A program made the translations under genes and the position numbers. The notes below the pieces were generated by a model. That model worked only from the letters and a program-made list of their open reading frames with translations. It was not told where the DNA came from and made no database searches. Positions 1-64,000 of a stretch of 64,000 nt of DNA are shown piece after piece; the stretch's first letter is position 1; the number at the start of each line of letters is the position of its first letter. The stretch comes from Alphaproteobacteria bacterium (GTDB lineage: Bacteria; Pseudomonadota; Alphaproteobacteria; Rhizobiales; Beijerinckiaceae). Where the stretch lies: positions 1 to 64,000 of the forward strand of contig VGDT01000009.1 in assembly GCA_016869595.1 (NCBI GenBank), written 5' to 3'.

Positions 1-87
1 CACGGCTACAAAACCCCTGATCAGGTGAGAGCTGAACAGCTTTCGGTTGCCAAGGCAAACATCGCAGAGCTACCCTTGGCCGCCTGA
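1..87 (+). CDS. C-terminal end of a probable integrase-type transposase (cut by window edge)
   Basis: From the first base there is an open frame of 28 codons ending in TGA at 85-87. It begins HGYKTPDQVR, which resembles the end of DDE/rve-family transposases (the 'LGYxTPxEVR' tail common in IS3-like elements). Catalytic residues would lie outside the window, so this is inference from the tail alone. It points downstream toward the subtilase/AAA genes of the opposite strand, and nothing else is seen in 88-225. It could instead be the end of an unrelated gene. Confidence 0.42.
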   Translation, partial: HGYKTPDQVRAEQLSVAKANIAELPLAA

Positions 88-225
88 ATAAGCGCAACCG
101 GTTGTCTCAAAACCGGGCCGCAGTACACTTATCGACTGCGGCTTTCGCTGCCGCGACTGTGTGCTCGCGCACTCGACGTGCTTGCGTCTGGCCTCCCGGT
201 TGCAACCGCGAAAGAATGTACCAGA

Positions 226-2703
226 TCACGTTTCTATGACGATCGGGATGCCGATCTGGTTGGCAACGGGCGTATAAAGGTCTGCCTGAACATTGGGCGT
301 TTCCAGCGATACGATTAACGAGTATCGCGCGATCTTTTCCCAGGCACCAAGATGGGGCCTTTTGTTCCACCATCCCATTGTTGGGTAAACAGCTATATGC
401 CCACGCGCGGCTAGATCGACGGCCCTGCCACGCCATGTATCGGAGTGAATTGAGCCCAAAGAGGCTAATGAGTGGCGTCGCCCAAAATCCCAGCCTGGGT
501 CGGGAATCAATGGTCCTTGGTAGTCATCGTCTCGGACAAATTTGTTGATGCGTTGCTGAAACATTGTGTCTGTTTCAAGCGGCTTGCGTACGGCAAAGCG
601 AAGTCCGTGAGACTGGTAGCCGTAACGTTGAGTCCGGCCTCGCGATCCCGGACTTGGTTCTATGAAATACGACAAGGTGACCCGCATTGAGACCTCGGTA
701 TTCTGTAGCGCTTCGAGCGCTTCGCGAGGCCACGGAAGAGCGTGCAAATTCATGTCGCGAGTCTTCACGTCTCCATCGTCCTTGTAGAAGGGCTGTATTT
801 CGCTCTCGGCAATGAGCGTCAGCGAATTATCGAGGCTCGATAGAAGACGACGCATATTTGGCGTTCCGTGGCCGAAACAACGTAGCAACCCCCGATAATC
901 GAGTTGACCCCGCGCATCGGTAAACCGCGCCTTCATTGCTTGTGACCATTCGGCGGAGTGAACGAGCAAGGCTCGAACGGTCTCGGGAGCGAGGCCTGGG
1001 TATTTCGACCAGACCATCGCAGCCAACCGCGCCGCGAGTGCCGTTGCCGCGCTTGTATCGCCAAATGTGGTAAGCGCGCCCCGCCCGATCATACTTTGCG
1101 ATGTGCTTAGAAGTTGAAGATCGTCGAGATAATCCGGCTCAGGTACAGCGGGGTTCGTTCCCATGTTACCCGCCTCCATCACGATGTCCGGCTTGATCGC
1201 CCATTTACCCCAAGTCATCGAGGTACAGCTACAGGGCGAAAGATCGCCGGGTTGAGCAAGGGGATTCCAGTCAGGCCACTTTGTGCTGTCGATCGAGAAT
1301 TTATCGGTGCAGCCGCCGACGGTTAGCGCATTCCATGCCTGTGCGGGATCATGAATGCCGTCGGTTAGGTTTGAGTCAGCATAAAGGTGACGCTGCAATG
1401 GATCGGTGTTGCCCGCCGAAACCAGCATTAAACGGCGTTGTCCGTCGTCGACGCCAGCGGCAAGTGCATCGATCGCCGCAGACCAGGACGAAGGACGGCC
1501 TCGATCCCTTCCATCTTGAGCGGTAACGGCCATGCAGAAGACGCGATTACGATCCGCGGTAACTTCGACGCGGTAGGCGCTTTCTTGAGTGACGGCACCG
1601 TATAGTTCGGGATCATGCGGATTGGCGCGGTTGACGATTTTTACGGATTCAAGCCGATGGCCTATTTCCAGGTTAGCCGATGAAGACAGCGCTTCGGTGA
1701 GATCGCCGTAGGCTGCAAGGCCCGCCATCGGCGTTCCATGACCTTCACGATCATCCACGCCCCAAGCTGGCCGATAGGTATGCAGGTCGTTAGGATGAGC
1801 AATAGGGGAGAGAAGCGGGTGACCGGCATTGAGTCCTGTGTCGAAAAGACAGATGTAAGAGGAGATGGACGAACTTACGGTTGTTCGCGACAGCAATTCG
1901 TCTATCCATTGCTGTTGTTCACTGACCGTCATCTCCGAAAAGAATGCTGCCGTCTCCTTGGGCAGCCTGATTTCGGCAATCATCCCGAGAATGTCGATGG
2001 AACGCGCCAGATTCGCAGCCGTCCCCCGAACAAGAACCACCGTCCGATCAACGAAGTTGACCACCTGGTCTTTGACCAACAGTTGGAATTGCGGCGCAAA
2101 CTGCCTCAAGCGAGAGAGGTGATCGATTGGGTTCGCGCGGCGTAACCAAAGTTCCCAGGTGAGTTCGGTATCAGGATCGGGAAAAGGAAGGGATTCTTCC
2201 GTCCAAAGAGCTTCCAGAGCTGCGATCTTTATGTCGCTGATGCTTTCAACCAAATCTTGGTTCTTTGGCCGCGACAAGCCTGTTTCAACGCGTGGCGTCG
2301 TTTCCTTGTCCCTATAGTCGGTAATTCGACGCAGAAACAAATCGAGCTTACCGTCGGGCACAAAGACCGTTGCTTGGGTACGGTTTTGTGGTGTCGTCTT
2401 GACGGCGCAAAGTTCGATGCCACTCCTTGTCAGATCAAGACTCTCGAATTTCAGCGGGAAGTTGGGCTCGCTTTCGAATTCAAGATAAATGCCAAAGCCC
2501 GCGTCGAGACCAAATGCCTTCTGTTCCTCGACACGCTGGTCAGCGATCGGTTTCGCTGCTTGAATTTTAGCAAGCAAGTCGGCCGCGTGCCGCGATCGGT
2601 TTCGCGCCGGCAGACTCATAGGCTCGTGCGGCGCCGAATTTGGGCTGGTAAATCGGGTCGGCTCAATATTTGTAGGAACGATTAAATGCGGGTGCTGAGC
2701 CAT
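226..2703 (-). CDS. Subtilisin-like S8 family serine peptidase, partner of an AAA+ ATPase
   Basis: An 825-residue protein with no signal peptide, so probably cytoplasmic. After a long N-terminal region (about 1-280, not recognised) comes an S8 peptidase domain. The catalytic set is visible: Asp288 in CLFDTGLNAGHP, His322 in EGHGTPMAG, oxyanion Asn432 in LVSAGN and Ser551 in GDTSAATALAA. The serine motif lacks the usual proline (GTSxAxP) but keeps the nucleophile. About 200 residues follow as a C-terminal domain. The start has an AGGAG Shine-Dalgarno 5 nt upstream and lies 19 nt after the AAA+ gene stop, so the two form an operon. Coding is visibly less GC-biased than in the flanking core genes. 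Subtilase-AAA pairs recur in bacterial accessory regions; a regulated proteolytic role, possibly defence, is inference. Confidence 0.85.
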   Translation of the reverse strand: MAQHPHLIVPTNIEPTRFTSPNSAPHEPMSLPARNRSRHAADLLAKIQAAKPIADQRVEEQKAFGLDAGFGIYLEFESEPNFPLKFESLDLTRSGIELCAVKTTPQNRTQATVFVPDGKLDLFLRRITDYRDKETTPRVETGLSRPKNQDLVESISDIKIAALEALWTEESLPFPDPDTELTWELWLRRANPIDHLSRLRQFAPQFQLLVKDQVVNFVDRTVVLVRGTAANLARSIDILGMIAEIRLPKETAAFFSEMTVSEQQQWIDELLSRTTVSSSISSYICLFDTGLNAGHPLLSPIAHPNDLHTYRPAWGVDDREGHGTPMAGLAAYGDLTEALSSSANLEIGHRLESVKIVNRANPHDPELYGAVTQESAYRVEVTADRNRVFCMAVTAQDGRDRGRPSSWSAAIDALAAGVDDGQRRLMLVSAGNTDPLQRHLYADSNLTDGIHDPAQAWNALTVGGCTDKFSIDSTKWPDWNPLAQPGDLSPCSCTSMTWGKWAIKPDIVMEAGNMGTNPAVPEPDYLDDLQLLSTSQSMIGRGALTTFGDTSAATALAARLAAMVWSKYPGLAPETVRALLVHSAEWSQAMKARFTDARGQLDYRGLLRCFGHGTPNMRRLLSSLDNSLTLIAESEIQPFYKDDGDVKTRDMNLHALPWPREALEALQNTEVSMRVTLSYFIEPSPGSRGRTQRYGYQSHGLRFAVRKPLETDTMFQQRINKFVRDDDYQGPLIPDPGWDFGRRHSLASLGSIHSDTWRGRAVDLAARGHIAVYPTMGWWNKRPHLGAWEKIARYSLIVSLETPNVQADLYTPVANQIGIPIVIET

Positions 2704-2722
2704 GCTGCTCCTGTCAAATGCG

Positions 2723-3718
2723 CTATTCGTTAGATAGCTGCTTGTGCGTTACGGCAAACTTTCGATCTTCAATCGCACGCGCGAGGTCCGCCTGCACTAC
2801 GAAATCCCGCTCATGAACGAGCGCATCCTTAATGGCGTCCTCGCAGGCTCGCGTAATGTCCGCAAAATTCAGCCCGTCTGCGAGCGCCGCAGCTTTTGGC
2901 CATTGTATCCTCTTGGTTGGAAAACCGCTGAGTTTTGAACGCAGCGTTTCCACAATCCTTTTCATATCGGGCAAGGTGTATTCGATCACGTCGTCGAAAC
3001 GGCGGAATAGAGCCCTGTCCAGCATTCCGACATGATTGGTCGCCGCAATCACCAAACTATCGGACTTATCTTGTTCGACCATCTGCAAGAAACTGTTCAA
3101 TACACGGCGTATCTCGCCAACATCATTGGTGAGGCCACGCGACGATCCTATGCTGTCAAATTCGTCGAAGAGGTAGACGCCGCGTGTCTGATTGAGCGCC
3201 TCGAATATCAGCCGCAATTTCGCGGCTGTTTCACCCATAAATTTCGTAATGAGGCCATCCAGCCGCACAACGAACAGCGGCAGACCAAGTTCTCCAGCCA
3301 GGGCAGACGCCGTCATTGTCTTGCCGGTGCCCGGATTGCCGATGAGCAGAAGCTTACGTCGTGGGGAGAGCCCCTTGTTGCGTATGACCTGAACCGCCCG
3401 ATGCTCCCTGATGACGCGTTCCAGTTTGCTACGCGTTTGAGCGCTAAGAACCATTTGCTTCAAACGGACGCTCGGATAAGAAACGCTAAGCAGGTCCGCG
3501 ACTTCGCCCCGTGGGCGCGCGAGGGGAATTGGGGCCTTGGACGGTAAATGAGGTCGCGCTTTTGCGCGATCGATCATGAGGCGGATTTCGTCGGCGACTT
3601 TCCCATGCCCAAGGCGCGCTTCGTGGGCGGCGATCTGCATAGCAATCGCGTAGAACTGTGCTTCATCGCCCTCGGTCAGGGATGCAATGAGCGCTTTGAC
3701 TTGATCGGCGCTGGCCAT
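2723..3718 (-). CDS. AAA+ ATPase paired with the downstream subtilase
   Basis: A 331-residue single-module AAA+ ATPase. Walker A is GNPGTGKT (127-134), Walker B is VYLFDEFD (181-188), sensor 1 is Asn228 in AATNH, and the arginine-finger segment is ALFRRFD (236-242). The C-terminal lid helices include an ITRACEDA sensor-2-like helix. The N-terminal 1-110 is helical and probably binds a partner. This is the FtsH/spastin-like classic clade, but with no membrane segment and no protease domain of its own. It is the first gene of a two-gene operon with the S8 peptidase 19 nt downstream, so it probably recognises or remodels substrates or gates that protease. The 81 nt between this start and tRNA-Leu would hold the promoter. 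Confidence 0.85.
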   Translation of the reverse strand: MASADQVKALIASLTEGDEAQFYAIAMQIAAHEARLGHGKVADEIRLMIDRAKARPHLPSKAPIPLARPRGEVADLLSVSYPSVRLKQMVLSAQTRSKLERVIREHRAVQVIRNKGLSPRRKLLLIGNPGTGKTMTASALAGELGLPLFVVRLDGLITKFMGETAAKLRLIFEALNQTRGVYLFDEFDSIGSSRGLTNDVGEIRRVLNSFLQMVEQDKSDSLVIAATNHVGMLDRALFRRFDDVIEYTLPDMKRIVETLRSKLSGFPTKRIQWPKAAALADGLNFADITRACEDAIKDALVHERDFVVQADLARAIEDRKFAVTHKQLSNE

Positions 3719-3799
3719 GATTAGAGTCCTGATCGCAACACTAAAGCAGAATCATATGTGGCGTAAGAGATTAAAAGACCGCCAAGGTTTTAGGCACTC

Positions 3800-3888
3800 T
3801 GGTGCGGGCGGCCGGAATCGAACCGGCACAGGCCTTGCGGCCCTACGGATTTTAAGTCCGTTGCGTCTACCAGTTTCGCCACGCCCGC
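3800..3888 (-). tRNA. tRNA-Leu (anticodon UAA)
   Basis: On the minus strand the sequence starts GCGGGCGTGGCGAAACTGG and folds as a class II tRNA. The acceptor stem GCGGGCG/CGCCCGC pairs fully. The anticodon loop reads ACTTAAAAT with anticodon TAA. There is a long variable arm (GGGCCGCAAGGCC) and a T arm with GGTTCGATTCC. The discriminator is A and CCA is encoded at 3800-3802. The long variable arm and anticodon identify leucine. Its 3' end borders the AAA/subtilase accessory genes, a typical island insertion point. Confidence 0.95.
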
Positions 3889-3933
3889 AGACCGTTCGTA
3901 TATAGGCGGCGCCGCGATCCAACGCCAAGCGCT

Positions 3934-4443
3934 TTATGCCCGGCGCCGCGGCTTGGCGTCTGGCTTGCCGATCGGCGCCTGAAACGACAGGCCCGTGTCC
4001 CACGGAAAGAAGATCCAGGTGTCCTGAGAGACTTCGGTGACGAAAGTGTCGACCATCGGCAAGCCCTGCGGCTTGGCGTAGACGGTGGCGAAATGCGCGT
4101 CGGCCAGCATGTCGCGCACCGCCTTCGCCGTGGCGCCCGTGTCGACGAGATCGTCGATGATGAGCACTTCGGCGCTCGGCCGGGCGAGAATCGTGTCGGT
4201 CAGAGGTTTGAGCACCTGCACCTCGCCGCGCTCCGTCTCTTCATGGTAGCTGGCGACGCAGACGGTCTCGACGACCCTTATGCCGAGTTCGCGCGCCACG
4301 ATCGCCGCTGGAACGAGGCCGCCGCGCGTCACCGCCACAATCGCCGAAAATCCGCCGATAGAGGCGAGACGCCAGGCAAGCGCGCGCGCGTCGCGATGGA
4401 AAATGTCCCAGGAGACCGGAAAAATCTTGTCGGACCCGTGCAT
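3934..4443 (-). CDS. gpt: Xanthine(-guanine) phosphoribosyltransferase
   Basis: A 169-residue type I phosphoribosyltransferase that joins xanthine/guanine to PRPP in purine salvage. The PRPP-binding signature [14 protein letters not shown] lies at 94-107 and the pyrophosphate-loop segment VTRGGLVPA at 38-46. The C-terminal WIFFPWD motif, which stacks on the purine in Gpt proteins, is present. Length is normal for bacterial Gpt (about 150-170). It follows a MoaB/CinA-type gene on the same strand 27 nt away, so the two are probably cotranscribed. The call is firm; purine preference (xanthine, guanine or hypoxanthine) cannot be read from sequence. Confidence 0.92.
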
Positions 4444-4470
4444 CTTCTCAAGCCTCCGCCGTCGCGGCCT

Positions 4471-5229
4471 TTAGCGCGCGAGTTCCTTAGATAGCGCTTT
4501 AATCATCGCCCGCGCCGCCTCCGCCGCGCGCCCCAGGAGCGCCGCGTCGCGGCTGCGCAACACGATCTGATTTCTGAACCCCGCGCTGGTGAAAGCAGGA
4601 TAGGAGCCGACGCTCACGCCCTCATGGGCGCGCGCGATCTCTTCCAGCCCCTCGGCATAGGCGCCTTCGGGAACGCCGTTGGCTTCGATGGTTTCGACGA
4701 GCACCGGCGGCCCAGCCGCAAGCCGCGGCCCGATGACGTCCATCATGTTCTGCATGATCATCGGCACGCCGGCCATGACGATGACATTGCCGATCCAAAA
4801 TCCCGGCGCTTTGGAGATGGCGTTGAAAACGAGTTCCGCCCCGTTTGGAATGCGCGCCATTCGCCGGCGCGCGGGATTCAGCTCGCCTTCCGAGAAGCGC
4901 TCCCTAAGCAGAGCGATGGCGCGCGGGTCCTCGCCGATGTCGACGCCAAAGGCGCGGGCGACCGCATCGGCGGTGATGTCGTCATGGGTCGGCCCGATGC
5001 CGCCGGTTGTGAAGACATAGGTGTAGCGGGAGCGCAGCGCGTTCAGCGCCTCGACGATCGCCTCCTCATCGTCTGGCACAATTCGCGCCTCGCAAAGATC
5101 GACGCCAATCTGAGCGAGATAATTTGCGATGTAGCGCGTGTTCACGTCCTGCGTGCGGCCAGACAATATCTCGTCGCCGATCACAAGAACCGCCGCGCTT
5201 GCCGGCCTGTCTGCCGTTTCTTGCGCCAT
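4471..5229 (-). CDS. Molybdopterin-binding (MoaB/Mog/CinA N-terminal type) domain protein
   Basis: A 252-residue protein made of the MoCF-biosynthesis/CinA N-terminal fold. GDEILSGRTQDVNT lies near the N terminus and TTGGIGPTHDDIT around residue 80. The CinA C-terminal nicotinamide deamidase domain is absent, so this is the stand-alone alphaproteobacterial form usually annotated 'competence/damage-inducible protein A'. The start is placed at 5229 because GGAGG sits 6 nt before that ATG; an in-frame ATG at 5247 has no such site. In other CinA proteins this domain hydrolyses ADP-ribose or binds pterin; here the substrate is unknown. It is divergent from map. Confidence 0.85.
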   Translation of the reverse strand: MAQETADRPASAAVLVIGDEILSGRTQDVNTRYIANYLAQIGVDLCEARIVPDDEEAIVEALNALRSRYTYVFTTGGIGPTHDDITADAVARAFGVDIGEDPRAIALLRERFSEGELNPARRRMARIPNGAELVFNAISKAPGFWIGNVIVMAGVPMIMQNMMDVIGPRLAAGPPVLVETIEANGVPEGAYAEGLEEIARAHEGVSVGSYPAFTSAGFRNQIVLRSRDAALLGRAAEAARAMIKALSKELAR

Positions 5230-5413
5230 CACCGGCCTCCCACTCATTAATTATGACCATGGCGGCCGCGAACGCCAGCCCCGCCTGGCTCTTGGCGCGG
5301 CTTCGCCCACGCGACCTGAAAGGCGCCGCCCGCGCGCGAGCCTTGCTTTGCCGCCCCAAACCATTACTTTGCGAGTAAATCCTTCGTCTAAAAAACCCGA
5401 GCCGCCGCCTTAC

Positions 5414-6250
5414 ATGACCTTTGTCGAATCCCATCTCGCGCCCGCCGCACGCAAAAGCGGGCAGATCAAGCTGCACGGTCCCGAGGATTTCGAGAGCATG
5501 CGCGCCGCAGGCAGGCTGACCGCGGAGGCGCTGGACATGCTGGTCGGACACGTCAAGCCGGGCGTGACGACGCAGGCGCTCGACGATCTCGTTTTCGACT
5601 TCGCCATGACGCATGGCGCCTATCCTGCCCCGCTCGACTATCGCGGCTATCGGAAATCCATCTGCACCTCGATCAACCATGTCGTCTGTCACGGCGTGCC
5701 AGACAACAAGCCGCTGCGCGAAGGCGACATCGTCAATATCGACGTGACGTTTATCGTCGACGGCTGGCATGGCGACGCCAGCCGCATGTTCGCCGTGGGC
5801 GAGGTTCCGCGCCGAGCGCAACGCCTGATCGACGTGACCTATGAGGCGCTGCAGCGCGGCGTCGCGGCCGTGAAGCCGGGCGCGACGACGGGCGACATCG
5901 GCGCGGCAATTCAACAATACGCCGAAAGCGAGCGTTGTTCGGTCGTGCGCGATTTTTGCGGTCACGGCCTCGGGCGCGTTTTCCACGATGAGCCGAATAT
6001 TCTGCACTATGGCGTGAAGGGCGAGGGCGTCGAGCTACGCCCGGGCATGTTCTTCACCATTGAGCCGATGATCAATCTCGGCCGTTCGCAGGTGAAAATA
6101 TTGTCGGATGGCTGGACGGCCGTCACGCGCGACCGCTCGCTTTCCGCGCAGTTCGAACATTCGGTCGGCATCACCGAGACGGGCGTGGAAGTCTTCACGA
6201 AGTCGCCGGCGGGGCTCGATAATCCCTCAGCCGCGCGCGCCGACGCATGA
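5414..6250 (+). CDS. map: Type I methionine aminopeptidase
   Basis: A 278-residue M24A peptidase that removes the initiator methionine from nascent proteins. The five metal ligands are visible: Asp in NIDVTF, Asp in HGDASR, His in CGHGLG, Glu in TIEPM and Glu in QFEHS. The substrate histidine is in [11 protein letters not shown] at 5414 is chosen because it matches the usual N terminus, although no good Shine-Dalgarno precedes it. The reading frame stays open upstream to 5138, but that stretch lies opposite the divergent MoaB-like gene. The stop overlaps the radC start by 4 nt (ATGA), making a map-radC-exporter operon. Confidence 0.94.
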
Positions 6251-6966
6251 AGAAGGCGGCTGACGCCGCAACAGGCGACGGCCTTCGCGATTCTGCGCCA
6301 CACTTTCACGGTCATCGGCAGCGTCTGCGCGATCGCTTCATGGACGCAGGCGAAGCGGCGCTCGCCGATTACGAGATGCTGGAGCTTTTGTTGTTTCGCG
6401 CGATTGCGCGGCGCGACGTGAAACCGCTCGCCAAGGCTCTGATCGCACGTTTCGGCTCCTACGCCGAAACCGTCGCGGCGCGTCCTGAACGGCTTCGCGA
6501 AGTCGAGGGTCTTAGCGAAGCGGCGATCGTCGAAATCAAACTTGTCGAAGCTGCCGCGAAACGTCTGGCGCGCGGCGCCTTGCAAAAGCGCCCCGTGCTC
6601 TCTTCATTCATGGAGGTGCTCGACTATTGCCGAACGGCGATGGCCTTCTCCGAACGCGAAGAATTCCGCATCCTGTTCCTCGACAAGCGCAATGCGCTGA
6701 TCGCTGATGAGGTGCAAGGCGTCGGCACCATCGACCATACGCCGGTCTATCCGCGCGAAATCATACGTCGTGCGCTGGAGCTTGGCTCGAGCGCGCTCAT
6801 CCTCGCGCATAATCACCCTTCTGGCGATCCGACGCCATCTTCCGCGGACATACGCATGACCAAGGACATTGCCGCAATCGCGCAGCCTTTCGGCATTACG
6901 GTGCATGACCATCTCATCGTCGGCCGCCATGGCCATGCAAGCTTTCGGGGACTGAAGCTCATTTGA
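6247..6966 (+). CDS. radC: RadC family (JAB/MPN domain) protein
   Basis: A 239-residue protein with an N-terminal helix-hairpin-helix-like region (about 20-95) and a C-terminal RadC/JAB domain. The JAMM metal motif is seen as [16 protein letters not shown] around 190-205, with the upstream catalytic glutamate in LIADEVQG. Despite the name, a direct role in DNA repair is not established for the family. It overlaps map by 4 nt and the next gene by 4 nt (TTGA), so translation is probably coupled along three genes. Confidence 0.92.
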
Positions 6967-8393
6967 CGCGAAGCTCCGCTACAGGCGTCGAGGTTAGCGC
7001 AACGCGCTCCTACTTCGTCACGCCACTCATCATCGCCACCGCGCTCTTCATGGAGCAGCTCGACGGCACCGTGCTCGCCACGGCGCTGCCGGCGATGGCG
7101 GCCGATCTTCACGAAGATCCGGTGGCGCTGAAACTGGCGCTGACTTCGTATCTCCTTTCGCTCGCCGTCTTCATCCCGCTTTCGGGGTGGGCGGCGGATC
7201 GTTTCGGCGCGCGGCGCGTGTTTCGCGCCGCAATTGTCGTCTTCACCTTCGGCTCGATCCTCTGTGGCCTCTCCAATTCGCTCGGAGCAATCGTCGCTTT
7301 TCGCATCGTGCAGGGCCTCGGCGGCGCGATGATGACGCCAGTTGGAAGACTCGTGCTGCTGCGCACGGCGCCGCGTCACGAACTCGTGCGCGCCATGGCC
7401 TATCTCACCATTCCAGCGTTGATCGGTCCCTTGATCGGTCCGCCAGTCGGGGGCTTTATCGCCACCTATTTTCATTGGCGTTATATTTTCTGGATCAACG
7501 TGCCGATCGGCGCGCTCGGCGTGGCGCTTGTGACGCGGTTCATTCCCGATCTGCGCGAGGAATGGACGCCCCCGCTCGACGTCGCCGGCGCGATCCTTTC
7601 TGGCGTCGGCCTCTCCTGCCTCGTCTTCGGCTTTACGATCGCCGGACGCGGCTTCGCGCCGGCGCCCATTGTCGCGACGATCATTGCGCTGGGCGCAGCG
7701 GCGCTCTTCACTTATGTCCGCCACGCGAAACGCGCGCCCTATCCGATCGTCGATCTCGATCTCCTGCGCATCCCCACATTTCGCGCGGCGGTCGTCGGCG
7801 GCTTTCTCTTTCGCATCGGGCTTGGCGCAACGCCCTTCCTATTGCCGCTCTTGCTTCAAGTGGGTTTCGGACTCTCCGCTTATGAAGCGGGTCTCCTGAC
7901 CTTTGTTTCCGCGGCGGGGGCGATGCTGATGAAGACGACCGCTCAGCCGATCCTCAAGATGTTCAGCTTTCGGCGCGTGCTGATCGTCAACGCGTTTATC
8001 TCCGCCGCTTTTCTCGCCTTCAACGCTGCGTTCTCGGCGGCGACCCCGCATTTCGTCATCATGGGCGCGTTGCTCGTTGGCGGCTTCTTCCGTTCGCTGG
8101 AGTTCACTGCGCTCAACGCGCTCGCCTACGCGGACGTTAAAAAAGACGCGATGAGCCGCGCGACGAGCTTCGCCTCCGTCGCGCAGCAACTATCGCTCTC
8201 GACGGGCGTGGCGGTGGGCGCCGCGGCGCTGGAGACGGCGCGCGCTATGCGCGGCGGCGGCGCGCTGCAGGCGGCGGACTTCACGCCGGCTTTTTGTGTC
8301 GTGGCCCTAATCTCGTTGTTTTCGATCGCAAGCTTCCTGCCGCTTGCATCCAATGCAGGCGACAACCTGACCGGGCGCGATCAACATGCGTAA
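6963..8393 (+). CDS. MFS drug exporter, DHA2 (EmrB/QacA) type
   Basis: A 476-residue inner-membrane protein with about 14 predicted membrane segments. It carries MFS motif A ([12 protein letters not shown], about 75-86) and the exporter motif C region ([10 protein letters not shown], about 158-167). The N-terminal [16 protein letters not shown] is the hallmark of DHA2 exporters. This family uses the proton gradient to expel drugs or lipophilic compounds; the substrate is unknown. Translation starts at TTG, 4-nt overlapping the radC stop. The gene ends 24 nt before the convergent rlmE. Confidence 0.88.
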
Positions 8394-8417
8394 ATTTCGC
8401 CGGCGATCGGCGGGCGC

Positions 8418-9116
8418 CTATTCGGCGCGTCGCGCGCGAAAGCCCGTCGCGAGCACATAAAGTTCCGCAGAATCCGCCCGGCTCGCCGCCGGCTTTACGT
8501 GCCGCACCGTGGCGAAATCGCGCTTGAGGCGCGCGAGCAGCTGGCCCTCCGTGCCGCCTTGCAGAACCTTCGCGACGAAGAAGCCGCCTTCCGCCAGCAC
8601 GTCGCAGGCGAAGTCGGCTGCAAGTTCGGCGAGCGCGACGATGCGCAGATGATCCGTCGCCTTATGGCCGGTGGCGTTCGCCGCCATGTCCGACATCACG
8701 CCGTCAGCCTCGCCCCCGAGCATGTTCTTGATGAATTCCGGCGCGTCAGGATCGTTGAAATCCTTCACGGCGAATTCGACGCCAGCGATGGGCTCCATGT
8801 CCAGAAGATCGGCGGCGACGACTTTTCCTTTGCCCTCCTTCGCCTTCACGCGCGCGGCGGCGATTTGCGACCAGCCTCCCGGAGCGGCGCCAAGATCGAC
8901 GATGCGGCCGCCCGGCTTAAAGAGATGATAGCGGTCGTCCATCTCGATGAGCTTATAGGCGGCGCGCGAGCGATAGCCCTCGCGTTTGGCGCGCGCCACG
9001 TAAGGGTCATTGAGCTGTCGCTCGAGCCATAGCGTCGATGACAGCGACCTCTTGCGCGCAGTCTTGACGCGCGTCTTGAGCGACCTGCCGCCTTCGCGCC
9101 CCGAGTCCTTCGTCAC
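8418..9116 (-). CDS. rlmE: 23S rRNA (uridine-2552 2'-O) methyltransferase
   Basis: A 232-residue FtsJ/RrmJ family SAM methyltransferase that modifies U2552 of the A loop during 50S maturation. The SAM motif [16 protein letters not shown] is around 73-88. The catalytic K-D-K residues are seen in [18 protein letters not shown] and AKVLQGG. A basic N-terminal extension ([11 protein letters not shown]) probably binds rRNA. The start codon overlaps the stop of the upstream ABC transporter gene by 4 nt, so the two are cotranscribed although functionally unrelated. Confidence 0.93.
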
Positions 9117-11212
9117 GCGTGCACCTTGTCGCGCGGGCTAAAAACTCCCCCGGGCGCCGGCTCCATGACAATGTGACGATCGTGGAAGGCGTGTAGAGTC
9201 GATCGATGGCCGATCGAGACGATGGTCGTGCGGGGCAACCGTTCGCGCAGCATCGCGTAGATGTCTTCTTCGAGCTTTTCGTCGAGCGCCGAAGTGGCTT
9301 CGTCGAGGAAGAGCCAGTCGGGTTTCGCGAGAAGCGCGCGGGCGATTGCGACGCGCTGCTGCTCGCCGCCAGACAGCCGCTGCCCCCAGTTGTTTTCCTC
9401 GTCCAAGCGCTCGACGAAGGGCGCTAGCCGCGCGGCGCGCAACGCCTCCTGAATTTCGGCGCGTGAGTAGTCACTGACCCGGCCGGGATAGACGATTGTT
9501 TCAGCGAGCGCGCCCATTGGAATATAGGGGCGTTGCGGCGCGAGCATTACCTTCGCGCCGCGCGGCGTCAGCACGTCGCCCGAGGCGTAAGGCCAGATGC
9601 CGGCGACCGCGCGAAACAACGTCGACTTGCCCGAGCCGGACGGTCCAGTGAGCAGCGTCGAACGGCCGGCGGCGATCGTCAGATCATCCGCCCTCACGAT
9701 TTTGCGTCCATCCGGCAATCCGAGCATCAGTTCGCGCAGGCGGATGTCCGCGCCATCCGTCGGCGAGACGATCTGCGTCGCGGACATCTCCGCGCGCGCC
9801 GCCTCAATCGCATGGTCGAACGACGTCAACCGGTCGAGCACGGATTTAAAATTGGCAAGGGAGGTATAATAGTTGATGAAGAAGGTCAGCGCGCTCTCTA
9901 CCCGCCCGAAGGCGCTGGCCGTCTGAGTCATGATGCCGAGTTGGATGCGGCCGGCGAAATAGAAGGGCGCCGTGATCACATAAGGGATGATCGGCGAGAG
10001 CTGTCCGTAAGTCGAGGTGAACGTCATCAGCTGCTTGCGCTTCTGAACGATCGCCAGATAGTTGACGATGATGCCGGCAAAGCGTCGCAGCAGCGAACCA
10101 CGCTCGGCGGGCTCGCCGCCGAGCAGCGCGATCTGCTCGCTGTATTCGCGCATGCGCGCCAGCGAAAAGCGGAAGTCGGCCTCACGCCTCTGTCGATCGA
10201 AATAGAGCCCCACGAGAGAGCGCCCGATCAGATGCGTGACCAGCGTTCCTATTGTCGCGTAGAGCAGCACCGCCCAGAACAGGAAGCCGGGGATATAAAT
10301 GTCTGTTCCGGGCAGCGGGTAATTGCCTGAAAGATCCCACAGTACGTAAGCGAATGAGACGAGCGAACTCAAAGTGGCGATCAGCAGGATCGAATAGGAG
10401 TAAACGCCGTAACCTTCCTCTCCGCCGCTGATGAAGCGATTGACGTCCTCAGCGATACGCTGGTCTGGATTGTCAGCCCCGCCGCCCGCAAGCGCCATGC
10501 CGTAATGCGTATGCGCGCCGAGCCAATGCTCGATGTAATGCTCCGTCAGCCAGCGGCGCCAGCGGATAACCAGCATCGACTGCAAAACGAATTCGACGAT
10601 CACCGATGCAACGTAAACGAAGGCCCATGGCGTGAACACGAAGAGCAGCTGTCGCCAGAACTCAGGAGCGTTCCTCTCCTGAATGGCGTTGTACCAATCG
10701 CGATTGAAGAAGGACAGGCGCACGGTGATGCCGACTTGCCCTTGATTGAGGAGCACCAGCACAACGACCATCGCGATCGCGATGGCGCTTTCGCGCGCCG
10801 CAAAAGGTCGGAATGGCCACACGCGCCCTTCGCCACGCTCGCGGGAATCGAAATAGAGATCGGCGATTCGCGTCATCTCGCGAACGACGCGAATATGCGA
10901 GATCGCGTAAACGATGATCGAGAACACCGCGACGGTGAGCGGCATGGTTTCAGGCGGCGCGTAATCCTTTAGCGATTCCGGCCACACGCCTTCCGCTTGC
11001 GCAAGACCGATAAGACCGAAGAGAATGGTCTCGGTCGAGAACATGAAAGCGAAGATCTTCAAGAAGCTCGACATGTCTCGGGCGCGCCAGGTGGTGTAGG
11101 CGCAGAGCGCCGAGGCGGCGGCCAGGACAAACAGGCTGGAGTCGCCTTTATGGGCGCTGACCAACGCGGTAAGGGCCGCGAAGACGGCGACCGCCACGCT
11201 CAATTTCTGCAT
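9113..11212 (-). CDS. ABC transporter with fused permease and ATPase, BacA/SbmA-ABCD type
   Basis: A 699-residue half-transporter. The N-terminal ~100 residues hold three or four extra membrane helices, residues about 145-470 hold an SbmA/BacA-like transmembrane domain, and the C-terminal 200 hold the nucleotide-binding domain. The latter has Walker [10 protein letters not shown], signature LSGGEQQRV and Walker [14 protein letters not shown]. Relatives (YddA, BclA, Rv1819c) move peptides, cobalamin or very-long-chain fatty acids; substrate is not predictable. The gene sits upstream of and overlaps rlmE. In this order BacA-like proteins are often linked with uptake of antimicrobial peptides or with lipid A modification. 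Confidence 0.88.
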
Positions 11213-11294
11213 CTTTCACCTTGGATATGAGAACCCGCTCGGCTCGCCGCGAACGCGTCGCTGGCGATGGCCGTCTCGCCCCATGATAGAGGAA

Positions 11295-11627
11295 TCAGTC
11301 CTCTTCAGGAATGACCGCGTCCCCGTTGACGTGGGCGACGAGTACGGGCGAAGCCTTAAAGGTCAGCACCCGACGAGGCGTTATCGTGGCTTCAACGCCA
11401 GTTTTTGGATTGCGGCCGACGCGCTCACGCTTGGAGCGCACATTAAACGTCCCGAAGGACCGCAGTTTTACGGACTCGCCGCGCAACAAAGCTTCGCTGA
11501 TCTCGTCGAAGGTCGCATCCAATATCTTGCGAGCTTCGGCGCGGGAAAGCGAAGGGCAGCAGCCATAAACCGCTTCTCTCAGCGCCGCCCGGGTCAAGGT
11601 GCTGCCTGGGGCAGTTCTTCTTACCAT
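11295..11627 (-). CDS. ihfA: Integration host factor alpha subunit
   Basis: A 110-residue HU/IHF family DNA-bending protein. It has the conserved ESVKLRSFGTF, RVGRNPKTG and the ITPRRVLTFKAS arm that, in alphaproteobacteria, marks IhfA rather than HU. It would pair with IhfB (not in this window) to bend DNA sharply at promoters, origins and recombination sites. It is monocistronic: 82 nt separate it from the ABC transporter gene downstream, and the 199 nt upstream (11628-11826) contain no gene and should hold its promoter. The short acidic C-tail (GDAVIPEED) is atypical, where many rhizobial IhfA proteins end in basic residues. Confidence 0.85.
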   Translation of the reverse strand: MVRRTAPGSTLTRAALREAVYGCCPSLSRAEARKILDATFDEISEALLRGESVKLRSFGTFNVRSKRERVGRNPKTGVEATITPRRVLTFKASPVLVAHVNGDAVIPEED

Positions 11628-11826
11628 GTGAATGAAACGCTCAATGATTGTTTTGTCGGGACTGGGCTAAACACAAATCCCCCCTCAAGCTTCTGGCAAT
11701 CGTAACGTGGCAAATAGAGCGGGCGCCGCTGAGCCCCCGATGTCGCGGTATAGTAAGAATAAATTACCGATATGCAAGGGGGATTTCGTCTCCTTGACCT
11801 CTATGCCAAGGCGGCGGTCGTCTGCG

Positions 11827-12651
11827 TTAAATCGCCAATTTCACTTTGTGTTGCGCGACTGGAATCATCGCGCGCACTTTACGAATGCGTTCGACATCGA
11901 CGTAAGAAGATACGAGGCCTGGTCCGTCCGAAGCCTTTGCGACGACTTGACCCCAGGGATCGGCGATCAGCGAATTACCGTAAGTAAAGCGCGTCTCGTG
12001 CCCGGCTTTATGCGCTCCAGTCTGCGCCGGCGCGCAGAGATAGGCCTGCATCTCGATTGCGCGCGCGCGGCACAGGACTTCCCAATGATCCTTGCCGGTC
12101 ACGAGCGTAAAGGCCGCCGGCAAGGCGACGATATCGACTCCCTTATCCGCCAGCGCCTGGAAAAGATATGAGAATCGCAAATCATAACAAATCGCGCAGC
12201 CGACGGTGAGTCCTTCGCAATCATAGGTGACGACGGAATCGCCGGGCTTGAAGGCGGCGCTCTCGTGATATTTGGCGCCGTCTGGCGCCGTGATGTCGAA
12301 CATATGGATCTTGCGGTAGCGCGCCACCTCTTCGCCTTCACGATTGAAGGCGACGCTGGTGTTGTGCAGGCGCTCCTCTCCGGGCGTCCTTTCGAGAATG
12401 GAGCCGGCGTGAATAAAAACCTTATGCTCGCGCGCGAGCGCCTGGCACATTTCATAAGCGGGCCCGCCCGGCAACTCTTCGGCCGCGGCCATCTTCTCGG
12501 CGCGCGACCCGCCGATGAAATCGAACACTTCCGGCAGACAAATCCAGTCCGGGCGCTCCTGAACGACAGCGCGTTCGATCAGCGCGCGGGCGTTGGCGAG
12601 GTTCAGAGCCTTGTCGCCAACGGAATTCATTTGAACCAGAGTGACCTTCAT
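11827..12651 (-). CDS. Carbon-nitrogen hydrolase (nitrilase superfamily, Nit1/omega-amidase-like)
   Basis: A 274-residue cytoplasmic amidase. The catalytic triad is Glu41 (CLPEVFDF), Lys114 (RYRKIHMFD) and Cys155 (GCAICYDLRF). These contexts match the Nit1/Nit2 branch, which hydrolyses deaminated glutathione or alpha-ketoglutaramate (metabolite repair). The start is placed at 12651 (MKVTLVQMNS), the usual family N terminus; 17 further in-frame codons upstream are probably not translated. It is followed downstream by 199 nt before ihfA and preceded by a 103-nt gap to the tetR stop. Confidence 0.88.
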   Translation of the reverse strand: MKVTLVQMNSVGDKALNLANARALIERAVVQERPDWICLPEVFDFIGGSRAEKMAAAEELPGGPAYEMCQALAREHKVFIHAGSILERTPGEERLHNTSVAFNREGEEVARYRKIHMFDITAPDGAKYHESAAFKPGDSVVTYDCEGLTVGCAICYDLRFSYLFQALADKGVDIVALPAAFTLVTGKDHWEVLCRARAIEMQAYLCAPAQTGAHKAGHETRFTYGNSLIADPWGQVVAKASDGPGLVSSYVDVERIRKVRAMIPVAQHKVKLAI

Positions 12652-12754
12652 CGACCGTCCAATTGCTATGGCGCGCCACATGAGGGTTGCGCGCGATCTC
12701 ATAGGAGAGCGCTCATTATACGTGGCCTAGGCCGCAGGTATAGGTCGGATTACG

Positions 12755-13393
12755 TTAGCGCGGCAAAGCAGGACCAAGATCGCGGAAGCCTCCACGCAAC
12801 GCTGCAATGCAAAATTCGATCATTTGCGCGCTTGTGGGCGTCGGTCGATCGGCGCATTCCACCATCAACCGCGGGTGGCAGAAGCGAATGCAGGCGGTGT
12901 GCACGAGCCGCGCCGCAAGCTGCGCATCGCCCTTGGCGAATTCGCCGCTCTCCATGCCCGATCGGATAACTTCGTCGATTGCGGCGTCGATACGATCGAT
13001 GTGATCCGAGATGATCGGCCAGTTCTCGTCGAGCGCCGCTTCAACCATGTCGTGAAGCTTGCGATCGGCGACGTAGCGCTCCGCGTTCATCGATTCATTC
13101 GACAGAATAAGAGCGCGCAGCCGCTCCGACGCCGTTCCGGGTCCGCGCGCGATGCTCTGCGCCGCCTCTTCGACCTCGCTCATCAGCTGCCGCGCGACGG
13201 CGGCGTTGATCTCCGATTTTGCGCTAAAGAAGCGATACACGTTCGCCGGCGACATCCGTAATTCGCGGGCGATGTCGGCGACCGTTGTTTTCTGGAAACC
13301 GATCTCTCGGAAAAGCCGTTCAGCGGTGGCGATAATTCTCGCGCGCTGCTCGGTTTCGCGCGCGCTCTGCGCGCTAGCGCCCATCACGCTCAT
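12755..13393 (-). CDS. TetR family repressor of the RND efflux operon
   Basis: A 212-residue regulator. The N-terminal helix-turn-helix occupies about 15-62 (IIATAERLFREIGFQKTT ... MSPANVYRFFSAK), followed by an all-helical ligand/dimer domain. The start at 13393 overlaps the stop of the RND pump gene by 4 nt (ATGA), so it is the last gene of the adaptor-pump-regulator operon. The open frame continues 60 codons upstream, but that part lies inside the pump gene. By family precedent it represses its own operon and is released by a toxic ligand; a candidate operator lies at 17657-17696. Confidence 0.9.
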   Translation of the reverse strand: MSVMGASAQSARETEQRARIIATAERLFREIGFQKTTVADIARELRMSPANVYRFFSAKSEINAAVARQLMSEVEEAAQSIARGPGTASERLRALILSNESMNAERYVADRKLHDMVEAALDENWPIISDHIDRIDAAIDEVIRSGMESGEFAKGDAQLAARLVHTACIRFCHPRLMVECADRPTPTSAQMIEFCIAALRGGFRDLGPALPR

Positions 13394-16300
13394 TCGGCCG
13401 CTCCCCTCGCAAGCCCGCTGGCCAAAGTCCCGATCCGCGCGCCTTCGGCTTCGACCAGTCCCTCGCCAAGATGACGGCGGAACCAAGTCGCGTAAAGTGC
13501 AGGCAGGAAGAGAACTGTGAGAAAAGTGGCGACGAAAAGCCCGCCCATGATCGTTAAGGCCATCGGTCCCCAAAAGGCGGAATGCGACAACGGAATCATG
13601 GCGAGAATCGCCGCGAGCGCGGTCAATGCGACGGGCCGCACCCGCCGAATCGTCGCGCCGATGATCGCTTCTCGATATTTCTCGCCGCGTTCGAGATCCT
13701 GACGCACCTGATCAACGAGAATGATCGAATTGCGCATGTCCATGCCAGAGAGCGCGATGAGGCCAAGCAGCGCGACGAAGCCGAAAGGCGCATGGGCGAC
13801 ATTGAGCGCGAGCGACGCGCCGATGACGCCGAGCGGCGCGCTCATCATCACGAGCGCCACGCGGGTGAAATTCTGCAATTGGAACATCACGATCGTCAGC
13901 ATCACGAGGCCGACGAGCGGAAAAACCGCGAAGATCGAAGCGTTGCCCTTTTTCGATTCTTCAATGGCGCCGCCCATTTCGATCCGGTAGCCGGGCGGAA
14001 GATGCTCACGTATCTGCGCGAGCTGCGGCCAGATCCTCATCGTCGCGTCGGGCGCCTGCACCCCATCTTTCACGCCGGAGCGCACCGTAATGCTCATATC
14101 GCGATTGCGCCGCCAGAATATCGGCTCTTCGTGATCATAGACGATTTTCGCGACCTGCGAGACCGTCACCGCCTTGCCGTCGCGCGCATAGACGACCATG
14201 TCGCCGATCCTCGAAAGATCGCCGCGTTCCTGGGGAATGGCGCGTGCAACCACTTCGACCTGATCGATCCCGTCGCGCAGGGTCGCGATCGTCACGCCGG
14301 AGATCGCCAGGCGCAGCCTGTTCGACACGTCCTGCGGCGTCAGCCCGAGGAGCCGCGCGCGATCCTGATCGATAACGAGACGCACGCGCGGCGTTTGCTC
14401 ATTCCAGTTCAGGTGCGGATCGTCGACGCCCTCGTCGCCGCGCATGACGTCGCGGACCTGATAGGCGACGGCGCGCACGGTTGCCGGATCGGAGCCGACG
14501 ACCCGAAACTGCACGGGGAAGCCGACGGGCGGACCGTAATAGAAGCGATCGACGCGGGCGCGCGCCTGTGGGACCGCGCCATTGGCGATGGCGGTCTCGA
14601 GCTTCTTTTTCAAACGCTCGCGCGCCTCAATGTCCTTGGCGACGATGACGATCTCGGAATAGGCTTCATTCGGCAGCTGCGGATTGAGGCCGAGCCAGAA
14701 TCGCGGCGGCCCCTGCCCCACATAACTCGTATAAAGCGCCGCGTCGGGATCGTCCTTCAGGAGCGCTTCGGCTTGTTTCGCCGCCTCAAGCGAGGCGCCG
14801 ATCGACGAGCCTTCGGGAAGACGCAACTGGAAGAAGAGCTCGAGGCGCTCGGCGTAAGGGAAGAATTGCTTCTGCACCACGAAGAAGCCGAAGACGGCGA
14901 GCGTGAAAACGCCGATGACGCTTGCGATCACAACGCCGCGATAGTCAACCGCCCAAGTGACGACGGCGCGTAGCCAGCGATAAAAGGGCGTCTGGTAGAT
15001 TTCGTCGGGATCATGATGCGGACGCAGCTTGGCGAAGTCAGGAAGTAGCTTCACGCCAAGATAGGGCGTGAACATCACCGCGACGAACCATGAGGCGATC
15101 AGCGCGACGAGCAGCACCCAGAACATCGAACCCGTATATTCGCCGACGCCCGAATTGGCGAAGCCTACCGGCAGGAAACCCGCAGCCGTAATCAGCGTGC
15201 CGGTGAGCATCGGAAAGGCCGTCGAATCCCAGGCGAAAGTCGCAGCTTTGATGCGGCTGAAGCCCTGCTCCATCTTCACCATCATCATCTCGACGGCGAT
15301 GATCGCGTCATCGACGAGAAGCCCGAGCGCAATGATCAGCGCGCCAAGCGAAATGCGCTGGAGATCGACGCCGAGCGGTCCCATGAAGATGAAAACGATC
15401 GCGAGCACTAACGGCACTGAGAGCGCGACGATGATTCCTGTTCGAAAGCCGAGCGAGATAAAGCTCACGCCGAGCACGATCACCAAGGCCTCGAGAAATG
15501 AGCGCGTGAATTCGCCGATCGCTTCTTCGACGACCTTCGGCTGATCGGCGATCTGATCGATATCGACGCCTACCGGCGTTTTGTCGCGCATCTCCTGGAC
15601 CGCCGCGCCGACGTTCTCCCCGAATTTGAGAACATTCGCGCCCTTCGTCATGACGACGCCGACGATAATTGCCGGCTGGCCCTTGAAGCGCGCGAGAAAA
15701 CTCGGCGGATCCTCGAAGCCCGTATAAACATTGGCGATGTCGCCAAGACGGATCACCTTGCCGTTTGCTTCGATTGGAATGGCGGCGATGGCGTCGGCGC
15801 CTTTGAGATCGCTCGTCACCTGAACCCGCACGCGGTTCGATGAGGTCTCGAACACGCCGGCGTCATTGATCGCGTTCTGCTTGACGAGCGAATCGAAGAC
15901 GGCCTGTGGCTGGATCGCCAGGCTCGCGAGCTTCGCCTCGCTGAATTCGACGAAGATGCGACGGCCTTGGTCGCCGTAAACATCAACCTTGACGACGTCC
16001 TGCACGCCGAGCAGCCGTTGGCGCAGCGACTGGACCACCTTGTCGAGAACGTCATAGTCCGCGCCGTCGCCAGTGACCGCATACATCACCGTATCGACGT
16101 CGCCATATTCGTCGTTGACTTGCGGACCACGAACGCCCGCAGGAAGCGTCGGCGCGATGTCGTCGAGCTTCTTGCGCAACTGGTAGAAGAGCTGCGGCAC
16201 GTCCTTTGGCGGCGTCGTGTCCTTGAAGGTCACTTGCATCGCCAGAAAGCCCGGCTTCGTGTAGGTCTCGATCTTATCGAGGAAGGGCAGCTCCTGGAGC

Positions 16301-16518
16301 TTCTTCTCCAAGAGGTCGGAGACCTGATCGCGTATCTCGGTCGCGGTCGCACCGGGCCAGGAGGCGGTGACGATGGCGACCTTGATGGTGAAGGAAGGAT
16401 CCTCCGCGCGTCCGAGCCGCATGTAGGAATAGACGCCCGTCACGCTGATCGCGATCATCAGGAAGAGCATCAGCATCGGCCGTTGCACGGCCCAGCGCGA
16501 GAGGTTTACGCCAGCCAT
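13390..16518 (-). CDS. RND efflux transporter permease (AcrB/HAE1-like)
   Basis: A 1042-residue inner-membrane pump of normal length, with twelve membrane segments and two large periplasmic loops (after segments 1 and 7). The proton-relay acidic pair appears as GLLVDDAIIAVEMM in segment 4. The N terminus reads RWAVQRPMLMLFLMI and the next part has LGRAEDPSFTIKVA, typical of the VexF/TriC-like branch rather than the heavy-metal CzcA branch. It works with the adaptor 10 nt upstream; no outer-membrane TolC-type channel is encoded here, so it presumably borrows one from elsewhere. It overlaps tetR by 4 nt. Confidence 0.94.
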   Translation of the reverse strand: MAGVNLSRWAVQRPMLMLFLMIAISVTGVYSYMRLGRAEDPSFTIKVAIVTASWPGATATEIRDQVSDLLEKKLQELPFLDKIETYTKPGFLAMQVTFKDTTPPKDVPQLFYQLRKKLDDIAPTLPAGVRGPQVNDEYGDVDTVMYAVTGDGADYDVLDKVVQSLRQRLLGVQDVVKVDVYGDQGRRIFVEFSEAKLASLAIQPQAVFDSLVKQNAINDAGVFETSSNRVRVQVTSDLKGADAIAAIPIEANGKVIRLGDIANVYTGFEDPPSFLARFKGQPAIIVGVVMTKGANVLKFGENVGAAVQEMRDKTPVGVDIDQIADQPKVVEEAIGEFTRSFLEALVIVLGVSFISLGFRTGIIVALSVPLVLAIVFIFMGPLGVDLQRISLGALIIALGLLVDDAIIAVEMMMVKMEQGFSRIKAATFAWDSTAFPMLTGTLITAAGFLPVGFANSGVGEYTGSMFWVLLVALIASWFVAVMFTPYLGVKLLPDFAKLRPHHDPDEIYQTPFYRWLRAVVTWAVDYRGVVIASVIGVFTLAVFGFFVVQKQFFPYAERLELFFQLRLPEGSSIGASLEAAKQAEALLKDDPDAALYTSYVGQGPPRFWLGLNPQLPNEAYSEIVIVAKDIEARERLKKKLETAIANGAVPQARARVDRFYYGPPVGFPVQFRVVGSDPATVRAVAYQVRDVMRGDEGVDDPHLNWNEQTPRVRLVIDQDRARLLGLTPQDVSNRLRLAISGVTIATLRDGIDQVEVVARAIPQERGDLSRIGDMVVYARDGKAVTVSQVAKIVYDHEEPIFWRRNRDMSITVRSGVKDGVQAPDATMRIWPQLAQIREHLPPGYRIEMGGAIEESKKGNASIFAVFPLVGLVMLTIVMFQLQNFTRVALVMMSAPLGVIGASLALNVAHAPFGFVALLGLIALSGMDMRNSIILVDQVRQDLERGEKYREAIIGATIRRVRPVALTALAAILAMIPLSHSAFWGPMALTIMGGLFVATFLTVLFLPALYATWFRRHLGEGLVEAEGARIGTLASGLARGAAE

Positions 16519-16528
16519 GGCATGCCCC

Positions 16529-17623
16529 TCACAGCGACTGCCGCGAAATTGCGCGGACTTTCATGTTGGGATCGAGCTTGTGAACGCCGAGGACGACGAT
16601 GTTGTCGCCATCCTTGACGCCGCCGGCGACAAGCGCCGAGTCGGCCTCCAGGCGAACCAGGGTTACGGGAACGAGCTGTAAGTTCCCTTCGCCATCGACC
16701 TTCCACAACGAGGGTCCTGAGCCTTGATTATAGATCGCCGAGAGCGGCACGCTCATAACGGGCTGCGCGTCCGAGCCGGAAATGCGCAGCATCGCGCTCA
16801 TTCCAAGCGCGATGGCCGAATCAGGATTGAGAATGGAGAAGCGCGCGGCGAAGGTGCGCGTGACAGGATCGGCGGCGGGGCTCAATTCGCGCAGTTTGGC
16901 GCGATAGACTGCGCCGGGCTTCGACCAGAGCGTCAAGGTCGCCTCGCCCTTTCCGGCCGCCGCGGCGAAGGCTTCCGGCAAGGCGACGGCGGCCTCCAGT
17001 TCGCCGGCATGCGCGATGCGCACGGCAGGCTGCCCCGACGACACCACCTGTCCGGGATCGACGAGCGTTTGCGTGACGACGCCGTCCGCCCCAGCGCGCA
17101 GCGTTGCGTATTCCAGCGCATTGCCGGCAAGCTCGACGGCGCGTTCCGCCCGCCGGAAGCGTCCCCGCGCCTCTTCGCCGCCAGCGCGCGCCCGATCGAG
17201 CGCCGCCTGAGCGACCCAGCCCTTGCTGCGCAGATCAGCGGCGCGCTTTTCGTCGGCCAGAGCCTGCGTCTGCGCCATGCGCGCTGCGGCGAATTCCGCA
17301 TCCGCCTGCTCCTTTTGGAGCCGCAGATCCTGCTCGTCGAGCGCCGCGATCGGGTCGCCCGCCTTCACCCGCTGCCCGACCTCGACGAAGCGCTTGACCA
17401 CTTTGCCGGCGACGCGAAATCCCTGATCGGACTCGACCCTCGGACGGATGGTGGCCACGAATTCGCGCGTCTGCGACTGCGTGGCGTAGCGTGCAGGGGC
17501 CACAAGCACCGGTCGCTCGGACCGCTCGCTCTCCTCCGGGGAACGCTGATCCTTCCCGTTGCAGGCGGCGAGCGCTGCGGCGAGCGCAATGAGCGCACAA
17601 AGACTTAGGCGATAGCGGAGCAT
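16529..17623 (-). CDS. RND efflux periplasmic adaptor (membrane fusion lipoprotein)
   Basis: A 364-residue periplasmic adaptor. The lipoprotein signal peptide ends in the lipobox LAAC (Cys20), so the protein is anchored in the inner membrane. It then has a barrel-sandwich/lipoyl half (RVKAGDPIAALDEQDL), a short helical hairpin with coiled-coil character (about 88-135), a second lipoyl half (DGVVTQTLVDPGQVV), a beta-barrel and a membrane-proximal domain. It is the first gene of the operon with the RND pump 10 nt downstream and TetR last. It is divergent from dnaK across 318 nt that hold the regulatory sites listed separately. Confidence 0.93.
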   Translation of the reverse strand: MLRYRLSLCALIALAAALAACNGKDQRSPEESERSERPVLVAPARYATQSQTREFVATIRPRVESDQGFRVAGKVVKRFVEVGQRVKAGDPIAALDEQDLRLQKEQADAEFAAARMAQTQALADEKRAADLRSKGWVAQAALDRARAGGEEARGRFRRAERAVELAGNALEYATLRAGADGVVTQTLVDPGQVVSSGQPAVRIAHAGELEAAVALPEAFAAAAGKGEATLTLWSKPGAVYRAKLRELSPAADPVTRTFAARFSILNPDSAIALGMSAMLRISGSDAQPVMSVPLSAIYNQGSGPSLWKVDGEGNLQLVPVTLVRLEADSALVAGGVKDGDNIVVLGVHKLDPNMKVRAISRQSL

Positions 17624-17656
17624 CGAATCCCCCGGCGCGAGCCGCGTGGTTCCTGC

Positions 17657-17696
17657 TGACGACTTTCAATAATCGTCAATCGTCAGGCGTTCGTCA
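17657..17696. promoter_or_regulatory. Candidate TetR operator upstream of the RND operon
   Basis: TGACGA (17657-17662) and TCGTCA (17673-17678) form a perfect inverted repeat separated by 10 nt. Two further TCGTCA copies follow at 17680-17685 and 17691-17696. The cluster begins 34 nt upstream of the adaptor start, where a repressor of that operon would sit. Binding by the operon's own TetR protein is inference from position and symmetry. Confidence 0.45.
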
Positions 17697-17760
17697 ACCG
17701 CAAAGGCGGACTTGTAGGTCGAGCGCCCGCCGGGCTCGCGCCTCCACGCTGGCCCGACAC

Positions 17761-17792
17761 CTTGTCGCAGGGAAATGATTCTTCTATATGCG
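17761..17792 (+). promoter_or_regulatory. Candidate heat-shock (RpoH) promoter of dnaK
   Basis: CTTG at 17761-17764 is followed after 18 nt by TCTATATGCG (17783-17792). This fits the alphaproteobacterial RpoH pattern CTTG-N17/18-CYTATNTNNG with one mismatch. It lies about 150 nt before the dnaK start, leaving a long 5' untranslated region. The rest of 17624-17941 shows no gene. Confidence 0.5.
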
Positions 17793-17941
17793 GCCTGCTC
17801 TTGCGGGCAGGTGAGCGCAACACAATCTTGGGAGAGCTTAGCGCGGAGGATCGCGCGGCGGGCTCATGGCGAGCCGCCGTCCTTCGCCTTTTGAACCGGA
17901 CCGCTTCGGGGTCCGGCGTTCACCAGCGAAAGGAAATCCAT

Positions 17942-19837
<1,896 letters not shown>

Positions 19838-19880
19838 GCCGGGACTGGCAATAGCCGCTCCGATGCGGTAGCGAAACGGG

Positions 19881-19907
19881 AACCCGGCGCGAATAACGCC
19901 GGGTTTC
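19881..19907 (+). terminator. Intrinsic terminator between dnaK and dnaJ
   Basis: AACCCGGCG and CGCCGGGTT form a 9-bp stem around a 7-nt loop (19881-19905), followed by a short T tract. It is 43 nt after the dnaK stop. It may be a partial terminator that lowers dnaJ relative to dnaK. Confidence 0.7.
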
Positions 19908-19962
19908 ATTGCGTTCATGTGATCACGGCCATGCCCGCCGCCGCACTCATCAGAAATTGAGC

Positions 19963-21084
19963 ATGTCCAAACGCGACTATTACGAGGTTCTCGGCGTCAG
20001 CCGCACCGTTACGGAAGTCGAACTGAAAATCGCCTTCCGTAAGTCGGCGATGCAGTGCCATCCCGATCGCCACCCGGGCGACAAGCAGGCGGAAACGCGT
20101 TTTAAGGAATTGAACGAAGCCTATCAGTGCCTGTGCGATCCGCAGAAGCGCGCGGCCTACGACCGTTTCGGCCATTCCGCATTTGAACAGGGGGGCGGAT
20201 TCGGCGGCTTTGGGACGGGCGAAGGCTTTGGCGCCTCGATGGCCGATATTTTCGAGGATTTGTTCGGCGACGTGATGGGACGGCGCGGCCGCTCGGGCGG
20301 CCGCGAGCGCGGCTCGGATCTGCGCTACAACATGGAGATCACGCTCGACGAGGCCTATCACGGCAAGGCCGCCTCGTTGAACATCCCGACCTCGGCGACC
20401 TGCGAGGCCTGCTCGGGAACCGGCGCGAAAAAAGGCTCCAAGCCGAAGACCTGCACGACTTGCGGCGGCATGGGGCGCGTTCGCGCGCAGCAGGGCTTTT
20501 TCGCGATCGAGCGCACATGCCCGTCCTGCCAGGGACGCGGCGAGATGATCGAGAACCCCTGCCCCTCTTGTTCTGGCGCTGGACGCAAGACGATCGAACG
20601 TTCGCTGTCGGTCAATGTGCCGCCGGGCGTCGAAGACGGGACGCGTATCAGGCTCGCCGGAGAAGGCGAAGCGGGCCTGCGCGGCGGACCGCCCGGCGAT
20701 CTTTACATCTTCCTCTCGGTGAAGCCGCATCCCTTCTTCCAGCGGGATGGGGCGGACCTCTATTGCCGCGTGCCGATCTCGATGGTGCGCGCGGCGCTGG
20801 GCGGCGAGATCCAGGTTCATGCGCTCGACGGCTCCGAGGTGAAGCTCAAAATCCCCGAAGGGACGCAGTCGGGACGCCAGATCAAGGCCAAGGGCAAGGG
20901 GATGCCGGTGTTGCGCGGGCGCGATCATGGCGATCTGCATGTGCAGATCAGCGTCGAGACGCCGCAAAAGCTCACGAAGCGCCAGAAAGAGCTCCTCGCC
21001 GAATTCGATGAGGAATCCTCGCACGACACGCATCCCGAGGAGACGGGGTTTTTCGCGCGGATGAAGGATTTGTTCGGCGGGTAA
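19963..21084 (+). CDS. dnaJ: Co-chaperone DnaJ (Hsp40)
   Basis: A 373-residue type I DnaJ. The J domain carries the HPD motif ([10 protein letters not shown], about 33), and a glycine/phenylalanine-rich stretch follows (about 75-105). Four zinc-binding CxxCxGxG repeats are present: [32 protein letters not shown]. The C-terminal substrate domain follows. It stimulates DnaK ATPase and delivers unfolded clients. ATG at 19963 gives the canonical [11 protein letters not shown] start; the upstream in-frame ATG at 19909 lies directly after the terminator and is unlikely. Confidence 0.97.
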
Positions 21085-21144
21085 GAGGGAGAGCGCTAAT
21101 AACGCCGCGTTGTTTTCGGCGCAGGGCTCTCCTATCATCCGCCG

Positions 21145-21169
21145 ACGGCCCCCAATCGCGGGGCCGTTT
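21145..21169 (+). terminator. Intrinsic terminator downstream of dnaJ
   Basis: ACGGCCCC (21145-21152) pairs with GGGGCCGT (21160-21167) around a 7-nt loop, followed by TT. A second, branched hairpin (GGAGAGC 21088-21094 with GCTCTCC 21126-21132) precedes it. Together they close the dnaK-dnaJ unit before pmtA. Confidence 0.6.
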
Positions 21170-21198
21170 GCGCGTTACTCTCGCGCCGGGAGGGGCTT

Positions 21199-21834
21199 TT
21201 GCCGCACAGAATTCTAAAATCCAATGGGCGCGCGAAGCTCGTGGACAATGCGCGCTTTATCCGCCAATGGATCGAAAATCCGCGCCTCATCGGCGCCGTT
21301 TCGCCGTCCGGGCGCGCGCTGGCCAAAACGATGGCGGGCTTCGTCGAACTGGGTAGAGACGGACACATCATCGAACTCGGTCCCGGCACCGGCCCGGTCA
21401 CTCAGGCGCTGCTTGCGCGAGGGATTGCGCCAGAGCGTCTTGTCCTTGTCGAATACGAGACCAGGTTTTGCCACCTGCTCTCTGAACGGTTTCCCGGCGT
21501 CAACATTGTTCAGGGCGACGCATACGGCCTCAAGGCGACGCTCGACGGCAAAGTCCCTGGGAAAGTTGCGACCGTCGTTTCGAGTCTGCCGCTTCTTAAC
21601 CGGCCCGAGCGCGATCGCGTCGAGCTATTGAACCAGGCTTTCGAGCTGATGGGCGACGACGGGCTCTTCATTCAATTCACTTACGGCCTGACCAAATCGC
21701 CAATGCCCATGCACGCGCATGGCGTCAAAGGCGCATATGTCGGCAAGGGATCGCCGCCGATCGTGCTCAATATTCCGCCGGCGCGCGTCTGGCGCTACCG
21801 CAAGGCCGGTCACGCTGGAAAGCCGAGGGCGTGA
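21199..21834 (+). CDS. pmtA: Phospholipid N-methyltransferase (PmtA-like)
   Basis: A 211-residue SAM methyltransferase of the Rhodobacter/Sinorhizobium PmtA family, which converts phosphatidylethanolamine stepwise to phosphatidylcholine. Visible features are the membrane-association segment FIRQWIENPRLIGAVSPSG, SAM motif I IELGPGTGPVTQALL (about 58-72), and the VVSSLPLLN and FTYGLTKSP blocks typical of this family. It starts at TTG with GGGAGGGGC just upstream. The stop overlaps pyrF by 4 nt (GTGA). The family annotation is good; the exact methylation steps cannot be told. Confidence 0.82.
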   Translation: MPHRILKSNGRAKLVDNARFIRQWIENPRLIGAVSPSGRALAKTMAGFVELGRDGHIIELGPGTGPVTQALLARGIAPERLVLVEYETRFCHLLSERFPGVNIVQGDAYGLKATLDGKVPGKVATVVSSLPLLNRPERDRVELLNQAFELMGDDGLFIQFTYGLTKSPMPMHAHGVKGAYVGKGSPPIVLNIPPARVWRYRKAGHAGKPRA

Positions 21835-22523
21835 AAGCGCGCGAGCGCCTGATCGTCGCGCTTGACGTTGAAAGCGTCGATGAGGCGCGCGCGCTGGTTG
21901 CGGCGCTCGGCGAAACGGTTTCCTTTTTCAAGGTCGGCATGGAGCTCGCCTATGCGCCGGGCGGCTTAGATTTCGCGCGTGAACTGAAAGCGGCCGGCAA
22001 GCGCGTCTTTCTCGATCTGAAGCTCCATGACATCGGCGTCACCGTGGAGCGCGCGACGCGGCAGATCGCCCGGCTCGGCCTCGACTTTCTCACGATCCAC
22101 GCCTTCCCTCAGACGATGGCCGCGGCCCGTCAGGGCGCGTCGGACGGCGCGCTCAAGCTCCTCGCCGTAACCGTGATGACCTCCTATGACGACGCCGATC
22201 TCAAGGAAGCGGGCTACGCTTGCGGCGTCGCCGAACTGGTTGCGCGCCGGGCAAAGCAGGCGAAAGAGGAGCGGGTCGATGGTCTTATCCTGTCGCCGAT
22301 GGAGCTTGCAGCGATTCGCCCCATCGTCGGCTCGGACATGCTGCTCGTTACCCCGGGGGTGCGGCCAATGGGCGCCGATGTCGGAGACCAAAAGCGGGTG
22401 ATGACGCCGAGAGAGGCGATCGCCGCCTCCGCCGACCATATCGTCGTGGGCCGGCCGATCACGCGAGCGGCGCATCCCGCAGCGGCCGCCGAGGCCATCG
22501 TCAGCGAGTTGGCCAACGCCTGA
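21831..22523 (+). CDS. pyrF: Orotidine 5'-phosphate decarboxylase
   Basis: A 230-residue TIM-barrel enzyme for the last step of UMP synthesis. The active-site signature VFLDLKLHDIGVTV (about 58-71) contains the Asp-Lys-Asp catalytic charge network. LIVALDVES at the N terminus and VTPGVRP plus ADHIVVGRPIT near the C terminus form the phosphate-binding site. It starts at GTG, overlapping the pmtA stop by 4 nt. The small ChaB-like gene follows after 14 nt. Confidence 0.95.
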   Translation: MKARERLIVALDVESVDEARALVAALGETVSFFKVGMELAYAPGGLDFARELKAAGKRVFLDLKLHDIGVTVERATRQIARLGLDFLTIHAFPQTMAAARQGASDGALKLLAVTVMTSYDDADLKEAGYACGVAELVARRAKQAKEERVDGLILSPMELAAIRPIVGSDMLLVTPGVRPMGADVGDQKRVMTPREAIAASADHIVVGRPITRAAHPAAAAEAIVSELANA

Positions 22524-22537
22524 TCGAGGTCAGTCGC

Positions 22538-22744
22538 ATGCCCTACGCCAGCAACGCCGACCTGCCCGAAAATCTTCAGCACATCCTTCCCGGGCACGCG
22601 CAGGATATCTATCGCGAAGCCTTCAACCGCGCCTTCGACGCCCATCGCAACGACCCTCGGCAGGAGGAGGCGGCGCACCGCATCGCCTGGGCCGCAGTCA
22701 AGCGAAGCTACGTCAAGACGGAGGCTGGATGGGTGAGGCGATAG
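22538..22744 (+). CDS. ChaB-like small protein
   Basis: A 68-residue protein beginning MPYASNADLPENL, the conserved opening of the ChaB family. It has the helical middle HAQDIYREAFNRAF and the ending HRIAWAAVKRSYVK. ChaB was named as a putative cation-transport regulator, but its real role is not established. It lies 14 nt after pyrF and is probably cotranscribed; the frame is open upstream but inside pyrF. The 88 nt to hpnB hold no gene. Confidence 0.85.
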   Translation: MPYASNADLPENLQHILPGHAQDIYREAFNRAFDAHRNDPRQEEAAHRIAWAAVKRSYVKTEAGWVRR

Positions 22745-22832
22745 CCGAGAACATTCGGGAAGCGCGCTAGTCTAGCTTGAGCGCGAGTGGTAGAACGCCG
22801 GCCTGCGCCGAATCCTCCACCCCGATTCGCCC

Positions 22833-24053
22833 ATGCTCGCGACTTTCATCTCCGTCTCTGGGCTGTTCGTCTGGCTCTACCTCCTTACGCTGCGCGGCGG
22901 CTTCTGGCGGCTCACCGAGCATGATCGGAACCTTGGCGGGCAAAACGCCGCCGTTCCGGCGACCTACGTCGTCGCGATCGTTCCGGCGCGAAACGAGGCC
23001 GACGTCATTGAACGGAGCCTGGCGTCGCTGTTCGCTCAACAGTTCCACGGCCGCTTCGACATCATTCTCGTCGACGATGAGAGCGATGACGGCACAGCCG
23101 AGGCGGCCAGACGCTGCGCGGAGGCGCATGACGCTTCAAGCCGCCTGACCGTTCTCTCCTCGCGCGGGCCCGAAGCGGGCTGGACGGGGAAGCTCGCGGC
23201 CATGCAGCGCGGGTTCGATCACGTGCGGAAGCTGCCGATCGACCCCGACTTCGTGTTGTTTTGCGATGCGGACATCGAATTTTCGCCGCATGTGCTTGCG
23301 CGTCTCGTTTCGGGGGCCAAGGAACGCCGCGCCGTTCTGACGTCGCTCATGGTCAAACTGCGCTGCGAAAGCGTCGCGGAGCGCTGGCTCGTCCCGGCCT
23401 TCATTTTCTATTTCCAGAAGCTCTACCCCTTCCGCCACGTCAACGATCCCGAGCATCCGATGGCGGGCGCCGCGGGCGGCGTGATGCTGGTGCGCCCTGA
23501 GGCGCTCGCAGCGGCGGGCGGTTTTCGCGCCATCCGCGGCGCGCTTATCGACGATTGCGCGCTGGGCGCGTTGATGAAGGCGCAAGGGCCGATCTGGCTG
23601 GGTCTGACCGAAGACGTTCACAGCCTTCGCGCTTATCCGCGCCTCGCCGACATTTCCCGTATGGTGGTGCGCTCGGCCTACGCTCAGTTGGGCTATTGCC
23701 CCTGGCGTCTCGCTGGCGCGTTGCTCGGCATGGCGGGCGCCTATCTGGCGCCGCCCTATCTGACGCTTTTCGGCGAGTCGCCGGCCCGCGAGACGGCGCT
23801 CGTCTCTTGGCTGTTAATGGCGCAGGCCTACATGCCGACGCTGCGCTTTTACGGCCTGTCGCCTTTGCGCGCCTTTGCTTTGCCAGGCGTCGCGGCATGC
23901 TATACGTGGTTCACGGTTGAATCGGCCTGGCGGCACCTTTGCGGCCGCGGCGGCGAATGGAAAGGCCGTTATCAGGCGCCGCAAGCGCAAAAGGCGGCGC
24001 AGCGATTCGAAACGTCCGGCGAGATCGAGGCGAGCCGCGAAATCGAGGTTTGA
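22833..24053 (+). CDS. hpnB: Hopene-associated glycosyltransferase HpnB
   Basis: A 406-residue family 2 glycosyltransferase with an N-terminal membrane segment (1-21) and C-terminal hydrophobic segments (about 280-365). The GT-A motifs are ILVDDESDDGTAE, the DxD-like FCDADIEFS, and TEDVHSLR. This arrangement, placed directly before hpnC, matches HpnB of hopanoid clusters. Its substrate is not established; it is thought to act on hopanoid side chains or on associated lipids. The gap to hpnC is only 40 nt, so it is the first gene of the hopanoid operon here. Confidence 0.86.
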   Translation: MLATFISVSGLFVWLYLLTLRGGFWRLTEHDRNLGGQNAAVPATYVVAIVPARNEADVIERSLASLFAQQFHGRFDIILVDDESDDGTAEAARRCAEAHDASSRLTVLSSRGPEAGWTGKLAAMQRGFDHVRKLPIDPDFVLFCDADIEFSPHVLARLVSGAKERRAVLTSLMVKLRCESVAERWLVPAFIFYFQKLYPFRHVNDPEHPMAGAAGGVMLVRPEALAAAGGFRAIRGALIDDCALGALMKAQGPIWLGLTEDVHSLRAYPRLADISRMVVRSAYAQLGYCPWRLAGALLGMAGAYLAPPYLTLFGESPARETALVSWLLMAQAYMPTLRFYGLSPLRAFALPGVAACYTWFTVESAWRHLCGRGGEWKGRYQAPQAQKAAQRFETSGEIEASREIEV

Positions 24054-24093
24054 AGGGGCGCATAAGCGCCGTGGAGCGGCAAAACGGCGTCAC

Positions 24094-24984
24094 ATGGACC
24101 TTGCGCAGACGAGTTCGGGAAAGACCCATCGCGACGAGAATTTTCCCGTCGCCTCCTTTCTCATCGCGCCCCGCCATCGCGCGCCGATCCTCGCCTTCTA
24201 TGATTTCGTTCGCGCCGCAGACGACATCTCCGATCATCCCACGCTCGGCGCGCAAGAAAAGCTCGACCTCCTCGACGCGCTCGACGACGCGCTGATGGGA
24301 AAAGCCAAAGAGGACGCCGAGGTCGCGCGCCGCCTGCGCGAGACATGCCGGGAGCGCGGCCTCGATCCGCAGCATGCGCGCGACCTGATCGCCGCTTTCA
24401 AGCGCGACGTGACGCAATTGCGTTACCGCGACTGGGACGATCTCATCGACTATTGCCGCTATTCCGCAATGCCGGTCGGGCGCTTCGTTTGCGATCTCCA
24501 TGGCGAGGACCCCGCACGCGTCTGGGCCGCGAATGACGCGCTCTGCGCCGCCCTGCAGGTCATCAATCACCTCCAGGATTGCGGTAAGGATTACCGCAAC
24601 CTCGACCGCGTGTATCTGCCGCAGGACTCGCTCGCGGCGCATGCCGCCTCAGTCGAGATGCTGTCGCAGGAAAGAGCGCCGCCGCCACTCCTCGCGACGA
24701 TCCGCGAGGTAAACGAGAAAACCGCGCGCCTTCTGAAGCAGTCGCGTTCCTTTGCCGATCTGATCGACGACACGCGGCTCTCTATGGAGATCGGCGCCAT
24801 TCAGACTCTCGCCGAACATCTCGTTGCGCGCCTCGCGGTCGCCGACCCGCTCGGCGAAACGGTCCATGACGGCAAATTCGGCTTCGCGGTGAAGGGCGCG
24901 ATGGGCGCTCTCGGCGCGCTACTTCGCCGCATTTCACGCCCGCGCCGCGCAGTTTCCGAGACGGTTGCGAGGACTGGCCAATGA
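24094..24984 (+). CDS. hpnC: Squalene biosynthesis protein HpnC (hydroxysqualene synthase)
   Basis: A 296-residue trans-isoprenyl diphosphate synthase-like protein. It keeps the first acidic motif as FVRAADDISDHP and the second as INHLQDCGKDYRNLDR. In the HpnCDE pathway, HpnD makes presqualene diphosphate from two farnesyl diphosphates, HpnC converts it to hydroxysqualene, and HpnE reduces that to squalene. The start at 24094 (MDLAQTSSGK) is chosen over a 73-codon in-frame upstream extension that overlaps hpnB. Its stop overlaps hpnD by 4 nt (ATGA). Confidence 0.93.
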   Translation: MDLAQTSSGKTHRDENFPVASFLIAPRHRAPILAFYDFVRAADDISDHPTLGAQEKLDLLDALDDALMGKAKEDAEVARRLRETCRERGLDPQHARDLIAAFKRDVTQLRYRDWDDLIDYCRYSAMPVGRFVCDLHGEDPARVWAANDALCAALQVINHLQDCGKDYRNLDRVYLPQDSLAAHAASVEMLSQERAPPPLLATIREVNEKTARLLKQSRSFADLIDDTRLSMEIGAIQTLAEHLVARLAVADPLGETVHDGKFGFAVKGAMGALGALLRRISRPRRAVSETVARTGQ

Positions 24985-25856
24985 CGATGGACGCGCTCGC
25001 CGACGCCGCGACGCTGCGCACGCGCGCCGTCGCGACCAAGAGCTCCTTCTATCTCGCAATGCGCATCCTTGAACCCGCGCGCCGCGACGCCATGTTCGCC
25101 ATTTACGCCTTCTGCCGCGCTGTCGACGACATTGCCGACGACGAAGGCGACCGCGCCGTTCGGCGCGCCGCGCTCGACCAGTGGCGCGCCGACCTCGATG
25201 AGCTTTACGCCGGCCGCATCCGCGCGCGCGTGAGCTTTCTCGCCGAACCCGTCCGCCGTTTCCGGCTCGATCGCGGCGACTTCGAATCGGTGATCGATGG
25301 CATGGCCATGGACGTCGATGAGGATATTTGCGCGCCGGAATGGGAAAAGCTCGAACTCTATTGCGATCGGGTCGCAAGCGCCGTCGGACGGCTGTCAGTG
25401 CGCGCTTTCGGCCTTGCGGAAACGGAGCCGAGCGCCGAGTGCGAATTGCCGACCGGCCCAAAGCTTCTCGCCTATCACCTCGGCCGGGCGTTGCAGCTCA
25501 CCAACATCTTGCGCGATCTTGATGAGGACGCCGCGCGCGGCCGGTTGTATCTGCCCCGCGAGGCGCTCGAATCCGCTGGCGTGACGACCTTCGCGCCCCA
25601 TGCCGTGCTGTCGCATCCTTCGCTCGAAGACGTTTGCGCGCCGGTCGTCGCGCGCGCGCGCGAACATTATGATCAGGCGGATCTGGTGATGGCGGGGCTG
25701 CCGAAGCGTGCGGTGAAAGCGCCCTATATCATGGCCGCCGGCTATCGCTCGATCCTCGACAATCTTTCAGCGCGTGGGTTCTTCCCGCCGCGCGCGCCGG
25801 TAAGGGCGTCGCGTCTCAAGCTCGTCAGCGCCTTCTTGCGACACGCCTTCACGTGA
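24981..25856 (+). CDS. hpnD: Presqualene diphosphate synthase HpnD
   Basis: A 291-residue squalene/phytoene synthase family enzyme. It condenses two farnesyl diphosphates to presqualene diphosphate. The two aspartate-rich motifs are FCRAVDDIADDEGDR (about 42-56) and LTNILRDLDEDAARGRLYLP (about 174-193), both with all acidic residues intact. Translation is coupled at both ends: ATGA overlap with hpnC and GTGA overlap with hpnE. Confidence 0.95.
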   Translation: MTMDALADAATLRTRAVATKSSFYLAMRILEPARRDAMFAIYAFCRAVDDIADDEGDRAVRRAALDQWRADLDELYAGRIRARVSFLAEPVRRFRLDRGDFESVIDGMAMDVDEDICAPEWEKLELYCDRVASAVGRLSVRAFGLAETEPSAECELPTGPKLLAYHLGRALQLTNILRDLDEDAARGRLYLPREALESAGVTTFAPHAVLSHPSLEDVCAPVVARAREHYDQADLVMAGLPKRAVKAPYIMAAGYRSILDNLSARGFFPPRAPVRASRLKLVSAFLRHAFT

Positions 25857-27097
25857 GCGAAACGATCCATGTCGTGGGGGCGGGCCTCGCCGGGCTCGCT
25901 TGCGCGCTGCGCCTCGCGGACGCCGGACGCCGCGTCGCGCTTTACGAAGCCGCGCGCATGGCCGGCGGACGCTGCCGCTCCTATTTCGACCCCTCGCTCG
26001 GCCTGACGATCGACAACGGCAATCATTTGCTGCTTTCCGGCAATGCGGCGGCGCGCGATTACGCCGAGCGCATCGGCGCGAGCGACTCGCTCGTCGGCCC
26101 GGACGAATGCGCCTTCGATTTTCTCGACGCGCGCACGCGCGAGCGATGGACGCTGCGCCCAAACGCTTCGCGCATTCCCTGGTGGATCTTCGTCGCCGGC
26201 CGCCGTGTGCCCGGCACGAGGCCGCTGGATTACCTCGACGCCGGGAAGCTTCTCTTCGCGAAGAATGGCGCGACCATCGGCGAAACCATGCGTTGCAACG
26301 GTGTGCTGTGGGAGAGGCTTTGGCGCCCGGTTCTGCTCTCCGCACTGAACACCGAGCCTGAAGAAGCCTCCGCTGCGCTCGCAGGCGCCGTGCTGCGCGA
26401 GAGTCTGGCCGCCGGCGGTAATGCCTGCCGACCAATGGTCGCGAAAGGCGGACTCGGCGACGCCTTCATCGAGCCGGCGCTGCGCACCCTTCGCGCCAAG
26501 GGCGTCGAGCCGCGCTTCGGCGCGCGTTTGCGCGAAATCGCTTTCGACAATTCTCGCGTCGCTGCGCTGCGCTTTGGCGATACGGAAGTGACGCTTGAAG
26601 AAGGCGACGCGGTCGTCCTCGCGACGCCCCCGTGGATTGCGCAGGAGCTTCTGCCCGGTCTCGTTGCCCCCGACGATTTTCGCGCCATCGTCAACGCGCA
26701 TTTCAAGATCGCGCCGCCGCCAGGCCAGCCGCTGCTCCTCGGCATGATCGGAACGCTCACCGAATGGCTTTTCGCCTTCGACGATCGCCTCTCGGTGACG
26801 ATCAGCGGCGCCGACCGGCTGATCGACGACGCGCGCGAAGACCTTGCGACAAAAATCTGGGCGGAAGTGTCGGCGGCGACGGGCCTGCCGGCCGAGCCGC
26901 TCCCGCCTTGGCAGATCGTCAAGGAAAAGCGCGCGACTTTCGCGGCGACTCCGGCGCAGGAAAGGCGCCGGCCGGATACAAAGACGTCTTGGGATAATCT
27001 GTGGCTTGCCGGCGATTGGACCAATACAGGCCTTCCCGCGACGATCGAAGGCTCGATACGTTCGGGCTATAAGGCGGCGGAGTTGGCGAGCCGCTGA
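25853..27097 (+). CDS. hpnE: Hydroxysqualene dehydroxylase HpnE
   Basis: A 414-residue FAD-dependent amine-oxidase/desaturase-like flavoprotein. The Rossmann dinucleotide motif VVGAGLAGLACALRLADAG is at the N terminus, followed by MAGGRCRSY. The C-terminal FAD motif is LAGDWTNTGLPATIEGSIRSG. It performs the final reduction to squalene for the cyclase. It starts at GTG, overlapping hpnD by 4 nt. The hpnB-C-D-E unit ends here at a hairpin shared with the convergent repeat-protein gene. Confidence 0.93.
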   Translation: MSETIHVVGAGLAGLACALRLADAGRRVALYEAARMAGGRCRSYFDPSLGLTIDNGNHLLLSGNAAARDYAERIGASDSLVGPDECAFDFLDARTRERWTLRPNASRIPWWIFVAGRRVPGTRPLDYLDAGKLLFAKNGATIGETMRCNGVLWERLWRPVLLSALNTEPEEASAALAGAVLRESLAAGGNACRPMVAKGGLGDAFIEPALRTLRAKGVEPRFGARLREIAFDNSRVAALRFGDTEVTLEEGDAVVLATPPWIAQELLPGLVAPDDFRAIVNAHFKIAPPPGQPLLLGMIGTLTEWLFAFDDRLSVTISGADRLIDDAREDLATKIWAEVSAATGLPAEPLPPWQIVKEKRATFAATPAQERRRPDTKTSWDNLWLAGDWTNTGLPATIEGSIRSGYKAAELASR

Positions 27098-27106
27098 GGC
27101 GTTCGC

Positions 27107-27131
27107 GCGGGCAAGCTTTCAGCCTGCCCGC
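27107..27131. terminator. Shared hairpin between convergent hpnE and the repeat-protein gene
   Basis: GCGGGCAAGC and GCCTGCCCGC pair with one mismatch around a 5-nt loop, in the 43-nt gap between two convergent genes. It has no long T tract on either side, so bidirectional termination is a reasonable but unproven reading. Confidence 0.5.
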
Positions 27132-27140
27132 TCGTCAGAA

Positions 27141-27848
27141 TTACGCGACCTTCTTGTGCAGGTCCGCGATATATGCCGACGCCTTTTCCGCCGCCGCAGC
27201 GACCTGCTTCCTGACGACTGGCAGGTTCTCGCGCGCCTTGAGAAGCAGGCGCTGGCTCTCGCTCAGCGTCTTGTCGGTCAGCGGTTGCGCCTTCAGCTTC
27301 TCGAACTCCGCCTTAAGATCGACGGTCGAGAGATAGGCGTGGGCCTTCTTCAAACCTTCCTCGGCATGCTTGCGCGCGACGGGGAGATATTCGGCAACCT
27401 TAACGGCGAGGCGCTCGATCTCGCGCAGCGCCGTCTCCGTTATCGGATGCGCCTTCACGCTCTCGAACTTGCCCTTGAAATCGACTGTCGAGAGATAGGC
27501 CAGCGCCTTCTTCGAACCCTGTTCGGCATATTGTCCCGCGACGGGGAGAAATTCGATGAACTTCACAGCGCCGCGCTTCGCTTCGCGAACGGCGATCTCC
27601 GTCAGCGCATTCGCCTTCAGAAGGGCGTAGATGTTCGCATTCAGCTTGCGGAGCTCAGCCTCGAGCCGCGAGATCGTATATTCCTGCTGCCTGAGCTGGT
27701 TGACGGCGCGCTCATGCATCCCGCTGACGCGCTGTATCTCGGTCTCGAGATTGCTCACATGAGCCCTGATGGCGTCGACCATATCAAACGAGAACTTACC
27801 GGCCTCGAGGTCGGCCAGTGCGCGTTCGCCTTCCGTTTTTGTAGCCAT
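27141..27848 (-). CDS. Unknown helical protein with three 54-residue repeats
   Basis: A 235-residue protein that I do not recognise. No signal peptide or membrane segment is visible. An N-terminal domain (1-45) precedes a coiled coil (about 45-75). Three tandem repeats then run at 79-132, 133-186 and 187-233. Each has the pattern (L/I)T-E-A-L-R-E...LPVARK.AE.G.KKA.AYLSTVD.K..FE.LKA. The repeats are amphipathic, rich in Lys, Glu and Ala, and could wrap a lipid surface (phasin- or apolipoprotein-like) or form a rod; this is inference. It sits convergent to hpnE and divergent from the XRE regulator and shc, inside the hopanoid cluster. Confidence 0.75.
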   Translation of the reverse strand: MATKTEGERALADLEAGKFSFDMVDAIRAHVSNLETEIQRVSGMHERAVNQLRQQEYTISRLEAELRKLNANIYALLKANALTEIAVREAKRGAVKFIEFLPVAGQYAEQGSKKALAYLSTVDFKGKFESVKAHPITETALREIERLAVKVAEYLPVARKHAEEGLKKAHAYLSTVDLKAEFEKLKAQPLTDKTLSESQRLLLKARENLPVVRKQVAAAAEKASAYIADLHKKVA

Positions 27849-28024
27849 GTTCTCTCCTCCAAGTCGCTCGAAGGACCATCGGCGGCGGATGGTTAAAACT
27901 TCGTTTCGATCGTGCGAAAATCGCCCGCTTTTCCAATAATTGCACGATGAGCTGTCAAACGCGTGACCCTCAAACTACGCAACAAGCCCCCCTCCTTTCG
28001 CAGGCGATCGAGGAGCCAAATGGC

Positions 28025-28050
28025 TTGACGATATAGTCAATTCACTATAC
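28025..28050 (+). promoter_or_regulatory. Candidate promoter and operator of the XRE gene / shc unit
   Basis: TTGACG (28025-28030) resembles a -35 element. Immediately after it TATAGT (28032-28037) and ACTATA (28044-28049) form a perfect inverted repeat with a 6-nt centre (CAATTC). The dyad overlaps where a promoter core would be, and the regulator starts 51 nt downstream. Such placement suggests autorepression by the XRE protein. It stands out as an AT-rich island in GC-rich DNA. Confidence 0.5.
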
Positions 28051-28100
28051 GCAATGTGCGTCGGCGCAATTGCGCTCTCACCTTTCCTCAATCCAAAATC

Positions 28101-28442
28101 ATGATTGAAGACTCGACCGTCGCGAAGACGGGGCCTGCTGATGACCATCTCCTCAAGGCGCAGCTCGTTCGCAGGATCGAAGCGCTGCTTAAGGAGCGCG
28201 GTTTGAAACAGGTGCAAGCCGCCGAACTTTTCGGCGTGAAGCAGCCGGACGTATCGAAGCTGCTGCATGGCGACTTTCGGCAGTTTTCGCTGGAGCGGCT
28301 GCTGCGATTTCTCGTCGCGCTGGGACAAGACGTCGAGATCGTTGTGAAGCCACATCGTGAATCTGCCAAAGCCCCGACGCTCAGCGTCGCCCGATCGGAA
28401 ACACCAAAAGGAAATTGCAATGAACGCCGCCGCGCGCATTGA
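28101..28442 (+). CDS. XRE-type helix-turn-helix regulator (HTH_37/HigA-like) upstream of shc
   Basis: A 113-residue protein with a helix-turn-helix at about 22-75 (LVRRIEALLKERGLKQVQ, AAELFGVKQPDVSKLLHGDF, FSLERLLRFLVALGQDVEI). This matches small XRE regulators often found as antitoxins of RelE/HigB toxins, including the ending in VEIVVKP. No toxin gene lies next to it. ATG at 28101 is preferred; the frame is open upstream to 28056, which would begin right after the palindrome. The C-terminal codons overlap the shc start by 23 nt, so the two are cotranscribed. Control of shc by this protein is inferred from position. Confidence 0.82.
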   Translation: MIEDSTVAKTGPADDHLLKAQLVRRIEALLKERGLKQVQAAELFGVKQPDVSKLLHGDFRQFSLERLLRFLVALGQDVEIVVKPHRESAKAPTLSVARSETPKGNCNERRRAH

Positions 28443-30393
28443 CGATAATTTCACTGCCGTTTCGACCGAGACGCTTGAATCAAGCATCCAGAGCGCCAAG
28501 CGCGCGCTGTTGTCGCTCGGCAAGGGCGACGGACATTTCTGCTTCGAGCTCGAAGCCGACACCACCATACCGGCCGAATATGTGCTGATGCGCCATTTCC
28601 GCGCCGAGCCCGTCGATGCCGAGCTCGAACGCAAGATCGGCGTTTATCTGCGGCGCTGTCAGGGCGATCACGGCGGCTGGCCGCTGTTTCAGGACGGGCC
28701 CTTCAATATCAGCGCCAGCGTGAAGGCGTATTTTGCGCTGAAGATGATCGGCGACGACATCGACGCGCCGCATATGGCGCGCGCGCGCGAAGCGATCCTC
28801 GCTTACGGCGGCGCGGCCAAGAGCAACGTCTTCACGCGCGCGCTGCTGGCGCTCTATGGCGAAATTCCGTGGCGCGGCGTGCCGGTGATGCCCGTCGAAA
28901 TCATGCTGCTGCCGAGGTGGTTCCCTTTCCACCTCGACAAGATTTCCTACTGGGGCCGCACCGTTCTCGTGCCGCTCTTGGTGCTGATGACGAAAAGGCC
29001 TCGCGCGAAGAACCCCAAGAACATCCACATTCGCGAACTCTTCACGACGCCGCCGGAAGAGGTGAAGGCATGGCCCAAGGGCGAACATCAGACCTGGCCC
29101 TGGGCGCACATCTTCGGCGAAGTCGATAAGCTGCTGCGTCTGATCGATCCGTATATGCCCAGGAGGACGCGCGAGCGCTCGGTCGAGCTCGCCATAGAAT
29201 GGACGACGGAGCGCTTGAATGGTTTCGACGGACTCGGCGGCATCTTTCCATCGATGGTCAATAGCCTGCTGATGTATGACGTGCTCGGCGCGCCAGAGGA
29301 CGACGAGCGCAAGAAGCAGGCGCGCGAATCGATCGAGCGGCTGCTCGTCGTGAATGAACGGGAAGCCTATTGCCAGCCCTGCGTCTCGCCGGTGTGGGAT
29401 ACATGTCTGACTGCGCACGTTTTGCTCGAAACAGGCGACGAAGACGCGCGCGAAGTCGCGCGCGCAGCTTGTGAATGGCTCGCGCCTTTGCAGGTGGGCG
29501 ACGTCAAGGGCGACTGGGCAGCGACACGGCCCGACGTTCGACCCGGAGGTTGGGCCTTCCAATACGGCAACGCATATTACCCTGACGTCGACGATACGGC
29601 GGTCGTCGTGACGGCGATGGATCGCCTGACCGCGAATGGCGGGTCGCGCCCCTACGACGAACGCATCGCCCGCGCCAAGGAATGGATCGTCGGCATGCAG
29701 TCGAAGGATGGCGGCTGGGGCGCCTTCGACGCCGACAACACATACCATTATCTCAACCACATCCCCTTCGCCGATCACGGCGCGTTGCTCGATCCGCCGA
29801 CCGCCGACGTATCCGCGCGCTGCGTCTCCATGCTCGCGCAGCTCGGCGACACGATTGATACGAGCGAATGTCTCAAGCGCGGCGTCGACTATCTCATCAA
29901 AGAGCAGGAAAAGGACGGCAGCTGGTTCGGCCGCTGGGGCGCGAATTACATCTATGGAACCTGGTCCACCCTCTGCGCGCTGAACGCCGTGGGCCTGCCA
30001 CATGAGCATAACGCCTATCGTCGCGCCGTCGCTTGGCTCGTCGCGATCCAAAATGAGGACGGCGGCTGGGGCGAGGACCTTTCAAGTTACAAGCTCGATT
30101 ACAAGGGCTATGAAAAGGCTCCCTCGACGGCCTCACAAACGGCCTGGGCGCTGCTCGGGTTCATGGCGGCGGGCGACGTCGACCATCCAGCCGTCGCGAG
30201 AGGGATCGCTTATCTGCAATCGACGCAGAACGAAGTCGGCTTGTGGAACGAGGCGCGTTTTACCGCGACAGGTTTTCCGCGCGTCTTCTATCTGCGCTAC
30301 CATGGCTACGCGAAATTTTTCCCGCTCTGGGCTCTGGCGCGCTATCGCAATTTGAAACGCGCCAACAGCAAGCGCGTGCAGGTCGGACTTTAA
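28420..30393 (+). CDS. shc: Squalene-hopene cyclase
   Basis: A 657-residue terpene cyclase that folds squalene to hopene and diplopterol on the membrane surface. The catalytic motif DVDDTA begins at Asp389. Several QW repeats are seen (for example GDHGGWPLF, QSKDGGWGAFD, QEKDGSWFGRWG, QNEDGGWGED, QNEVGLWNE). ATG at 28420 has AAAAGGAAA just upstream. The gene overlaps the preceding XRE gene, and hpnG starts 1 nt after its stop. Length is typical for Shc. Confidence 0.97.
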   Translation: MNAAARIDDNFTAVSTETLESSIQSAKRALLSLGKGDGHFCFELEADTTIPAEYVLMRHFRAEPVDAELERKIGVYLRRCQGDHGGWPLFQDGPFNISASVKAYFALKMIGDDIDAPHMARAREAILAYGGAAKSNVFTRALLALYGEIPWRGVPVMPVEIMLLPRWFPFHLDKISYWGRTVLVPLLVLMTKRPRAKNPKNIHIRELFTTPPEEVKAWPKGEHQTWPWAHIFGEVDKLLRLIDPYMPRRTRERSVELAIEWTTERLNGFDGLGGIFPSMVNSLLMYDVLGAPEDDERKKQARESIERLLVVNEREAYCQPCVSPVWDTCLTAHVLLETGDEDAREVARAACEWLAPLQVGDVKGDWAATRPDVRPGGWAFQYGNAYYPDVDDTAVVVTAMDRLTANGGSRPYDERIARAKEWIVGMQSKDGGWGAFDADNTYHYLNHIPFADHGALLDPPTADVSARCVSMLAQLGDTIDTSECLKRGVDYLIKEQEKDGSWFGRWGANYIYGTWSTLCALNAVGLPHEHNAYRRAVAWLVAIQNEDGGWGEDLSSYKLDYKGYEKAPSTASQTAWALLGFMAAGDVDHPAVARGIAYLQSTQNEVGLWNEARFTATGFPRVFYLRYHGYAKFFPLWALARYRNLKRANSKRVQVGL

Positions 30394-30394
30394 A

Positions 30395-31126
30395 GTGGCG
30401 CGCGCCGTAGGCCGCAGAAGGAACGCCGATCTAAGCGCCGTCGCGCCGATTCTTGTCGTCGTCGGCATGAAGCGCGAGGCCGCCTGCGCCGCCAATGAAG
30501 GCGTCACGACGCTGTGCAGCGGCGCCAATGTCGCGCGCCTTCGACAACAACTGGACGAACTGAGCGGAACGGACTTCTCCGCCGTCGTCAGCTTCGGACT
30601 CGCTGGCGGGCTCGATTATGCGCTGCGGCCGGGCCATGTCGTTGTGGCTGACGCCATCGTCGCGGGAGACGCGCGACGCGACACGCATTCCCGTCTCTCT
30701 TCAGCGCTGATGAAAGGCGCCGCCGCCGCGGGTTGCAAAGTCACGCCCGGCGCCATCATTGGCGTCGACGAACCGGCGATGCACCCGGCCGCCAAGGCGG
30801 CGTTGCGCGAAGGCGCGCAAGCGGTCGCGGTCGACATGGAATCGCATCTTGCCGAAGACTTCGCGCGGCGGCGCAACCTGCCGTTCGTCGCGCTGCGCGC
30901 GATCAGCGATCCAGCGGCGCGCGCGTTGCCGCCGCTTGTCGCCAAGGCGCTGACGCCCGAAGGCGACATTCATACGCTGGGCGTCGCGCGCGAACTTTTA
31001 CGCGGACCGCATCAACTTGGGGGACTGATCCGCGCCGGCCTCGACTCCCGCGCCGCTTTCGTCTCGCTAAGCCGCTGTGGACCGTTGCTCGGCCCGTTGC
31101 TGCGCCTCATGCTCGCGGATTTCTGA
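30395..31126 (+). CDS. hpnG: Hopanoid-associated nucleoside phosphorylase HpnG
   Basis: A 243-residue purine nucleoside phosphorylase-like enzyme. It removes adenine from adenosylhopane to give ribosylhopane in bacteriohopanetetrol synthesis. Features are the N-terminal LVVVGMKREAACA, the SFGLAGGLDYALRPGHVVVA loop and the VDMESHLAEDFA motif (MES is the ribose-contact signature of the family). It starts at GTG one nucleotide after the shc stop. Its last 60 nt are antisense to the 3' end of hpnH. Confidence 0.9.
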   Translation: MARAVGRRRNADLSAVAPILVVVGMKREAACAANEGVTTLCSGANVARLRQQLDELSGTDFSAVVSFGLAGGLDYALRPGHVVVADAIVAGDARRDTHSRLSSALMKGAAAAGCKVTPGAIIGVDEPAMHPAAKAALREGAQAVAVDMESHLAEDFARRRNLPFVALRAISDPAARALPPLVAKALTPEGDIHTLGVARELLRGPHQLGGLIRAGLDSRAAFVSLSRCGPLLGPLLRLMLADF

Positions 31127-32218
31127 AAGCTTCGCGACATTTTCGTCGAAGACATATTCAGCCGGGCGCTGATTTTCGAGCGAGATGTCCGGCGCCATCG
31201 GACCTTCGGTGCGCACGCCAAAGAGCGCCACGGCGGCCGCCCTCCACGGCCGGCGGATGGAATCCGCGACGGCGGTGGCCTCGAAGCCGCAATGCACCAT
31301 GCAGTCGGCGCATTTCTCGTAATTGCCGACGCCGTAGGAGTCCCAATTGGTCTCCTCCATCAGCTGCTTGAAGGTCGGCACATAGCCTTCGCCGAGCAGA
31401 TAGCAGGGACGCTGCCAGCCGAACACCGTACGAAGCGGCATGCCCCAAGGCGTGCAGCGGTAGCTGACATTGCCGGCGAGGAAATTCACGAACAGCGCCG
31501 ACTGCGTGAGATCCCAAGCCTTGCCGCCGCGGCCTCGACGCAGGATCGCGCGGAATAATTCCATCGTGCGCGTGCGGTTGAGGAAGTGAGTCTGATCCGG
31601 CGCGCGCTCATAGGCGTAGCCCGGCGAAAGCGTCATGCCGTCGACGCCGAGCGCCGTGGTCGCGTCGAGGAATCTGGCGATGCGCTCCGGATCGGCGCCG
31701 GTAAAGAAGGTGCTGTTGGTGGTGACGCGAAAGCCCTTCGACTTGGCAAGCTTGATCGCCTCGACGGCGCGGTCGTAGACGCCCTCCTGACAGACCGCGT
31801 GATCGTGCGTCTCCCTATCGCCATCGAGATGGATGGACCAGGTGAAATAGGGGCTCGGCTTGAAGAGGTCGATCTTCTTGGCGAGCAGCAAAGCGTTGGT
31901 GCAGACGATGGCGAATTTGCGCCGCGCGATGATCCCTTCGACGATCTGCGGGAGGTCCTTGTGCAGGAGCGGCTCACCGCCGGCGACCACCACGACCGGC
32001 GCGCCGCACTCGTCCACCGAGCGCAGCGCGTCCTCGACCGATAACCGTTTATTGAGAATATGGTCGGGATAATCGATCTTGCCGCAGCCAGCGCAGGCCA
32101 GATTGCAACGGAACAGCGGCTCCATCATGAGCACGAGCGGATAGCGCGGCACGCCCATGAGGTGCTGCTTAAGCAGATAGACGCCGATTTTCGCAATGTA
32201 GCGGAACGGAATGGCCAC
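31067..32218 (-). CDS. hpnH: Adenosyl-hopene transferase HpnH (radical SAM)
   Basis: A 383-residue radical SAM enzyme that adds a 5'-deoxyadenosyl group to diploptene, the first side-chain step. The Fe-S cysteines are Cys38, Cys42 and Cys45 in FRCNLACAGCGK. A C-terminal SPASM-like cysteine cluster (NYEKCADCMVHCGFEA) is present. The N-terminal IPFRYIAKIGVYLLKQHLMG is diagnostic of HpnH. It is encoded opposite to hpnG and overlaps it tail to tail by 60 nt, instead of lying downstream on the same strand as in many clusters. Its promoter should be within 32219-32509. Confidence 0.94.
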   Translation of the reverse strand: MAIPFRYIAKIGVYLLKQHLMGVPRYPLVLMMEPLFRCNLACAGCGKIDYPDHILNKRLSVEDALRSVDECGAPVVVVAGGEPLLHKDLPQIVEGIIARRKFAIVCTNALLLAKKIDLFKPSPYFTWSIHLDGDRETHDHAVCQEGVYDRAVEAIKLAKSKGFRVTTNSTFFTGADPERIARFLDATTALGVDGMTLSPGYAYERAPDQTHFLNRTRTMELFRAILRRGRGGKAWDLTQSALFVNFLAGNVSYRCTPWGMPLRTVFGWQRPCYLLGEGYVPTFKQLMEETNWDSYGVGNYEKCADCMVHCGFEATAVADSIRRPWRAAAVALFGVRTEGPMAPDISLENQRPAEYVFDENVAKLSEIREHEAQQRAEQRSTAA

Positions 32219-32509
32219 GGCTGACCCCTTGGAGACTTGACGGGTTCAAGGCCCGCCAGCGCGAGTCGCGGCCGAACGGCCCAGCCGCAGACAGTCAAAC
32301 TCGGGCTCTAGCACGAATCCTCGAGCGAGGGAAAGCGGGGGCGCCGCGGCGCACCAACCCTTCGACAAAACAGACGGCAAGCGGGGCGCGCGGCGTCGCG
32401 CCGGCTCTTCGCGGCGCCGCAGCGGCTGCTACGCCCTTGCTTTGGAGCGCAAATCTGTCTCAATTCGCCGGCAAGGTCACGATCGATATTGCTTTTTAGG
32501 GAGCGGAAC

Positions 32510-32554
32510 ATGCGCAATCGGCCGGCTCCAGCGTTGAGAGCGTCCGCGCGATGA
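32510..32554 (+). CDS. Possible 14-codon leader ORF before the membrane coiled-coil gene
   Basis: ATG at 32510 follows GGGAGCGG at a good ribosome-binding distance. It encodes MRNRPAPALRASAR and stops at TGA 32552-32554, overlapping the next start as ATGA. The larger gene itself has only a weak site, so translation could be coupled through this peptide. The rest of the 332-nt gap (32219-32550) shows no other gene and must hold two divergent promoters. Whether the peptide is made is unknown. Confidence 0.4.
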   Translation: MRNRPAPALRASAR

Positions 32555-34758
32555 CCGCTACCGCCCAGCAAGGACGCATTACTGCTCCCGCGACCTCGCC
32601 GCGAGCGTTTGGCCTTTTCGATGCGCTGATTTCGCCGCTCGTTCGCCTGTGGAGCGGCGACCTCAACCTCGGCCGAGTCGGCATGGCGGCCGCCCTGCCC
32701 GTCCTCGCCTGGGTCTTCTACACGACCTCCTCGGGCATGATCGACATCATGCAGAAGGAGCCCGGCGACGTGATCGGCGTCGCGGGCACGCTGATCGCGA
32801 CGACCGCCGTCCTCACCATGCTCGCAGCGACATCCTGGTCGCTTGGCGTCGATCTTGCGGCGCTCATTGCGCGGCGGCGGATGGCACGCGAACGCATGAT
32901 CATCAAGACGGGCGTAACGGCGTTGGTCTTCGCCTTTGTCTTTTCGATCTCAGCGTTCTTCTCGTTCACCTACTACTACAACAACATCTTCAAGCTTTCC
33001 TCGCGCAAGATCGTCGCCGAACTGCAGCCGATGGAGCTCGCGACGGAAGTCATTCTGCCAGCGACAAAGGAAATCGCCGCAGCCTATGAGTCGACATCGG
33101 CGCGCATCGCCGCGACTCCGAGTTACAAGACCTATTTCGATTCGATCAGTGGCCTCATCGACACCGCGCGCCAGGCGGGGCCAGCGTTGCGCGACGCCAT
33201 TCGAAAGAGGCAGGAGGCGCAACAGGCGGTCATCGCGCAGGCTGCAAGTCAAGCGGCCGCGGAAATGGAAAGCGCACAGGCGGCGATGCGTCAGATTGAC
33301 GATGCGCGGCGCGAGATCGACGCGCTTGATCGCAGCGTCGCCGAACTCGACGTCATCATCAAAGCTAAGCAAGAGGAAATGGCCACGGCGGCCGCAACGG
33401 TCCGGCAGGAAGAGCAGCTCGCGGACGACGCCGCCCATGGGCTCGACGGCATGGGCGCCGCCTGCGGCCCAAATTGTCGGACGCATCAGGAAAAGGCGGC
33501 GGAGGCGACGCGACGCATATCGGCGCTCAGGCAGACCCTCGCTGGGCCAACGAACGAGCGGGCCAACGCCATCAAGCGTCGTGACGCGCTCAACGCTCAA
33601 ACGATCACGCTGAAACAAAAGGCGGAGGCAGCAAACGCCGCTTCGGCGCGGCCGATGCCAAAGGGCGAAGCCGCGCTCGACCTCGACGCGAGTTTGCGAG
33701 ACCTCGCCGCGCTTCGCGACCAGTTGCGCATGGAGCCGACGTGGCGCGCGGTGCGTGAAGCGAAGCCTCTGTGCGAGCCGATCCTCGCGGCGGCGCGGCA
33801 ATCGAACGCGCTGCCGGCGAGCGTTCCGCGCGACTTCACCTGCGAACCGCAGGACGAGGCGCGCGATCTGCTCTCGGCGCGCGACGAAACGATCGCCGCG
33901 CGCGCCGCCTTCGACAAAAAATGCGGGCTCGAAACCGGCCTACGCGACGAGCTTTCGGCGATCGTCGCCAAGATCCGCGCGGCGCCGGCGTCGGATAGGG
34001 CCGCCGCAGCCAACGGTTTCAACGCGGCGAAAACCATCGTCGACGCTTGCGTCGTCTCCGGCAAGGCGGCCGGCCTCTCAGAGGACGAGGTGCGCGAGCT
34101 TTTGAAAAAGAGCGACGCCTATTTGCGCGCCCATAGTTCGGAGCGCAACAAATTCGAGCTGGCGCGAGAAGCCTTCTGGAGCTTCACCCCAGATTCGACG
34201 ATGGCGATCGGCGTCGCGATGGCGCAGGACGCCTTCCTGTTCATCATGAAATTCCTGTCCGAGATTTTCAAACGCGGCTACGAGGCGCGCGAGCGGCGTC
34301 AGTTCGCAGCGCCGATCGATCTTTCGGACGATGAAGAAGAGCCTGTCGACATCCGCGCCATGAAAGCGATCCTTCGCACCGGGCGTCCGGTCCACGGCGA
34401 CATGAGCGAAATCGATCCCGAAGCTGAAGCGATTTCATCGCTGCCGCCAAATGTGCACGAAAATGTCGTCGCCATTCTCAACCGGCTGGTGCGCGATGAA
34501 ATCGCCCATGTCGACCGCAAAGGCGCTTATCTCGTGGACAATGTCACCGTTGCGCAGATTGAGTCGCGGCTCTTCGCGGCAATGAAGCCGCGCAACGTGC
34601 GCGCGCTGCGTTACGGACCCGACGGCGTCGTCGCCAGCGGACCGCGCGCCTATTACTCGGACGCCGGCGCCGCTAATCTGCCGCGCCGGTGCTATGGCGC
34701 GCTCGAGCGCTATCTGACCGCGGAGCCGGCGCCGATGGACCGGCGTTCGCCCGGTTAG
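32551..34758 (+). CDS. Unknown membrane protein with long coiled coil, part of a GTPase module
   Basis: A 735-residue protein that I cannot assign to a family. Three membrane segments lie at about 44-62, 76-98 and 120-142. A long charged helical region (about 150-420) follows, with strong coiled-coil character (AQAAMRQIDDARREIDALDR). It contains a CGPNC pair near 305 and further cysteines around 400-435. A weakly hydrophobic stretch lies around 545-570, then an acidic loop (LSDDEEEP) and a C-terminal folded domain of about 100 residues. It ends 3 nt from the convergent GAP1-like gene, whose upstream neighbour is a GTPase. A signal-transducing or scaffold role at the inner membrane is inference. 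Confidence 0.72.
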   Translation: MTATAQQGRITAPATSPRAFGLFDALISPLVRLWSGDLNLGRVGMAAALPVLAWVFYTTSSGMIDIMQKEPGDVIGVAGTLIATTAVLTMLAATSWSLGVDLAALIARRRMARERMIIKTGVTALVFAFVFSISAFFSFTYYYNNIFKLSSRKIVAELQPMELATEVILPATKEIAAAYESTSARIAATPSYKTYFDSISGLIDTARQAGPALRDAIRKRQEAQQAVIAQAASQAAAEMESAQAAMRQIDDARREIDALDRSVAELDVIIKAKQEEMATAAATVRQEEQLADDAAHGLDGMGAACGPNCRTHQEKAAEATRRISALRQTLAGPTNERANAIKRRDALNAQTITLKQKAEAANAASARPMPKGEAALDLDASLRDLAALRDQLRMEPTWRAVREAKPLCEPILAAARQSNALPASVPRDFTCEPQDEARDLLSARDETIAARAAFDKKCGLETGLRDELSAIVAKIRAAPASDRAAAANGFNAAKTIVDACVVSGKAAGLSEDEVRELLKKSDAYLRAHSSERNKFELAREAFWSFTPDSTMAIGVAMAQDAFLFIMKFLSEIFKRGYEARERRQFAAPIDLSDDEEEPVDIRAMKAILRTGRPVHGDMSEIDPEAEAISSLPPNVHENVVAILNRLVRDEIAHVDRKGAYLVDNVTVAQIESRLFAAMKPRNVRALRYGPDGVVASGPRAYYSDAGAANLPRRCYGALERYLTAEPAPMDRRSPG

Positions 34759-34761
34759 CGG

Positions 34762-35583
34762 TCAAGCGGCGACCGAAGTCGCCCCAGTCGCCGCGCGTAG
34801 CGACGGAAGATAGCGCAGGCAAAGACCCTGGGGCGCGTGACGCAGGCCGGAGACGACGCTGATCTCGCGCCAACGCGGATAGCTCGGCGGCAAAAATTGC
34901 AGCGCCAAACCCACGGCTTGGAGAAACGCCGCTTCGCTTGCGAAATCGTCGGCCCCGAAGGTCAGCGCCGCGTCTTGGCCGGTTTCAGCGCCGCGCGCCA
35001 GAAATTCGAGAACGGGGGCCGCCCAGCGGGTCTTTTCCAGCGAGTCCTCGAGCACGAGCCAAATGTCCTGCGGGTCGAGAAAGCGGACGACGTAGCGCGC
35101 CGGATCGGCGCTGTAGCGGATACCCTCGTTCTCGGCCGCCCGGTCAGGGAGCGCTTCAAGTTCGGAGCCCGCCATGGCGAGGAGCGCCGCCGGATGTCGA
35201 CGCCAATCGGCGGCCGCTACGCTCCAAACGGCGCTCTGTTGATAGAGGCGCCCATGGCCGCCTTCGCCATCTTCAGGACGAAACCGAGCGCGAAGAAAAA
35301 CCGCCCGGCGCGAATTGGGCTCTGGCGAAACCCGCGCGAGGAAGGCGCCATGCCGGCGCGAGGCGGGATCCACGAGGTCTGGCTCGAAGCGGCGAAGCGC
35401 CATCAACTGCGTCGGCGAGAGCAAGCGATCATCGGCCGGCCGCAAATTGCGGCTGCGCAAGGTCACGCCATAACCTTCGGTCGCCGGAACGCTGAGGGTC
35501 GCGCCGGAGGCGAGCTTTCCATAATGCAGCCGTTCGAGGGAAATTTCGGCTGTCTCGTCGCCTTTCGGCGCAACGCTGAGCAT
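34762..35583 (-). CDS. Unknown protein, resembles GTPase-associated protein 1 (GAP1)-type partner
   Basis: A 273-residue soluble protein without membrane segments. It opens with ISLERLHYGKLASG followed by beta-rich sequence, then LSPTQLMALRRFEPDLV. The C-terminal half is helical and hydrophobic (AAFLQAVGLALQFLPPSYP). The 'xxYgxxxSG' opening and the position 74 nt downstream of a GTPase gene recall the GAP1 N-terminal domains described by Aravind and colleagues next to double-GTPases in bacterial conflict systems. That match is from memory and weak. Otherwise it is a hypothetical protein cotranscribed with the GTPase. Confidence 0.6.
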   Translation of the reverse strand: MLSVAPKGDETAEISLERLHYGKLASGATLSVPATEGYGVTLRSRNLRPADDRLLSPTQLMALRRFEPDLVDPASRRHGAFLARVSPEPNSRRAVFLRARFRPEDGEGGHGRLYQQSAVWSVAAADWRRHPAALLAMAGSELEALPDRAAENEGIRYSADPARYVVRFLDPQDIWLVLEDSLEKTRWAAPVLEFLARGAETGQDAALTFGADDFASEAAFLQAVGLALQFLPPSYPRWREISVVSGLRHAPQGLCLRYLPSLRAATGATSVAA

Positions 35584-35657
35584 CGCCCGTCCTTTCGCGC
35601 GGAAAGTCCACGCGCCAGCCTAGCCGCAGAGCGTTAAGCAAGAATTGACGAGCTCAT

Positions 35658-36650
35658 TCAGGCGATCTCCTCCAAGCGCGCGTCAAGCTGCGCATATGAG
35701 AAGGTGAAAGCGCTATCGAGGCCGAGGGCGGCGTAAAGAAACGGCTCGGCGGTAAGAAACGGCCGCCAGTATTCATTATAGGCGCGGGCTCCCTCAAGAC
35801 CCGCGCGCCGAAAACGCCGCTCGCCGGGCTGATGCGGATCGATGTTCGGGTTTTGGAAACGCTTGACGAAGCCATAGGCCGAGCAAACCGTGAAGCGCAC
35901 CGATACGCCGCCGCCGTTAGGCCTCTCCAGAGCGCGCAGCCGATCGAGCCATTGCACGGCGCGCAAGGATTTGCGCAAGGCGTGCAGCGCCACCGCAGGA
36001 TCGCAGGCATAGGTGAAGGCGCTCGGCCCAAGGCGCGCGAACAACCGCTCATATTGCGAGAAGACGACGACGAGTCGCTTCAGCTTTTTTTCAGGCGCTA
36101 GCGCCAGTCGATCGATCAGTCGAGCGAGATTGCCGGACCAGCCAGAATCCTCAAGCCGCACCAGCGGAAGCACGATCACGATCGCCTCCGCGTCAAGCAT
36201 CTGCTTGGCGAGCTTCGCTTTGACGTCGTTCAAAATCGCCACTTCGGCGCCGTCCGGCGGCACGGCGATCTCGCCCGCCGAGTCGATGATTTCCAGGAGC
36301 CAGGGTCCCCGCAACACGACGGCGGGCGGCGCTTCGCCATTCACGGTGAGGCGAAAGCGGTATTCATATGTGTCAAGCGTGTCGGTCGCGAGGCCGCCTT
36401 CAGCGAAGTCCCGCCGCAGCCGCTCATAATCGCCCCGCTCGACCGACAGCAAATCAGCCTTCTTCGGATCGACGCTCTCGGCGTAGAATTCCGCCTCGGT
36501 GATCGGCTGCAACGCGGGACGCAGCCGCGGCGAATAGCCGAAGGCGCTTTGCGCGACGCAATCGACGAGCGTGGCGAGCAGCGATGACTTGCCGCCCTTC
36601 TTTGGCCCGATCAGACAAATCGAAAGTCTTTCGGTCATCTGCGCCTTCAA
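35658..36650 (-). CDS. P-loop GTPase, DO-GTPase2-like, linked to a GAP1-like protein
   Basis: A 330-residue NTPase. The P loop is GPKKGGKSS (15-23) and the G3 motif is IIDSAGE (121-127), the DxAGE form seen in double-GTPase (DO-GTPase) families. A canonical NKxD is not obvious; VVVFSQYERLF (about 193-203) occupies that position, so guanine specificity is uncertain. The C-terminal part has FVKRFQNPNIDPHQPGERRF and a conserved-looking FRRAGLEGA. It starts a two-gene unit with the GAP1-like protein and is convergent with the membrane coiled-coil gene. The alternative is a stand-alone AAA-like regulator. Confidence 0.7.
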   Translation of the reverse strand: MKAQMTERLSICLIGPKKGGKSSLLATLVDCVAQSAFGYSPRLRPALQPITEAEFYAESVDPKKADLLSVERGDYERLRRDFAEGGLATDTLDTYEYRFRLTVNGEAPPAVVLRGPWLLEIIDSAGEIAVPPDGAEVAILNDVKAKLAKQMLDAEAIVIVLPLVRLEDSGWSGNLARLIDRLALAPEKKLKRLVVVFSQYERLFARLGPSAFTYACDPAVALHALRKSLRAVQWLDRLRALERPNGGGVSVRFTVCSAYGFVKRFQNPNIDPHQPGERRFRRAGLEGARAYNEYWRPFLTAEPFLYAALGLDSAFTFSYAQLDARLEEIA

Positions 36651-36723
36651 CTATTGAGCCTACCTCTAGCGCGACAATATAGGCCGCAGGCGCCCGGCGA
36701 AAGGTGACGCGCGCGCCGCCGCC

Positions 36724-37668
36724 GTGCTAAGCGCGCGCATGCTTGAAGGCCTTCCGCCCAACAACGCCAGCCACATGCTGCGCCTCGATTGCGACGAAAA
36801 ACGCGCCCGCGCCGTCGCCGACCTCATCGTCGAGACCTTCGATCCGACCGAAACCGCCGCAGCCGCCTTCGAGCTGGACGGCGGACCGCAATGGTCGGTC
36901 GAAGTCTATTTTGCAAGCGCGCCCGACGAAGCCCAAATTCTTGAGCTGATCGAGTCGGCCGCGGGCGCCGAGACGGCGCAGGCCGCGCGCTTTTCCACAG
37001 TCGCCGAGGAGGATTGGGTCGAAAGCGCCCTGGCGGGGCTCGCCCCGGTGCGCGCCGGCCGCGTCCTCGTGCATGGCGCGCATGATCGAGGCCGCCGGCG
37101 CGTCAATGACATTGGCGTCGAAATCGAGGCGGCGCTCGCCTTTGGCACCGGCCATCACGGCACGACGCTCGGCTGCCTCAAGGCGCTCGACAGGATCGCC
37201 AAGCGCCGGCGACCTGCGCGCATTCTCGATGTCGGAACTGGCACCGGCGTTCTGGCGATCGCCAGCGCACTTCTCTTTCATAGGCGCGTCGCCTGTGGCG
37301 ACATCGATCCCATCGCCGTCGTAACGGCCAGCGCCAACGCTCGGGCCAATGGCGCCGGCCCCTATGTGAGTCCGGTCGTCGCCGCCGGACTGCGCCACCC
37401 ATCGCTGCAAGGCGAATATGATCTGATCTTCGCCAATATTCTGGCGAAGCCTTTGCGCTTGCTCGCGCCTCAGATCGCCCGCGCAGCGGCGCCGGGCGCT
37501 GAGCTGGTGCTCTCGGGATTGCTCGCGCGCGACGTGCGCGGCGTGCTCGACGCCTATCGCGCCCAGGGCTTTTTCCTTGCCGAGCGGGACGACATCGACG
37601 GCTGGGCGACGCTGGTGGTCAGGCGTGGGAGATCGTCCTGCGCCCCCTCCCTGTCCCTCCCCCGCTGA
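36724..37668 (+). CDS. prmA: Ribosomal protein L11 methyltransferase
   Basis: A 314-residue SAM methyltransferase that trimethylates ribosomal protein L11. An N-terminal substrate-recognition domain (about 1-110) precedes the catalytic domain. SAM motif I is ILDVGTGTGVLAIA, the FGTGHHGTTLGCL block comes just before it, and FANILAKPL is the NPPY-like catalytic segment. The start is uncertain: GTG at 36724 or ATG at 36739. The last ~15 residues (GRSSCAPSLSLPR) and the stop codon lie in a dispersed CCCTCCC-type repeat, so the native C terminus was probably replaced by repeat insertion. Confidence 0.9.
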   Translation: MLSARMLEGLPPNNASHMLRLDCDEKRARAVADLIVETFDPTETAAAAFELDGGPQWSVEVYFASAPDEAQILELIESAAGAETAQAARFSTVAEEDWVESALAGLAPVRAGRVLVHGAHDRGRRRVNDIGVEIEAALAFGTGHHGTTLGCLKALDRIAKRRRPARILDVGTGTGVLAIASALLFHRRVACGDIDPIAVVTASANARANGAGPYVSPVVAAGLRHPSLQGEYDLIFANILAKPLRLLAPQIARAAAPGAELVLSGLLARDVRGVLDAYRAQGFFLAERDDIDGWATLVVRRGRSSCAPSLSLPR

Positions 37669-37767
37669 AGCGGGAGAGGGAACGCTCCGGGCCGCCGCGC
37701 CAGAATCCTCTTCAACGCGCAGCCTGCCCCCTCTCCCGCGAAGCGGGGGAGGGTTGGGGAGGGGGAA
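37641..37767. repeat. Pair of REP-like palindromes (GC-rich dispersed repeat)
   Basis: Two hairpins of the same family: CCCTCCCCCGCTGAAGCGGG... at about 37655-37680 and CCCTCTCCCGCGAAGCGGG... at about 37728-37753, ending in a G-rich run. They face each other with about 47 nt between. Related copies lie at 42.7, 50.9, 56.5, 57.1 and 58.4 kb. The first overlaps the 3' end of prmA. Confidence 0.85.
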
Positions 37768-37819
37768 GTCAAAGGCGCAAAGCATTGCCCAACGCTCAAC
37801 GCGCGATTAGCTTCGAACT

Positions 37820-39634
37820 ATGTTCGAAGCAAAATTTCAGACCTTCGTCGACGACGCCTCGCGCGGCGACAGCGCGGCGCGTCTTAAGGCGCTGCGCGTT
37901 GAGCTGAAGCGGCAAGGTCTCGACGGCTTTCTCGTTCCGCGCGCCGACGCGCATCAAAACGAATATGTGCCCAAATGCGCCGAGCGACTCGCCTGGCTCA
38001 CGGGCTTCACCGGATCGGCCGGCTTCTCCGTCGTTCTGGAGAAAGGGGCGGCGATCTTCGTCGATGGCCGCTACATCATTCAGGTGCGGGGCGAGATCGA
38101 CGCCAAGCTCTTCAAGCCGCTCGACATCGCCGAGATAACGCCCGTGAAATGGCTCTGCGATCATGCGCGTCCCGGCGCGCGCATCGGCTATGACCCATGG
38201 ATGCACACCAGCGCCCAGATCGAACGCTTCGCCAAGGCGCTCGCGGAAAAGAAGATCGAGCTCGTTCCGCTCGACGCCAATCCGATTGACGCGCTGTGGA
38301 AAGATCGCCCGGCCGAGCCGAAAGGCGCGGTGACGATCCATCCTTCGCGCTACGCCGGCGAGAGCGCGAATTCAAAAATCAAGAAGCTGCGCGCTTCGCT
38401 CAAAGACGCCGCCGCGGCGTTGATGTCCGACCCGCATGCGATTTGCTGGGCCTTCAACATTCGCGGCGCCGATGTGGCGCATACGCCGATCGCGCTGTGC
38501 TTTGCATGGCTGCCGAAAGAGGGTGCGCCGACTTTATATATCGACGACGCGAAGCTCACGACGAAGGTGCGCGCGGCGCTCGAAAAATTTCTGAGACTGA
38601 AAGCGCCCGAAACGCTCATCGACGATCTCACCGAGGCCGGCAAGCGCGGCGAGACAATCCTCTTCGACTCTGTGACGGCGCCGGCGAAGCTCGTCGAAAC
38701 TTTGCGCGCAGCAGGCGGCAAACCGCGTCTCGCCGACGATCCGGCGACGCTGCCCAAAGCGATCAAGAACGAGACGGAACTCGCCGGCGCCCGCGCGGCG
38801 CATATTCGCGACGGCGCCGCGCTGACGCGCTTTCTTGCCTGGTTCGCTGAAGCCGCGCCAAAGGGCGGGCTCACCGAAATCTCCGCCGCGGAGGCGCTTG
38901 AAACTTTCCGCCGCGAGAACGGCGATCTGCGCGACATTTCCTTCCCGACGATCTCCGCCTTCGGCGAACATGCGGCGATCCCGCATTATCGCGTGACGGA
39001 AAAGAGCAATCTCAAGATCGGTCGCGGCGTCTATCTCGTCGACAGCGGCGCACAATATCTCGACGGCACCACCGATGTGACGCGCACGGTCGTCGTCGGG
39101 CCGGCGTCGAAACAATTGCGCGAACATTTCACGCGCGTGCTCAAAGGCCATATCGCCATCGCGCGCGCTTTGTTCCCCAAGGGCGTTTCAGGCGCGCAGC
39201 TCGACGCCTTTGCGCGCCGCGCGCTGTGGGAGGCGGGCCTCGACTTCGATCACGGCACGGGGCACGGCGTCGGCTCTTACCTCTCGGTGCATGAGGGGCC
39301 GCAGCGCATTTCGAAACTCGGCGCGACGCCGTTGCAGCCGGGGATGATCTTGTCGAACGAACCCGGCTATTACCGCGCGGGCGAATATGGAATCAGGCTC
39401 GAAAATCTCGTCATCGTCGAGAAGCGCGAGATCAAGGGCGCCGAGCGCGAGATGTATGGCTTCGAGACCATCACGCTCGCGCCATTCGATTTGAATTGCG
39501 TCGATAACAAATTGCTGGCACCGGAAGAACTCGCCTGGCTCAACGCCTATCACGCCCTGGTGCGCAAGACGCTCTCGCCGCTTGTCGACGTGAAGACGCG
39601 CAAATGGCTGCGAGACGCGACAAAATCCCTGTGA
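37820..39634 (+). CDS. Xaa-Pro aminopeptidase (aminopeptidase P, M24B, long form)
   Basis: A 604-residue peptidase of the three-domain aminopeptidase P2 type. Two creatinase-like N-terminal domains (about 20-310) precede the M24 catalytic domain. Metal ligands are visible: Asp in VDSGAQY, Asp in GTTDVTRT, His in GTGHGVGSYL, Glu in SNEPGYY and Glu in GFETITLAP. It releases an N-terminal residue before proline in the cytosol. Length matches the eukaryote-like APP1 form common in alphaproteobacteria. A small unknown gene follows 6 nt after its stop. Confidence 0.93.
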   Translation: MFEAKFQTFVDDASRGDSAARLKALRVELKRQGLDGFLVPRADAHQNEYVPKCAERLAWLTGFTGSAGFSVVLEKGAAIFVDGRYIIQVRGEIDAKLFKPLDIAEITPVKWLCDHARPGARIGYDPWMHTSAQIERFAKALAEKKIELVPLDANPIDALWKDRPAEPKGAVTIHPSRYAGESANSKIKKLRASLKDAAAALMSDPHAICWAFNIRGADVAHTPIALCFAWLPKEGAPTLYIDDAKLTTKVRAALEKFLRLKAPETLIDDLTEAGKRGETILFDSVTAPAKLVETLRAAGGKPRLADDPATLPKAIKNETELAGARAAHIRDGAALTRFLAWFAEAAPKGGLTEISAAEALETFRRENGDLRDISFPTISAFGEHAAIPHYRVTEKSNLKIGRGVYLVDSGAQYLDGTTDVTRTVVVGPASKQLREHFTRVLKGHIAIARALFPKGVSGAQLDAFARRALWEAGLDFDHGTGHGVGSYLSVHEGPQRISKLGATPLQPGMILSNEPGYYRAGEYGIRLENLVIVEKREIKGAEREMYGFETITLAPFDLNCVDNKLLAPEELAWLNAYHALVRKTLSPLVDVKTRKWLRDATKSL

Positions 39635-39640
39635 AACATC

Positions 39641-40144
39641 GTGCCGACTCCCACTGATCCCATAGCCGCCCTCGCTGGCGAGTGCTTCGCCAAGGCCGTC
39701 ACCACGCTGGCGCGCGGACATATGCTCACGCCTTTCGGCGTGTCGCGATCGGACGCAGGCGTCGATCGGCCGGAACAATTCGTCGTCAGCAAGGAAGGCA
39801 AGATCGATATCGGCGAAAGCATCGAGGCGGCGCTGCAGTGGCTGGAGGACGAAGCGCCAAACGCCGACATCTGCATGATCGTCCTCGATGGCTATTTGAG
39901 CAGTGAGGACGGCCGCATGGATGCAGTCGTGGGGCGCGCGCTGTCGCTGAAACGACAGTTGATGGTCGAGATCGCACTGCCTTACGAAAGCGCCGAAGAC
40001 GAAGAAGGTTTGGAATTCTCAGATCCGCAATATCGTTTTTCCGGCGTCGCGGCAGACGGCGCAGAGATCGAAACCGTCGATGTCGACGCCGGCGCCTTCG
40101 ACGCCGCCTTTCGCAGCGCCTTCGCCAAATACGCGCCGGCTTAG
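39641..40144 (+). CDS. Unknown acidic cytoplasmic protein
   Basis: A 167-residue protein starting at GTG, 6 nt after the aminopeptidase P gene and so probably cotranscribed. It is acidic, with no signal peptide or membrane segment. Recognisable blocks are ARGHMLTPFGV near the N terminus, AALQWLEDEAPNAD, and a patterned beta-rich middle (ICMIVLDGYLSSEDGRMDAVV ... LMVEIALPY, positions about 84-125). I cannot name a family. Its stop is 2 nt before the left copy of the 20-bp direct repeat that bounds the next insertion. Confidence 0.75.
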   Translation: MPTPTDPIAALAGECFAKAVTTLARGHMLTPFGVSRSDAGVDRPEQFVVSKEGKIDIGESIEAALQWLEDEAPNADICMIVLDGYLSSEDGRMDAVVGRALSLKRQLMVEIALPYESAEDEEGLEFSDPQYRFSGVAADGAEIETVDVDAGAFDAAFRSAFAKYAPA

Positions 40145-40145
40145 C

Positions 40146-41242
40146 GCCGTCACGCAAACATCACACATCTTCACTCGCGGGGGGTCGCAAAACAATCTCG
40201 CCGCCTGTAGATGCGATGATGAAGCGACAGCGTTTGCGGCGCAGTAATCAGCAAAGGTCACTCTGGATAAACTCTGATTCGCGTCCAATTGACGTTTGAT
40301 CTGAAATTATCTTCGGATAGAAGCCGTATGGCTTCCGAAACAACGTATTGTGCGCCCATCACAATCGTTCCGACTTCACGGCGGCTGGGCTGAATTTCGG
40401 AATACCGATTCAGAACGTAATTCGGGTTTGCTTGAAGCACGCGACCAGCTCTCTCGGAATCGAAGGTTGGCCACCGCACCTTAATGAACTTGAGCAATTT
40501 TCCCGTGTCATGGCCAAATCGCTTGATGCATTTCTCGCAAACTTCATGGGCAGCGACACAGGCCTTCAAAGAAAGTTCGTTTGCAAGCAATGAACTTTGG
40601 ACCGCGCCACGATAATCATATCCTCCAGTTACGATGGCGGCGGCCGCATGAAGATGCAAACGCGCTAGACCAATGTAGCGCTTGACGAGTTCAATCTCCC
40701 TATATTGGAGCTTCAATCCGTGGCCGCAGTACTGGATATCCCACACGTCCGCGAACTGATCGAGGAATTTCTCCATTTCTTCTGGCTCGGTCTGGATAAT
40801 CCCAAGCTGTACAGGCGTTAATTTAACATACTCAAACGGATTAATGGCCACTTCTCCGAAGACTAGCGCTGGAACTGCAATGCGAGCAAAGATATCTCGA
40901 TACATGAAGACGCCTATGTGTCCTCCGATGGCGATATCTTCTTTGCGGTAGATTGAATTGAAAGCGGCCTCGATCCGTTGCAGAATCGCCGGCTCCCCAG
41001 CGTAGGGCACATGTCCAAGCCGTTGCATTGCAACACGAGGGACTTCCCAGTACCGCAGTTTAATATCCATGCCACCGAGAAGAAGTTCTTTGTCAACGTT
41101 ATTGACGACGCGCAGAATTTCTTCATCTGAGTGATCTTCGGCGTTCATCGCGAGCCTACTTACGAGTAAGGAGCGCCAATAAATTTCTTTAATTCTTAAC
41201 GCCATGGTCTGTATTGACCAAGGCCGTCACGCAAACATCACA
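40146..41242. mobile_element. 1.1-kb insertion bounded by 20-bp direct repeats
   Basis: An exact 20-bp direct repeat (starting GCCGTCACGCAAACATC) occurs at 40146-40165 and 41223-41242, 1077 bp apart. Between them lies one gene with clearly lower GC and different codon use from its neighbours. No transposase is encoded. The right repeat is the first unit of a 22-bp-period series (see 41224-41300). This could be a non-autonomous cassette, an insertion with long target duplication, or the product of recombination between repeats. Confidence 0.6.
40258..41205 (-). CDS. Unknown protein encoded in the direct-repeat-bounded insertion
   Basis: A 315-residue soluble protein of unknown family. An N-terminal part contains LRYWEVPRVAMQRLGHVPYAG and IAIGGHIGVFMYRDIF. 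The middle has an LGIIQTEPEEMEKFLDQFADVWD segment in two parts. A helical segment at about 195-245 (SLLANELSLKACVAAHEVC, then FGHDTGKLLKF) resembles a HEPN domain, where such helices carry RNase or scaffold roles, but the RxxxxH catalytic motif is not seen. AT-richer codons (AAT, TTA, ATA) mark it as acquired DNA. The start could also lie a few codons inside (MNAEDH, about residue 20). Function is not assigned. Confidence 0.7.
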   Translation of the reverse strand: MALRIKEIYWRSLLVSRLAMNAEDHSDEEILRVVNNVDKELLLGGMDIKLRYWEVPRVAMQRLGHVPYAGEPAILQRIEAAFNSIYRKEDIAIGGHIGVFMYRDIFARIAVPALVFGEVAINPFEYVKLTPVQLGIIQTEPEEMEKFLDQFADVWDIQYCGHGLKLQYREIELVKRYIGLARLHLHAAAAIVTGGYDYRGAVQSSLLANELSLKACVAAHEVCEKCIKRFGHDTGKLLKFIKVRWPTFDSERAGRVLQANPNYVLNRYSEIQPSRREVGTIVMGAQYVVSEAIRLLSEDNFRSNVNWTRIRVYPE

Positions 41243-41300
41243 TTACCGTCACGCAACTTCTATGGCGCCGTCACCAAAACGCAGCCTCGGCGTCGCGAAA
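41224..41300 (+). repeat. 22-bp-period direct repeats (CCGTCAC units) upstream of the PAP2 gene
   Basis: CCGTCACGCAA begins at 41224 and 41246, CCGTCACCAAA at 41268 and a degenerate GCGTCGCGAAA at 41290. The spacing is exactly 22 bp each time, about two helical turns. A fifth copy lies at 40147 on the far side of the inserted gene. The array ends 30 nt before the PAP2 start. It may be a protein-binding array (operator or iteron-like) or a recombination site. Confidence 0.6.
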
Positions 41301-41329
41301 CCGCAGCGTCCGCCGCGTAACGTTGCGTC

Positions 41330-41941
41330 ATGGCGTTCACATCGGACCAGCTGGCGAAGCTGACGCGAGACGCGTCATCGGAGCCGCAAGCAGACGTCGC
41401 CGTCGCTTTAGGGTGGAGCCAACGTCTCATCCAACTCGACCTCGCGGCGGTTCATCTTTTCTCGAGAACCGCGCGCCCATCGATCGGCAAATTTCTTGCC
41501 ATCGCCATCAGCAAACTCGGCAATGGCTGGATCTATCTGATCATCGCGCCGACCGTCCTGATCGGTCTCGGCTGGCAGGGAGTGCATGTGGCGGCGCTCG
41601 CTCTATTGAACGCCGCGCTGCTACATATCCTCTATCCGATCATCAAGCGGCGCTTCGGTCGCCAGCGGCCATTCCATGTGGATCCGCGGCTGCCGTCGCT
41701 CTTGAAGACGCTCGACGATCACTCCTTCCCCAGCGGCCACGCGATGACGCTGACCGGCGTGCTCGCGCCCATCGTCATCGCTTGGCCGGCGATGACGATC
41801 GCGGCGGGAATGCTCCTTCTGTCGATGGCTTGGTCGCGCATCGCGACGGCGCATCATTATCCAAGCGATGTCGCCGCCGGAGTCGCGCTTGGCGCCGGCC
41901 TGTCCTATCCGCTGGCGAGCGGCATTCTCGCCTATTGGTAA
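41330..41941 (+). CDS. PAP2 family membrane phosphatase
   Basis: A 203-residue integral membrane protein with about five hydrophobic segments. All three motifs of the lipid phosphatase/acid phosphatase superfamily are seen: KRRFGRQRP (motif 1), FPSGHAMT (motif 2) and SRIATAHHYPSD (motif 3). Likely substrates are phosphatidic acid, phosphatidylglycerol phosphate or undecaprenyl diphosphate; the sequence does not decide. ATG at 41330 lies just downstream of the 22-bp repeat array. A palindromic repeat element starts a few bases after its stop. Confidence 0.88.
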   Translation: MAFTSDQLAKLTRDASSEPQADVAVALGWSQRLIQLDLAAVHLFSRTARPSIGKFLAIAISKLGNGWIYLIIAPTVLIGLGWQGVHVAALALLNAALLHILYPIIKRRFGRQRPFHVDPRLPSLLKTLDDHSFPSGHAMTLTGVLAPIVIAWPAMTIAAGMLLLSMAWSRIATAHHYPSDVAAGVALGAGLSYPLASGILAYW

Positions 41942-41945
41942 GCGC

Positions 41946-42050
41946 TAGAGCAGGTTCCGAAAAAGTTGACAGACTTTTTCGACGAGAACCTGCTCCAATC
42001 TTTTAATTTTGAGCGATTTCTTATCGATCGCATGATTCCATGCGATCGGG
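41946..42050. repeat. Dispersed double-hairpin intergenic repeat
   Basis: GAGCAGGTTC...GAACCTGCTC encloses an inner AAAAAGT...ACTTTTT stem (41948-41995). A second hairpin GATCGCATG/CATGCGATC lies at 42025-42047. This type of element (GAGCAGGTTC/AGAACGCTTCCC...) is scattered between genes in many Hyphomicrobiales genomes. It probably also ends transcription of the convergent PAP2 and GNAT genes. Confidence 0.75.
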
Positions 42051-42057
42051 AAGCGTT

Positions 42058-42648
42058 CTAAGCCGCCCGCGGCAGATCGATCGCGGGCGCAGCGGCGCGA
42101 ATGACTCGACCGCGCGCGCCGGATAGCGCGCCTTCGGCAAGCTCCAAGCCCAGAAAGCGCGCACGCTCGACCGGTCCCGGCATTGTTAGGCGCTCAGTGA
42201 AACGCCGCTCGAAACCGAAGCGCTCGTAATAGGGCGCGTCGCCGACGAGCAGCACGGCGCGATGACCCAAGTCGGCCGCGCACGCAAGCGACTCGCGAAT
42301 GAGCGCGCCGCCGACGCCAAGCGAGCGTTTCTCAGCCGCGACAGCGAGGGGGCCAAGCAGCAAGGCCTCGCGCCCGCCGGCAAGAATCGGCCAAAGCCGC
42401 AACGTGCCAATGAGCGCGCCTGCAGCGTCGGTCGCGACGAGCGCGAGACCCGCCGCCGGCGCCGATCCATCGCGCAGCCGCTGGCATGTCTTCAGAAACC
42501 GCGCGGGGCCGAAGGCGGCGTCGAGCAAGGCTTCGCGCGCGTCTAGGTCGCTTGCCGCCTCGCCACGAATCGTAAAGGGCGCTAAGGCCAGCGCTTCCAG
42601 CGCGCCGCGCGGGACGGAGGGGATTTGGCATGCAAGTTCAAAGGCCAT
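42058..42648 (-). CDS. GNAT family N-acetyltransferase
   Basis: A 196-residue acetyltransferase. The acetyl-CoA binding motif A is seen as LAVAAEKRSLGVGGALIRESLACA and the following YYERFGFERRF segment is typical of YhbS-like GNATs. The start at 42648 is chosen because AAAGGAGG sits 6 nt upstream; a TTG 8 codons earlier has no such site. The substrate is unknown. It is convergent to the PAP2 gene and separated from the ornithine decarboxylase gene by palindromic repeats. Confidence 0.85.
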   Translation of the reverse strand: MAFELACQIPSVPRGALEALALAPFTIRGEAASDLDAREALLDAAFGPARFLKTCQRLRDGSAPAAGLALVATDAAGALIGTLRLWPILAGGREALLLGPLAVAAEKRSLGVGGALIRESLACAADLGHRAVLLVGDAPYYERFGFERRFTERLTMPGPVERARFLGLELAEGALSGARGRVIRAAAPAIDLPRAA

Positions 42649-42727
42649 CTTTTCCTCCTTTTGGAAGGACAAGCGACCCTCGCGCCTGGCGCATGACGCG
42701 CCCGCCGAACGGGACTAACGACGATCA

Positions 42728-42860
42728 TGGGGGTTATCCCTCTCCCGCTTGCGGGAGAGGGTGGCCCGGCAAAGCCGGGTCGGGTGAGGGTGTCGCAATC
42801 GCCCTCATCCGTCGCGCGTTCGCGCGACACCTTCTCCCGAAAACGGGAGAAGGGGCGGCC
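42728..42860. repeat. REP-like palindrome pair downstream of ornithine decarboxylase
   Basis: CCCTCTCCCGCTTGCGGGAGAGGG forms one hairpin at 42738-42761. CCTTCTCCCG...CGGGAGAAGG forms the other at 42831-42855. Between them are GGCCCGGCAAAGCCGGG-type and GTCGCGCG-type pieces. It is the same family as at 37.6 kb, and fills most of the 217-nt gap between the GNAT start and the odc stop. Confidence 0.85.
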
Positions 42861-42865
42861 AAAGC

Positions 42866-44011
42866 CTAGATCACATGCGTCTCGAGCGGCGGGAAACCGT
42901 TGAAGCCTACCGCCGAATAGGTCGTCGTATAGGCCCCGGTTCCCTCGATCAGCACTTTCGCGCCGATCTCGAGCGAGATTGGCAGCTGATAGGGCCGCTT
43001 CTCGTAGAGCACGTCGACGCTGTCGCAGCTCGGGCCCGCGATCACGCACGGGCTCGTCGGCGCGCCGTCCGCCGGCGTGCGAATCGGATAGCGGATCATC
43101 TCGTCGGTCGTCTCGGCGAGGCCGTTGAACTTGCCGATGTCGAGATAGACCCAGCGAATCTCGCTCTCGTCCTCGGACTTCTTGGAGATCAGCACGACTT
43201 CCGCTTCGATCAACCCGGCGTTGCCGACCATGCCGCGGCCTGGCTCAATGATCGTCTCCGGTATGCGGTTGCCGAAATGCTTCGACAGCGCGCGGAAGAT
43301 CGCATTGCCATATTGCTTCACCGCCGGCACGTTCTTTAGGTATTTCGTCGGGAAGCCGCCGCCGAGATTGACCATCTGCAGATTGATTCCGCGCTCCGCA
43401 AGCTCGCGGAAGATATCGGCCGCCGACTTCAGCGCGCCGTCCCACATGCGCGGATTCGTCTGCTGCGAGCCGACATGAAACGAAACGCCATAAGCGTTAA
43501 GGCCCAGTCGGTGCGCATGCTCCAGCACGCCCGTCGCCATCTCGGGGACGCAGCCGAATTTGCGCGACAACGGCCACTCAGCGCCGGAGCCGTCGCAGAG
43601 AATGCGGCAGAACACCTTGGAGCCGGGCGCGGCGCGCGCGATCTTCTCGACTTCCGCCTCGCAATCGACCGCGAAGAGTCGCACGCCGAGCGCATAGGCG
43701 CGCGCGACGTCGCGCTCCTTCTTGATCGTGTTGCCGTAGCTGATTCGGTCGGGCGTCGCGCCGGCGGCGAGGACCTGCTCGATCTCGACGACGGACGCCG
43801 TGTCGAAGCACGATCCGAGCGAAGCGAGCAGCGAGAGCACTTCTGGCGTCGGATTGGCCTTCACCGCATAGAAGACGCGAGTATCCGGCAACGCCTTGGC
43901 GAATCCGAGATAGTTGTCGCGCACGACGTCGAGATCGACGACGAGGCAAGGTCCATTGTCGCGGCCGTTGCGTCGGCGCTCGGCGAGAAATTCCAGGATG
44001 CGGTCGGTCAT
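42866..44011 (-). CDS. odc: Ornithine (ornithine/lysine) decarboxylase, PLP fold type III
   Basis: A 381-residue alanine-racemase-fold decarboxylase that makes putrescine from ornithine. The PLP lysine is Lys51 in YAVKANP. HVGSQQ, the phosphate-binding EPGRG and the active-site cysteine Cys329 in GPSCDSVD are present. The short form and these motifs match the eukaryotic-type Odc of alphaproteobacteria, some of which also act on lysine. It has a 662-nt upstream region whose first 500 nt look like a structured leader RNA (listed separately), suggesting control by polyamine or ornithine. Confidence 0.92.
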   Translation of the reverse strand: MTDRILEFLAERRRNGRDNGPCLVVDLDVVRDNYLGFAKALPDTRVFYAVKANPTPEVLSLLASLGSCFDTASVVEIEQVLAAGATPDRISYGNTIKKERDVARAYALGVRLFAVDCEAEVEKIARAAPGSKVFCRILCDGSGAEWPLSRKFGCVPEMATGVLEHAHRLGLNAYGVSFHVGSQQTNPRMWDGALKSAADIFRELAERGINLQMVNLGGGFPTKYLKNVPAVKQYGNAIFRALSKHFGNRIPETIIEPGRGMVGNAGLIEAEVVLISKKSEDESEIRWVYLDIGKFNGLAETTDEMIRYPIRTPADGAPTSPCVIAGPSCDSVDVLYEKRPYQLPISLEIGAKVLIEGTGAYTTTYSAVGFNGFPPLETHVI

Positions 44012-44520
44012 TTGTGGCCCCCTTGCACGGCGAACCGCGCCAAGATCGTTTGAGCGTCAACGGACGCGCCGCTCCGTTCGCTCGCGCGCGATGGAGACGC
44101 GACGAACGTTGGTTTCAGCGGTCCAAGGCCGCCCAAGCGCGAAGCGCTCAAACGGCCGGTTGATGCGCCGTGGACTGACCGATGCGCAATTATGCGCGCC
44201 TAAACGCGCACGCTTCCGCTAGGACAGCCATCGATTGGAAGGGGAAGAATCCCGATCCGCACGCCCGGCAAGAAAGACAAGCCTCTTCGGTACGCCGACC
44301 TTTGGAGGGTCGACAGAGACGAAAAAGCCCGGTCCGTCGTTGCTTTAAGTCGCGATCCTCCGCAGAGACGGAGTTCGCCGGTTCGCCTCCGGCTGCCGGT
44401 TCTATGCTGGCGGTTAACCGGCCTCTTGTCCGGATCCCCGCCCACCGACACACGACCACAGGCACGTGCGATTTGGGCAAGACCTTAGATACGCGCTTTT
44501 GCCGCGGTGACAAGCGGTTT
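44012..44520 (-). promoter_or_regulatory. Long structured 5' leader of ornithine decarboxylase (speF-motif candidate)
   Basis: No convincing gene occupies 44012-44673, although short frames exist on both strands. On the minus strand, reading toward odc, hairpins can be drawn: CTCCG/CGGAG (44358-44373), GCCGG/CCGGC (44376-44392) and CGACC/GGTCG (44297-44313). A T5 run (44322-44326) follows the GACGGACCGGGC segment. Alphaproteobacterial ornithine decarboxylase genes are known to carry a conserved leader, the speF motif of Rfam. Matching this region to it is inference from position and structure. I saw nothing definable in 44521-44673. Confidence 0.5.
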
Positions 44521-44673
44521 TTGCGTCAAACGATTATTTTTTCGACGTGTGATGCATGTGAGGCCGCCGTCCGCATCGAGGCTGCCCGCTTCTTGCGCAA
44601 CCGAAACGATAGAGCTAGAGCAGCAAGCAGGCAGTCCCATTAGAGAACGGAAGACCCTGGCTCGGATGCGGGA

Positions 44674-46242
44674 ATGACACGATTAACACGGCGCCAATTC
44701 GCCGGGGCCCTCTCTGCAATCGGCGCGCAACTTGCGCTCAAAGGCTCAGCGCAGGCGGCCGCCGCCGTCCCGACGCCGCGGTTCGGCTTCGACAACGTAG
44801 CGCAGCGGGCGCGCGACCTTGCGCTCGCGCCATTCGACAACAGCGTTCCTTCGCGCCTGCCTGATCCGTTCGACGCTCTCGACTTCGATACCTGGCGAGA
44901 GATTCGCTTCAGGCGCGACCATGACATCTTTGCCGGCGCCGATGGCGGCTTCCGGCTGGAGACGTTCCATCTCGGCTTTCTCTATCGTCGCCCGGTGACG
45001 GTGAACACGATTCGCGACGGCATCGCGACGCCCATTCCCTATTCGCCGGCGCTCTTCGACTACGGCCGCCTCAAGGTCGAGAAGGCGCTCCCCGTGAATA
45101 CCGGCTTCGCTGGCTTCCGCCTGCATTTTCCGGTCAATGAGCCGCACATTCACGACGAGGTCATCTCCTTTCTCGGCGCGAGCTATTTTCGCTTTCTCGG
45201 CCGCGACCAGAAATATGGCCTGTCGGCGCGGGCCCTTTGCGTCGACACGGGCGCTGACCGCGAGAGCTTTCCATTCTTCCGGGAATATTGGGTCGAAACG
45301 CCGGAGAAAGGCAGCAATCACGCGACGCTCTATGCGCTGCTCGATGGCGATGCCGCGACGGGAGCGTTCAAGTTTGATCTTTTCGCTGGGCAGGAAAGCA
45401 CGCTTGAAATCCAGGCGACGCTCTTTCCACGCCGGGCGGGGGCGAAGCTCGGTCTCGCGCCGCTCACGTCGATGTATTTGACGGGCGAAAATGACCGGCG
45501 CGTGCGCGACGGCTTTCGCACGGAGCTGCATGACTCTGACGGGCTGCTGATTCACAATGGCGCTGGCGAATGGCTTTGGCGCCCGCTCGGCAATCCTCCG
45601 CACGCGCGGATCTCATCCTTTCTTGACAACAACAACCGCGGCTTCGGTCTACTGCAACGCGACAGGACCTTTGAATCCTACCAGGATTTGGACCTCGCCT
45701 ACGAAAACCGCCCGAGCTATTTCGTCGAACCAATGGGCGACTGGGGCGAAGGCCGCGTGGAGCTGATCGAACTGCCCACGCACGACGAAACCAACGACAA
45801 TATTGTTGCGAGCTGGACCCTCGCAAAATCGCCGGAGCCTGGCGCGCCTTTCGTTTATGCCTATCGAATCACCGCCGGGCTCGACATGCCGCGCCTCGCG
45901 CCCAACGGCATCGTCGTCAACACCTTCGAGGCGCCGGCGCGAGCGCTTGGCTCGGCTGAACCCCTTGACCCCGAGTCCCACCGGTTCATCGTAGATTTCG
46001 CCGGCAGCGATCTCGAATATTACGTCGCCGATCCCAGTCAGGTCGAAGCCGTGGCGACGACGAGCGCCGGTCGGGTGTTGCGCGCGAGCGTCGCCGCCAA
46101 CCAGCATATCGGCGGGCTGCGGGCGCTCTTCGACGTGTCAGTGAAACCGGGCCATACCGCCGATCTCCGGCTGTTTTTACGCGCGCACGGACGCACGCTC
46201 ACAGAGACATGGACCTATCCCTGGACGGCGCCGGCGGCGTGA
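44674..46242 (+). CDS. opgD: Periplasmic glucan biosynthesis protein (OpgG/OpgD family)
   Basis: A 522-residue protein of the MdoG family. The N-terminal TRRQFAG with a hydrophobic segment ending in AQA is a Tat signal, which is the feature of OpgD rather than Sec-exported OpgG. The mature part shows family blocks such as FDTWREIRFRRDHDIF, EYWVETPEKGSNHATLYALLDG, FLDNNNRGFGLLQRDR and the C-terminal FDVSVKPG. It helps form or release osmoregulated periplasmic glucans. The gene starts with ATG after GGAAGACC; the neighbouring creatininase-family gene is convergent, 3 nt away. Confidence 0.9.
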   Translation: MTRLTRRQFAGALSAIGAQLALKGSAQAAAAVPTPRFGFDNVAQRARDLALAPFDNSVPSRLPDPFDALDFDTWREIRFRRDHDIFAGADGGFRLETFHLGFLYRRPVTVNTIRDGIATPIPYSPALFDYGRLKVEKALPVNTGFAGFRLHFPVNEPHIHDEVISFLGASYFRFLGRDQKYGLSARALCVDTGADRESFPFFREYWVETPEKGSNHATLYALLDGDAATGAFKFDLFAGQESTLEIQATLFPRRAGAKLGLAPLTSMYLTGENDRRVRDGFRTELHDSDGLLIHNGAGEWLWRPLGNPPHARISSFLDNNNRGFGLLQRDRTFESYQDLDLAYENRPSYFVEPMGDWGEGRVELIELPTHDETNDNIVASWTLAKSPEPGAPFVYAYRITAGLDMPRLAPNGIVVNTFEAPARALGSAEPLDPESHRFIVDFAGSDLEYYVADPSQVEAVATTSAGRVLRASVAANQHIGGLRALFDVSVKPGHTADLRLFLRAHGRTLTETWTYPWTAPAA

Positions 46243-46245
46243 TCC

Positions 46246-47061
46246 TCAATCGTCCATGCTCTTGAGCCGCGTGAGATCGAACGCCTCAACGTCGCGCAGC
46301 AATTCGATGAAGGCCGTCGCCCAGTAGTCCGCCACCGCTTCGCCCTTTTCAGCGCTGGCTTTCGAGGCGTCGCCCATCGCGCCGGCAGGAGAAAGATCCT
46401 GCGCCATCCAGCCGAAGCCAGCGGGGCGGTCTGCGCGCAGCCAGGCGAAATCGCGCTCGAAGTCGAGCGTCGCCGGCGGAAAGTTTTTGGCGCGCGCCAT
46501 ATCGACGAGCTCGGGCCTGAAGGCGAGCATGAGCGACGTCTCGATCTCGCCGCCATGAACGCCATGGCGTAGTTCCGTCTCTGAAAACAGATCGTCCGGA
46601 TAACCGAAGCGCGCCCAGGAGGCGATGACCGCCAGAGCGCCGAAACGGGCGCGAAGGTCGAACGCCGTCTGCGAGACAAGCGCCGAATTGCCGCCATGCG
46701 AATTAAGGAGCACCAGCTTTTTGACGCCCGTGCGTAGGACGCTCTCGGCGACCTCGCTGAGGACACGCGACGCCGTCTCATTCGTCAGCGTCAGCGTTCC
46801 GGGGAAGTCGCGGTGCTCGGTCGACACGCCGATGTTTTGGACCGGCAGAAACACGGTTTCGAGGTCTTCGGGCAATCGCGCTGCGACTTGATCGATGCAT
46901 CCTTCCATGATCATGGCGTCGACGCCGAGCGGCAGATGCGGCCCGTGCTGCTCCACCGCCGCGATCGGCAGCACGGCGATGACGCGCGACATGTCATGCG
47001 CGCGCATGTCGCGTAGCGAGAGTTCCGACCAGAAGGGCGACGGCAGCATGTTGGGCAGCAT
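46246..47061 (-). CDS. Creatininase family amidohydrolase
   Basis: A 271-residue metallohydrolase. Metal and active-site motifs are AAVEQHGPHLPLGVDA, LLNSHGGNSAL and HGVHGGEIETSLML. It belongs to the creatininase/MftE/FAPy deformylase superfamily; the true substrate is not known. Start placed at 47061 (MLPNMLPSPFWSEL). The frame is open upstream, but those codons run into the 3' end of the neighbouring flavoprotein gene, which ends 34 nt away. Same strand as the flavoprotein, possibly cotranscribed. Confidence 0.88.
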   Translation of the reverse strand: MLPNMLPSPFWSELSLRDMRAHDMSRVIAVLPIAAVEQHGPHLPLGVDAMIMEGCIDQVAARLPEDLETVFLPVQNIGVSTEHRDFPGTLTLTNETASRVLSEVAESVLRTGVKKLVLLNSHGGNSALVSQTAFDLRARFGALAVIASWARFGYPDDLFSETELRHGVHGGEIETSLMLAFRPELVDMARAKNFPPATLDFERDFAWLRADRPAGFGWMAQDLSPAGAMGDASKASAEKGEAVADYWATAFIELLRDVEAFDLTRLKSMDD

Positions 47062-47095
47062 AATGCGCCTTGGCCTGAAGGGGGAAATCTGAAAT

Positions 47096-48514
47096 CTATA
47101 CGCTGTATTTGTTCGATGCTTCCGGCGGGCGCCCATTCGGCTCCTGGCGCGGCGACAAATCGGCCTGATACTCGGGCGGCCCAACCGGTTGATCGGGCGA
47201 AAGTCCGAGATAGCGAGCCGCGCCACGCCCTGCCGCCAGTCCGGTGGCGAAGGCCGCCTGCAAAAGATAGCCGCCGGTCGGCGCATCATAATCGAGCATC
47301 TCGCCCGCGACGAAAACGCCTGGCAGCTTTTTGAGCATCAGATCGTCGTCGAGTTCGTCGAAGGAGACGCCGCCTGCGGTCGAGATGGCGCGCTCGAGTC
47401 CTGCGACTCCTGTGACGGTAAGCGGCGCGTTCTTGATCAGCGCAGCGAGCGTTTCGGCGTCGCGCGGCAATCCGTCCCGCCGCGCCTCTCGCAAGAGACC
47501 GATCTCGACTTTCGAGAATCCCGCCTTGCGCAGAAAATTGGCGTGCGACTGCTTCTGCGCGCGCCGCGACAGCTTTCGCGTCAGACAGTCGAGAGTCGTG
47601 TCGGGGCGCAGATCGATCGAGAGCGTCGTCTCGCCGCGTTTTTGCGTGGCCTCCCGCAGCTTCGATGAAAGCGCGTAGACCGGCCCGCCCTCGAGCCCGC
47701 GGCGCGTGACGACGACGTCGCCGCGCGCCGACGACGCGCCGTGGCGCAGCAGCGCCGTCTTGATCGGCTGACCTTCGAAATCGCTGCGAAAGATCGCGCT
47801 CCACTCGATTAAAGCGCCGCTGTTGGCGGCGGCGAGCGGCGTAATGCGTACGCCTTCGGCCCCGAGCCGCGCCGCCCAGGCGCCGTCCGATCCGAGCCGC
47901 GGCCAGGAAGCGCCGCCGAGCGCCAGCACCAGCGCGTCGACCTTGCGGGTGAATTCGCCATCCGGCCCGATCAGTCGAAGCGCTCCCGATTCGGCGAAGC
48001 CTGCGAAGGCGTGCCGCGTCGCGATCGCGACGCCGAGGCGTGACAGGCGCGCCAGCCAAGCGCGCAGCAACGGGGAGGCCTTAAAGCTTGCGGGAAAGAC
48101 GCGGCCGCTGGACCCGACGAAGGTCGCCTCGCCGAGCTCGGCGCAGAAGTCGCGCAGCGCCTGCGGCGGCCAGGCGTGGACGAACGGCGCGAGTCGCGCG
48201 GCCGCCGCGCCGTAGCGCGAGATGAAACGCTCCAGGCCTTCGCTGTGGGTGATATTGAGGCCGCCCCGCCCAGCCATCAGAAATTTGCGCGCGGCGCTCG
48301 CTTTGTGCTCATAGATGACAACGCGCGCGCCGGCGCGCGCGAGGGCGTCGGCGGCAAAAAGTCCGGCGGGGCCCGCGCCGATGACAGCGCAGAACGGAGC
48401 CTCGGCGTCGCTAATGGAAGAGCCTCCCTTGGGCGGCGTTATTCGATGCGCTGAATGGCGGAGGTTCGGGCCTCCGCTCGCGCCACGCCTGCGTTTCCGT
48501 GGCTCCCATATCAT
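47096..48514 (-). CDS. NAD(P)/FAD-dependent oxidoreductase, HI0933-like (TIGR03862 type)
   Basis: A flavoprotein of about 435-472 residues. The N-terminal dinucleotide-binding motif is VIGAGPAGLFAADALARAG. Family blocks AGRGGLNITHSE, LALGGASWPRLGSDG and the C-terminal GEMLDYDAPTGGYLLQAAFATG are present. This family is uncharacterised; proposed roles include RNA or lipid reduction. The start is uncertain: ATG at 48514 gives 44 extra residues before the FAD motif. The frame continues far upstream through the opposite rluD gene, which I reject. Divergent from rluD across about 30 nt. Confidence 0.85.
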   Translation of the reverse strand: MIWEPRKRRRGASGGPNLRHSAHRITPPKGGSSISDAEAPFCAVIGAGPAGLFAADALARAGARVVIYEHKASAARKFLMAGRGGLNITHSEGLERFISRYGAAAARLAPFVHAWPPQALRDFCAELGEATFVGSSGRVFPASFKASPLLRAWLARLSRLGVAIATRHAFAGFAESGALRLIGPDGEFTRKVDALVLALGGASWPRLGSDGAWAARLGAEGVRITPLAAANSGALIEWSAIFRSDFEGQPIKTALLRHGASSARGDVVVTRRGLEGGPVYALSSKLREATQKRGETTLSIDLRPDTTLDCLTRKLSRRAQKQSHANFLRKAGFSKVEIGLLREARRDGLPRDAETLAALIKNAPLTVTGVAGLERAISTAGGVSFDELDDDLMLKKLPGVFVAGEMLDYDAPTGGYLLQAAFATGLAAGRGAARYLGLSPDQPVGPPEYQADLSPRQEPNGRPPEASNKYSV

Positions 48515-48544
48515 GCGCGCGTGGACGCGCGGAAAAAAAGCTGA

Positions 48545-49567
48545 ATGACGGTCAAGGCTCCGCCTCAAATTGACGCATCCGCCGAGCGCTTCGAGTTTCT
48601 TGTGGCGCCGCAGCACGCCGGCGCGCGACTCGACCGCTTTCTCGCCGAACAGCCAGAGATCGCCGCCGCGCATCTCTCCCGCAACCGCATCAAGGCGCTG
48701 ATCGAGGACGGGCGCGCCGCGATCGGCGGCGTCACGACGCGCGATGCGGCAAAGAAGCTTGGCGCCGGAGACAAAGTCGCGCTCGACGTGCCGCCGCCGG
48801 CGCCGGCCGAGCCGAAAGGCGAAGATATCGCGCTCAACATCGTCTATGAGGACGCGCATCTTCTTGTCATCGACAAGCCGGCCGGACTCGTCGTGCATCC
48901 GGCGAGCGCGCACGAGAGCGGCACGCTCGTCAACGCCCTTATCGCCCATTGCGGCGAAACTCTTTCCGGCGTCGGCGGGGTGAAGAAGCCCGGCATCGTG
49001 CATCGGCTCGACAAGGACACGAGCGGCCTGCTCGTCGTCGCCAAGACCGACGCTGCGCATCACGGCCTCTCGCGCCTTTTCGCCGATCATGGCCGAACGC
49101 TGCATTTAACGCGCGAATATCTGGCCTTCGTCTGGGGCGTTCCCGATCGCGCGCATGGAACGGTCGAAGCGCCGCTCGGACGTCATTCGACGCAGCGCGA
49201 AAAGATGGCGGTGGTTCCGCAGTCGCGTGGCCGCGAGGCGGTGACGCATTGGGAAAGGATAGAGGATTACGGCGTCGCTTCGCTGCTGCGCTGCCAACTC
49301 GAGACCGGCCGCACGCATCAGATCCGCGTGCATATGGCCCATATCGGCCATCCGCTGATCGGCGACAAAACCTATGGCGCGGGTTTTAAGACTAAGGTCA
49401 CGAAACTTGCGCCGCCCGCGCGAGAGATTGTCGAGCGATTAGGCCGGCAGGCGCTGCACGCGGCGACGCTCGGTTTCGAACATCCGATCACCGGCGAAGA
49501 GATGCTGTTTGAAAGCGAATTGCCGGAGGACTTGGCGGGACTGCGGGAAGCGTTGACGGATGTTTGA
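48545..49567 (+). CDS. rluD: RluA/RluD family 23S rRNA pseudouridine synthase
   Basis: A 340-residue RNA pseudouridine synthase. An N-terminal S4 RNA-binding domain is at about 15-75 (RLDRFLAEQPE...SRNRIKALIEDGRA). The catalytic domain carries the motif HRLDKDTSGLLVVAKT with the nucleophilic aspartate, plus LVIDKPAGLVVHP and ETGRTHQIRVHMAHIGHPLIGD. This is the RluD arrangement, which modifies helix 69 uridines of 23S rRNA. Its precise target is inferred. A dispersed repeat follows downstream. Confidence 0.93.
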   Translation: MTVKAPPQIDASAERFEFLVAPQHAGARLDRFLAEQPEIAAAHLSRNRIKALIEDGRAAIGGVTTRDAAKKLGAGDKVALDVPPPAPAEPKGEDIALNIVYEDAHLLVIDKPAGLVVHPASAHESGTLVNALIAHCGETLSGVGGVKKPGIVHRLDKDTSGLLVVAKTDAAHHGLSRLFADHGRTLHLTREYLAFVWGVPDRAHGTVEAPLGRHSTQREKMAVVPQSRGREAVTHWERIEDYGVASLLRCQLETGRTHQIRVHMAHIGHPLIGDKTYGAGFKTKVTKLAPPAREIVERLGRQALHAATLGFEHPITGEEMLFESELPEDLAGLREALTDV

Positions 49568-49649
49568 GGGTGCGCGCCAAAAACCCTGGCGCGACTTATA
49601 CGACGGCTTGGCGAACTTGCCGGCGCCATAAGCTACGCGCATCCTGTCC

Positions 49650-49762
49650 GCGTCATGCCCGGCCTTGTGCCGGGCATCCACGCGGCGCCGCGCCGCAAAT
49701 CTCTCAGCGTTGCGCCGCCTCTCAACGTGGATGGCCGGGACAAGCCCGGCCATGACGGCTGA
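49650..49762. repeat. Dispersed inverted repeat of the GTCATGCCCGG type
   Basis: GTCATGCCCGGCCTTG at about 49654-49669 recurs inverted as CAAGCCCGGCCATGAC at 49742-49757, with the hairpins GCCGGGC and GATGGCCGGGAC around a short centre. Such elements are common between genes in Hyphomicrobiales. It fills much of the 307-nt gap between rluD and the RNase T2 gene. Confidence 0.75.
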
Positions 49763-49874
49763 GTTCCAAAACGCCGCGTTCATCGAAATCGAAGCGATCG
49801 CACGATCAGGCGATGCTTGCTCACGCACGCCGGCAGGATTACCATCTCGAGCGTTGTTTTTTGGAGTTATCCTC

Positions 49875-50876
49875 TTGCGCACGCTGGCTCTTCAAACATT
49901 GCTTTGTTCGTCCCTGTTGCTTATCGCGCATGGCGCGAGCGCGGAGACGCCTGCGTCCGGGACATTCGTCGCCCATCAGTCTTGTCCTGCGCTTCAATCG
50001 ATCAGAACCGGCGCCAATCCGGGCAACGTCACCGTTCAGCCGGATGGGCGATATAGCGTTTTCGCCAAGAACAAGCCGGACGCCACGCATTATCTCATCG
50101 ACGTGCCCGACGCTCATCCAGCGCGCCGATGGGTCGCGGTCGGGTGCGGCGAAGCGATGCTCGACGACGGCGGCGGCCAAGGCCCGAGCGGGCCAAGCGG
50201 CGAACCCGACGGCGGCCAAACGGCTCAAAAACCCGACTACATCCTCGCGGTGAGCTGGCAGCCGGCCTTTTGCGAAGGAAAGCCCGACAAGGTGGAATGC
50301 GAGACGCAACGGCCCGACCGGTTCGACGCGACGCATTTCACGTTGCATGGACTCTGGCCGAAAAAACAATACTGCAAGGTCGATCGCCACATTATCGCGG
50401 CCGATAAGGACGACAGATGGAACGGTTTGCCCGAGCCTGAACTGTCCGACGCGACAAGGAACGCGCTGTCGGAAGTCATGCCGGGAACGATGTCGCTCCT
50501 CGAACGGCACGAGTGGATCAAGCACGGCACGTGTTTTCCGGGAGGCGAGGCGGACGCCTATTTCGCGCGCGCGCTGGCGCTGATGTCGCAGCTCAACGCC
50601 TCCAAGGTCCAGGAGCTTTTTTCATCGCATATCGGCGAGGAAATTAACCGCGACCAGCTCAAGGCGGCTTTCAACGAGACCTTCGGCGACGGCGCCGCCG
50701 ATCGGGTGCGCGTCGCCTGCAAGAGAGACGCCGGCCGAAATCTGATTGTCGAAATGACCATCGGATTGAACGGCGACATTAAGCCCGACAGCAAACTCGC
50801 CGACCTCATCGCCGCGTCGCCGACGACAGATCCCGGCTGCCCGCGCGGCGTCATCGATCAGGTGGGATTGCAGTAG
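49875..50876 (+). CDS. Secreted ribonuclease T2 family protein
   Basis: A 333-residue protein with a Sec signal peptide (about 1-23, ending GASA). An N-terminal region of about 110 residues (VGCGEAMLDDGGG) precedes a glycine/proline-rich linker and an RNase T2 domain. Both catalytic segments are intact: FTLHGLWP (CAS1) and HEWIKHGTCF (CAS2), giving the two histidines and the glutamate. It degrades RNA in the periplasm or outside the cell. The start is placed at TTG 49875 because GGAG lies 8 nt before it and it yields a normal signal peptide; the frame extends upstream through the repeat. Confidence 0.85.
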   Translation: MRTLALQTLLCSSLLLIAHGASAETPASGTFVAHQSCPALQSIRTGANPGNVTVQPDGRYSVFAKNKPDATHYLIDVPDAHPARRWVAVGCGEAMLDDGGGQGPSGPSGEPDGGQTAQKPDYILAVSWQPAFCEGKPDKVECETQRPDRFDATHFTLHGLWPKKQYCKVDRHIIAADKDDRWNGLPEPELSDATRNALSEVMPGTMSLLERHEWIKHGTCFPGGEADAYFARALALMSQLNASKVQELFSSHIGEEINRDQLKAAFNETFGDGAADRVRVACKRDAGRNLIVEMTIGLNGDIKPDSKLADLIAASPTTDPGCPRGVIDQVGLQ

Positions 50877-50883
50877 GCGGGAC

Positions 50884-51043
50884 GCAAAACCCCTCGCCCC
50901 TCATCTCACTTCTCCCCGCAAGCGGGGAGAAGAAGCGTCAGGCGCTTCGCGAAAAAATCATGCGCGCGCACTGTCGCGGACGCGCTGAGCCGCTATCCCC
51001 TCTCCCCGCTTGCGGGGAGAGGTAAGGAGAGGGGCTGGGTGAT
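50884..51043. repeat. REP-like palindrome pair downstream of the RNase T2 gene
   Basis: CTTCTCCCCGCAAGCGGGGAGAAG (50909-50932) and CCCTCTCCCCGCTTGCGGGGAGAGG (about 50998-51022) are hairpins of one family. A G-rich run (GGAGAGGGGCTGGG) ends the element. Together with the next repeat it makes up nearly all of 50877-51147. Confidence 0.85.
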
Positions 51044-51061
51044 TTGCGCGCGGCTGAGCGT

Positions 51062-51147
51062 TCGTCATTGCAAGACGTGTAGCGACGAAGCAATCCAGAT
51101 TACGCATTTGGTTGGATTGCGTCGCTTTGCTCGCAACGACGATCGCG
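51062..51147. repeat. Inverted repeat of the GTCATTGC-GCGACGAAGCAATCC family
   Basis: GTCATTGC...GCGACGAAGCAATCCAG (51064-51096) recurs inverted as TTGGATTGCGTCGC...GCAACGAC (about 51113-51142). It ends at the stop codon of typA. A single copy of the same family is translated inside the C5 methyltransferase gene at 57.75 kb. Confidence 0.8.
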
Positions 51148-52968
51148 CTACTCCACCAGCGCCGCCTTGCCCTTCGCCTTCTTGCGATCGTTCGGGTCGA
51201 GATAGACCTTGCGCAGGCGGATCGATTTCGGCGTCACTTCCACGCGCTCGTCGTCCTCGATATAGGCCAGCGCCTTCTCGAGCGTCATCTGAATCGGCGG
51301 CGTCAGACGCACCGCCTCGTCCTTCGACTGCGTGCGGATGTTGGTGAGCTGCTTGCCTTTCAGGACATTGATCTCGAGATCATTGTCGCGCGTGTGCTCG
51401 CCGACGATCATGCCGCGATAGACCTTGCAGCCCGGCTCGATCATCATCGGTCCGCGGTCCTCGAGCTTCCACATGGCGTAGGCGACCGCCTCGCCCTGAT
51501 CGTTCGAGATCAGCACGCCGTTGCGGCGGCCCTGAATGTCGCCCCGATAGGGCGCATATTCGTGGAAGAGGCGGTTCATGATCGCCGTGCCGCGCGTGTC
51601 GGTCAAAAGCTCGCCCTGATAGCCGATGAGGCCGCGCGTCGGCGCGTAGAAGACGAGCCGCAGGCGATTGCCGCCCGAGGGCTTCATCTCGATCATCTCG
51701 GCCTTGCGCTCATTCATCTTCTGCACGACGACGCCGCTATGCTCCTCGTCGACGTCGATGACGACTTCTTCGATCGGCTCGAGGATGTCGCCGTTCTCGT
51801 CCTTCTTGTAGACGACCTTCGGACGCGACACGCCAAGCTCAAAACCTTCGCGGCGCATGGTCTCGATGAGGATGCCGAGCTGCAACTCGCCGCGGCCCGA
51901 GACGATATAGGCGTCGCCCATCGGCGCGTCCTCGACGCGCAGCGCGACATTGCCCTCCGCCTCCTTGAAAAGACGCGCGCGGATCATGCGGCTCGTGACC
52001 TTGTCGCCTTCCGTGCCCGCGAGCGGCGAGTCGTTGACGAGGAAGGTCATGGAGAGGGTCGGCGGATCGATCGGCTGCGCCTGCAGCGGTTCGTTTACAT
52101 CGAGCGCGCAGAGCGTATCGGCGACGTTGAATTTTTCGAGGCCCGCGATGGCGACGATGTCGCCTGCCTCAGCCTCTTCGATTGGCTGGCGCTCGATGCC
52201 GCGGAAAGCGAGAATTTTCGAGACGCGCCCCTGCTCGACGATCTTGCCCGTGCGGTCCAGAACCTTCACGGGCTGGTTCGGCTTCACCGAGCCGGAAAAC
52301 ACCCGGCCGGTGATGATGCGGCCGAGATAGGGGTTCGCTTCCAGGAGCGTGCCGAGCATGCGGAAGCCGCCCTCTTCGACTGTGGGCTCCGGCACATGTT
52401 TGAGCACGAGATCGAACAGCGGCGCCATCCCCTCCTGCGGGCCGGTGGGCTCCTCGGCCATCCAGCCCTGCTTGGCCGAGCCGTAGATGATCGGAAAGTC
52501 GAGTTGCTCGTCGGTGGCGTCGAGCGCGGCGAAGAGATCGAAGACTTCGTTGACGACTTCGCTCACGCGCGCGTCGGGCTTATCCACCTTGTTGACGCAG
52601 ACGATGGGCTTCAAGCCGATCTTGAGCGCCTTGCCGACGACAAATTTCGTCTGCGGCATCGGGCCCTCGGCCGCGTCGACGAGCACGATCGCCCCATCGA
52701 CCATGGAGAGAATGCGCTCAACCTCGCCGCCGAAATCGGCGTGGCCGGGCGTGTCGACGATGTTGATGCGCACATCCTTCCAGGCGATCGAGGTCGCTTT
52801 GGCCATGATGGTGATGCCGCGCTCCTTTTCGAGATCGTTCGAATCCATGACGCGCTCGGCGACGCGCTGGTTCTCGCGAAAGGCGCCCGACTGCTGAAGC
52901 AGCCGGTCGACGAGCGTGGTCTTGCCATGGTCGACGTGAGCGATGATGGCGATATTGCGCAGCTGCAT
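51148..52968 (-). CDS. typA: Ribosome-associated GTPase TypA/BipA
   Basis: A 606-residue translational GTPase. G1 is [16 protein letters not shown]2/G3 include RGITI and [14 protein letters not shown], and G4 is NKVDK. EF-G-like domains II, III and V follow, then the BipA-specific C-terminal domain (EFHxYAP block, [23 protein letters not shown]). It supports ribosome assembly and growth under stress or cold. Full normal length; the start ATG at 52968 directly precedes [16 protein letters not shown] long frame on the opposite strand is a shadow of its GC-biased coding. Confidence 0.96.
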
Positions 52969-53150
52969 GGTGAAAGGGCCGGCCCAGGTAAAACAACCGC
53001 CTCTGCGGCCGCCGATGGGCGGCCGGAACTAAAAGACGCTGGCTGTTGTTGCGATGCAGCGTCTTCTACCCCAAGGCGCGGGATTTTGGAAGCGGAGCCG
53101 GCCCCAGAGCGGCGTCGGACGATCCGTCCGCCACTCTGGACGCCGTCGGC

Positions 53151-54635
53151 TCACCTCGCCGGGCACTGCTCCCGGCAGCGACGAAAGGCTGGAATGCATT
53201 GCGATCCCAACCCGCCCCCCGCCAGGCAGGCGTCGCGCTCCGCAGCGCATTCCTGCAAGCACTGCTCGCGCGGCGTCGGCGGAGGCGGCGGCGGGGGTGG
53301 AGGCTGCGGCGGCTGCTGCGCCGTGAAGGTGGTGAGCGGTCCAAGCTCCTGCTCGATGAGGCTCATCGGGCTGAAGACGAAGGAGCTGCCGTCGTCGGGC
53401 CCGCCCCATAAAATGCCGTGCAGGCTCGCCTGGCTGGCGGTCGGCAGGATGGAGAACACAGGCGAGCCGCTGTCGCCATTGTCCGTGAGCTTATTCGTTC
53501 CGCTCACCCGCCCGACGCGGCTCTGGCACAATAGCCTGACGTCCGTGCCCGCGACATTGACGTCGATGCAGGTCGAGCGCACGTCGCCGAAGGCCCAGCC
53601 CGTCGTGCGGCCGACCTTGTTGAGCCTCATGCCCACAACCGAATCCGGCGTCTCGCTCATGATCCGGAAGACGCTCGGAAAACCGTTGATCGTGAGCGAG
53701 CCGACATTGTTCGTCGTTCGCGCGATTTCGAAACGGCCGCGATCGATCCGGTAGTCCGCATAGGCGCTGTCGCTGAAGCGGCATTTCCTGCCCGAGGGGC
53801 ACACGCCCCCGGTGAAATAGGGGGGATCCGCGTCCTCGTCGCCGATCTTATTGCCAGATAGCAGCGGATCGTTCGGCTGATGGAAATCGTCGTCATTGCT
53901 GACGCCACGGTTCTTCGTGCAATGAGAATTGGTCACAAAGCCATCGCGGCCGTTGCGGATGACGTTGAACCCGAGCGTGCAGATTTTGAACGCGAAGATG
54001 CCGGTGTCGATTTCAATCTGAACGCCGCCCGGAACCGGCCGGCTTTTGTCGCGCAATGACGCGTGAAAGCGGATCGGCTGCGTTTCTTCGATGATCAGCG
54101 CTTCGAAGGGGATGCCGAGCGATTTCGCCAAAGCTTCGAATCTCTGGCGCGAGGGATCGCCGACGACGCCGATGGTCACGCGATTGCGGCGCTCGTCGAG
54201 ATCGACGAAGACGATTTCCTGACCGTCTAGCGCGGGGCTAACGCTCTTCTTCCATTTGGCGAGCTCGATGACGTCGTAGTCGCCTTTGATGATATTCGGC
54301 TCTTGGGCGCGACCTTTGCGGGCGGCGTTTTGCGTCAGGAAGTCCGCGCCGAGCACATTGGCGATCGCCGACGTCACTCGCGACCGCGCGGCTTTCATCG
54401 AGTCCGCGCTGCGCAATTCGGCGGCGTTTTTCATATAGACCTGCAGCGCGCCCTTTTCGTCGAAATACATCCCGCCGAAGCCGGGCGCCTGCTCGGCGAT
54501 TTTCACGAGCTTGTCGTCGAAAGTTGTGACCGGCGCGGCAGGCGCTGTCGGCTTTTCGCTCTGCTGCGCCACGGCGGCTGTCGCCAATGTCATGGCGATC
54601 GCCACGACAGACTTGAGTAATATTCTAATGCTCAT
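53151..54635 (-). CDS. Secreted trypsin-like serine protease with polyproline linker
   Basis: A 494-residue exported protein. The signal peptide is about 1-23 (cut after AVA). A propeptide-like domain runs to about 210 (with FDEKGALQVYMKN). A chymotrypsin-fold (S1, alpha-lytic-protease-like) domain has His238 in VTNSHC, Asp294 in AYADYRI and Ser389 in DNGDSGSPVF. The C-terminal tail is unusual: PPQPPPPPPPPP (442-453) leads to a cysteine-rich end with five cysteines in CxxxC and similar spacing (459-491). The start at 54635 is preferred over an upstream frame. Its proline tract would need EF-P, encoded about 1.3 kb away. Confidence 0.86.
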   Translation of the reverse strand: MSIRILLKSVVAIAMTLATAAVAQQSEKPTAPAAPVTTFDDKLVKIAEQAPGFGGMYFDEKGALQVYMKNAAELRSADSMKAARSRVTSAIANVLGADFLTQNAARKGRAQEPNIIKGDYDVIELAKWKKSVSPALDGQEIVFVDLDERRNRVTIGVVGDPSRQRFEALAKSLGIPFEALIIEETQPIRFHASLRDKSRPVPGGVQIEIDTGIFAFKICTLGFNVIRNGRDGFVTNSHCTKNRGVSNDDDFHQPNDPLLSGNKIGDEDADPPYFTGGVCPSGRKCRFSDSAYADYRIDRGRFEIARTTNNVGSLTINGFPSVFRIMSETPDSVVGMRLNKVGRTTGWAFGDVRSTCIDVNVAGTDVRLLCQSRVGRVSGTNKLTDNGDSGSPVFSILPTASQASLHGILWGGPDDGSSFVFSPMSLIEQELGPLTTFTAQQPPQPPPPPPPPPTPREQCLQECAAERDACLAGGGLGSQCIPAFRRCREQCPAR

Positions 54636-54768
54636 TGCGCCCTCCAATGAAATCATGCGCGGCGCGGGCGCGTATCCCCCGCATCCGCCGCCAAATGGCG
54701 CCAATATGGACATCCTGCCGGCGGCGCGTGATGTGCGCCCCAGCATTGCGTCGCTTATTTTAGGAGAA

Positions 54769-55812
54769 CTAGAGCGCTGATCCGCGCTCGGCCACCGGCG
54801 TCCACAGGACCTGTTCGATGCGCTCAGCCCCGGTCGCCAGCATCACCAGCCGGTCGAAGCCAAGCGCGACGCCGCAGGCTGGCGGCATTTCCGCGAGCGC
54901 CGCCAAGAAATCCTCGTCGATCGGATAGGTCTCGCCGTAGATGCGAAGCTTTTCCTGCATCCGCGTTTCAAATCGCCGGCGCTGCTCCGTCGCGTCTGTC
55001 AGTTCGGCGAAGCCGTTGGCGAGCTCGACGCCGCAAACATAGAGTTCGAAACGGTCGGCGAAGCGCGGATCATCGACGTTGGCGCTGGCCAGCGCCGCCT
55101 CGCTTAGCGGATAGTCAGTCAGGATCGTCGGCCGCTCGCGACCGAGCAGATGCTCGATCTTTTCCGACATGATCTTGCTGAAGAGGTCCGACCAGCTGTC
55201 ATCATGAGCGACGCGTATGCCGTCGCGGTCGGCGGCGCGCGCGAGGCCGTCGCGGTCGTCGAGCAGCGCTTCGAGATCGATGCTGGCGTGGGTCGCAAAA
55301 GCCTCGCAGACGCTGATGATCTCCGGTTCGGCGAAAGGATCGCAAACCCGATCCCGCCAGGCGAAATCGGTCGCCCCGGCCGCCTTGGCCGCGCTCGTCA
55401 GCAGCCCGGCGCAGTCCTCCATCAGCCGCAGGGTCGGCTCAGCGGCGCGATACCACTCCAGCATGGTGAATTCCGGGTGATGCAGGGCCGAGCGCTCGCG
55501 ATTGCGAAAGACCCGCGCGAGCGTGAAAATCCGCTCTTCGCCGGCCGCGAGCAGCTTTTTGCAGGAAAACTCTGGCGAGGTATGAAGATAGAGCCGGCTG
55601 CGCTCGTCGCCCGAGCCAATCAACACCGTGGGGAAGGCCGAAAGATGCGTTTCGTTGCCGCCAGATAGCTGAAGCGCCGCCGTCTCGACCTCGGAAAAGC
55701 CCTCTGACGCGAAGAAGCGCCGGGCCGCGGCTGTGATTGCCGTGCGCGCCTTAAGAAAGGGCTTGCGGTCGGCATAGACATCCCGAGCCCACCAGTGTGA
55801 CGCGCGCGTCAT
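54769..55812 (-). CDS. epmA: EF-P lysine ligase (EpmA/PoxA/GenX)
   Basis: A 347-residue class II lysyl-tRNA-synthetase-like enzyme lacking the anticodon-binding domain. It attaches beta-lysine to Lys34 of EF-P. Class II motifs are seen: FFASEGFSEVETAAL (motif 1), RVFRNRERSALHHPEFTMLEWY (motif 2) and PPACGVALGFDRLVMLATG (motif 3). It is divergent from efp across 97 nt, a typical alphaproteobacterial pairing. EpmB, the lysine 2,3-aminomutase, is not in the window. Confidence 0.95.
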   Translation of the reverse strand: MTRASHWWARDVYADRKPFLKARTAITAAARRFFASEGFSEVETAALQLSGGNETHLSAFPTVLIGSGDERSRLYLHTSPEFSCKKLLAAGEERIFTLARVFRNRERSALHHPEFTMLEWYRAAEPTLRLMEDCAGLLTSAAKAAGATDFAWRDRVCDPFAEPEIISVCEAFATHASIDLEALLDDRDGLARAADRDGIRVAHDDSWSDLFSKIMSEKIEHLLGRERPTILTDYPLSEAALASANVDDPRFADRFELYVCGVELANGFAELTDATEQRRRFETRMQEKLRIYGETYPIDEDFLAALAEMPPACGVALGFDRLVMLATGAERIEQVLWTPVAERGSAL

Positions 55813-55909
55813 AAGGCCTCCCCACGGGGCGGGGCCCCGGATTGCCGGCGCGCCCGAAATATGGTCTTACCGCCGTTCATAAACCAGGCCGGCAATAAGG
55901 GATACCGAC

Positions 55910-56479
55910 GTGAAAGTCATCGCCAGTTCAATTCGCAAAGGCAATATCATCGAGAGAGATGACGGGCAGCTTTATGTCGTCCTGACCGCCGAAAGTTTTT
56001 TCCCCGGCAAGGGCACGCCGACGACGCAGATCGACATGCGCCGCCTCTCCGACGGCGTGAAAGTTTCGGACCGCTACAAGACCACCGAGCAGGTCGAGCG
56101 CGCCTTCGTCGAGGATCAGGATTTCAGCTATCTCTATAATGACGACGGCGGCTATCACTTCATGAATCAGGCGAGCTATGAGCAGGTCGCCGTATCCGGC
56201 GACACGATTGGCGATCAGGCGCAATGGCTACAGGAGGGCATGGTCTGCATCCTCTCAATGTTCAACGGACAGCCGGTCGGGATCCAATTGCCGCCGCGCG
56301 TGACGCTCGAAGTCGTCGAGACCGAGCCGGCGCTCAAGGGGCAGACGGCGTCCTCTTCCTATAAGCCGGCGAAGCTCTCCAATGGCGCGCGCGCCATGGT
56401 GCCGCCGCATATTCAGACCGGCACCCGCGTCGTGATCCAGACCGAGGATGGCGCCTATGTCGAGCGCGCCAAGGATTGA
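55910..56479 (+). CDS. efp: Translation elongation factor P
   Basis: A 189-residue three-domain translation factor that relieves ribosome stalling at consecutive prolines. The modification site is Lys34 in [12 protein letters not shown], with the loop expected for an EpmA-modified protein. It starts at GTG with AAGGGA upstream. Near the end, the sequence around the stop (GCGCCAAGGATTGAGG) is almost repeated about 35 nt later, a small duplication. A repeat element follows. Confidence 0.96.
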
Positions 56480-56516
56480 GGGGGCGAAAGGTTGCGCGCG
56501 AAGGATTGAGGCGCGC

Positions 56517-56690
56517 GCCAATCCTCTCCCATAGGGAGAGGGTCGGTCCGAAGGACCGGGGAGAGGGGTTACTCCGCCTTCGTCCTTTTAAAAACGAATG
56601 AGATGATGGGGGCGCATCCCCCACAAGCGCGCATCCCCTCACCCGGTCGCCTTCGGCGACCACCCTCTCCTTATGGGAGAGGGTTACAAC
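56517..56690. repeat. REP-like palindromes between efp and vsr
   Basis: CCTCTCCCATAGGGAGAGG (56523-56541) and ACCCTCTCCTTATGGGAGAGGGT (about 56664-56686) bracket a core that includes TCGGTCCGAAGGACCGGGG and CGGTCGCCTTCGGCGACC. The same paired arrangement recurs at 58.4 kb. It ends 5 nt before the vsr stop. Confidence 0.85.
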
Positions 56691-56694
56691 GCCT

Positions 56695-57102
56695 CTACTT
56701 CAAAAAAGCGCGCAACTTCTTCTCTGTCGCCGCTGCGTCCTTCAATTCGCATTCCCAAATGACGAGCGCGCGCCAGCCCTGCGCCGAGAGCGCTGTCTGA
56801 TGCGCCGCGTCCCGCGCGACATTTTTGGCGATCTTCGTGCGCCAGTAGTCGGCATTGGCCTTAGGGCTGCGCGCGCCGCGCGGACACTCATGCCCGTGCC
56901 AGAAGCAGCCATGAACGAAGATCGCGCGCTTGCGGCCGATGAAGGCGATGTCGGGATTGCCTGGAACGTCCTTGCGATGCAGTCGATAGCCCGGCGCGAA
57001 TTTTCTTAACATCGCCCGCACGGCGATTTCGGGAGACGTGTCGCGCCCCTTCACCGCGCGCATGATGGCGGAGCGCTGGGCGCGCGTTTCTTTCACGCTC
57101 AC
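56695..57102 (-). CDS. vsr: Very-short-patch mismatch repair endonuclease Vsr
   Basis: A 135-residue endonuclease that nicks next to T:G mismatches created by deamination of 5-methylcytosine. The catalytic and metal motifs NPDIAFIGRKRAIFVHG and CFWHGHECP are present, with zinc-type cysteine and histidine residues, and the N-terminal RSAIMRAVKGRDTSPE is typical. It lies 58 nt downstream of the C5 methyltransferase gene, on the same strand, with a palindromic repeat between them. This is the usual M.C5/Vsr pairing. Confidence 0.93.
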   Translation of the reverse strand: MSVKETRAQRSAIMRAVKGRDTSPEIAVRAMLRKFAPGYRLHRKDVPGNPDIAFIGRKRAIFVHGCFWHGHECPRGARSPKANADYWRTKIAKNVARDAAHQTALSAQGWRALVIWECELKDAAATEKKLRAFLK

Positions 57103-57107
57103 GCCTA

Positions 57108-57160
57108 AAACCCCCTCCCCAGCCCTCTCCCGCGCAGCGGGGGAGGGTTAGGGAGGGGGC
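57108..57160. repeat. REP-like palindrome between vsr and the methyltransferase
   Basis: A single copy, with CCCTCCCC...AGCCCTCTCCCGCGCAGCGGGG-type hairpin at about 57123-57148 and a closing GGTTAGGGAGGGGG run. It occupies the whole gap between vsr and the methyltransferase stop, so it separates two genes that are normally functionally coupled. Confidence 0.85.
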
Positions 57161-58327
57161 TCAAGCCGCCTCCCGCACGACGCATGCATTCAGCAACGGC
57201 TCCAATAGACTTGCCGCTATATGCCGCACGACCGGAACGACGACGCCATCACCGGTCAAATGATAGGCCTCATTGTAATTCTCCGGCAGAATGTATTCGT
57301 CCGGCAGCCCCATCAACCGCGCCGTTTCCCGCGCCGACATCAGCCGCGAGCGCACCCTGCCCTTATCCGCGACGAGCACGAATTGACGGCTGGAGCCGCC
57401 GGCCGGCGTGCGCAGGCAGCCGGCGACCTCGTCGAAACGCGCCTCGGCGCGCTGGATTTTTTCGCCATTCTGATAGCGCGTGCGGCGATAGAGCGTTCCA
57501 ACCATTTTGCGGCCGGCGCGTTTCGCCTCGGCGATTTTTGCAAGATTGACCTCGCTCATCATGGCGATGAGGGCGTTTGTGTCTTTGACGCTGCGCCATT
57601 CAATATCGCTCGGCGCGTCTTCGATCATATCAGTCAGCGACGTATTGCGCGGCGGCGGCGGCGGCAAATTCCACCAGAGCCAGCTATTGCGTAACGCTAT
57701 CGGCAAAGTCTCGTGGGCAGAGACAAGCGCGCGTGTTTGAAACAACCCCTCGCTCTGGATTGCTTCGCTCCGCTCGCAATGACGAAGGAGAGATGATGGA
57801 ACGGCGATGTCGTCGCGCGCAGCGATAATGAATAACCGCGGACGCGACTGCGGAACGAACAGCGCCGCATCGATGACCAGCGCGCCGAATTTGTAGCCCT
57901 CTTTCGCCAGCGCCTCGCAGATTTTGATAAAATCCTTGCCGCCGTGAGAGGTGAGCGCGCCGCAGACATTTTCGAGAACGATGAGCGAGGGCGCGCGTCC
58001 CTCTTTGCGCAACGCCTTCATCAAATCCCAGAACGGCCAGAACGTTCCGGACCTTTCACCCTTCAACCCCGCGCCGGCGCCGGCGAGCGACAGGTCCTGA
58101 CAGGGGAAGGACGCCCAGACAAGATCGGCGCGGCCCGGTAATTGCGCTGTGGATATCTCGCGCACGTCGCCGACGAGAAGCTCTTCGCCGCCCCAATTGG
58201 CGCGGTAGCTTTCGGCTTTCTTGCGATCGAAATCATTGGCGAAGAGACAACGCCAACCTTCGCCAAGCCCGGCGCGGGCCATGCCGCCGCCAGCGAAGAA
58301 TTCGTAATAGGTGGGCTTGTGGTCCAT
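57161..58327 (-). CDS. DNA (cytosine-5) methyltransferase
   Basis: A 388-residue C5 methyltransferase. Motif I is EFFAGGGMARAGLG (9-22), motif IV with the catalytic Cys76 is WASFPCQDLS, motif VI is ENV (119-121), motif VIII is QSRPRLF, and motif X lies near GDGVVVPVVRHIAA. The recognition sequence cannot be read. At about 177-203 the chain contains LRHCERSEAIQSEG, the translation of a dispersed palindromic repeat, just before the target-recognition region. The frame stays open, so the enzyme may still be active. No restriction endonuclease gene is adjacent; with vsr it forms a solitary or regulatory methylation pair. Confidence 0.92.
   Translation of the reverse strand: MDHKPTYYEFFAGGGMARAGLGEGWRCLFANDFDRKKAESYRANWGGEELLVGDVREISTAQLPGRADLVWASFPCQDLSLAGAGAGLKGERSGTFWPFWDLMKALRKEGRAPSLIVLENVCGALTSHGGKDFIKICEALAKEGYKFGALVIDAALFVPQSRPRLFIIAARDDIAVPSSLLRHCERSEAIQSEGLFQTRALVSAHETLPIALRNSWLWWNLPPPPPRNTSLTDMIEDAPSDIEWRSVKDTNALIAMMSEVNLAKIAEAKRAGRKMVGTLYRRTRYQNGEKIQRAEARFDEVAGCLRTPAGGSSRQFVLVADKGRVRSRLMSARETARLMGLPDEYILPENYNEAYHLTGDGVVVPVVRHIAASLLEPLLNACVVREAA
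57752..57787 (-). repeat. Dispersed repeat translated within the methyltransferase gene
   Basis: CTGGATTGCTTCGCTCCGCTC plus GCAATGACGAA matches the repeat family at 51.06-51.15 kb and, on the coding strand, reads as the residues CERSEAIQS. It is inserted in frame and adds about a dozen residues relative to the flanking motifs VIII and the recognition region. Repeats of this type (GTCATTGCGAGC...GAAGCAATCC) are common intergenic elements in alphaproteobacteria. Confidence 0.75.
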
Positions 58328-58394
58328 GCGCGATTCGCTCTGAACTCAGCGTACCCGCTTGGCGCTTCCGCCGCGACTTAAAAGAACGCGCGCA

Positions 58395-58522
58395 AACCCT
58401 CTCCCTATGGGAGAGGGTCGGACCGAAGGTCCGGGGTGAGGGGTTTCACGCTAGACAGCAAAGCTGCAACCCCTCTCCCGGCTGCTTCGCAGCCACCCTC
58501 TCCCTATGGGAGAGGGTTTCGC
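58395..58522. repeat. REP-like palindrome pair between methyltransferase and rnj
   Basis: ACCCTCTCCCTATGGGAGAGGGT (58398-58420) and a second copy at about 58496-58518 bracket CGGACCGAAGGTCCGGGG and CCCTCTCCCGGCTGCTTCGCAGCC-type sequence. The layout copies the one at 56.5 kb. It fills much of the 218-nt gap before rnj and is a likely transcription end for both flanking genes. Confidence 0.85.
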
Positions 58523-58545
58523 GCCCTCTTCTATAAGAGCCAGCG

Positions 58546-60216
58546 CTACGTGGCGACGACCATCACATGCACCGTCGGCTTCTTGCCCCACACCGACGAG
58601 ACGGCGCCGCGAACGGCGCGCTCGATCGCGGTTGAAACGGCGTTGGCGTCGCGGCGTCGCGGGCGCGACAACCCGTCGAAGGCGGCGAAGAGCGCCTCGT
58701 CGATGACTTCCCCCATATCCTCGCCGAATTTACCGCGCTTCGGCACGCCAGCGAAGACGACATCCGGATCGCCGACGAGTTCGCCCTTGCGGTCGACGGC
58801 GAGCGCGATGGAAATAACGCCGGCGAAAGAGAGCCGCGCGCGGTCGCGCACGGCGCCATCATCTTCGGTGATGACGACATCGCCATCCTTCATGAGACGT
58901 CCGTGCGGCGCCTCGCCGATCACGCCCGCCGCGCCCGGCGCCAGCCGCACGATGTTTCCATTGCGCGCAGAGACGACCTGCGACACGCCATGCGTCTTGG
59001 CGAAGGCCACATGCTCGGTGAGATGATGCGCCTCGCCGTGCGCCGGAACGGCGATCTGTGGCCGGACCCATTCGTACATTTGCGCGACCTCGCCGCGGCG
59101 CGGATGGCCAGAGCAATGCACGAGGTGGTCATGGTCGGTGATGACCTCGACGCCGAGATCGCAAAGATTGTTGATGATGCGAAAAACGTCGCGCGCATTT
59201 CCCGGAATGACGCGCGAAGAAAAGATCACCCGATCGCCTGCGACAAGCTTGATCGCCGGATGATCATTCATCGCCGCCCGCGCCATCGCCGCGCGGGTTT
59301 CGCCCTGGCTGCCGGTGGCGATGACCACCGTCTTGTCGCGCGGCAGCGTCGGCAGCAATTCCGGCGCATGAAATCCGGGCAACCCATCGAGATAGCCGCA
59401 GTCGCGCGCGACCTGAATGGCGCGATCCATCGCTCGTCCCGCGACGACGACGGTGCGCCCGCAGGCCTGCGCCGCCTCGGCAATGGCGCGCAGCCGCGCG
59501 ACATTGGAAGCAAAGGTCGTCACCAGCACGCGGCCCGGCGCTTCGGCGATCAGCGCGCGCAGCGTGCGTGCGACGTCGGCTTCCGAGAAACTGTCGCCTT
59601 CGCGCAAAATGTTGGTCGAATCGCAGATGAGCGCGGCGACGCCCTCATCGCCGAGCGCGCATAGCCGCGCTTCGTCAATGCGCGTTCCAACCCCTGGCTC
59701 CGGATCGATCTTCCAGTCGCCGGTATGGATCAGCAGGCCAAGCGGCGTACGGATCGCAAGCGCATTCGCTTCCGGAATGGAATGCGCGACGGCGATATAT
59801 TCGACTTCGAACGGATCGAGGTCGAGCTTCGCGCCGGCGTGCGTCAGGGAAATATCGATCTTTGGCGCGCCGGGTTCGTTCAGCCTCCGCACTTCGAGGA
59901 GGCCCGCCGCAAAGGGCGTGGCGAAGACCTTGCAGTTGAGCCGCGGCCACAATGTCGCGAGCCCACCAATATGGTCTTCATGCGCATGAGTGATGCAGAT
60001 CCCGACGAGATCGCGCGCGATCTTTTCGACGAAGGCGATATCGGGAAAGACAAGGTCGACGCCGGGCAGCTCCGGCCCGGGAAACCCCAGGCCGCAATCG
60101 ACCATCAGCCATTTGCGCTTCTGCGGCGGCCCGTAGCCATAGAGCGCCATGTTCATGCCGATTTCGCCCAAGCCGCCGAGCGGCAGGAATACGAGGTCGG
60201 CTTCCGGCGTCGTCAT
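58546..60216 (-). CDS. rnj: Ribonuclease J
   Basis: A 556-residue metallo-beta-lactamase/beta-CASP RNase with 5'-to-3' exonuclease and endonuclease activity in mRNA decay and rRNA maturation. The metal motif is THAHEDHIGG, with LIHTGDWKID, the beta-CASP blocks ICDSTN, TTFASNVAR, GSQGE and HCSGHPRRGE, and the final metal histidine in VPAHGEAHH. ATG at 60216 overlaps the birA stop by 4 nt; the longer upstream frame lies inside birA. The gene is fused in a run nuo-birA-rnj, a common alphaproteobacterial order. Confidence 0.95.
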   Translation of the reverse strand: MTTPEADLVFLPLGGLGEIGMNMALYGYGPPQKRKWLMVDCGLGFPGPELPGVDLVFPDIAFVEKIARDLVGICITHAHEDHIGGLATLWPRLNCKVFATPFAAGLLEVRRLNEPGAPKIDISLTHAGAKLDLDPFEVEYIAVAHSIPEANALAIRTPLGLLIHTGDWKIDPEPGVGTRIDEARLCALGDEGVAALICDSTNILREGDSFSEADVARTLRALIAEAPGRVLVTTFASNVARLRAIAEAAQACGRTVVVAGRAMDRAIQVARDCGYLDGLPGFHAPELLPTLPRDKTVVIATGSQGETRAAMARAAMNDHPAIKLVAGDRVIFSSRVIPGNARDVFRIINNLCDLGVEVITDHDHLVHCSGHPRRGEVAQMYEWVRPQIAVPAHGEAHHLTEHVAFAKTHGVSQVVSARNGNIVRLAPGAAGVIGEAPHGRLMKDGDVVITEDDGAVRDRARLSFAGVISIALAVDRKGELVGDPDVVFAGVPKRGKFGEDMGEVIDEALFAAFDGLSRPRRRDANAVSTAIERAVRGAVSSVWGKKPTVHVMVVAT

Positions 60217-61016
60217 GCGGCGCCTCCCGCCGCAGTCTGCCGGGGACCGAGCGAAACGTCGCCCGCCTCGATGATCCGCTCGCCGTCGCGCGTCGCCAGC
60301 ACAAGCCGGCCAGTCGCATCGATCGTCTCGAAGCGCCCCTCGATGGCCTCGCGCGGAAGCTCGACGCGGATGTTGGCGCCGAGATAGGCGGCATCCTTGA
60401 GCCATGCGTCGCGAATGCGCACGAAGCCCTCGCCGCAGGCCCAAAGATCGAGCGTTTCGACGAGCGCATCGGAAAGAAGCGTAAAGAGCGTCGCCGCGTC
60501 GGGCGCGTTTGGGCCGATCGACGTGAGCGCGCGCGCTTCAAACGGCAGACCGCTCGGCGCTTCAACGCAATTGACGCCGATGCCGATGATCGCGACCGAG
60601 GCCGTCGGCCTACGCGCGTCGCCTGTCGGCGCGCCAACATTCTCGAGCAAAATGCCGCCGAGCTTCGCCCCGTCGAGCAGCAGATCATTCGGCCATTTCA
60701 GCGCGAAACGGGGAGCCTCGCCCGTGGCCGCGCGCAAAGCGCGCAAGGCCGCGAGGCCTGCGACGAAGCCGAGCTGCGGCGCAATGGCGGTCTCGCCGAA
60801 ATCGCTAAGGACGAAACTCGCATGAAGATTGCCGGCCGGCGAAATCCATTCACGGCCGAGACGGCCGTGACCATGGGTCTGCCGCGCGGCGACGACCCAA
60901 AGAGGCCCACGTTCGCCCGCCTCGATCAGGCGGCGGGCTTCGTCGTTCGTTGAATCGACGCTCTCCAGCGCGAGGAGGCGCACGCCGCAGGCGCGCGCCA
61001 ATAATCCCAACTCCAC
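60213..61016 (-). CDS. birA: Biotin--[acetyl-CoA carboxylase] ligase
   Basis: A 267-residue biotin protein ligase that loads biotin on the acetyl-CoA carboxylase carrier protein. Signature ATP/biotin-binding segments are STNDEARRL, TAGRGRxGR-like QTHGHGRLGREW, LKWPNDLLLDGAKLGGIL and VAIIGIGVNC. The N-terminal DNA-binding domain of E. coli BirA is missing, so it is the monofunctional (group I) type. It starts at GTG 15 nt after nuoN and overlaps rnj by 4 nt. Confidence 0.93.
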   Translation of the reverse strand: MELGLLARACGVRLLALESVDSTNDEARRLIEAGERGPLWVVAARQTHGHGRLGREWISPAGNLHASFVLSDFGETAIAPQLGFVAGLAALRALRAATGEAPRFALKWPNDLLLDGAKLGGILLENVGAPTGDARRPTASVAIIGIGVNCVEAPSGLPFEARALTSIGPNAPDAATLFTLLSDALVETLDLWACGEGFVRIRDAWLKDAAYLGANIRVELPREAIEGRFETIDATGRLVLATRDGERIIEAGDVSLGPRQTAAGGAA

Positions 61017-61031
61017 GCGCAGATTTCCTTC

Positions 61032-62465
61032 CTAGAAAAGCGATTTGGCCGCCGCCGCCGCCGCATCCATGACCGGCGTGGGATAGACCCAAAATCCAAG
61101 CAGCGCCAGAGTCGAGACAGCGAGCACGGCGCGCACCGCCATCGGCGCACGATCAAAGGCCGGCGCTGGCTCGTCGAAATACATGACCTTGACGACCCGC
61201 AAATAGTAGTAGGCCGCGACCGCGCTCGCCAGAACGCCGATCACTGCGAGGCCGAAAAGGCCGGCGTCGACCGCGGCGAGGAGCACGTAATATTTGGCGA
61301 AAAAGCCCGCGAGCGGCGGAATGCCGGCAAGCGAGAACATCAGCATCGCCAGGAAGAAAGCCATCCAACCGTTGGTGCGCGATAATCCGGCAAGATCGGA
61401 AACATTCTCGACATACCGGCCCTGGACGCGCATGGCGAGAATGGCGGCGAACGTCCCGAGAGTCATGATGAGATAGATCGTCAGATAGATCGCGACGCCG
61501 CGCACGCCTGCCTCATCGCCAGCGGCGAGCCCGATCAGCGCAAAGCCCATGTGGCCGATGGAGGAATAGGCCATCAGCCGCTTGATATTCTCCTGTCCGA
61601 TCGCGGCGAAAGACCCAAGCAGCATCGACGCGATGGAAATGAAGACGACGATCTGACGCCATTGGTCCTTCACGCCTGGGAAGGCGGTGACGACGATACG
61701 CGCGGTGATCGCCACCGCCGCCATTTTGGCGGCGGAAGCGAAGAAGGCGGTGACCGGAGTCGGCGCGCCCTGATAAACGTCCGGCGTCCACATGTGGAAA
61801 GGCGCCGCCGACATTTTGAAGGCGAGCGCCGCCAGAACGAAAACGAGTCCGAAGATCACGCCGATCGGGGCCGAGGTCGAAACGACTGCCGCGATGCCGG
61901 CGAAAGACACCGTCCCCGCAAAGCCGTAGAGCAGCGACGCGCCGTAAAGCATCATGCCGGAAGAAAGCGCGCCGAGGACGAAATATTTCAGCCCGGCTTC
62001 GGACGACTGTCCATCATCGCGCGCAAAAGCCGCCATGACATAGAGCGCAAGCGACATCAGCTCGAGGCCGAGATAGAGCGCGATGAGATTATCCGCCGAA
62101 ATCAGCAGCAACATGCCGAGCGTCGAGAGGATGATTAGCACGGGATATTCGAATTTTTCGAGCCCGTTGCGCTGCAGCCAATCGACGGACATCAGAATGG
62201 ACGCGATCGCGCCGATGAGGGTCAGCGCCTTCATGAAGCGCGAAAAACCATCGTCGATATAGGCGCCATCGAAAACGCTCGTGTCGGGCGTGCTCGACAA
62301 CGCAATCGTGACCAGAGCGAGACCTAGAATGCCGACGGCAATTTCATCGACGAGGCTAAAGCCGCGCTCGCCGCGCCAGGCGCCGATCAGGATGAGAACC
62401 ATCACGCCGACCGCGAGAATGGTCTCGGGTAGAAAATGATGCGCGAGTTGAACGAAGAAGGGCAT
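61032..62465 (-). CDS. nuoN: NADH-quinone oxidoreductase subunit N
   Basis: A 477-residue membrane subunit of complex I (Nqo14), one of three antiporter-like proton channels. About 14 membrane segments are visible. Key charged residues lie in helices such as [15 protein letters not shown] (Glu), [31 protein letters not shown] (Lys) and the mid-chain [22 protein letters not shown] at 62465 gives the usual [11 protein letters not shown]; a TTG 9 nt upstream is possible. It lies 13 nt after nuoM, ending the nuo operon before birA. Confidence 0.96.
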
Positions 62466-62478
62466 CGTCAGCAATCCA

Positions 62479-63987
62479 TCAATGTCCGGCGGCCGCGAGC
62501 TTAATCGCGTCGATGAGCGCCGTATGGGTCTGGATGAGATTATCGACCGAAGCCTGCGTCGCGCTTAAGATCGGCTGCGGCTGCACGCCGTAGTAAATCG
62601 TGATCAGCACGAGCGGCGCGAAGATCGCAATCTCGCGCGGCGTCAAATCGGTGATGCTCATGAGGCTCGCCTTCTCCAAGGCGCCGAAGATCACGCGGCG
62701 ATAGAGATAAAGCGCGTAAGCCGCAGACAAGACGACGCCGCTCGTCGCGATCAGCGCGACCCAGCTATTCGCCTGGAATGCGCCGGTCAGCGACAAGAAT
62801 TCGCCGATGAAGCCTGTCGTTCCGGGCAGGCCGACATTGGCCAGGGTGAACAACATGAAGACGAAGGCGTAGATCGGCATGCGGTTGACGAGGCCGCCAT
62901 AGGCCGCGATCTCACGCGTATGCATGCGATCGTAGATGACGCCGACGCAGAGGAACAGCGCGCCGGAGACAAAGCCATGCGAGATCATCTGGAAGATCGC
63001 GCCCTGCATGCCCTGCGGATTGAGCGTGAAGAGCCCCATCGTGACGTAGCCCATATGCGCCACGGACGAATAGGCGATGAGCTTCTTGATGTCTTCCTGA
63101 ACCAGCGCAACGAGCGAAGTGTAGACGATCGCGATCACCGAAAGCGCATAGATGAGCGGCGCGAAATTGGTGGAGGCGTCCGGAAACATCGGCAGCGAGA
63201 AGCGGATGAAGCCGTAGCCGCCCATTTTCAGGAGAATGGCGGCGAGGATCACCGAACCCGCCGTTGGCGCCTCAACGTGGGCGTCCGGCAGCCAAGTGTG
63301 CACCGGCCACATCGGCATCTTCACCGCGAAAGACGCGAAGAAGGCGAGCCACAGCCAGGTCTGCATCTCCTTGGGGAAGTCGGTCTTCAACAGAACGGCG
63401 ATGTCGGTCGTGCCGGCCTTGCCATACATGGCGAGGATCGCGACCAACATGAGAAGCGATCCGACGAGCGTATAGAGAAAGAACTTGAAGCTCGCATAGA
63501 CGCGCCGCTTGCCGCCCCAAATTCCGATGATGAGGAACATCGGAATAAGGCCACCCTCGAAGAAGAGATAGAAGAGCACGAGGTCGAGCGCGCAGAAGAC
63601 GCCGACCATCAGCGTCTCGAGCACGAGAAAGGCGATCATATATTCCTTGACGCGCTTCTGGACCGAATCCCACGAGGCGAGAATGGCGAAAGGCATCAGG
63701 AAGGTCGTCAGCAGAACGAAAGGCATCGAAAAGCCGTCGACGCCCATCTTGTAGACAAGGCCGGAACCCAGCCAGTTTTTCTCCTCGACGAACTGGAACG
63801 CCGCGCTTGCCGTATCGAACCTCGACCAGACGACAAGCGACAATACGAAGGTTGCGATCGTGGTCGCAAGCGTCGCCCAGCGGATATTTTTCAGACTCGT
63901 TTCATCGTCGCCCTTCTGCGTGAGCAGGAAGGCGACGCCGACGAGCGGCAGGAAGGTGACCCCGGAGAGAATGCCGAAACCAAACAT
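62479..63987 (-). CDS. nuoM: NADH-quinone oxidoreductase subunit M
   Basis: A 502-residue complex I membrane subunit (Nqo13). About 14 membrane segments are present. Conserved proton-channel residues are visible in [42 protein letters not shown] and [21 protein letters not shown]. Start ATG at 63987 overlaps the probable nuoL stop (TGATG). It is followed by nuoN and then birA, all on the minus strand. Confidence 0.97.
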
Positions 63988-64000
63988 CAGCGCAGCCCTC
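63987..64000 (-). CDS. nuoL: Possible last codons of nuoL (cut by window edge)
   Basis: Reading toward nuoM, the last bases give Gly-Leu-Arg-stop with the TGA at 63989-63987 overlapping the nuoM ATG. nuoL precedes nuoM in nearly all nuo operons. The identification rests on gene order and on this overlap only. Confidence 0.4.

Follow-up and report, generated by a model that had tools for sequence, protein, structure and literature searches.

The locus described here raised the question of whether a putative GTPase, a smaller protein of no obvious family and a membrane coiled-coil protein, encoded side by side in a 64,000-nucleotide stretch of alphaproteobacterial DNA (the window), act together and, if so, on what. 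An earlier sequence-only reading had proposed that they form a membrane-linked GTPase switch, possibly a variant of the DO-GTPases with GAP1 partners. Such pairs have been proposed as parts of bacterial conflict or immune systems.

Three conserved genes and their products

The three ORFs were present as first described and encode proteins of 735, 273 and 330 amino acids (Table 1). The GTPase and GAP-like genes are both on the minus strand with a gap of 74 nt, as had been read, and the stop codons of the membrane protein gene and the GAP-like gene are indeed 3 nt apart; thus, the membrane protein gene converges on the other two and lies outside their operon. The GTPase probably starts not at the TTG at 36650 but 12 nt further in, at the ATG at 36638, where the alignment with many relatives begins. 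Compared with two Methylocystis loci, dN/dS was 0.05–0.06 for the GTPase, 0.15 for the GAP-like protein and 0.11 for the membrane protein, like the values for hpnH (0.06–0.08) and the M24 peptidase (0.15) at the same two loci. We concluded from these low ratios that the trio are conserved genes under purifying selection and not chance ORFs. Housekeeping genes flank them (squalene-hopene cyclase, hpnG, hpnH, prmA, M24 peptidase), and their nearest relatives are in Methylocystis. The host is a methane-eating bacterium.

Table 1. Features of the three-gene locus, in window positions.
Feature	Positions	Strand	Basis
Membrane coiled-coil protein gene, 735 aa	32551-34758	+	ORF; constant partner of GTPase
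Hydrophobic stretch, residues 72-106	32764-32868	+	Hydropathy scan
Hydrophobic stretch, residues 115-143	32893-32979	+	Hydropathy scan
Region with the coiled coil, residues 144-550, predicted periplasmic	32980-34200	+	
Hydrophobic stretch, residues 551-569	34201-34257	+	Hydropathy scan
C-terminal tail, ~166 residues, predicted cytoplasmic	34258-34755	+	Positive-inside rule
GAP-like gene, 273 aa	34762-35583	-	ORF; predicted TagF/longin-like fold
RxRxRPEDGExGxGR stretch (Arg 98, 100, 102, 112)	35248-35292	-	Conserved in 6/6 divergent rows
GTPase gene as first read, 330 aa, TTG start at 36650	35658-36650	-	ORF
GTPase gene from likely true start, ATG 36638, 326 aa	35658-36638	-	Alignment of relatives
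SAYG, G5-like motif of GTPase	35871-35882	-	Motif / family alignment
SQYER at G4 NKxD place of GTPase	36045-36059	-	Motif / family alignment
DSAGE, Walker B-type, of GTPase	36270-36284	-	Glu kept in GAP-bearing, altered in GAP-less rows
GPKKGGKS, Walker A of GTPase	36585-36608	-	Motif / family alignment

Both motifs reported for the first protein, GPKKGGKSS and IIDSAGE, were found, and with the predicted fold they identify it as a P-loop GTPase. Its NKxD motif had rightly been called poor: the G4 place is occupied by [FL][ST]xYER, followed by the G5-like motif. The structure model (pLDDT 67.9) predicts a TRAFAC-type fold; 45 structures matched at E ≤ 0.001, and the best 50 rows were all GTPases. 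The window GTPase shares 15% identity with YcjX, which has different partners, and almost every other GTPase fold scores nearly as well.

In the membrane protein, a further membrane stretch is possible near residues 46–66, below the hydropathy threshold. Among divergent rows, Cys 305, 408, 458 and 500 were conserved in 5/5 and Cys 309 and 431 in 4/5, and all lie within the coiled-coil region. DUF4407 (PF14362) was rejected as the family of this protein, having scored 21.5 bits (24 bits in another search) against a cut-off of 31.3; hhalign to one DUF4407 protein above the cut-off gave a probability of 0.1%. The score falls in the coiled coil, and the helix and coiled-coil layouts are alike by eye.

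The GAP-like partner and co-occurrence of the genes

The second protein had been called GAP1-like. Of 629 PDB matches to its structure model (pLDDT 87.8), TagF alone reached E ≤ 0.001, and TagF and longin proteins filled the first six VIA ranks. According to the tree, the GAP-like gene was lost at least twice, and this loss is coupled to the DxAGE glutamate of the GTPase: the residue was kept in all 27 GAP-bearing rows, whereas all seven GAP-less rows had D, A or G in its place. The coupling points to a single residue for mutation. Together, the coupled glutamate, the gene loss and the predicted fold make the second protein the best available GAP-like candidate, but formal membership of the GAP1 family did not hold (see below). 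Its arginines 98, 100, 102 and 112 are candidates for contacting the GTPase. One weak match from the order-level search (L003, E 4e-4) was discarded as a GAP relative; it runs antisense to a gatB-like ORF and is apparently spurious.

The membrane protein was found in 12/12 searched GTPase-bearing genome entries (11 distinct genomes), and a fourth gene, UP, in 15/15; in the window's genome UP lies elsewhere. Most Methylocystis loci are syntenic for the GTPase, GAP-like and membrane protein genes, usually beside hopanoid genes. The GAP-like gene stands apart from the GTPase gene in three genomes (G281, G722 and G723), and in two of these (G723, G281) it adjoins the membrane protein gene with the GTPase elsewhere. 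UP, GTPase and membrane protein genes are adjacent at two loci (L034, L035), and UP and GTPase genes in two genomes (G338, G729). Methylocystis and Methylosinus retain UP together with the GTPase and membrane protein genes, and mostly the GAP-like gene too, scattered or paired. The claim that the three genes belong together was borne out by their co-occurrence and by the differing pairs that stay adjacent after rearrangement. A class-wide sequence search with the GTPase returned 1/385, the window's own, and missed a GTPase of 24% identity (in genome G590) within the searched range; therefore, sequence searches under-count this family.

Clusters with wall-synthesis genes and a proposed switch

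In three distant genomes (G728, G948 and G590), the genes are clustered with those for RodA/FtsW-like, PBP2-like transpeptidase and HSP70/actin-like proteins. The nine genes of G728 run UP / GTPase-GAP-HSP70like-X410-X621-PBP-SEDS-membrane protein. The nine-gene cluster of G948 has the same order, and its UP is homologous (hhalign E 2e-6, 594 columns aligned). G590 contains eight of the nine genes, rearranged, and an ORF at the UP position for which hhalign did not support homology to UP; the E-values of the G590 cluster search are inflated by iterated profiles and a small ORF set. The DxAGE glutamate is also present in the G948 and G590 GTPases.

The cluster PBP proteins matched PF00905 above the Pfam cut-off (E 6.5e-11 and 5.7e-13) and the PBP2 model at 1.3e-16, and the SEDS protein matched the RodA model at 6.7e-7 and the FtsW model at 7.8e-5. 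The pair thus resembles the RodA-PBP2 elongation synthase in scoring to the RodA and PBP2 models; however, the cluster proteins are much larger (~940–1110 aa), fall under the model cut-offs, come with an extra GTPase switch and are absent from the window. A search with the SEDS profile gave five genomes, of which G347, G523 and G664 show the PBP-SEDS pair only (on stretches of 12, 40 and 40 kb) and the fifth, G611, a weak match. When PDB sequences were searched with profiles of the GTPase, the GAP-like protein, UP and the membrane protein and with the SEDS pair, no match was better than E 0.04. Neither the GTPase nor the HSP70-like protein of G728 had a match among plasmids.

We propose that the trio may form the central part of a cell-envelope switch that works from the cytoplasm to the periplasm. 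The partner with the longin/TagF-like fold would control the TRAFAC-type GTPase, most likely its hydrolysis, as a GAP or GAP-like protein, acting through the DxAGE glutamate and perhaps also through its own conserved arginines. The membrane protein would sense the nucleotide state, possibly by binding the GTPase with its cytoplasmic parts, and would relay the signal through its Cys-rich, predicted periplasmic coiled coil. In the complete, nine-gene version, of which the trio looks like a remnant, the receiver would be a dedicated peptidoglycan synthase, the RodA/FtsW-like SEDS protein and PBP2-like transpeptidase, presumably by contact and with the HSP70/actin-like protein and further partners also involved. 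No SEDS counterpart or dedicated synthase was found in the window's genome; therefore, the switch must have another target there, and may have been redirected to the ordinary RodA/PBP2 or to another envelope process.

We give an even chance to the reading that a GTPase/longin-GAP switch is coupled through the periplasmic coiled-coil protein to peptidoglycan synthesis, with methanotrophs having kept the switch for a different target. The membrane-linked switch of the sequence-only reading is still a proposal, although a better supported one. GTPase/longin-GAP switches are familiar chiefly from membrane traffic and nutrient sensing in eukaryotes. A bolder version, which we advance tentatively, is that bacteria have a counterpart of the Rag GTPase/longin GAP pairs which uses a Cys-rich transmembrane coiled coil to switch a SEDS-PBP peptidoglycan synthase of its own, and that type II methanotrophs kept this switch but now direct it at a different envelope target. 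The longin-type Rag GTPase regulators (a GATOR1 subunit, FLCN-FNIP2, Lst4) differ from the GAP-like protein in that the latter is bacterial, and the likeness is modest and at the level of fold only. If this is correct, bacterial cell-wall synthesis would be under the control of a GTPase/longin-GAP nucleotide switch; bacterial GTPase-associated proteins, for which a role in conflict systems was proposed in the absence of structures, would gain a predicted fold as well as a function open to testing; and a conserved gene set would be added for Methylocystis and Methylosinus, methanotrophs of industrial and climatic importance.

Other readings of the locus

Unlikely, in our view, is a diverged DO-GTPase/GAP1-N2 immune system, in which infection would be sensed, the pair would set a threshold and the membrane partners would be the effectors. 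Kaur et al. (2020; PMC7159879) describe as features of such systems a Walker B glutamate, a downstream GAP gene, membrane partners and an HSP70-like gene. The trio has the first three in common with them: GTPase folds lead the structure matches and the glutamate stands in the GAP-bearing rows, as expected of a TRAFAC-type DO-GTPase2, and the GAP-like gene lies directly downstream of the GTPase gene here (74 nt) and in G728, G948 and G590. The HSP70-like gene of the larger clusters agrees as well, a caspase/FGE-sulfatase gene is on the G728 contig, and terminase-like genes, judged by eye, lie beside the G590 cluster.

Weak matches were obtained to exactly both partner families: 4/14 family members matched the GAP1-N2 profile PF20013 at E ≤ 1, the best of them with E 0.037 and 14.5 bits (cut-off 24), and 3/15 matched the DO-GTPase2 profile PF19993 at E ≤ 1 (best E 0.11, under the curated cut-off). 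However, the family consensus sequence of the GAP-like protein did not match PF20013, nor did the window GTPase or its family consensus sequences match PF19993; PF20013 gave 0 matches in 200 Pseudomonadota genomes including the window's, and a control genome matched. No GAP1-M or GAP1-C domain was matched in the 273-aa protein or in its 613- and 623-aa homologues (PF20014 and PF20052 had been named as GAP1 profiles by the sequence-only reading). Two paralogous GTPases often occur in DO-GTPase systems, and 60% have N-terminal zinc ribbons, both being frequent and not universal according to PMC7159879; here, the window's own genome gave one GTPase match only, and the protein has no N-terminal extension. 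The outcome named in the sequence-only reading as refuting it was half borne out: the profile matches are sub-threshold, but co-occurrence extends past close relatives.

A link to defence was not supported. PADLOC gave only weak matches, which for the trio fell entirely in the coiled coil and reached 0.026 at best, and for ten proteins from the larger clusters reached 0.0032; no FNIII-repeat or GASH component was matched among the scanned proteins, and the neighbours are housekeeping genes. The core gene set is constant, unlike variable effectors, has a fixed locus in Methylocystis and is tied elsewhere to SEDS and PBP genes, which suit wall synthesis better.

Methylocystis and Methylosinus make stacked intracytoplasmic membranes, and the trio could serve a lineage-specific membrane task in type II methanotrophs, such as building or placing these membranes, and not peptidoglycan synthesis. 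The membrane protein occurs in 15/199 genomes and 2/43 genera of the family, all of them Methylocystis/Methylosinus loci, and the usual locus adjoins hopanoid genes; we nevertheless consider this quite improbable, as in other families the cluster includes wall enzymes, and a literature search gave no support. Very improbable is a derivation of the GTPase and GAP-like protein from type VI secretion accessories (a TssM-like NTPase domain and a TagF-like protein) turned regulator. In structure, the GAP-like protein comes closest to TagF, but identity is 8%, a GTPase gene adjoins it instead, no TagF or type VI profile matched the proteins scanned, neighbours included, and the partners are SEDS and PBP genes.

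We give hardly any credence to the idea that the genes are unrelated and have stayed side by side because the genome rearranges slowly. Synteny in most Methylocystis loci would suit this reading, but it is already disfavoured, because pairs persist where synteny is broken, the fourth gene joins in some, distant genomes hold the genes in one cluster, and GAP loss tracks the GTPase residue.

Arrangement and co-occurrence of the gene set

The ORF check recovered all three reading frames claimed by the sequence-only reading, as it had described them. The GTPase gene and the 273-aa GAP-like gene are both on the minus strand, with 74 nt between them. The 735-aa membrane gene ends 3 nt from the 273-aa gene, but falls outside the operon of the other two because it lies convergently on the plus strand. 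The trio is flanked at one end by hopanoid genes; at the other end lie prmA and an M24 peptidase gene. The nearest loci were from Methylocystis (94–97% identity), and comparison with two Methylocystis loci showed purifying selection on the trio (dN/dS 0.05–0.06 for the GTPase, 0.15 for the GAP-like protein, 0.11 for the membrane protein). In the window, hpnH and hpnG converge with an overlap of ~60 nt, which recurs in several Methylocystis loci.

Coordinates of the trio, the fourth protein (UP) and neighboring features
Feature	Position	Strand	Remark
Membrane coiled-coil protein	window 32551–34758	+	735 aa
GAP-like protein	window 34762–35583	-	273 aa
GTPase	window 35658–36638	-	
hpnG	window 30395–31126		
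hpnH	window 31067–32218		
ORF	window 40258–41205	-	315 aa; sub-threshold HEPN match (E 0.033); lower-G+C stretch
UP	C91:2145–4151		contig of the window's genome (3.28 Mb)
Extra genes	L017:1223–2940		Methylocystis-type locus
Extra genes	L023:9042–10151		Methylocystis-type locus
Extra genes	L019, between 4902 and 6826		Methylocystis-type locus
Caspase + FGE-sulfatase protein	L074:10096–11904		G728 contig; ~6 kb from UP
ParB-like + terminase-like ORFs	L140:9306–12436		G590; 2–5 kb downstream of nine-gene cluster; by eye

By sequence search, 8 of 149 family genomes carry the GTPase and 15 of 199 carry the membrane protein; in both cases the matches fall in 2 of 43 genera. Partners were sought in the genomes of 12 handles whose GTPase locus was without one (11 distinct genomes, G320 and G726 being the same by coordinates); the membrane protein was present in 12/12 handles and the GAP-like gene in 5/12. 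A fourth protein, UP (~680 aa), lies upstream of the GTPase in Methylosinus and was found in all 15 genomes searched, with one in-frame stop in each of three matches. Most Methylocystis loci have the order GTPase-GAP-membrane. Elsewhere we found GAP-membrane adjacent with the GTPase absent from the pair (genomes G723, G281), UP-GTPase-membrane (loci L034, L035) and UP-GTPase (genomes G338, G729). Because pairs persist in different combinations, joint function is better indicated than by shared synteny; co-occurrence and the varied pairs support the proposal that the three genes belong together.

In three Methylocystis-type loci (L017, L023, L019) extra genes separate the otherwise neighboring GTPase and GAP-like genes; the first residues of these genes resemble, by eye, a DNA-modification or winged-helix protein. 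In the small genome G725/G902 (L040, L052, L106, L112) a single in-frame TAA interrupts the membrane gene, of which another, short fragment lies elsewhere.

Family tests and the Walker B glutamate

The proposed DO-GTPase2 and GAP1 assignments were not supported. None of the GTPase profiles attained its cut-off in the GTPase. Of 15 family members, 3 gave a sub-threshold match to DO-GTPase2 (best E 0.11) and 7 a match to AAA_16 (best E 9.4e-5), so that the profiles recognize the P-loop without identifying the family. GAP1-N2 matched 4 of 14 members of the GAP-like protein's family (best E 0.037; 14.5 bits vs a cut-off of 24). Family consensus sequences for both proteins gave no match to DO-GTPase2 or GAP1-N2, and PF20013 matched 0 of 200 Pseudomonadota genomes, including the window's. 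That adjacent genes weakly match exactly the two partner families hints at a putative DO-GTPase/GAP1 kinship. The resemblance to DO-GTPase systems was the only positive evidence in our analysis for an immune role of the trio, which we consider improbable. In PMC11237479 a DO-GTPase is predicted to act in membrane stress.

In a tree built from 34 GTPase rows, of which 32 differ, starred branches force two separate changes to account for the GAP-less rows (Methylosinus and UBA5192-type groups). DxAGE was present in 27/27 GAP-bearing rows, and its Glu was replaced in 7/7 GAP-less rows (by D in three, A in three and G in one), where GAP presence for loci L008, L029 and L030 came from the genome search and GAP absence for L032 was read at the locus only. 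The Glu is also present in the GAP-bearing distant genomes G948 and G590. Two events are a small number, but they agree. PMC7159879 names the Walker B Glu as the hallmark of DO-GTPases. Arg 76, 98, 100, 102, 112 and 156 were invariant across six divergent GAP-like proteins, making them candidate catalytic finger residues.

Membrane protein and larger clusters

Hydropathy and the positive-inside rule place residues 144–550 of the membrane protein probably outside and its ~166-residue tail inside. The six Cys within residues 144–550 were invariant in 14 Methylocystaceae-type rows and in distant genome G728; in divergent rows four were kept in 5/5 and two in 4/5. Such conservation would suit a periplasmic, disulfide-bonded domain.

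In G728 (MAG palsa_894) the genes share one contig. UP, on the opposite strand, comes first, followed by the GTPase, a GAP-like protein of 613 aa, a protein of 1213 aa bearing the motifs DFGTSS and DIGAGTYD, the two smaller proteins X410 and X621, a PBP (transpeptidase domain PF00905, E 6.5e-11), a large multi-helix protein and, last, the membrane coiled-coil protein. G728's family is not the window's, because no Methylocystis-type match occurred in 149 genomes. G948, of G728's family, shows the same order; seven of its proteins have 24–36% identity, and its UP is supported by hhalign (E 2e-6). G590, from another family, clusters PBP, SEDS, HSP70-like, X410, X621, membrane, GTPase and GAP-like genes in another order; the ORF in the UP place had no hhalign support for UP homology. 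Against NCBIfam, all under curated cut-offs, the multi-helix, SEDS-like protein matched RodA (6.7e-7) and FtsW (7.8e-5), the PBP matched PBP2 (1.3e-16), and the 1200-aa protein was weakly HSP70/actin-like (best 0.018). The multi-helix search matched 5 of 385 class genomes, G590 among them; in the window's genome the SEDS profile gave no match at E≤1e-5 (2/7 candidates scored).

The best-supported account, which could equally prove right or wrong, is that a longin-like partner sets the state of the GTPase and the membrane protein relays it to the periplasm. The SEDS-PBP synthase beside the switch in nine-gene clusters would be the natural receiver; Methylocystis and Methylosinus retain the proposed switch, presumably with another receiver. 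Among the open-access papers listed for TagF with longin, bacterial longin GTPase regulators, methanotroph membrane genes or RodA/PBP/GTPase/Hsp70 clusters, none described the gene set; for DO-GTPase or GAP1-N the relevant papers were PMC7159879 and PMC11237479.

In genomes G347, G523 and G664 (L141–L145) the unusual, large PBP-SEDS pair occurs, with GTPase and GAP-like genes not detected in the fetched stretches; it may be a simpler and older arrangement, or a system of its own. The caspase (8.2e-25) and FGE-sulfatase (1.2e-53) domains near UP in G728 form a combination also named among conflict-system effectors. The G590 cluster copy may be near a prophage, because ParB-like and terminase-like ORFs are close by.
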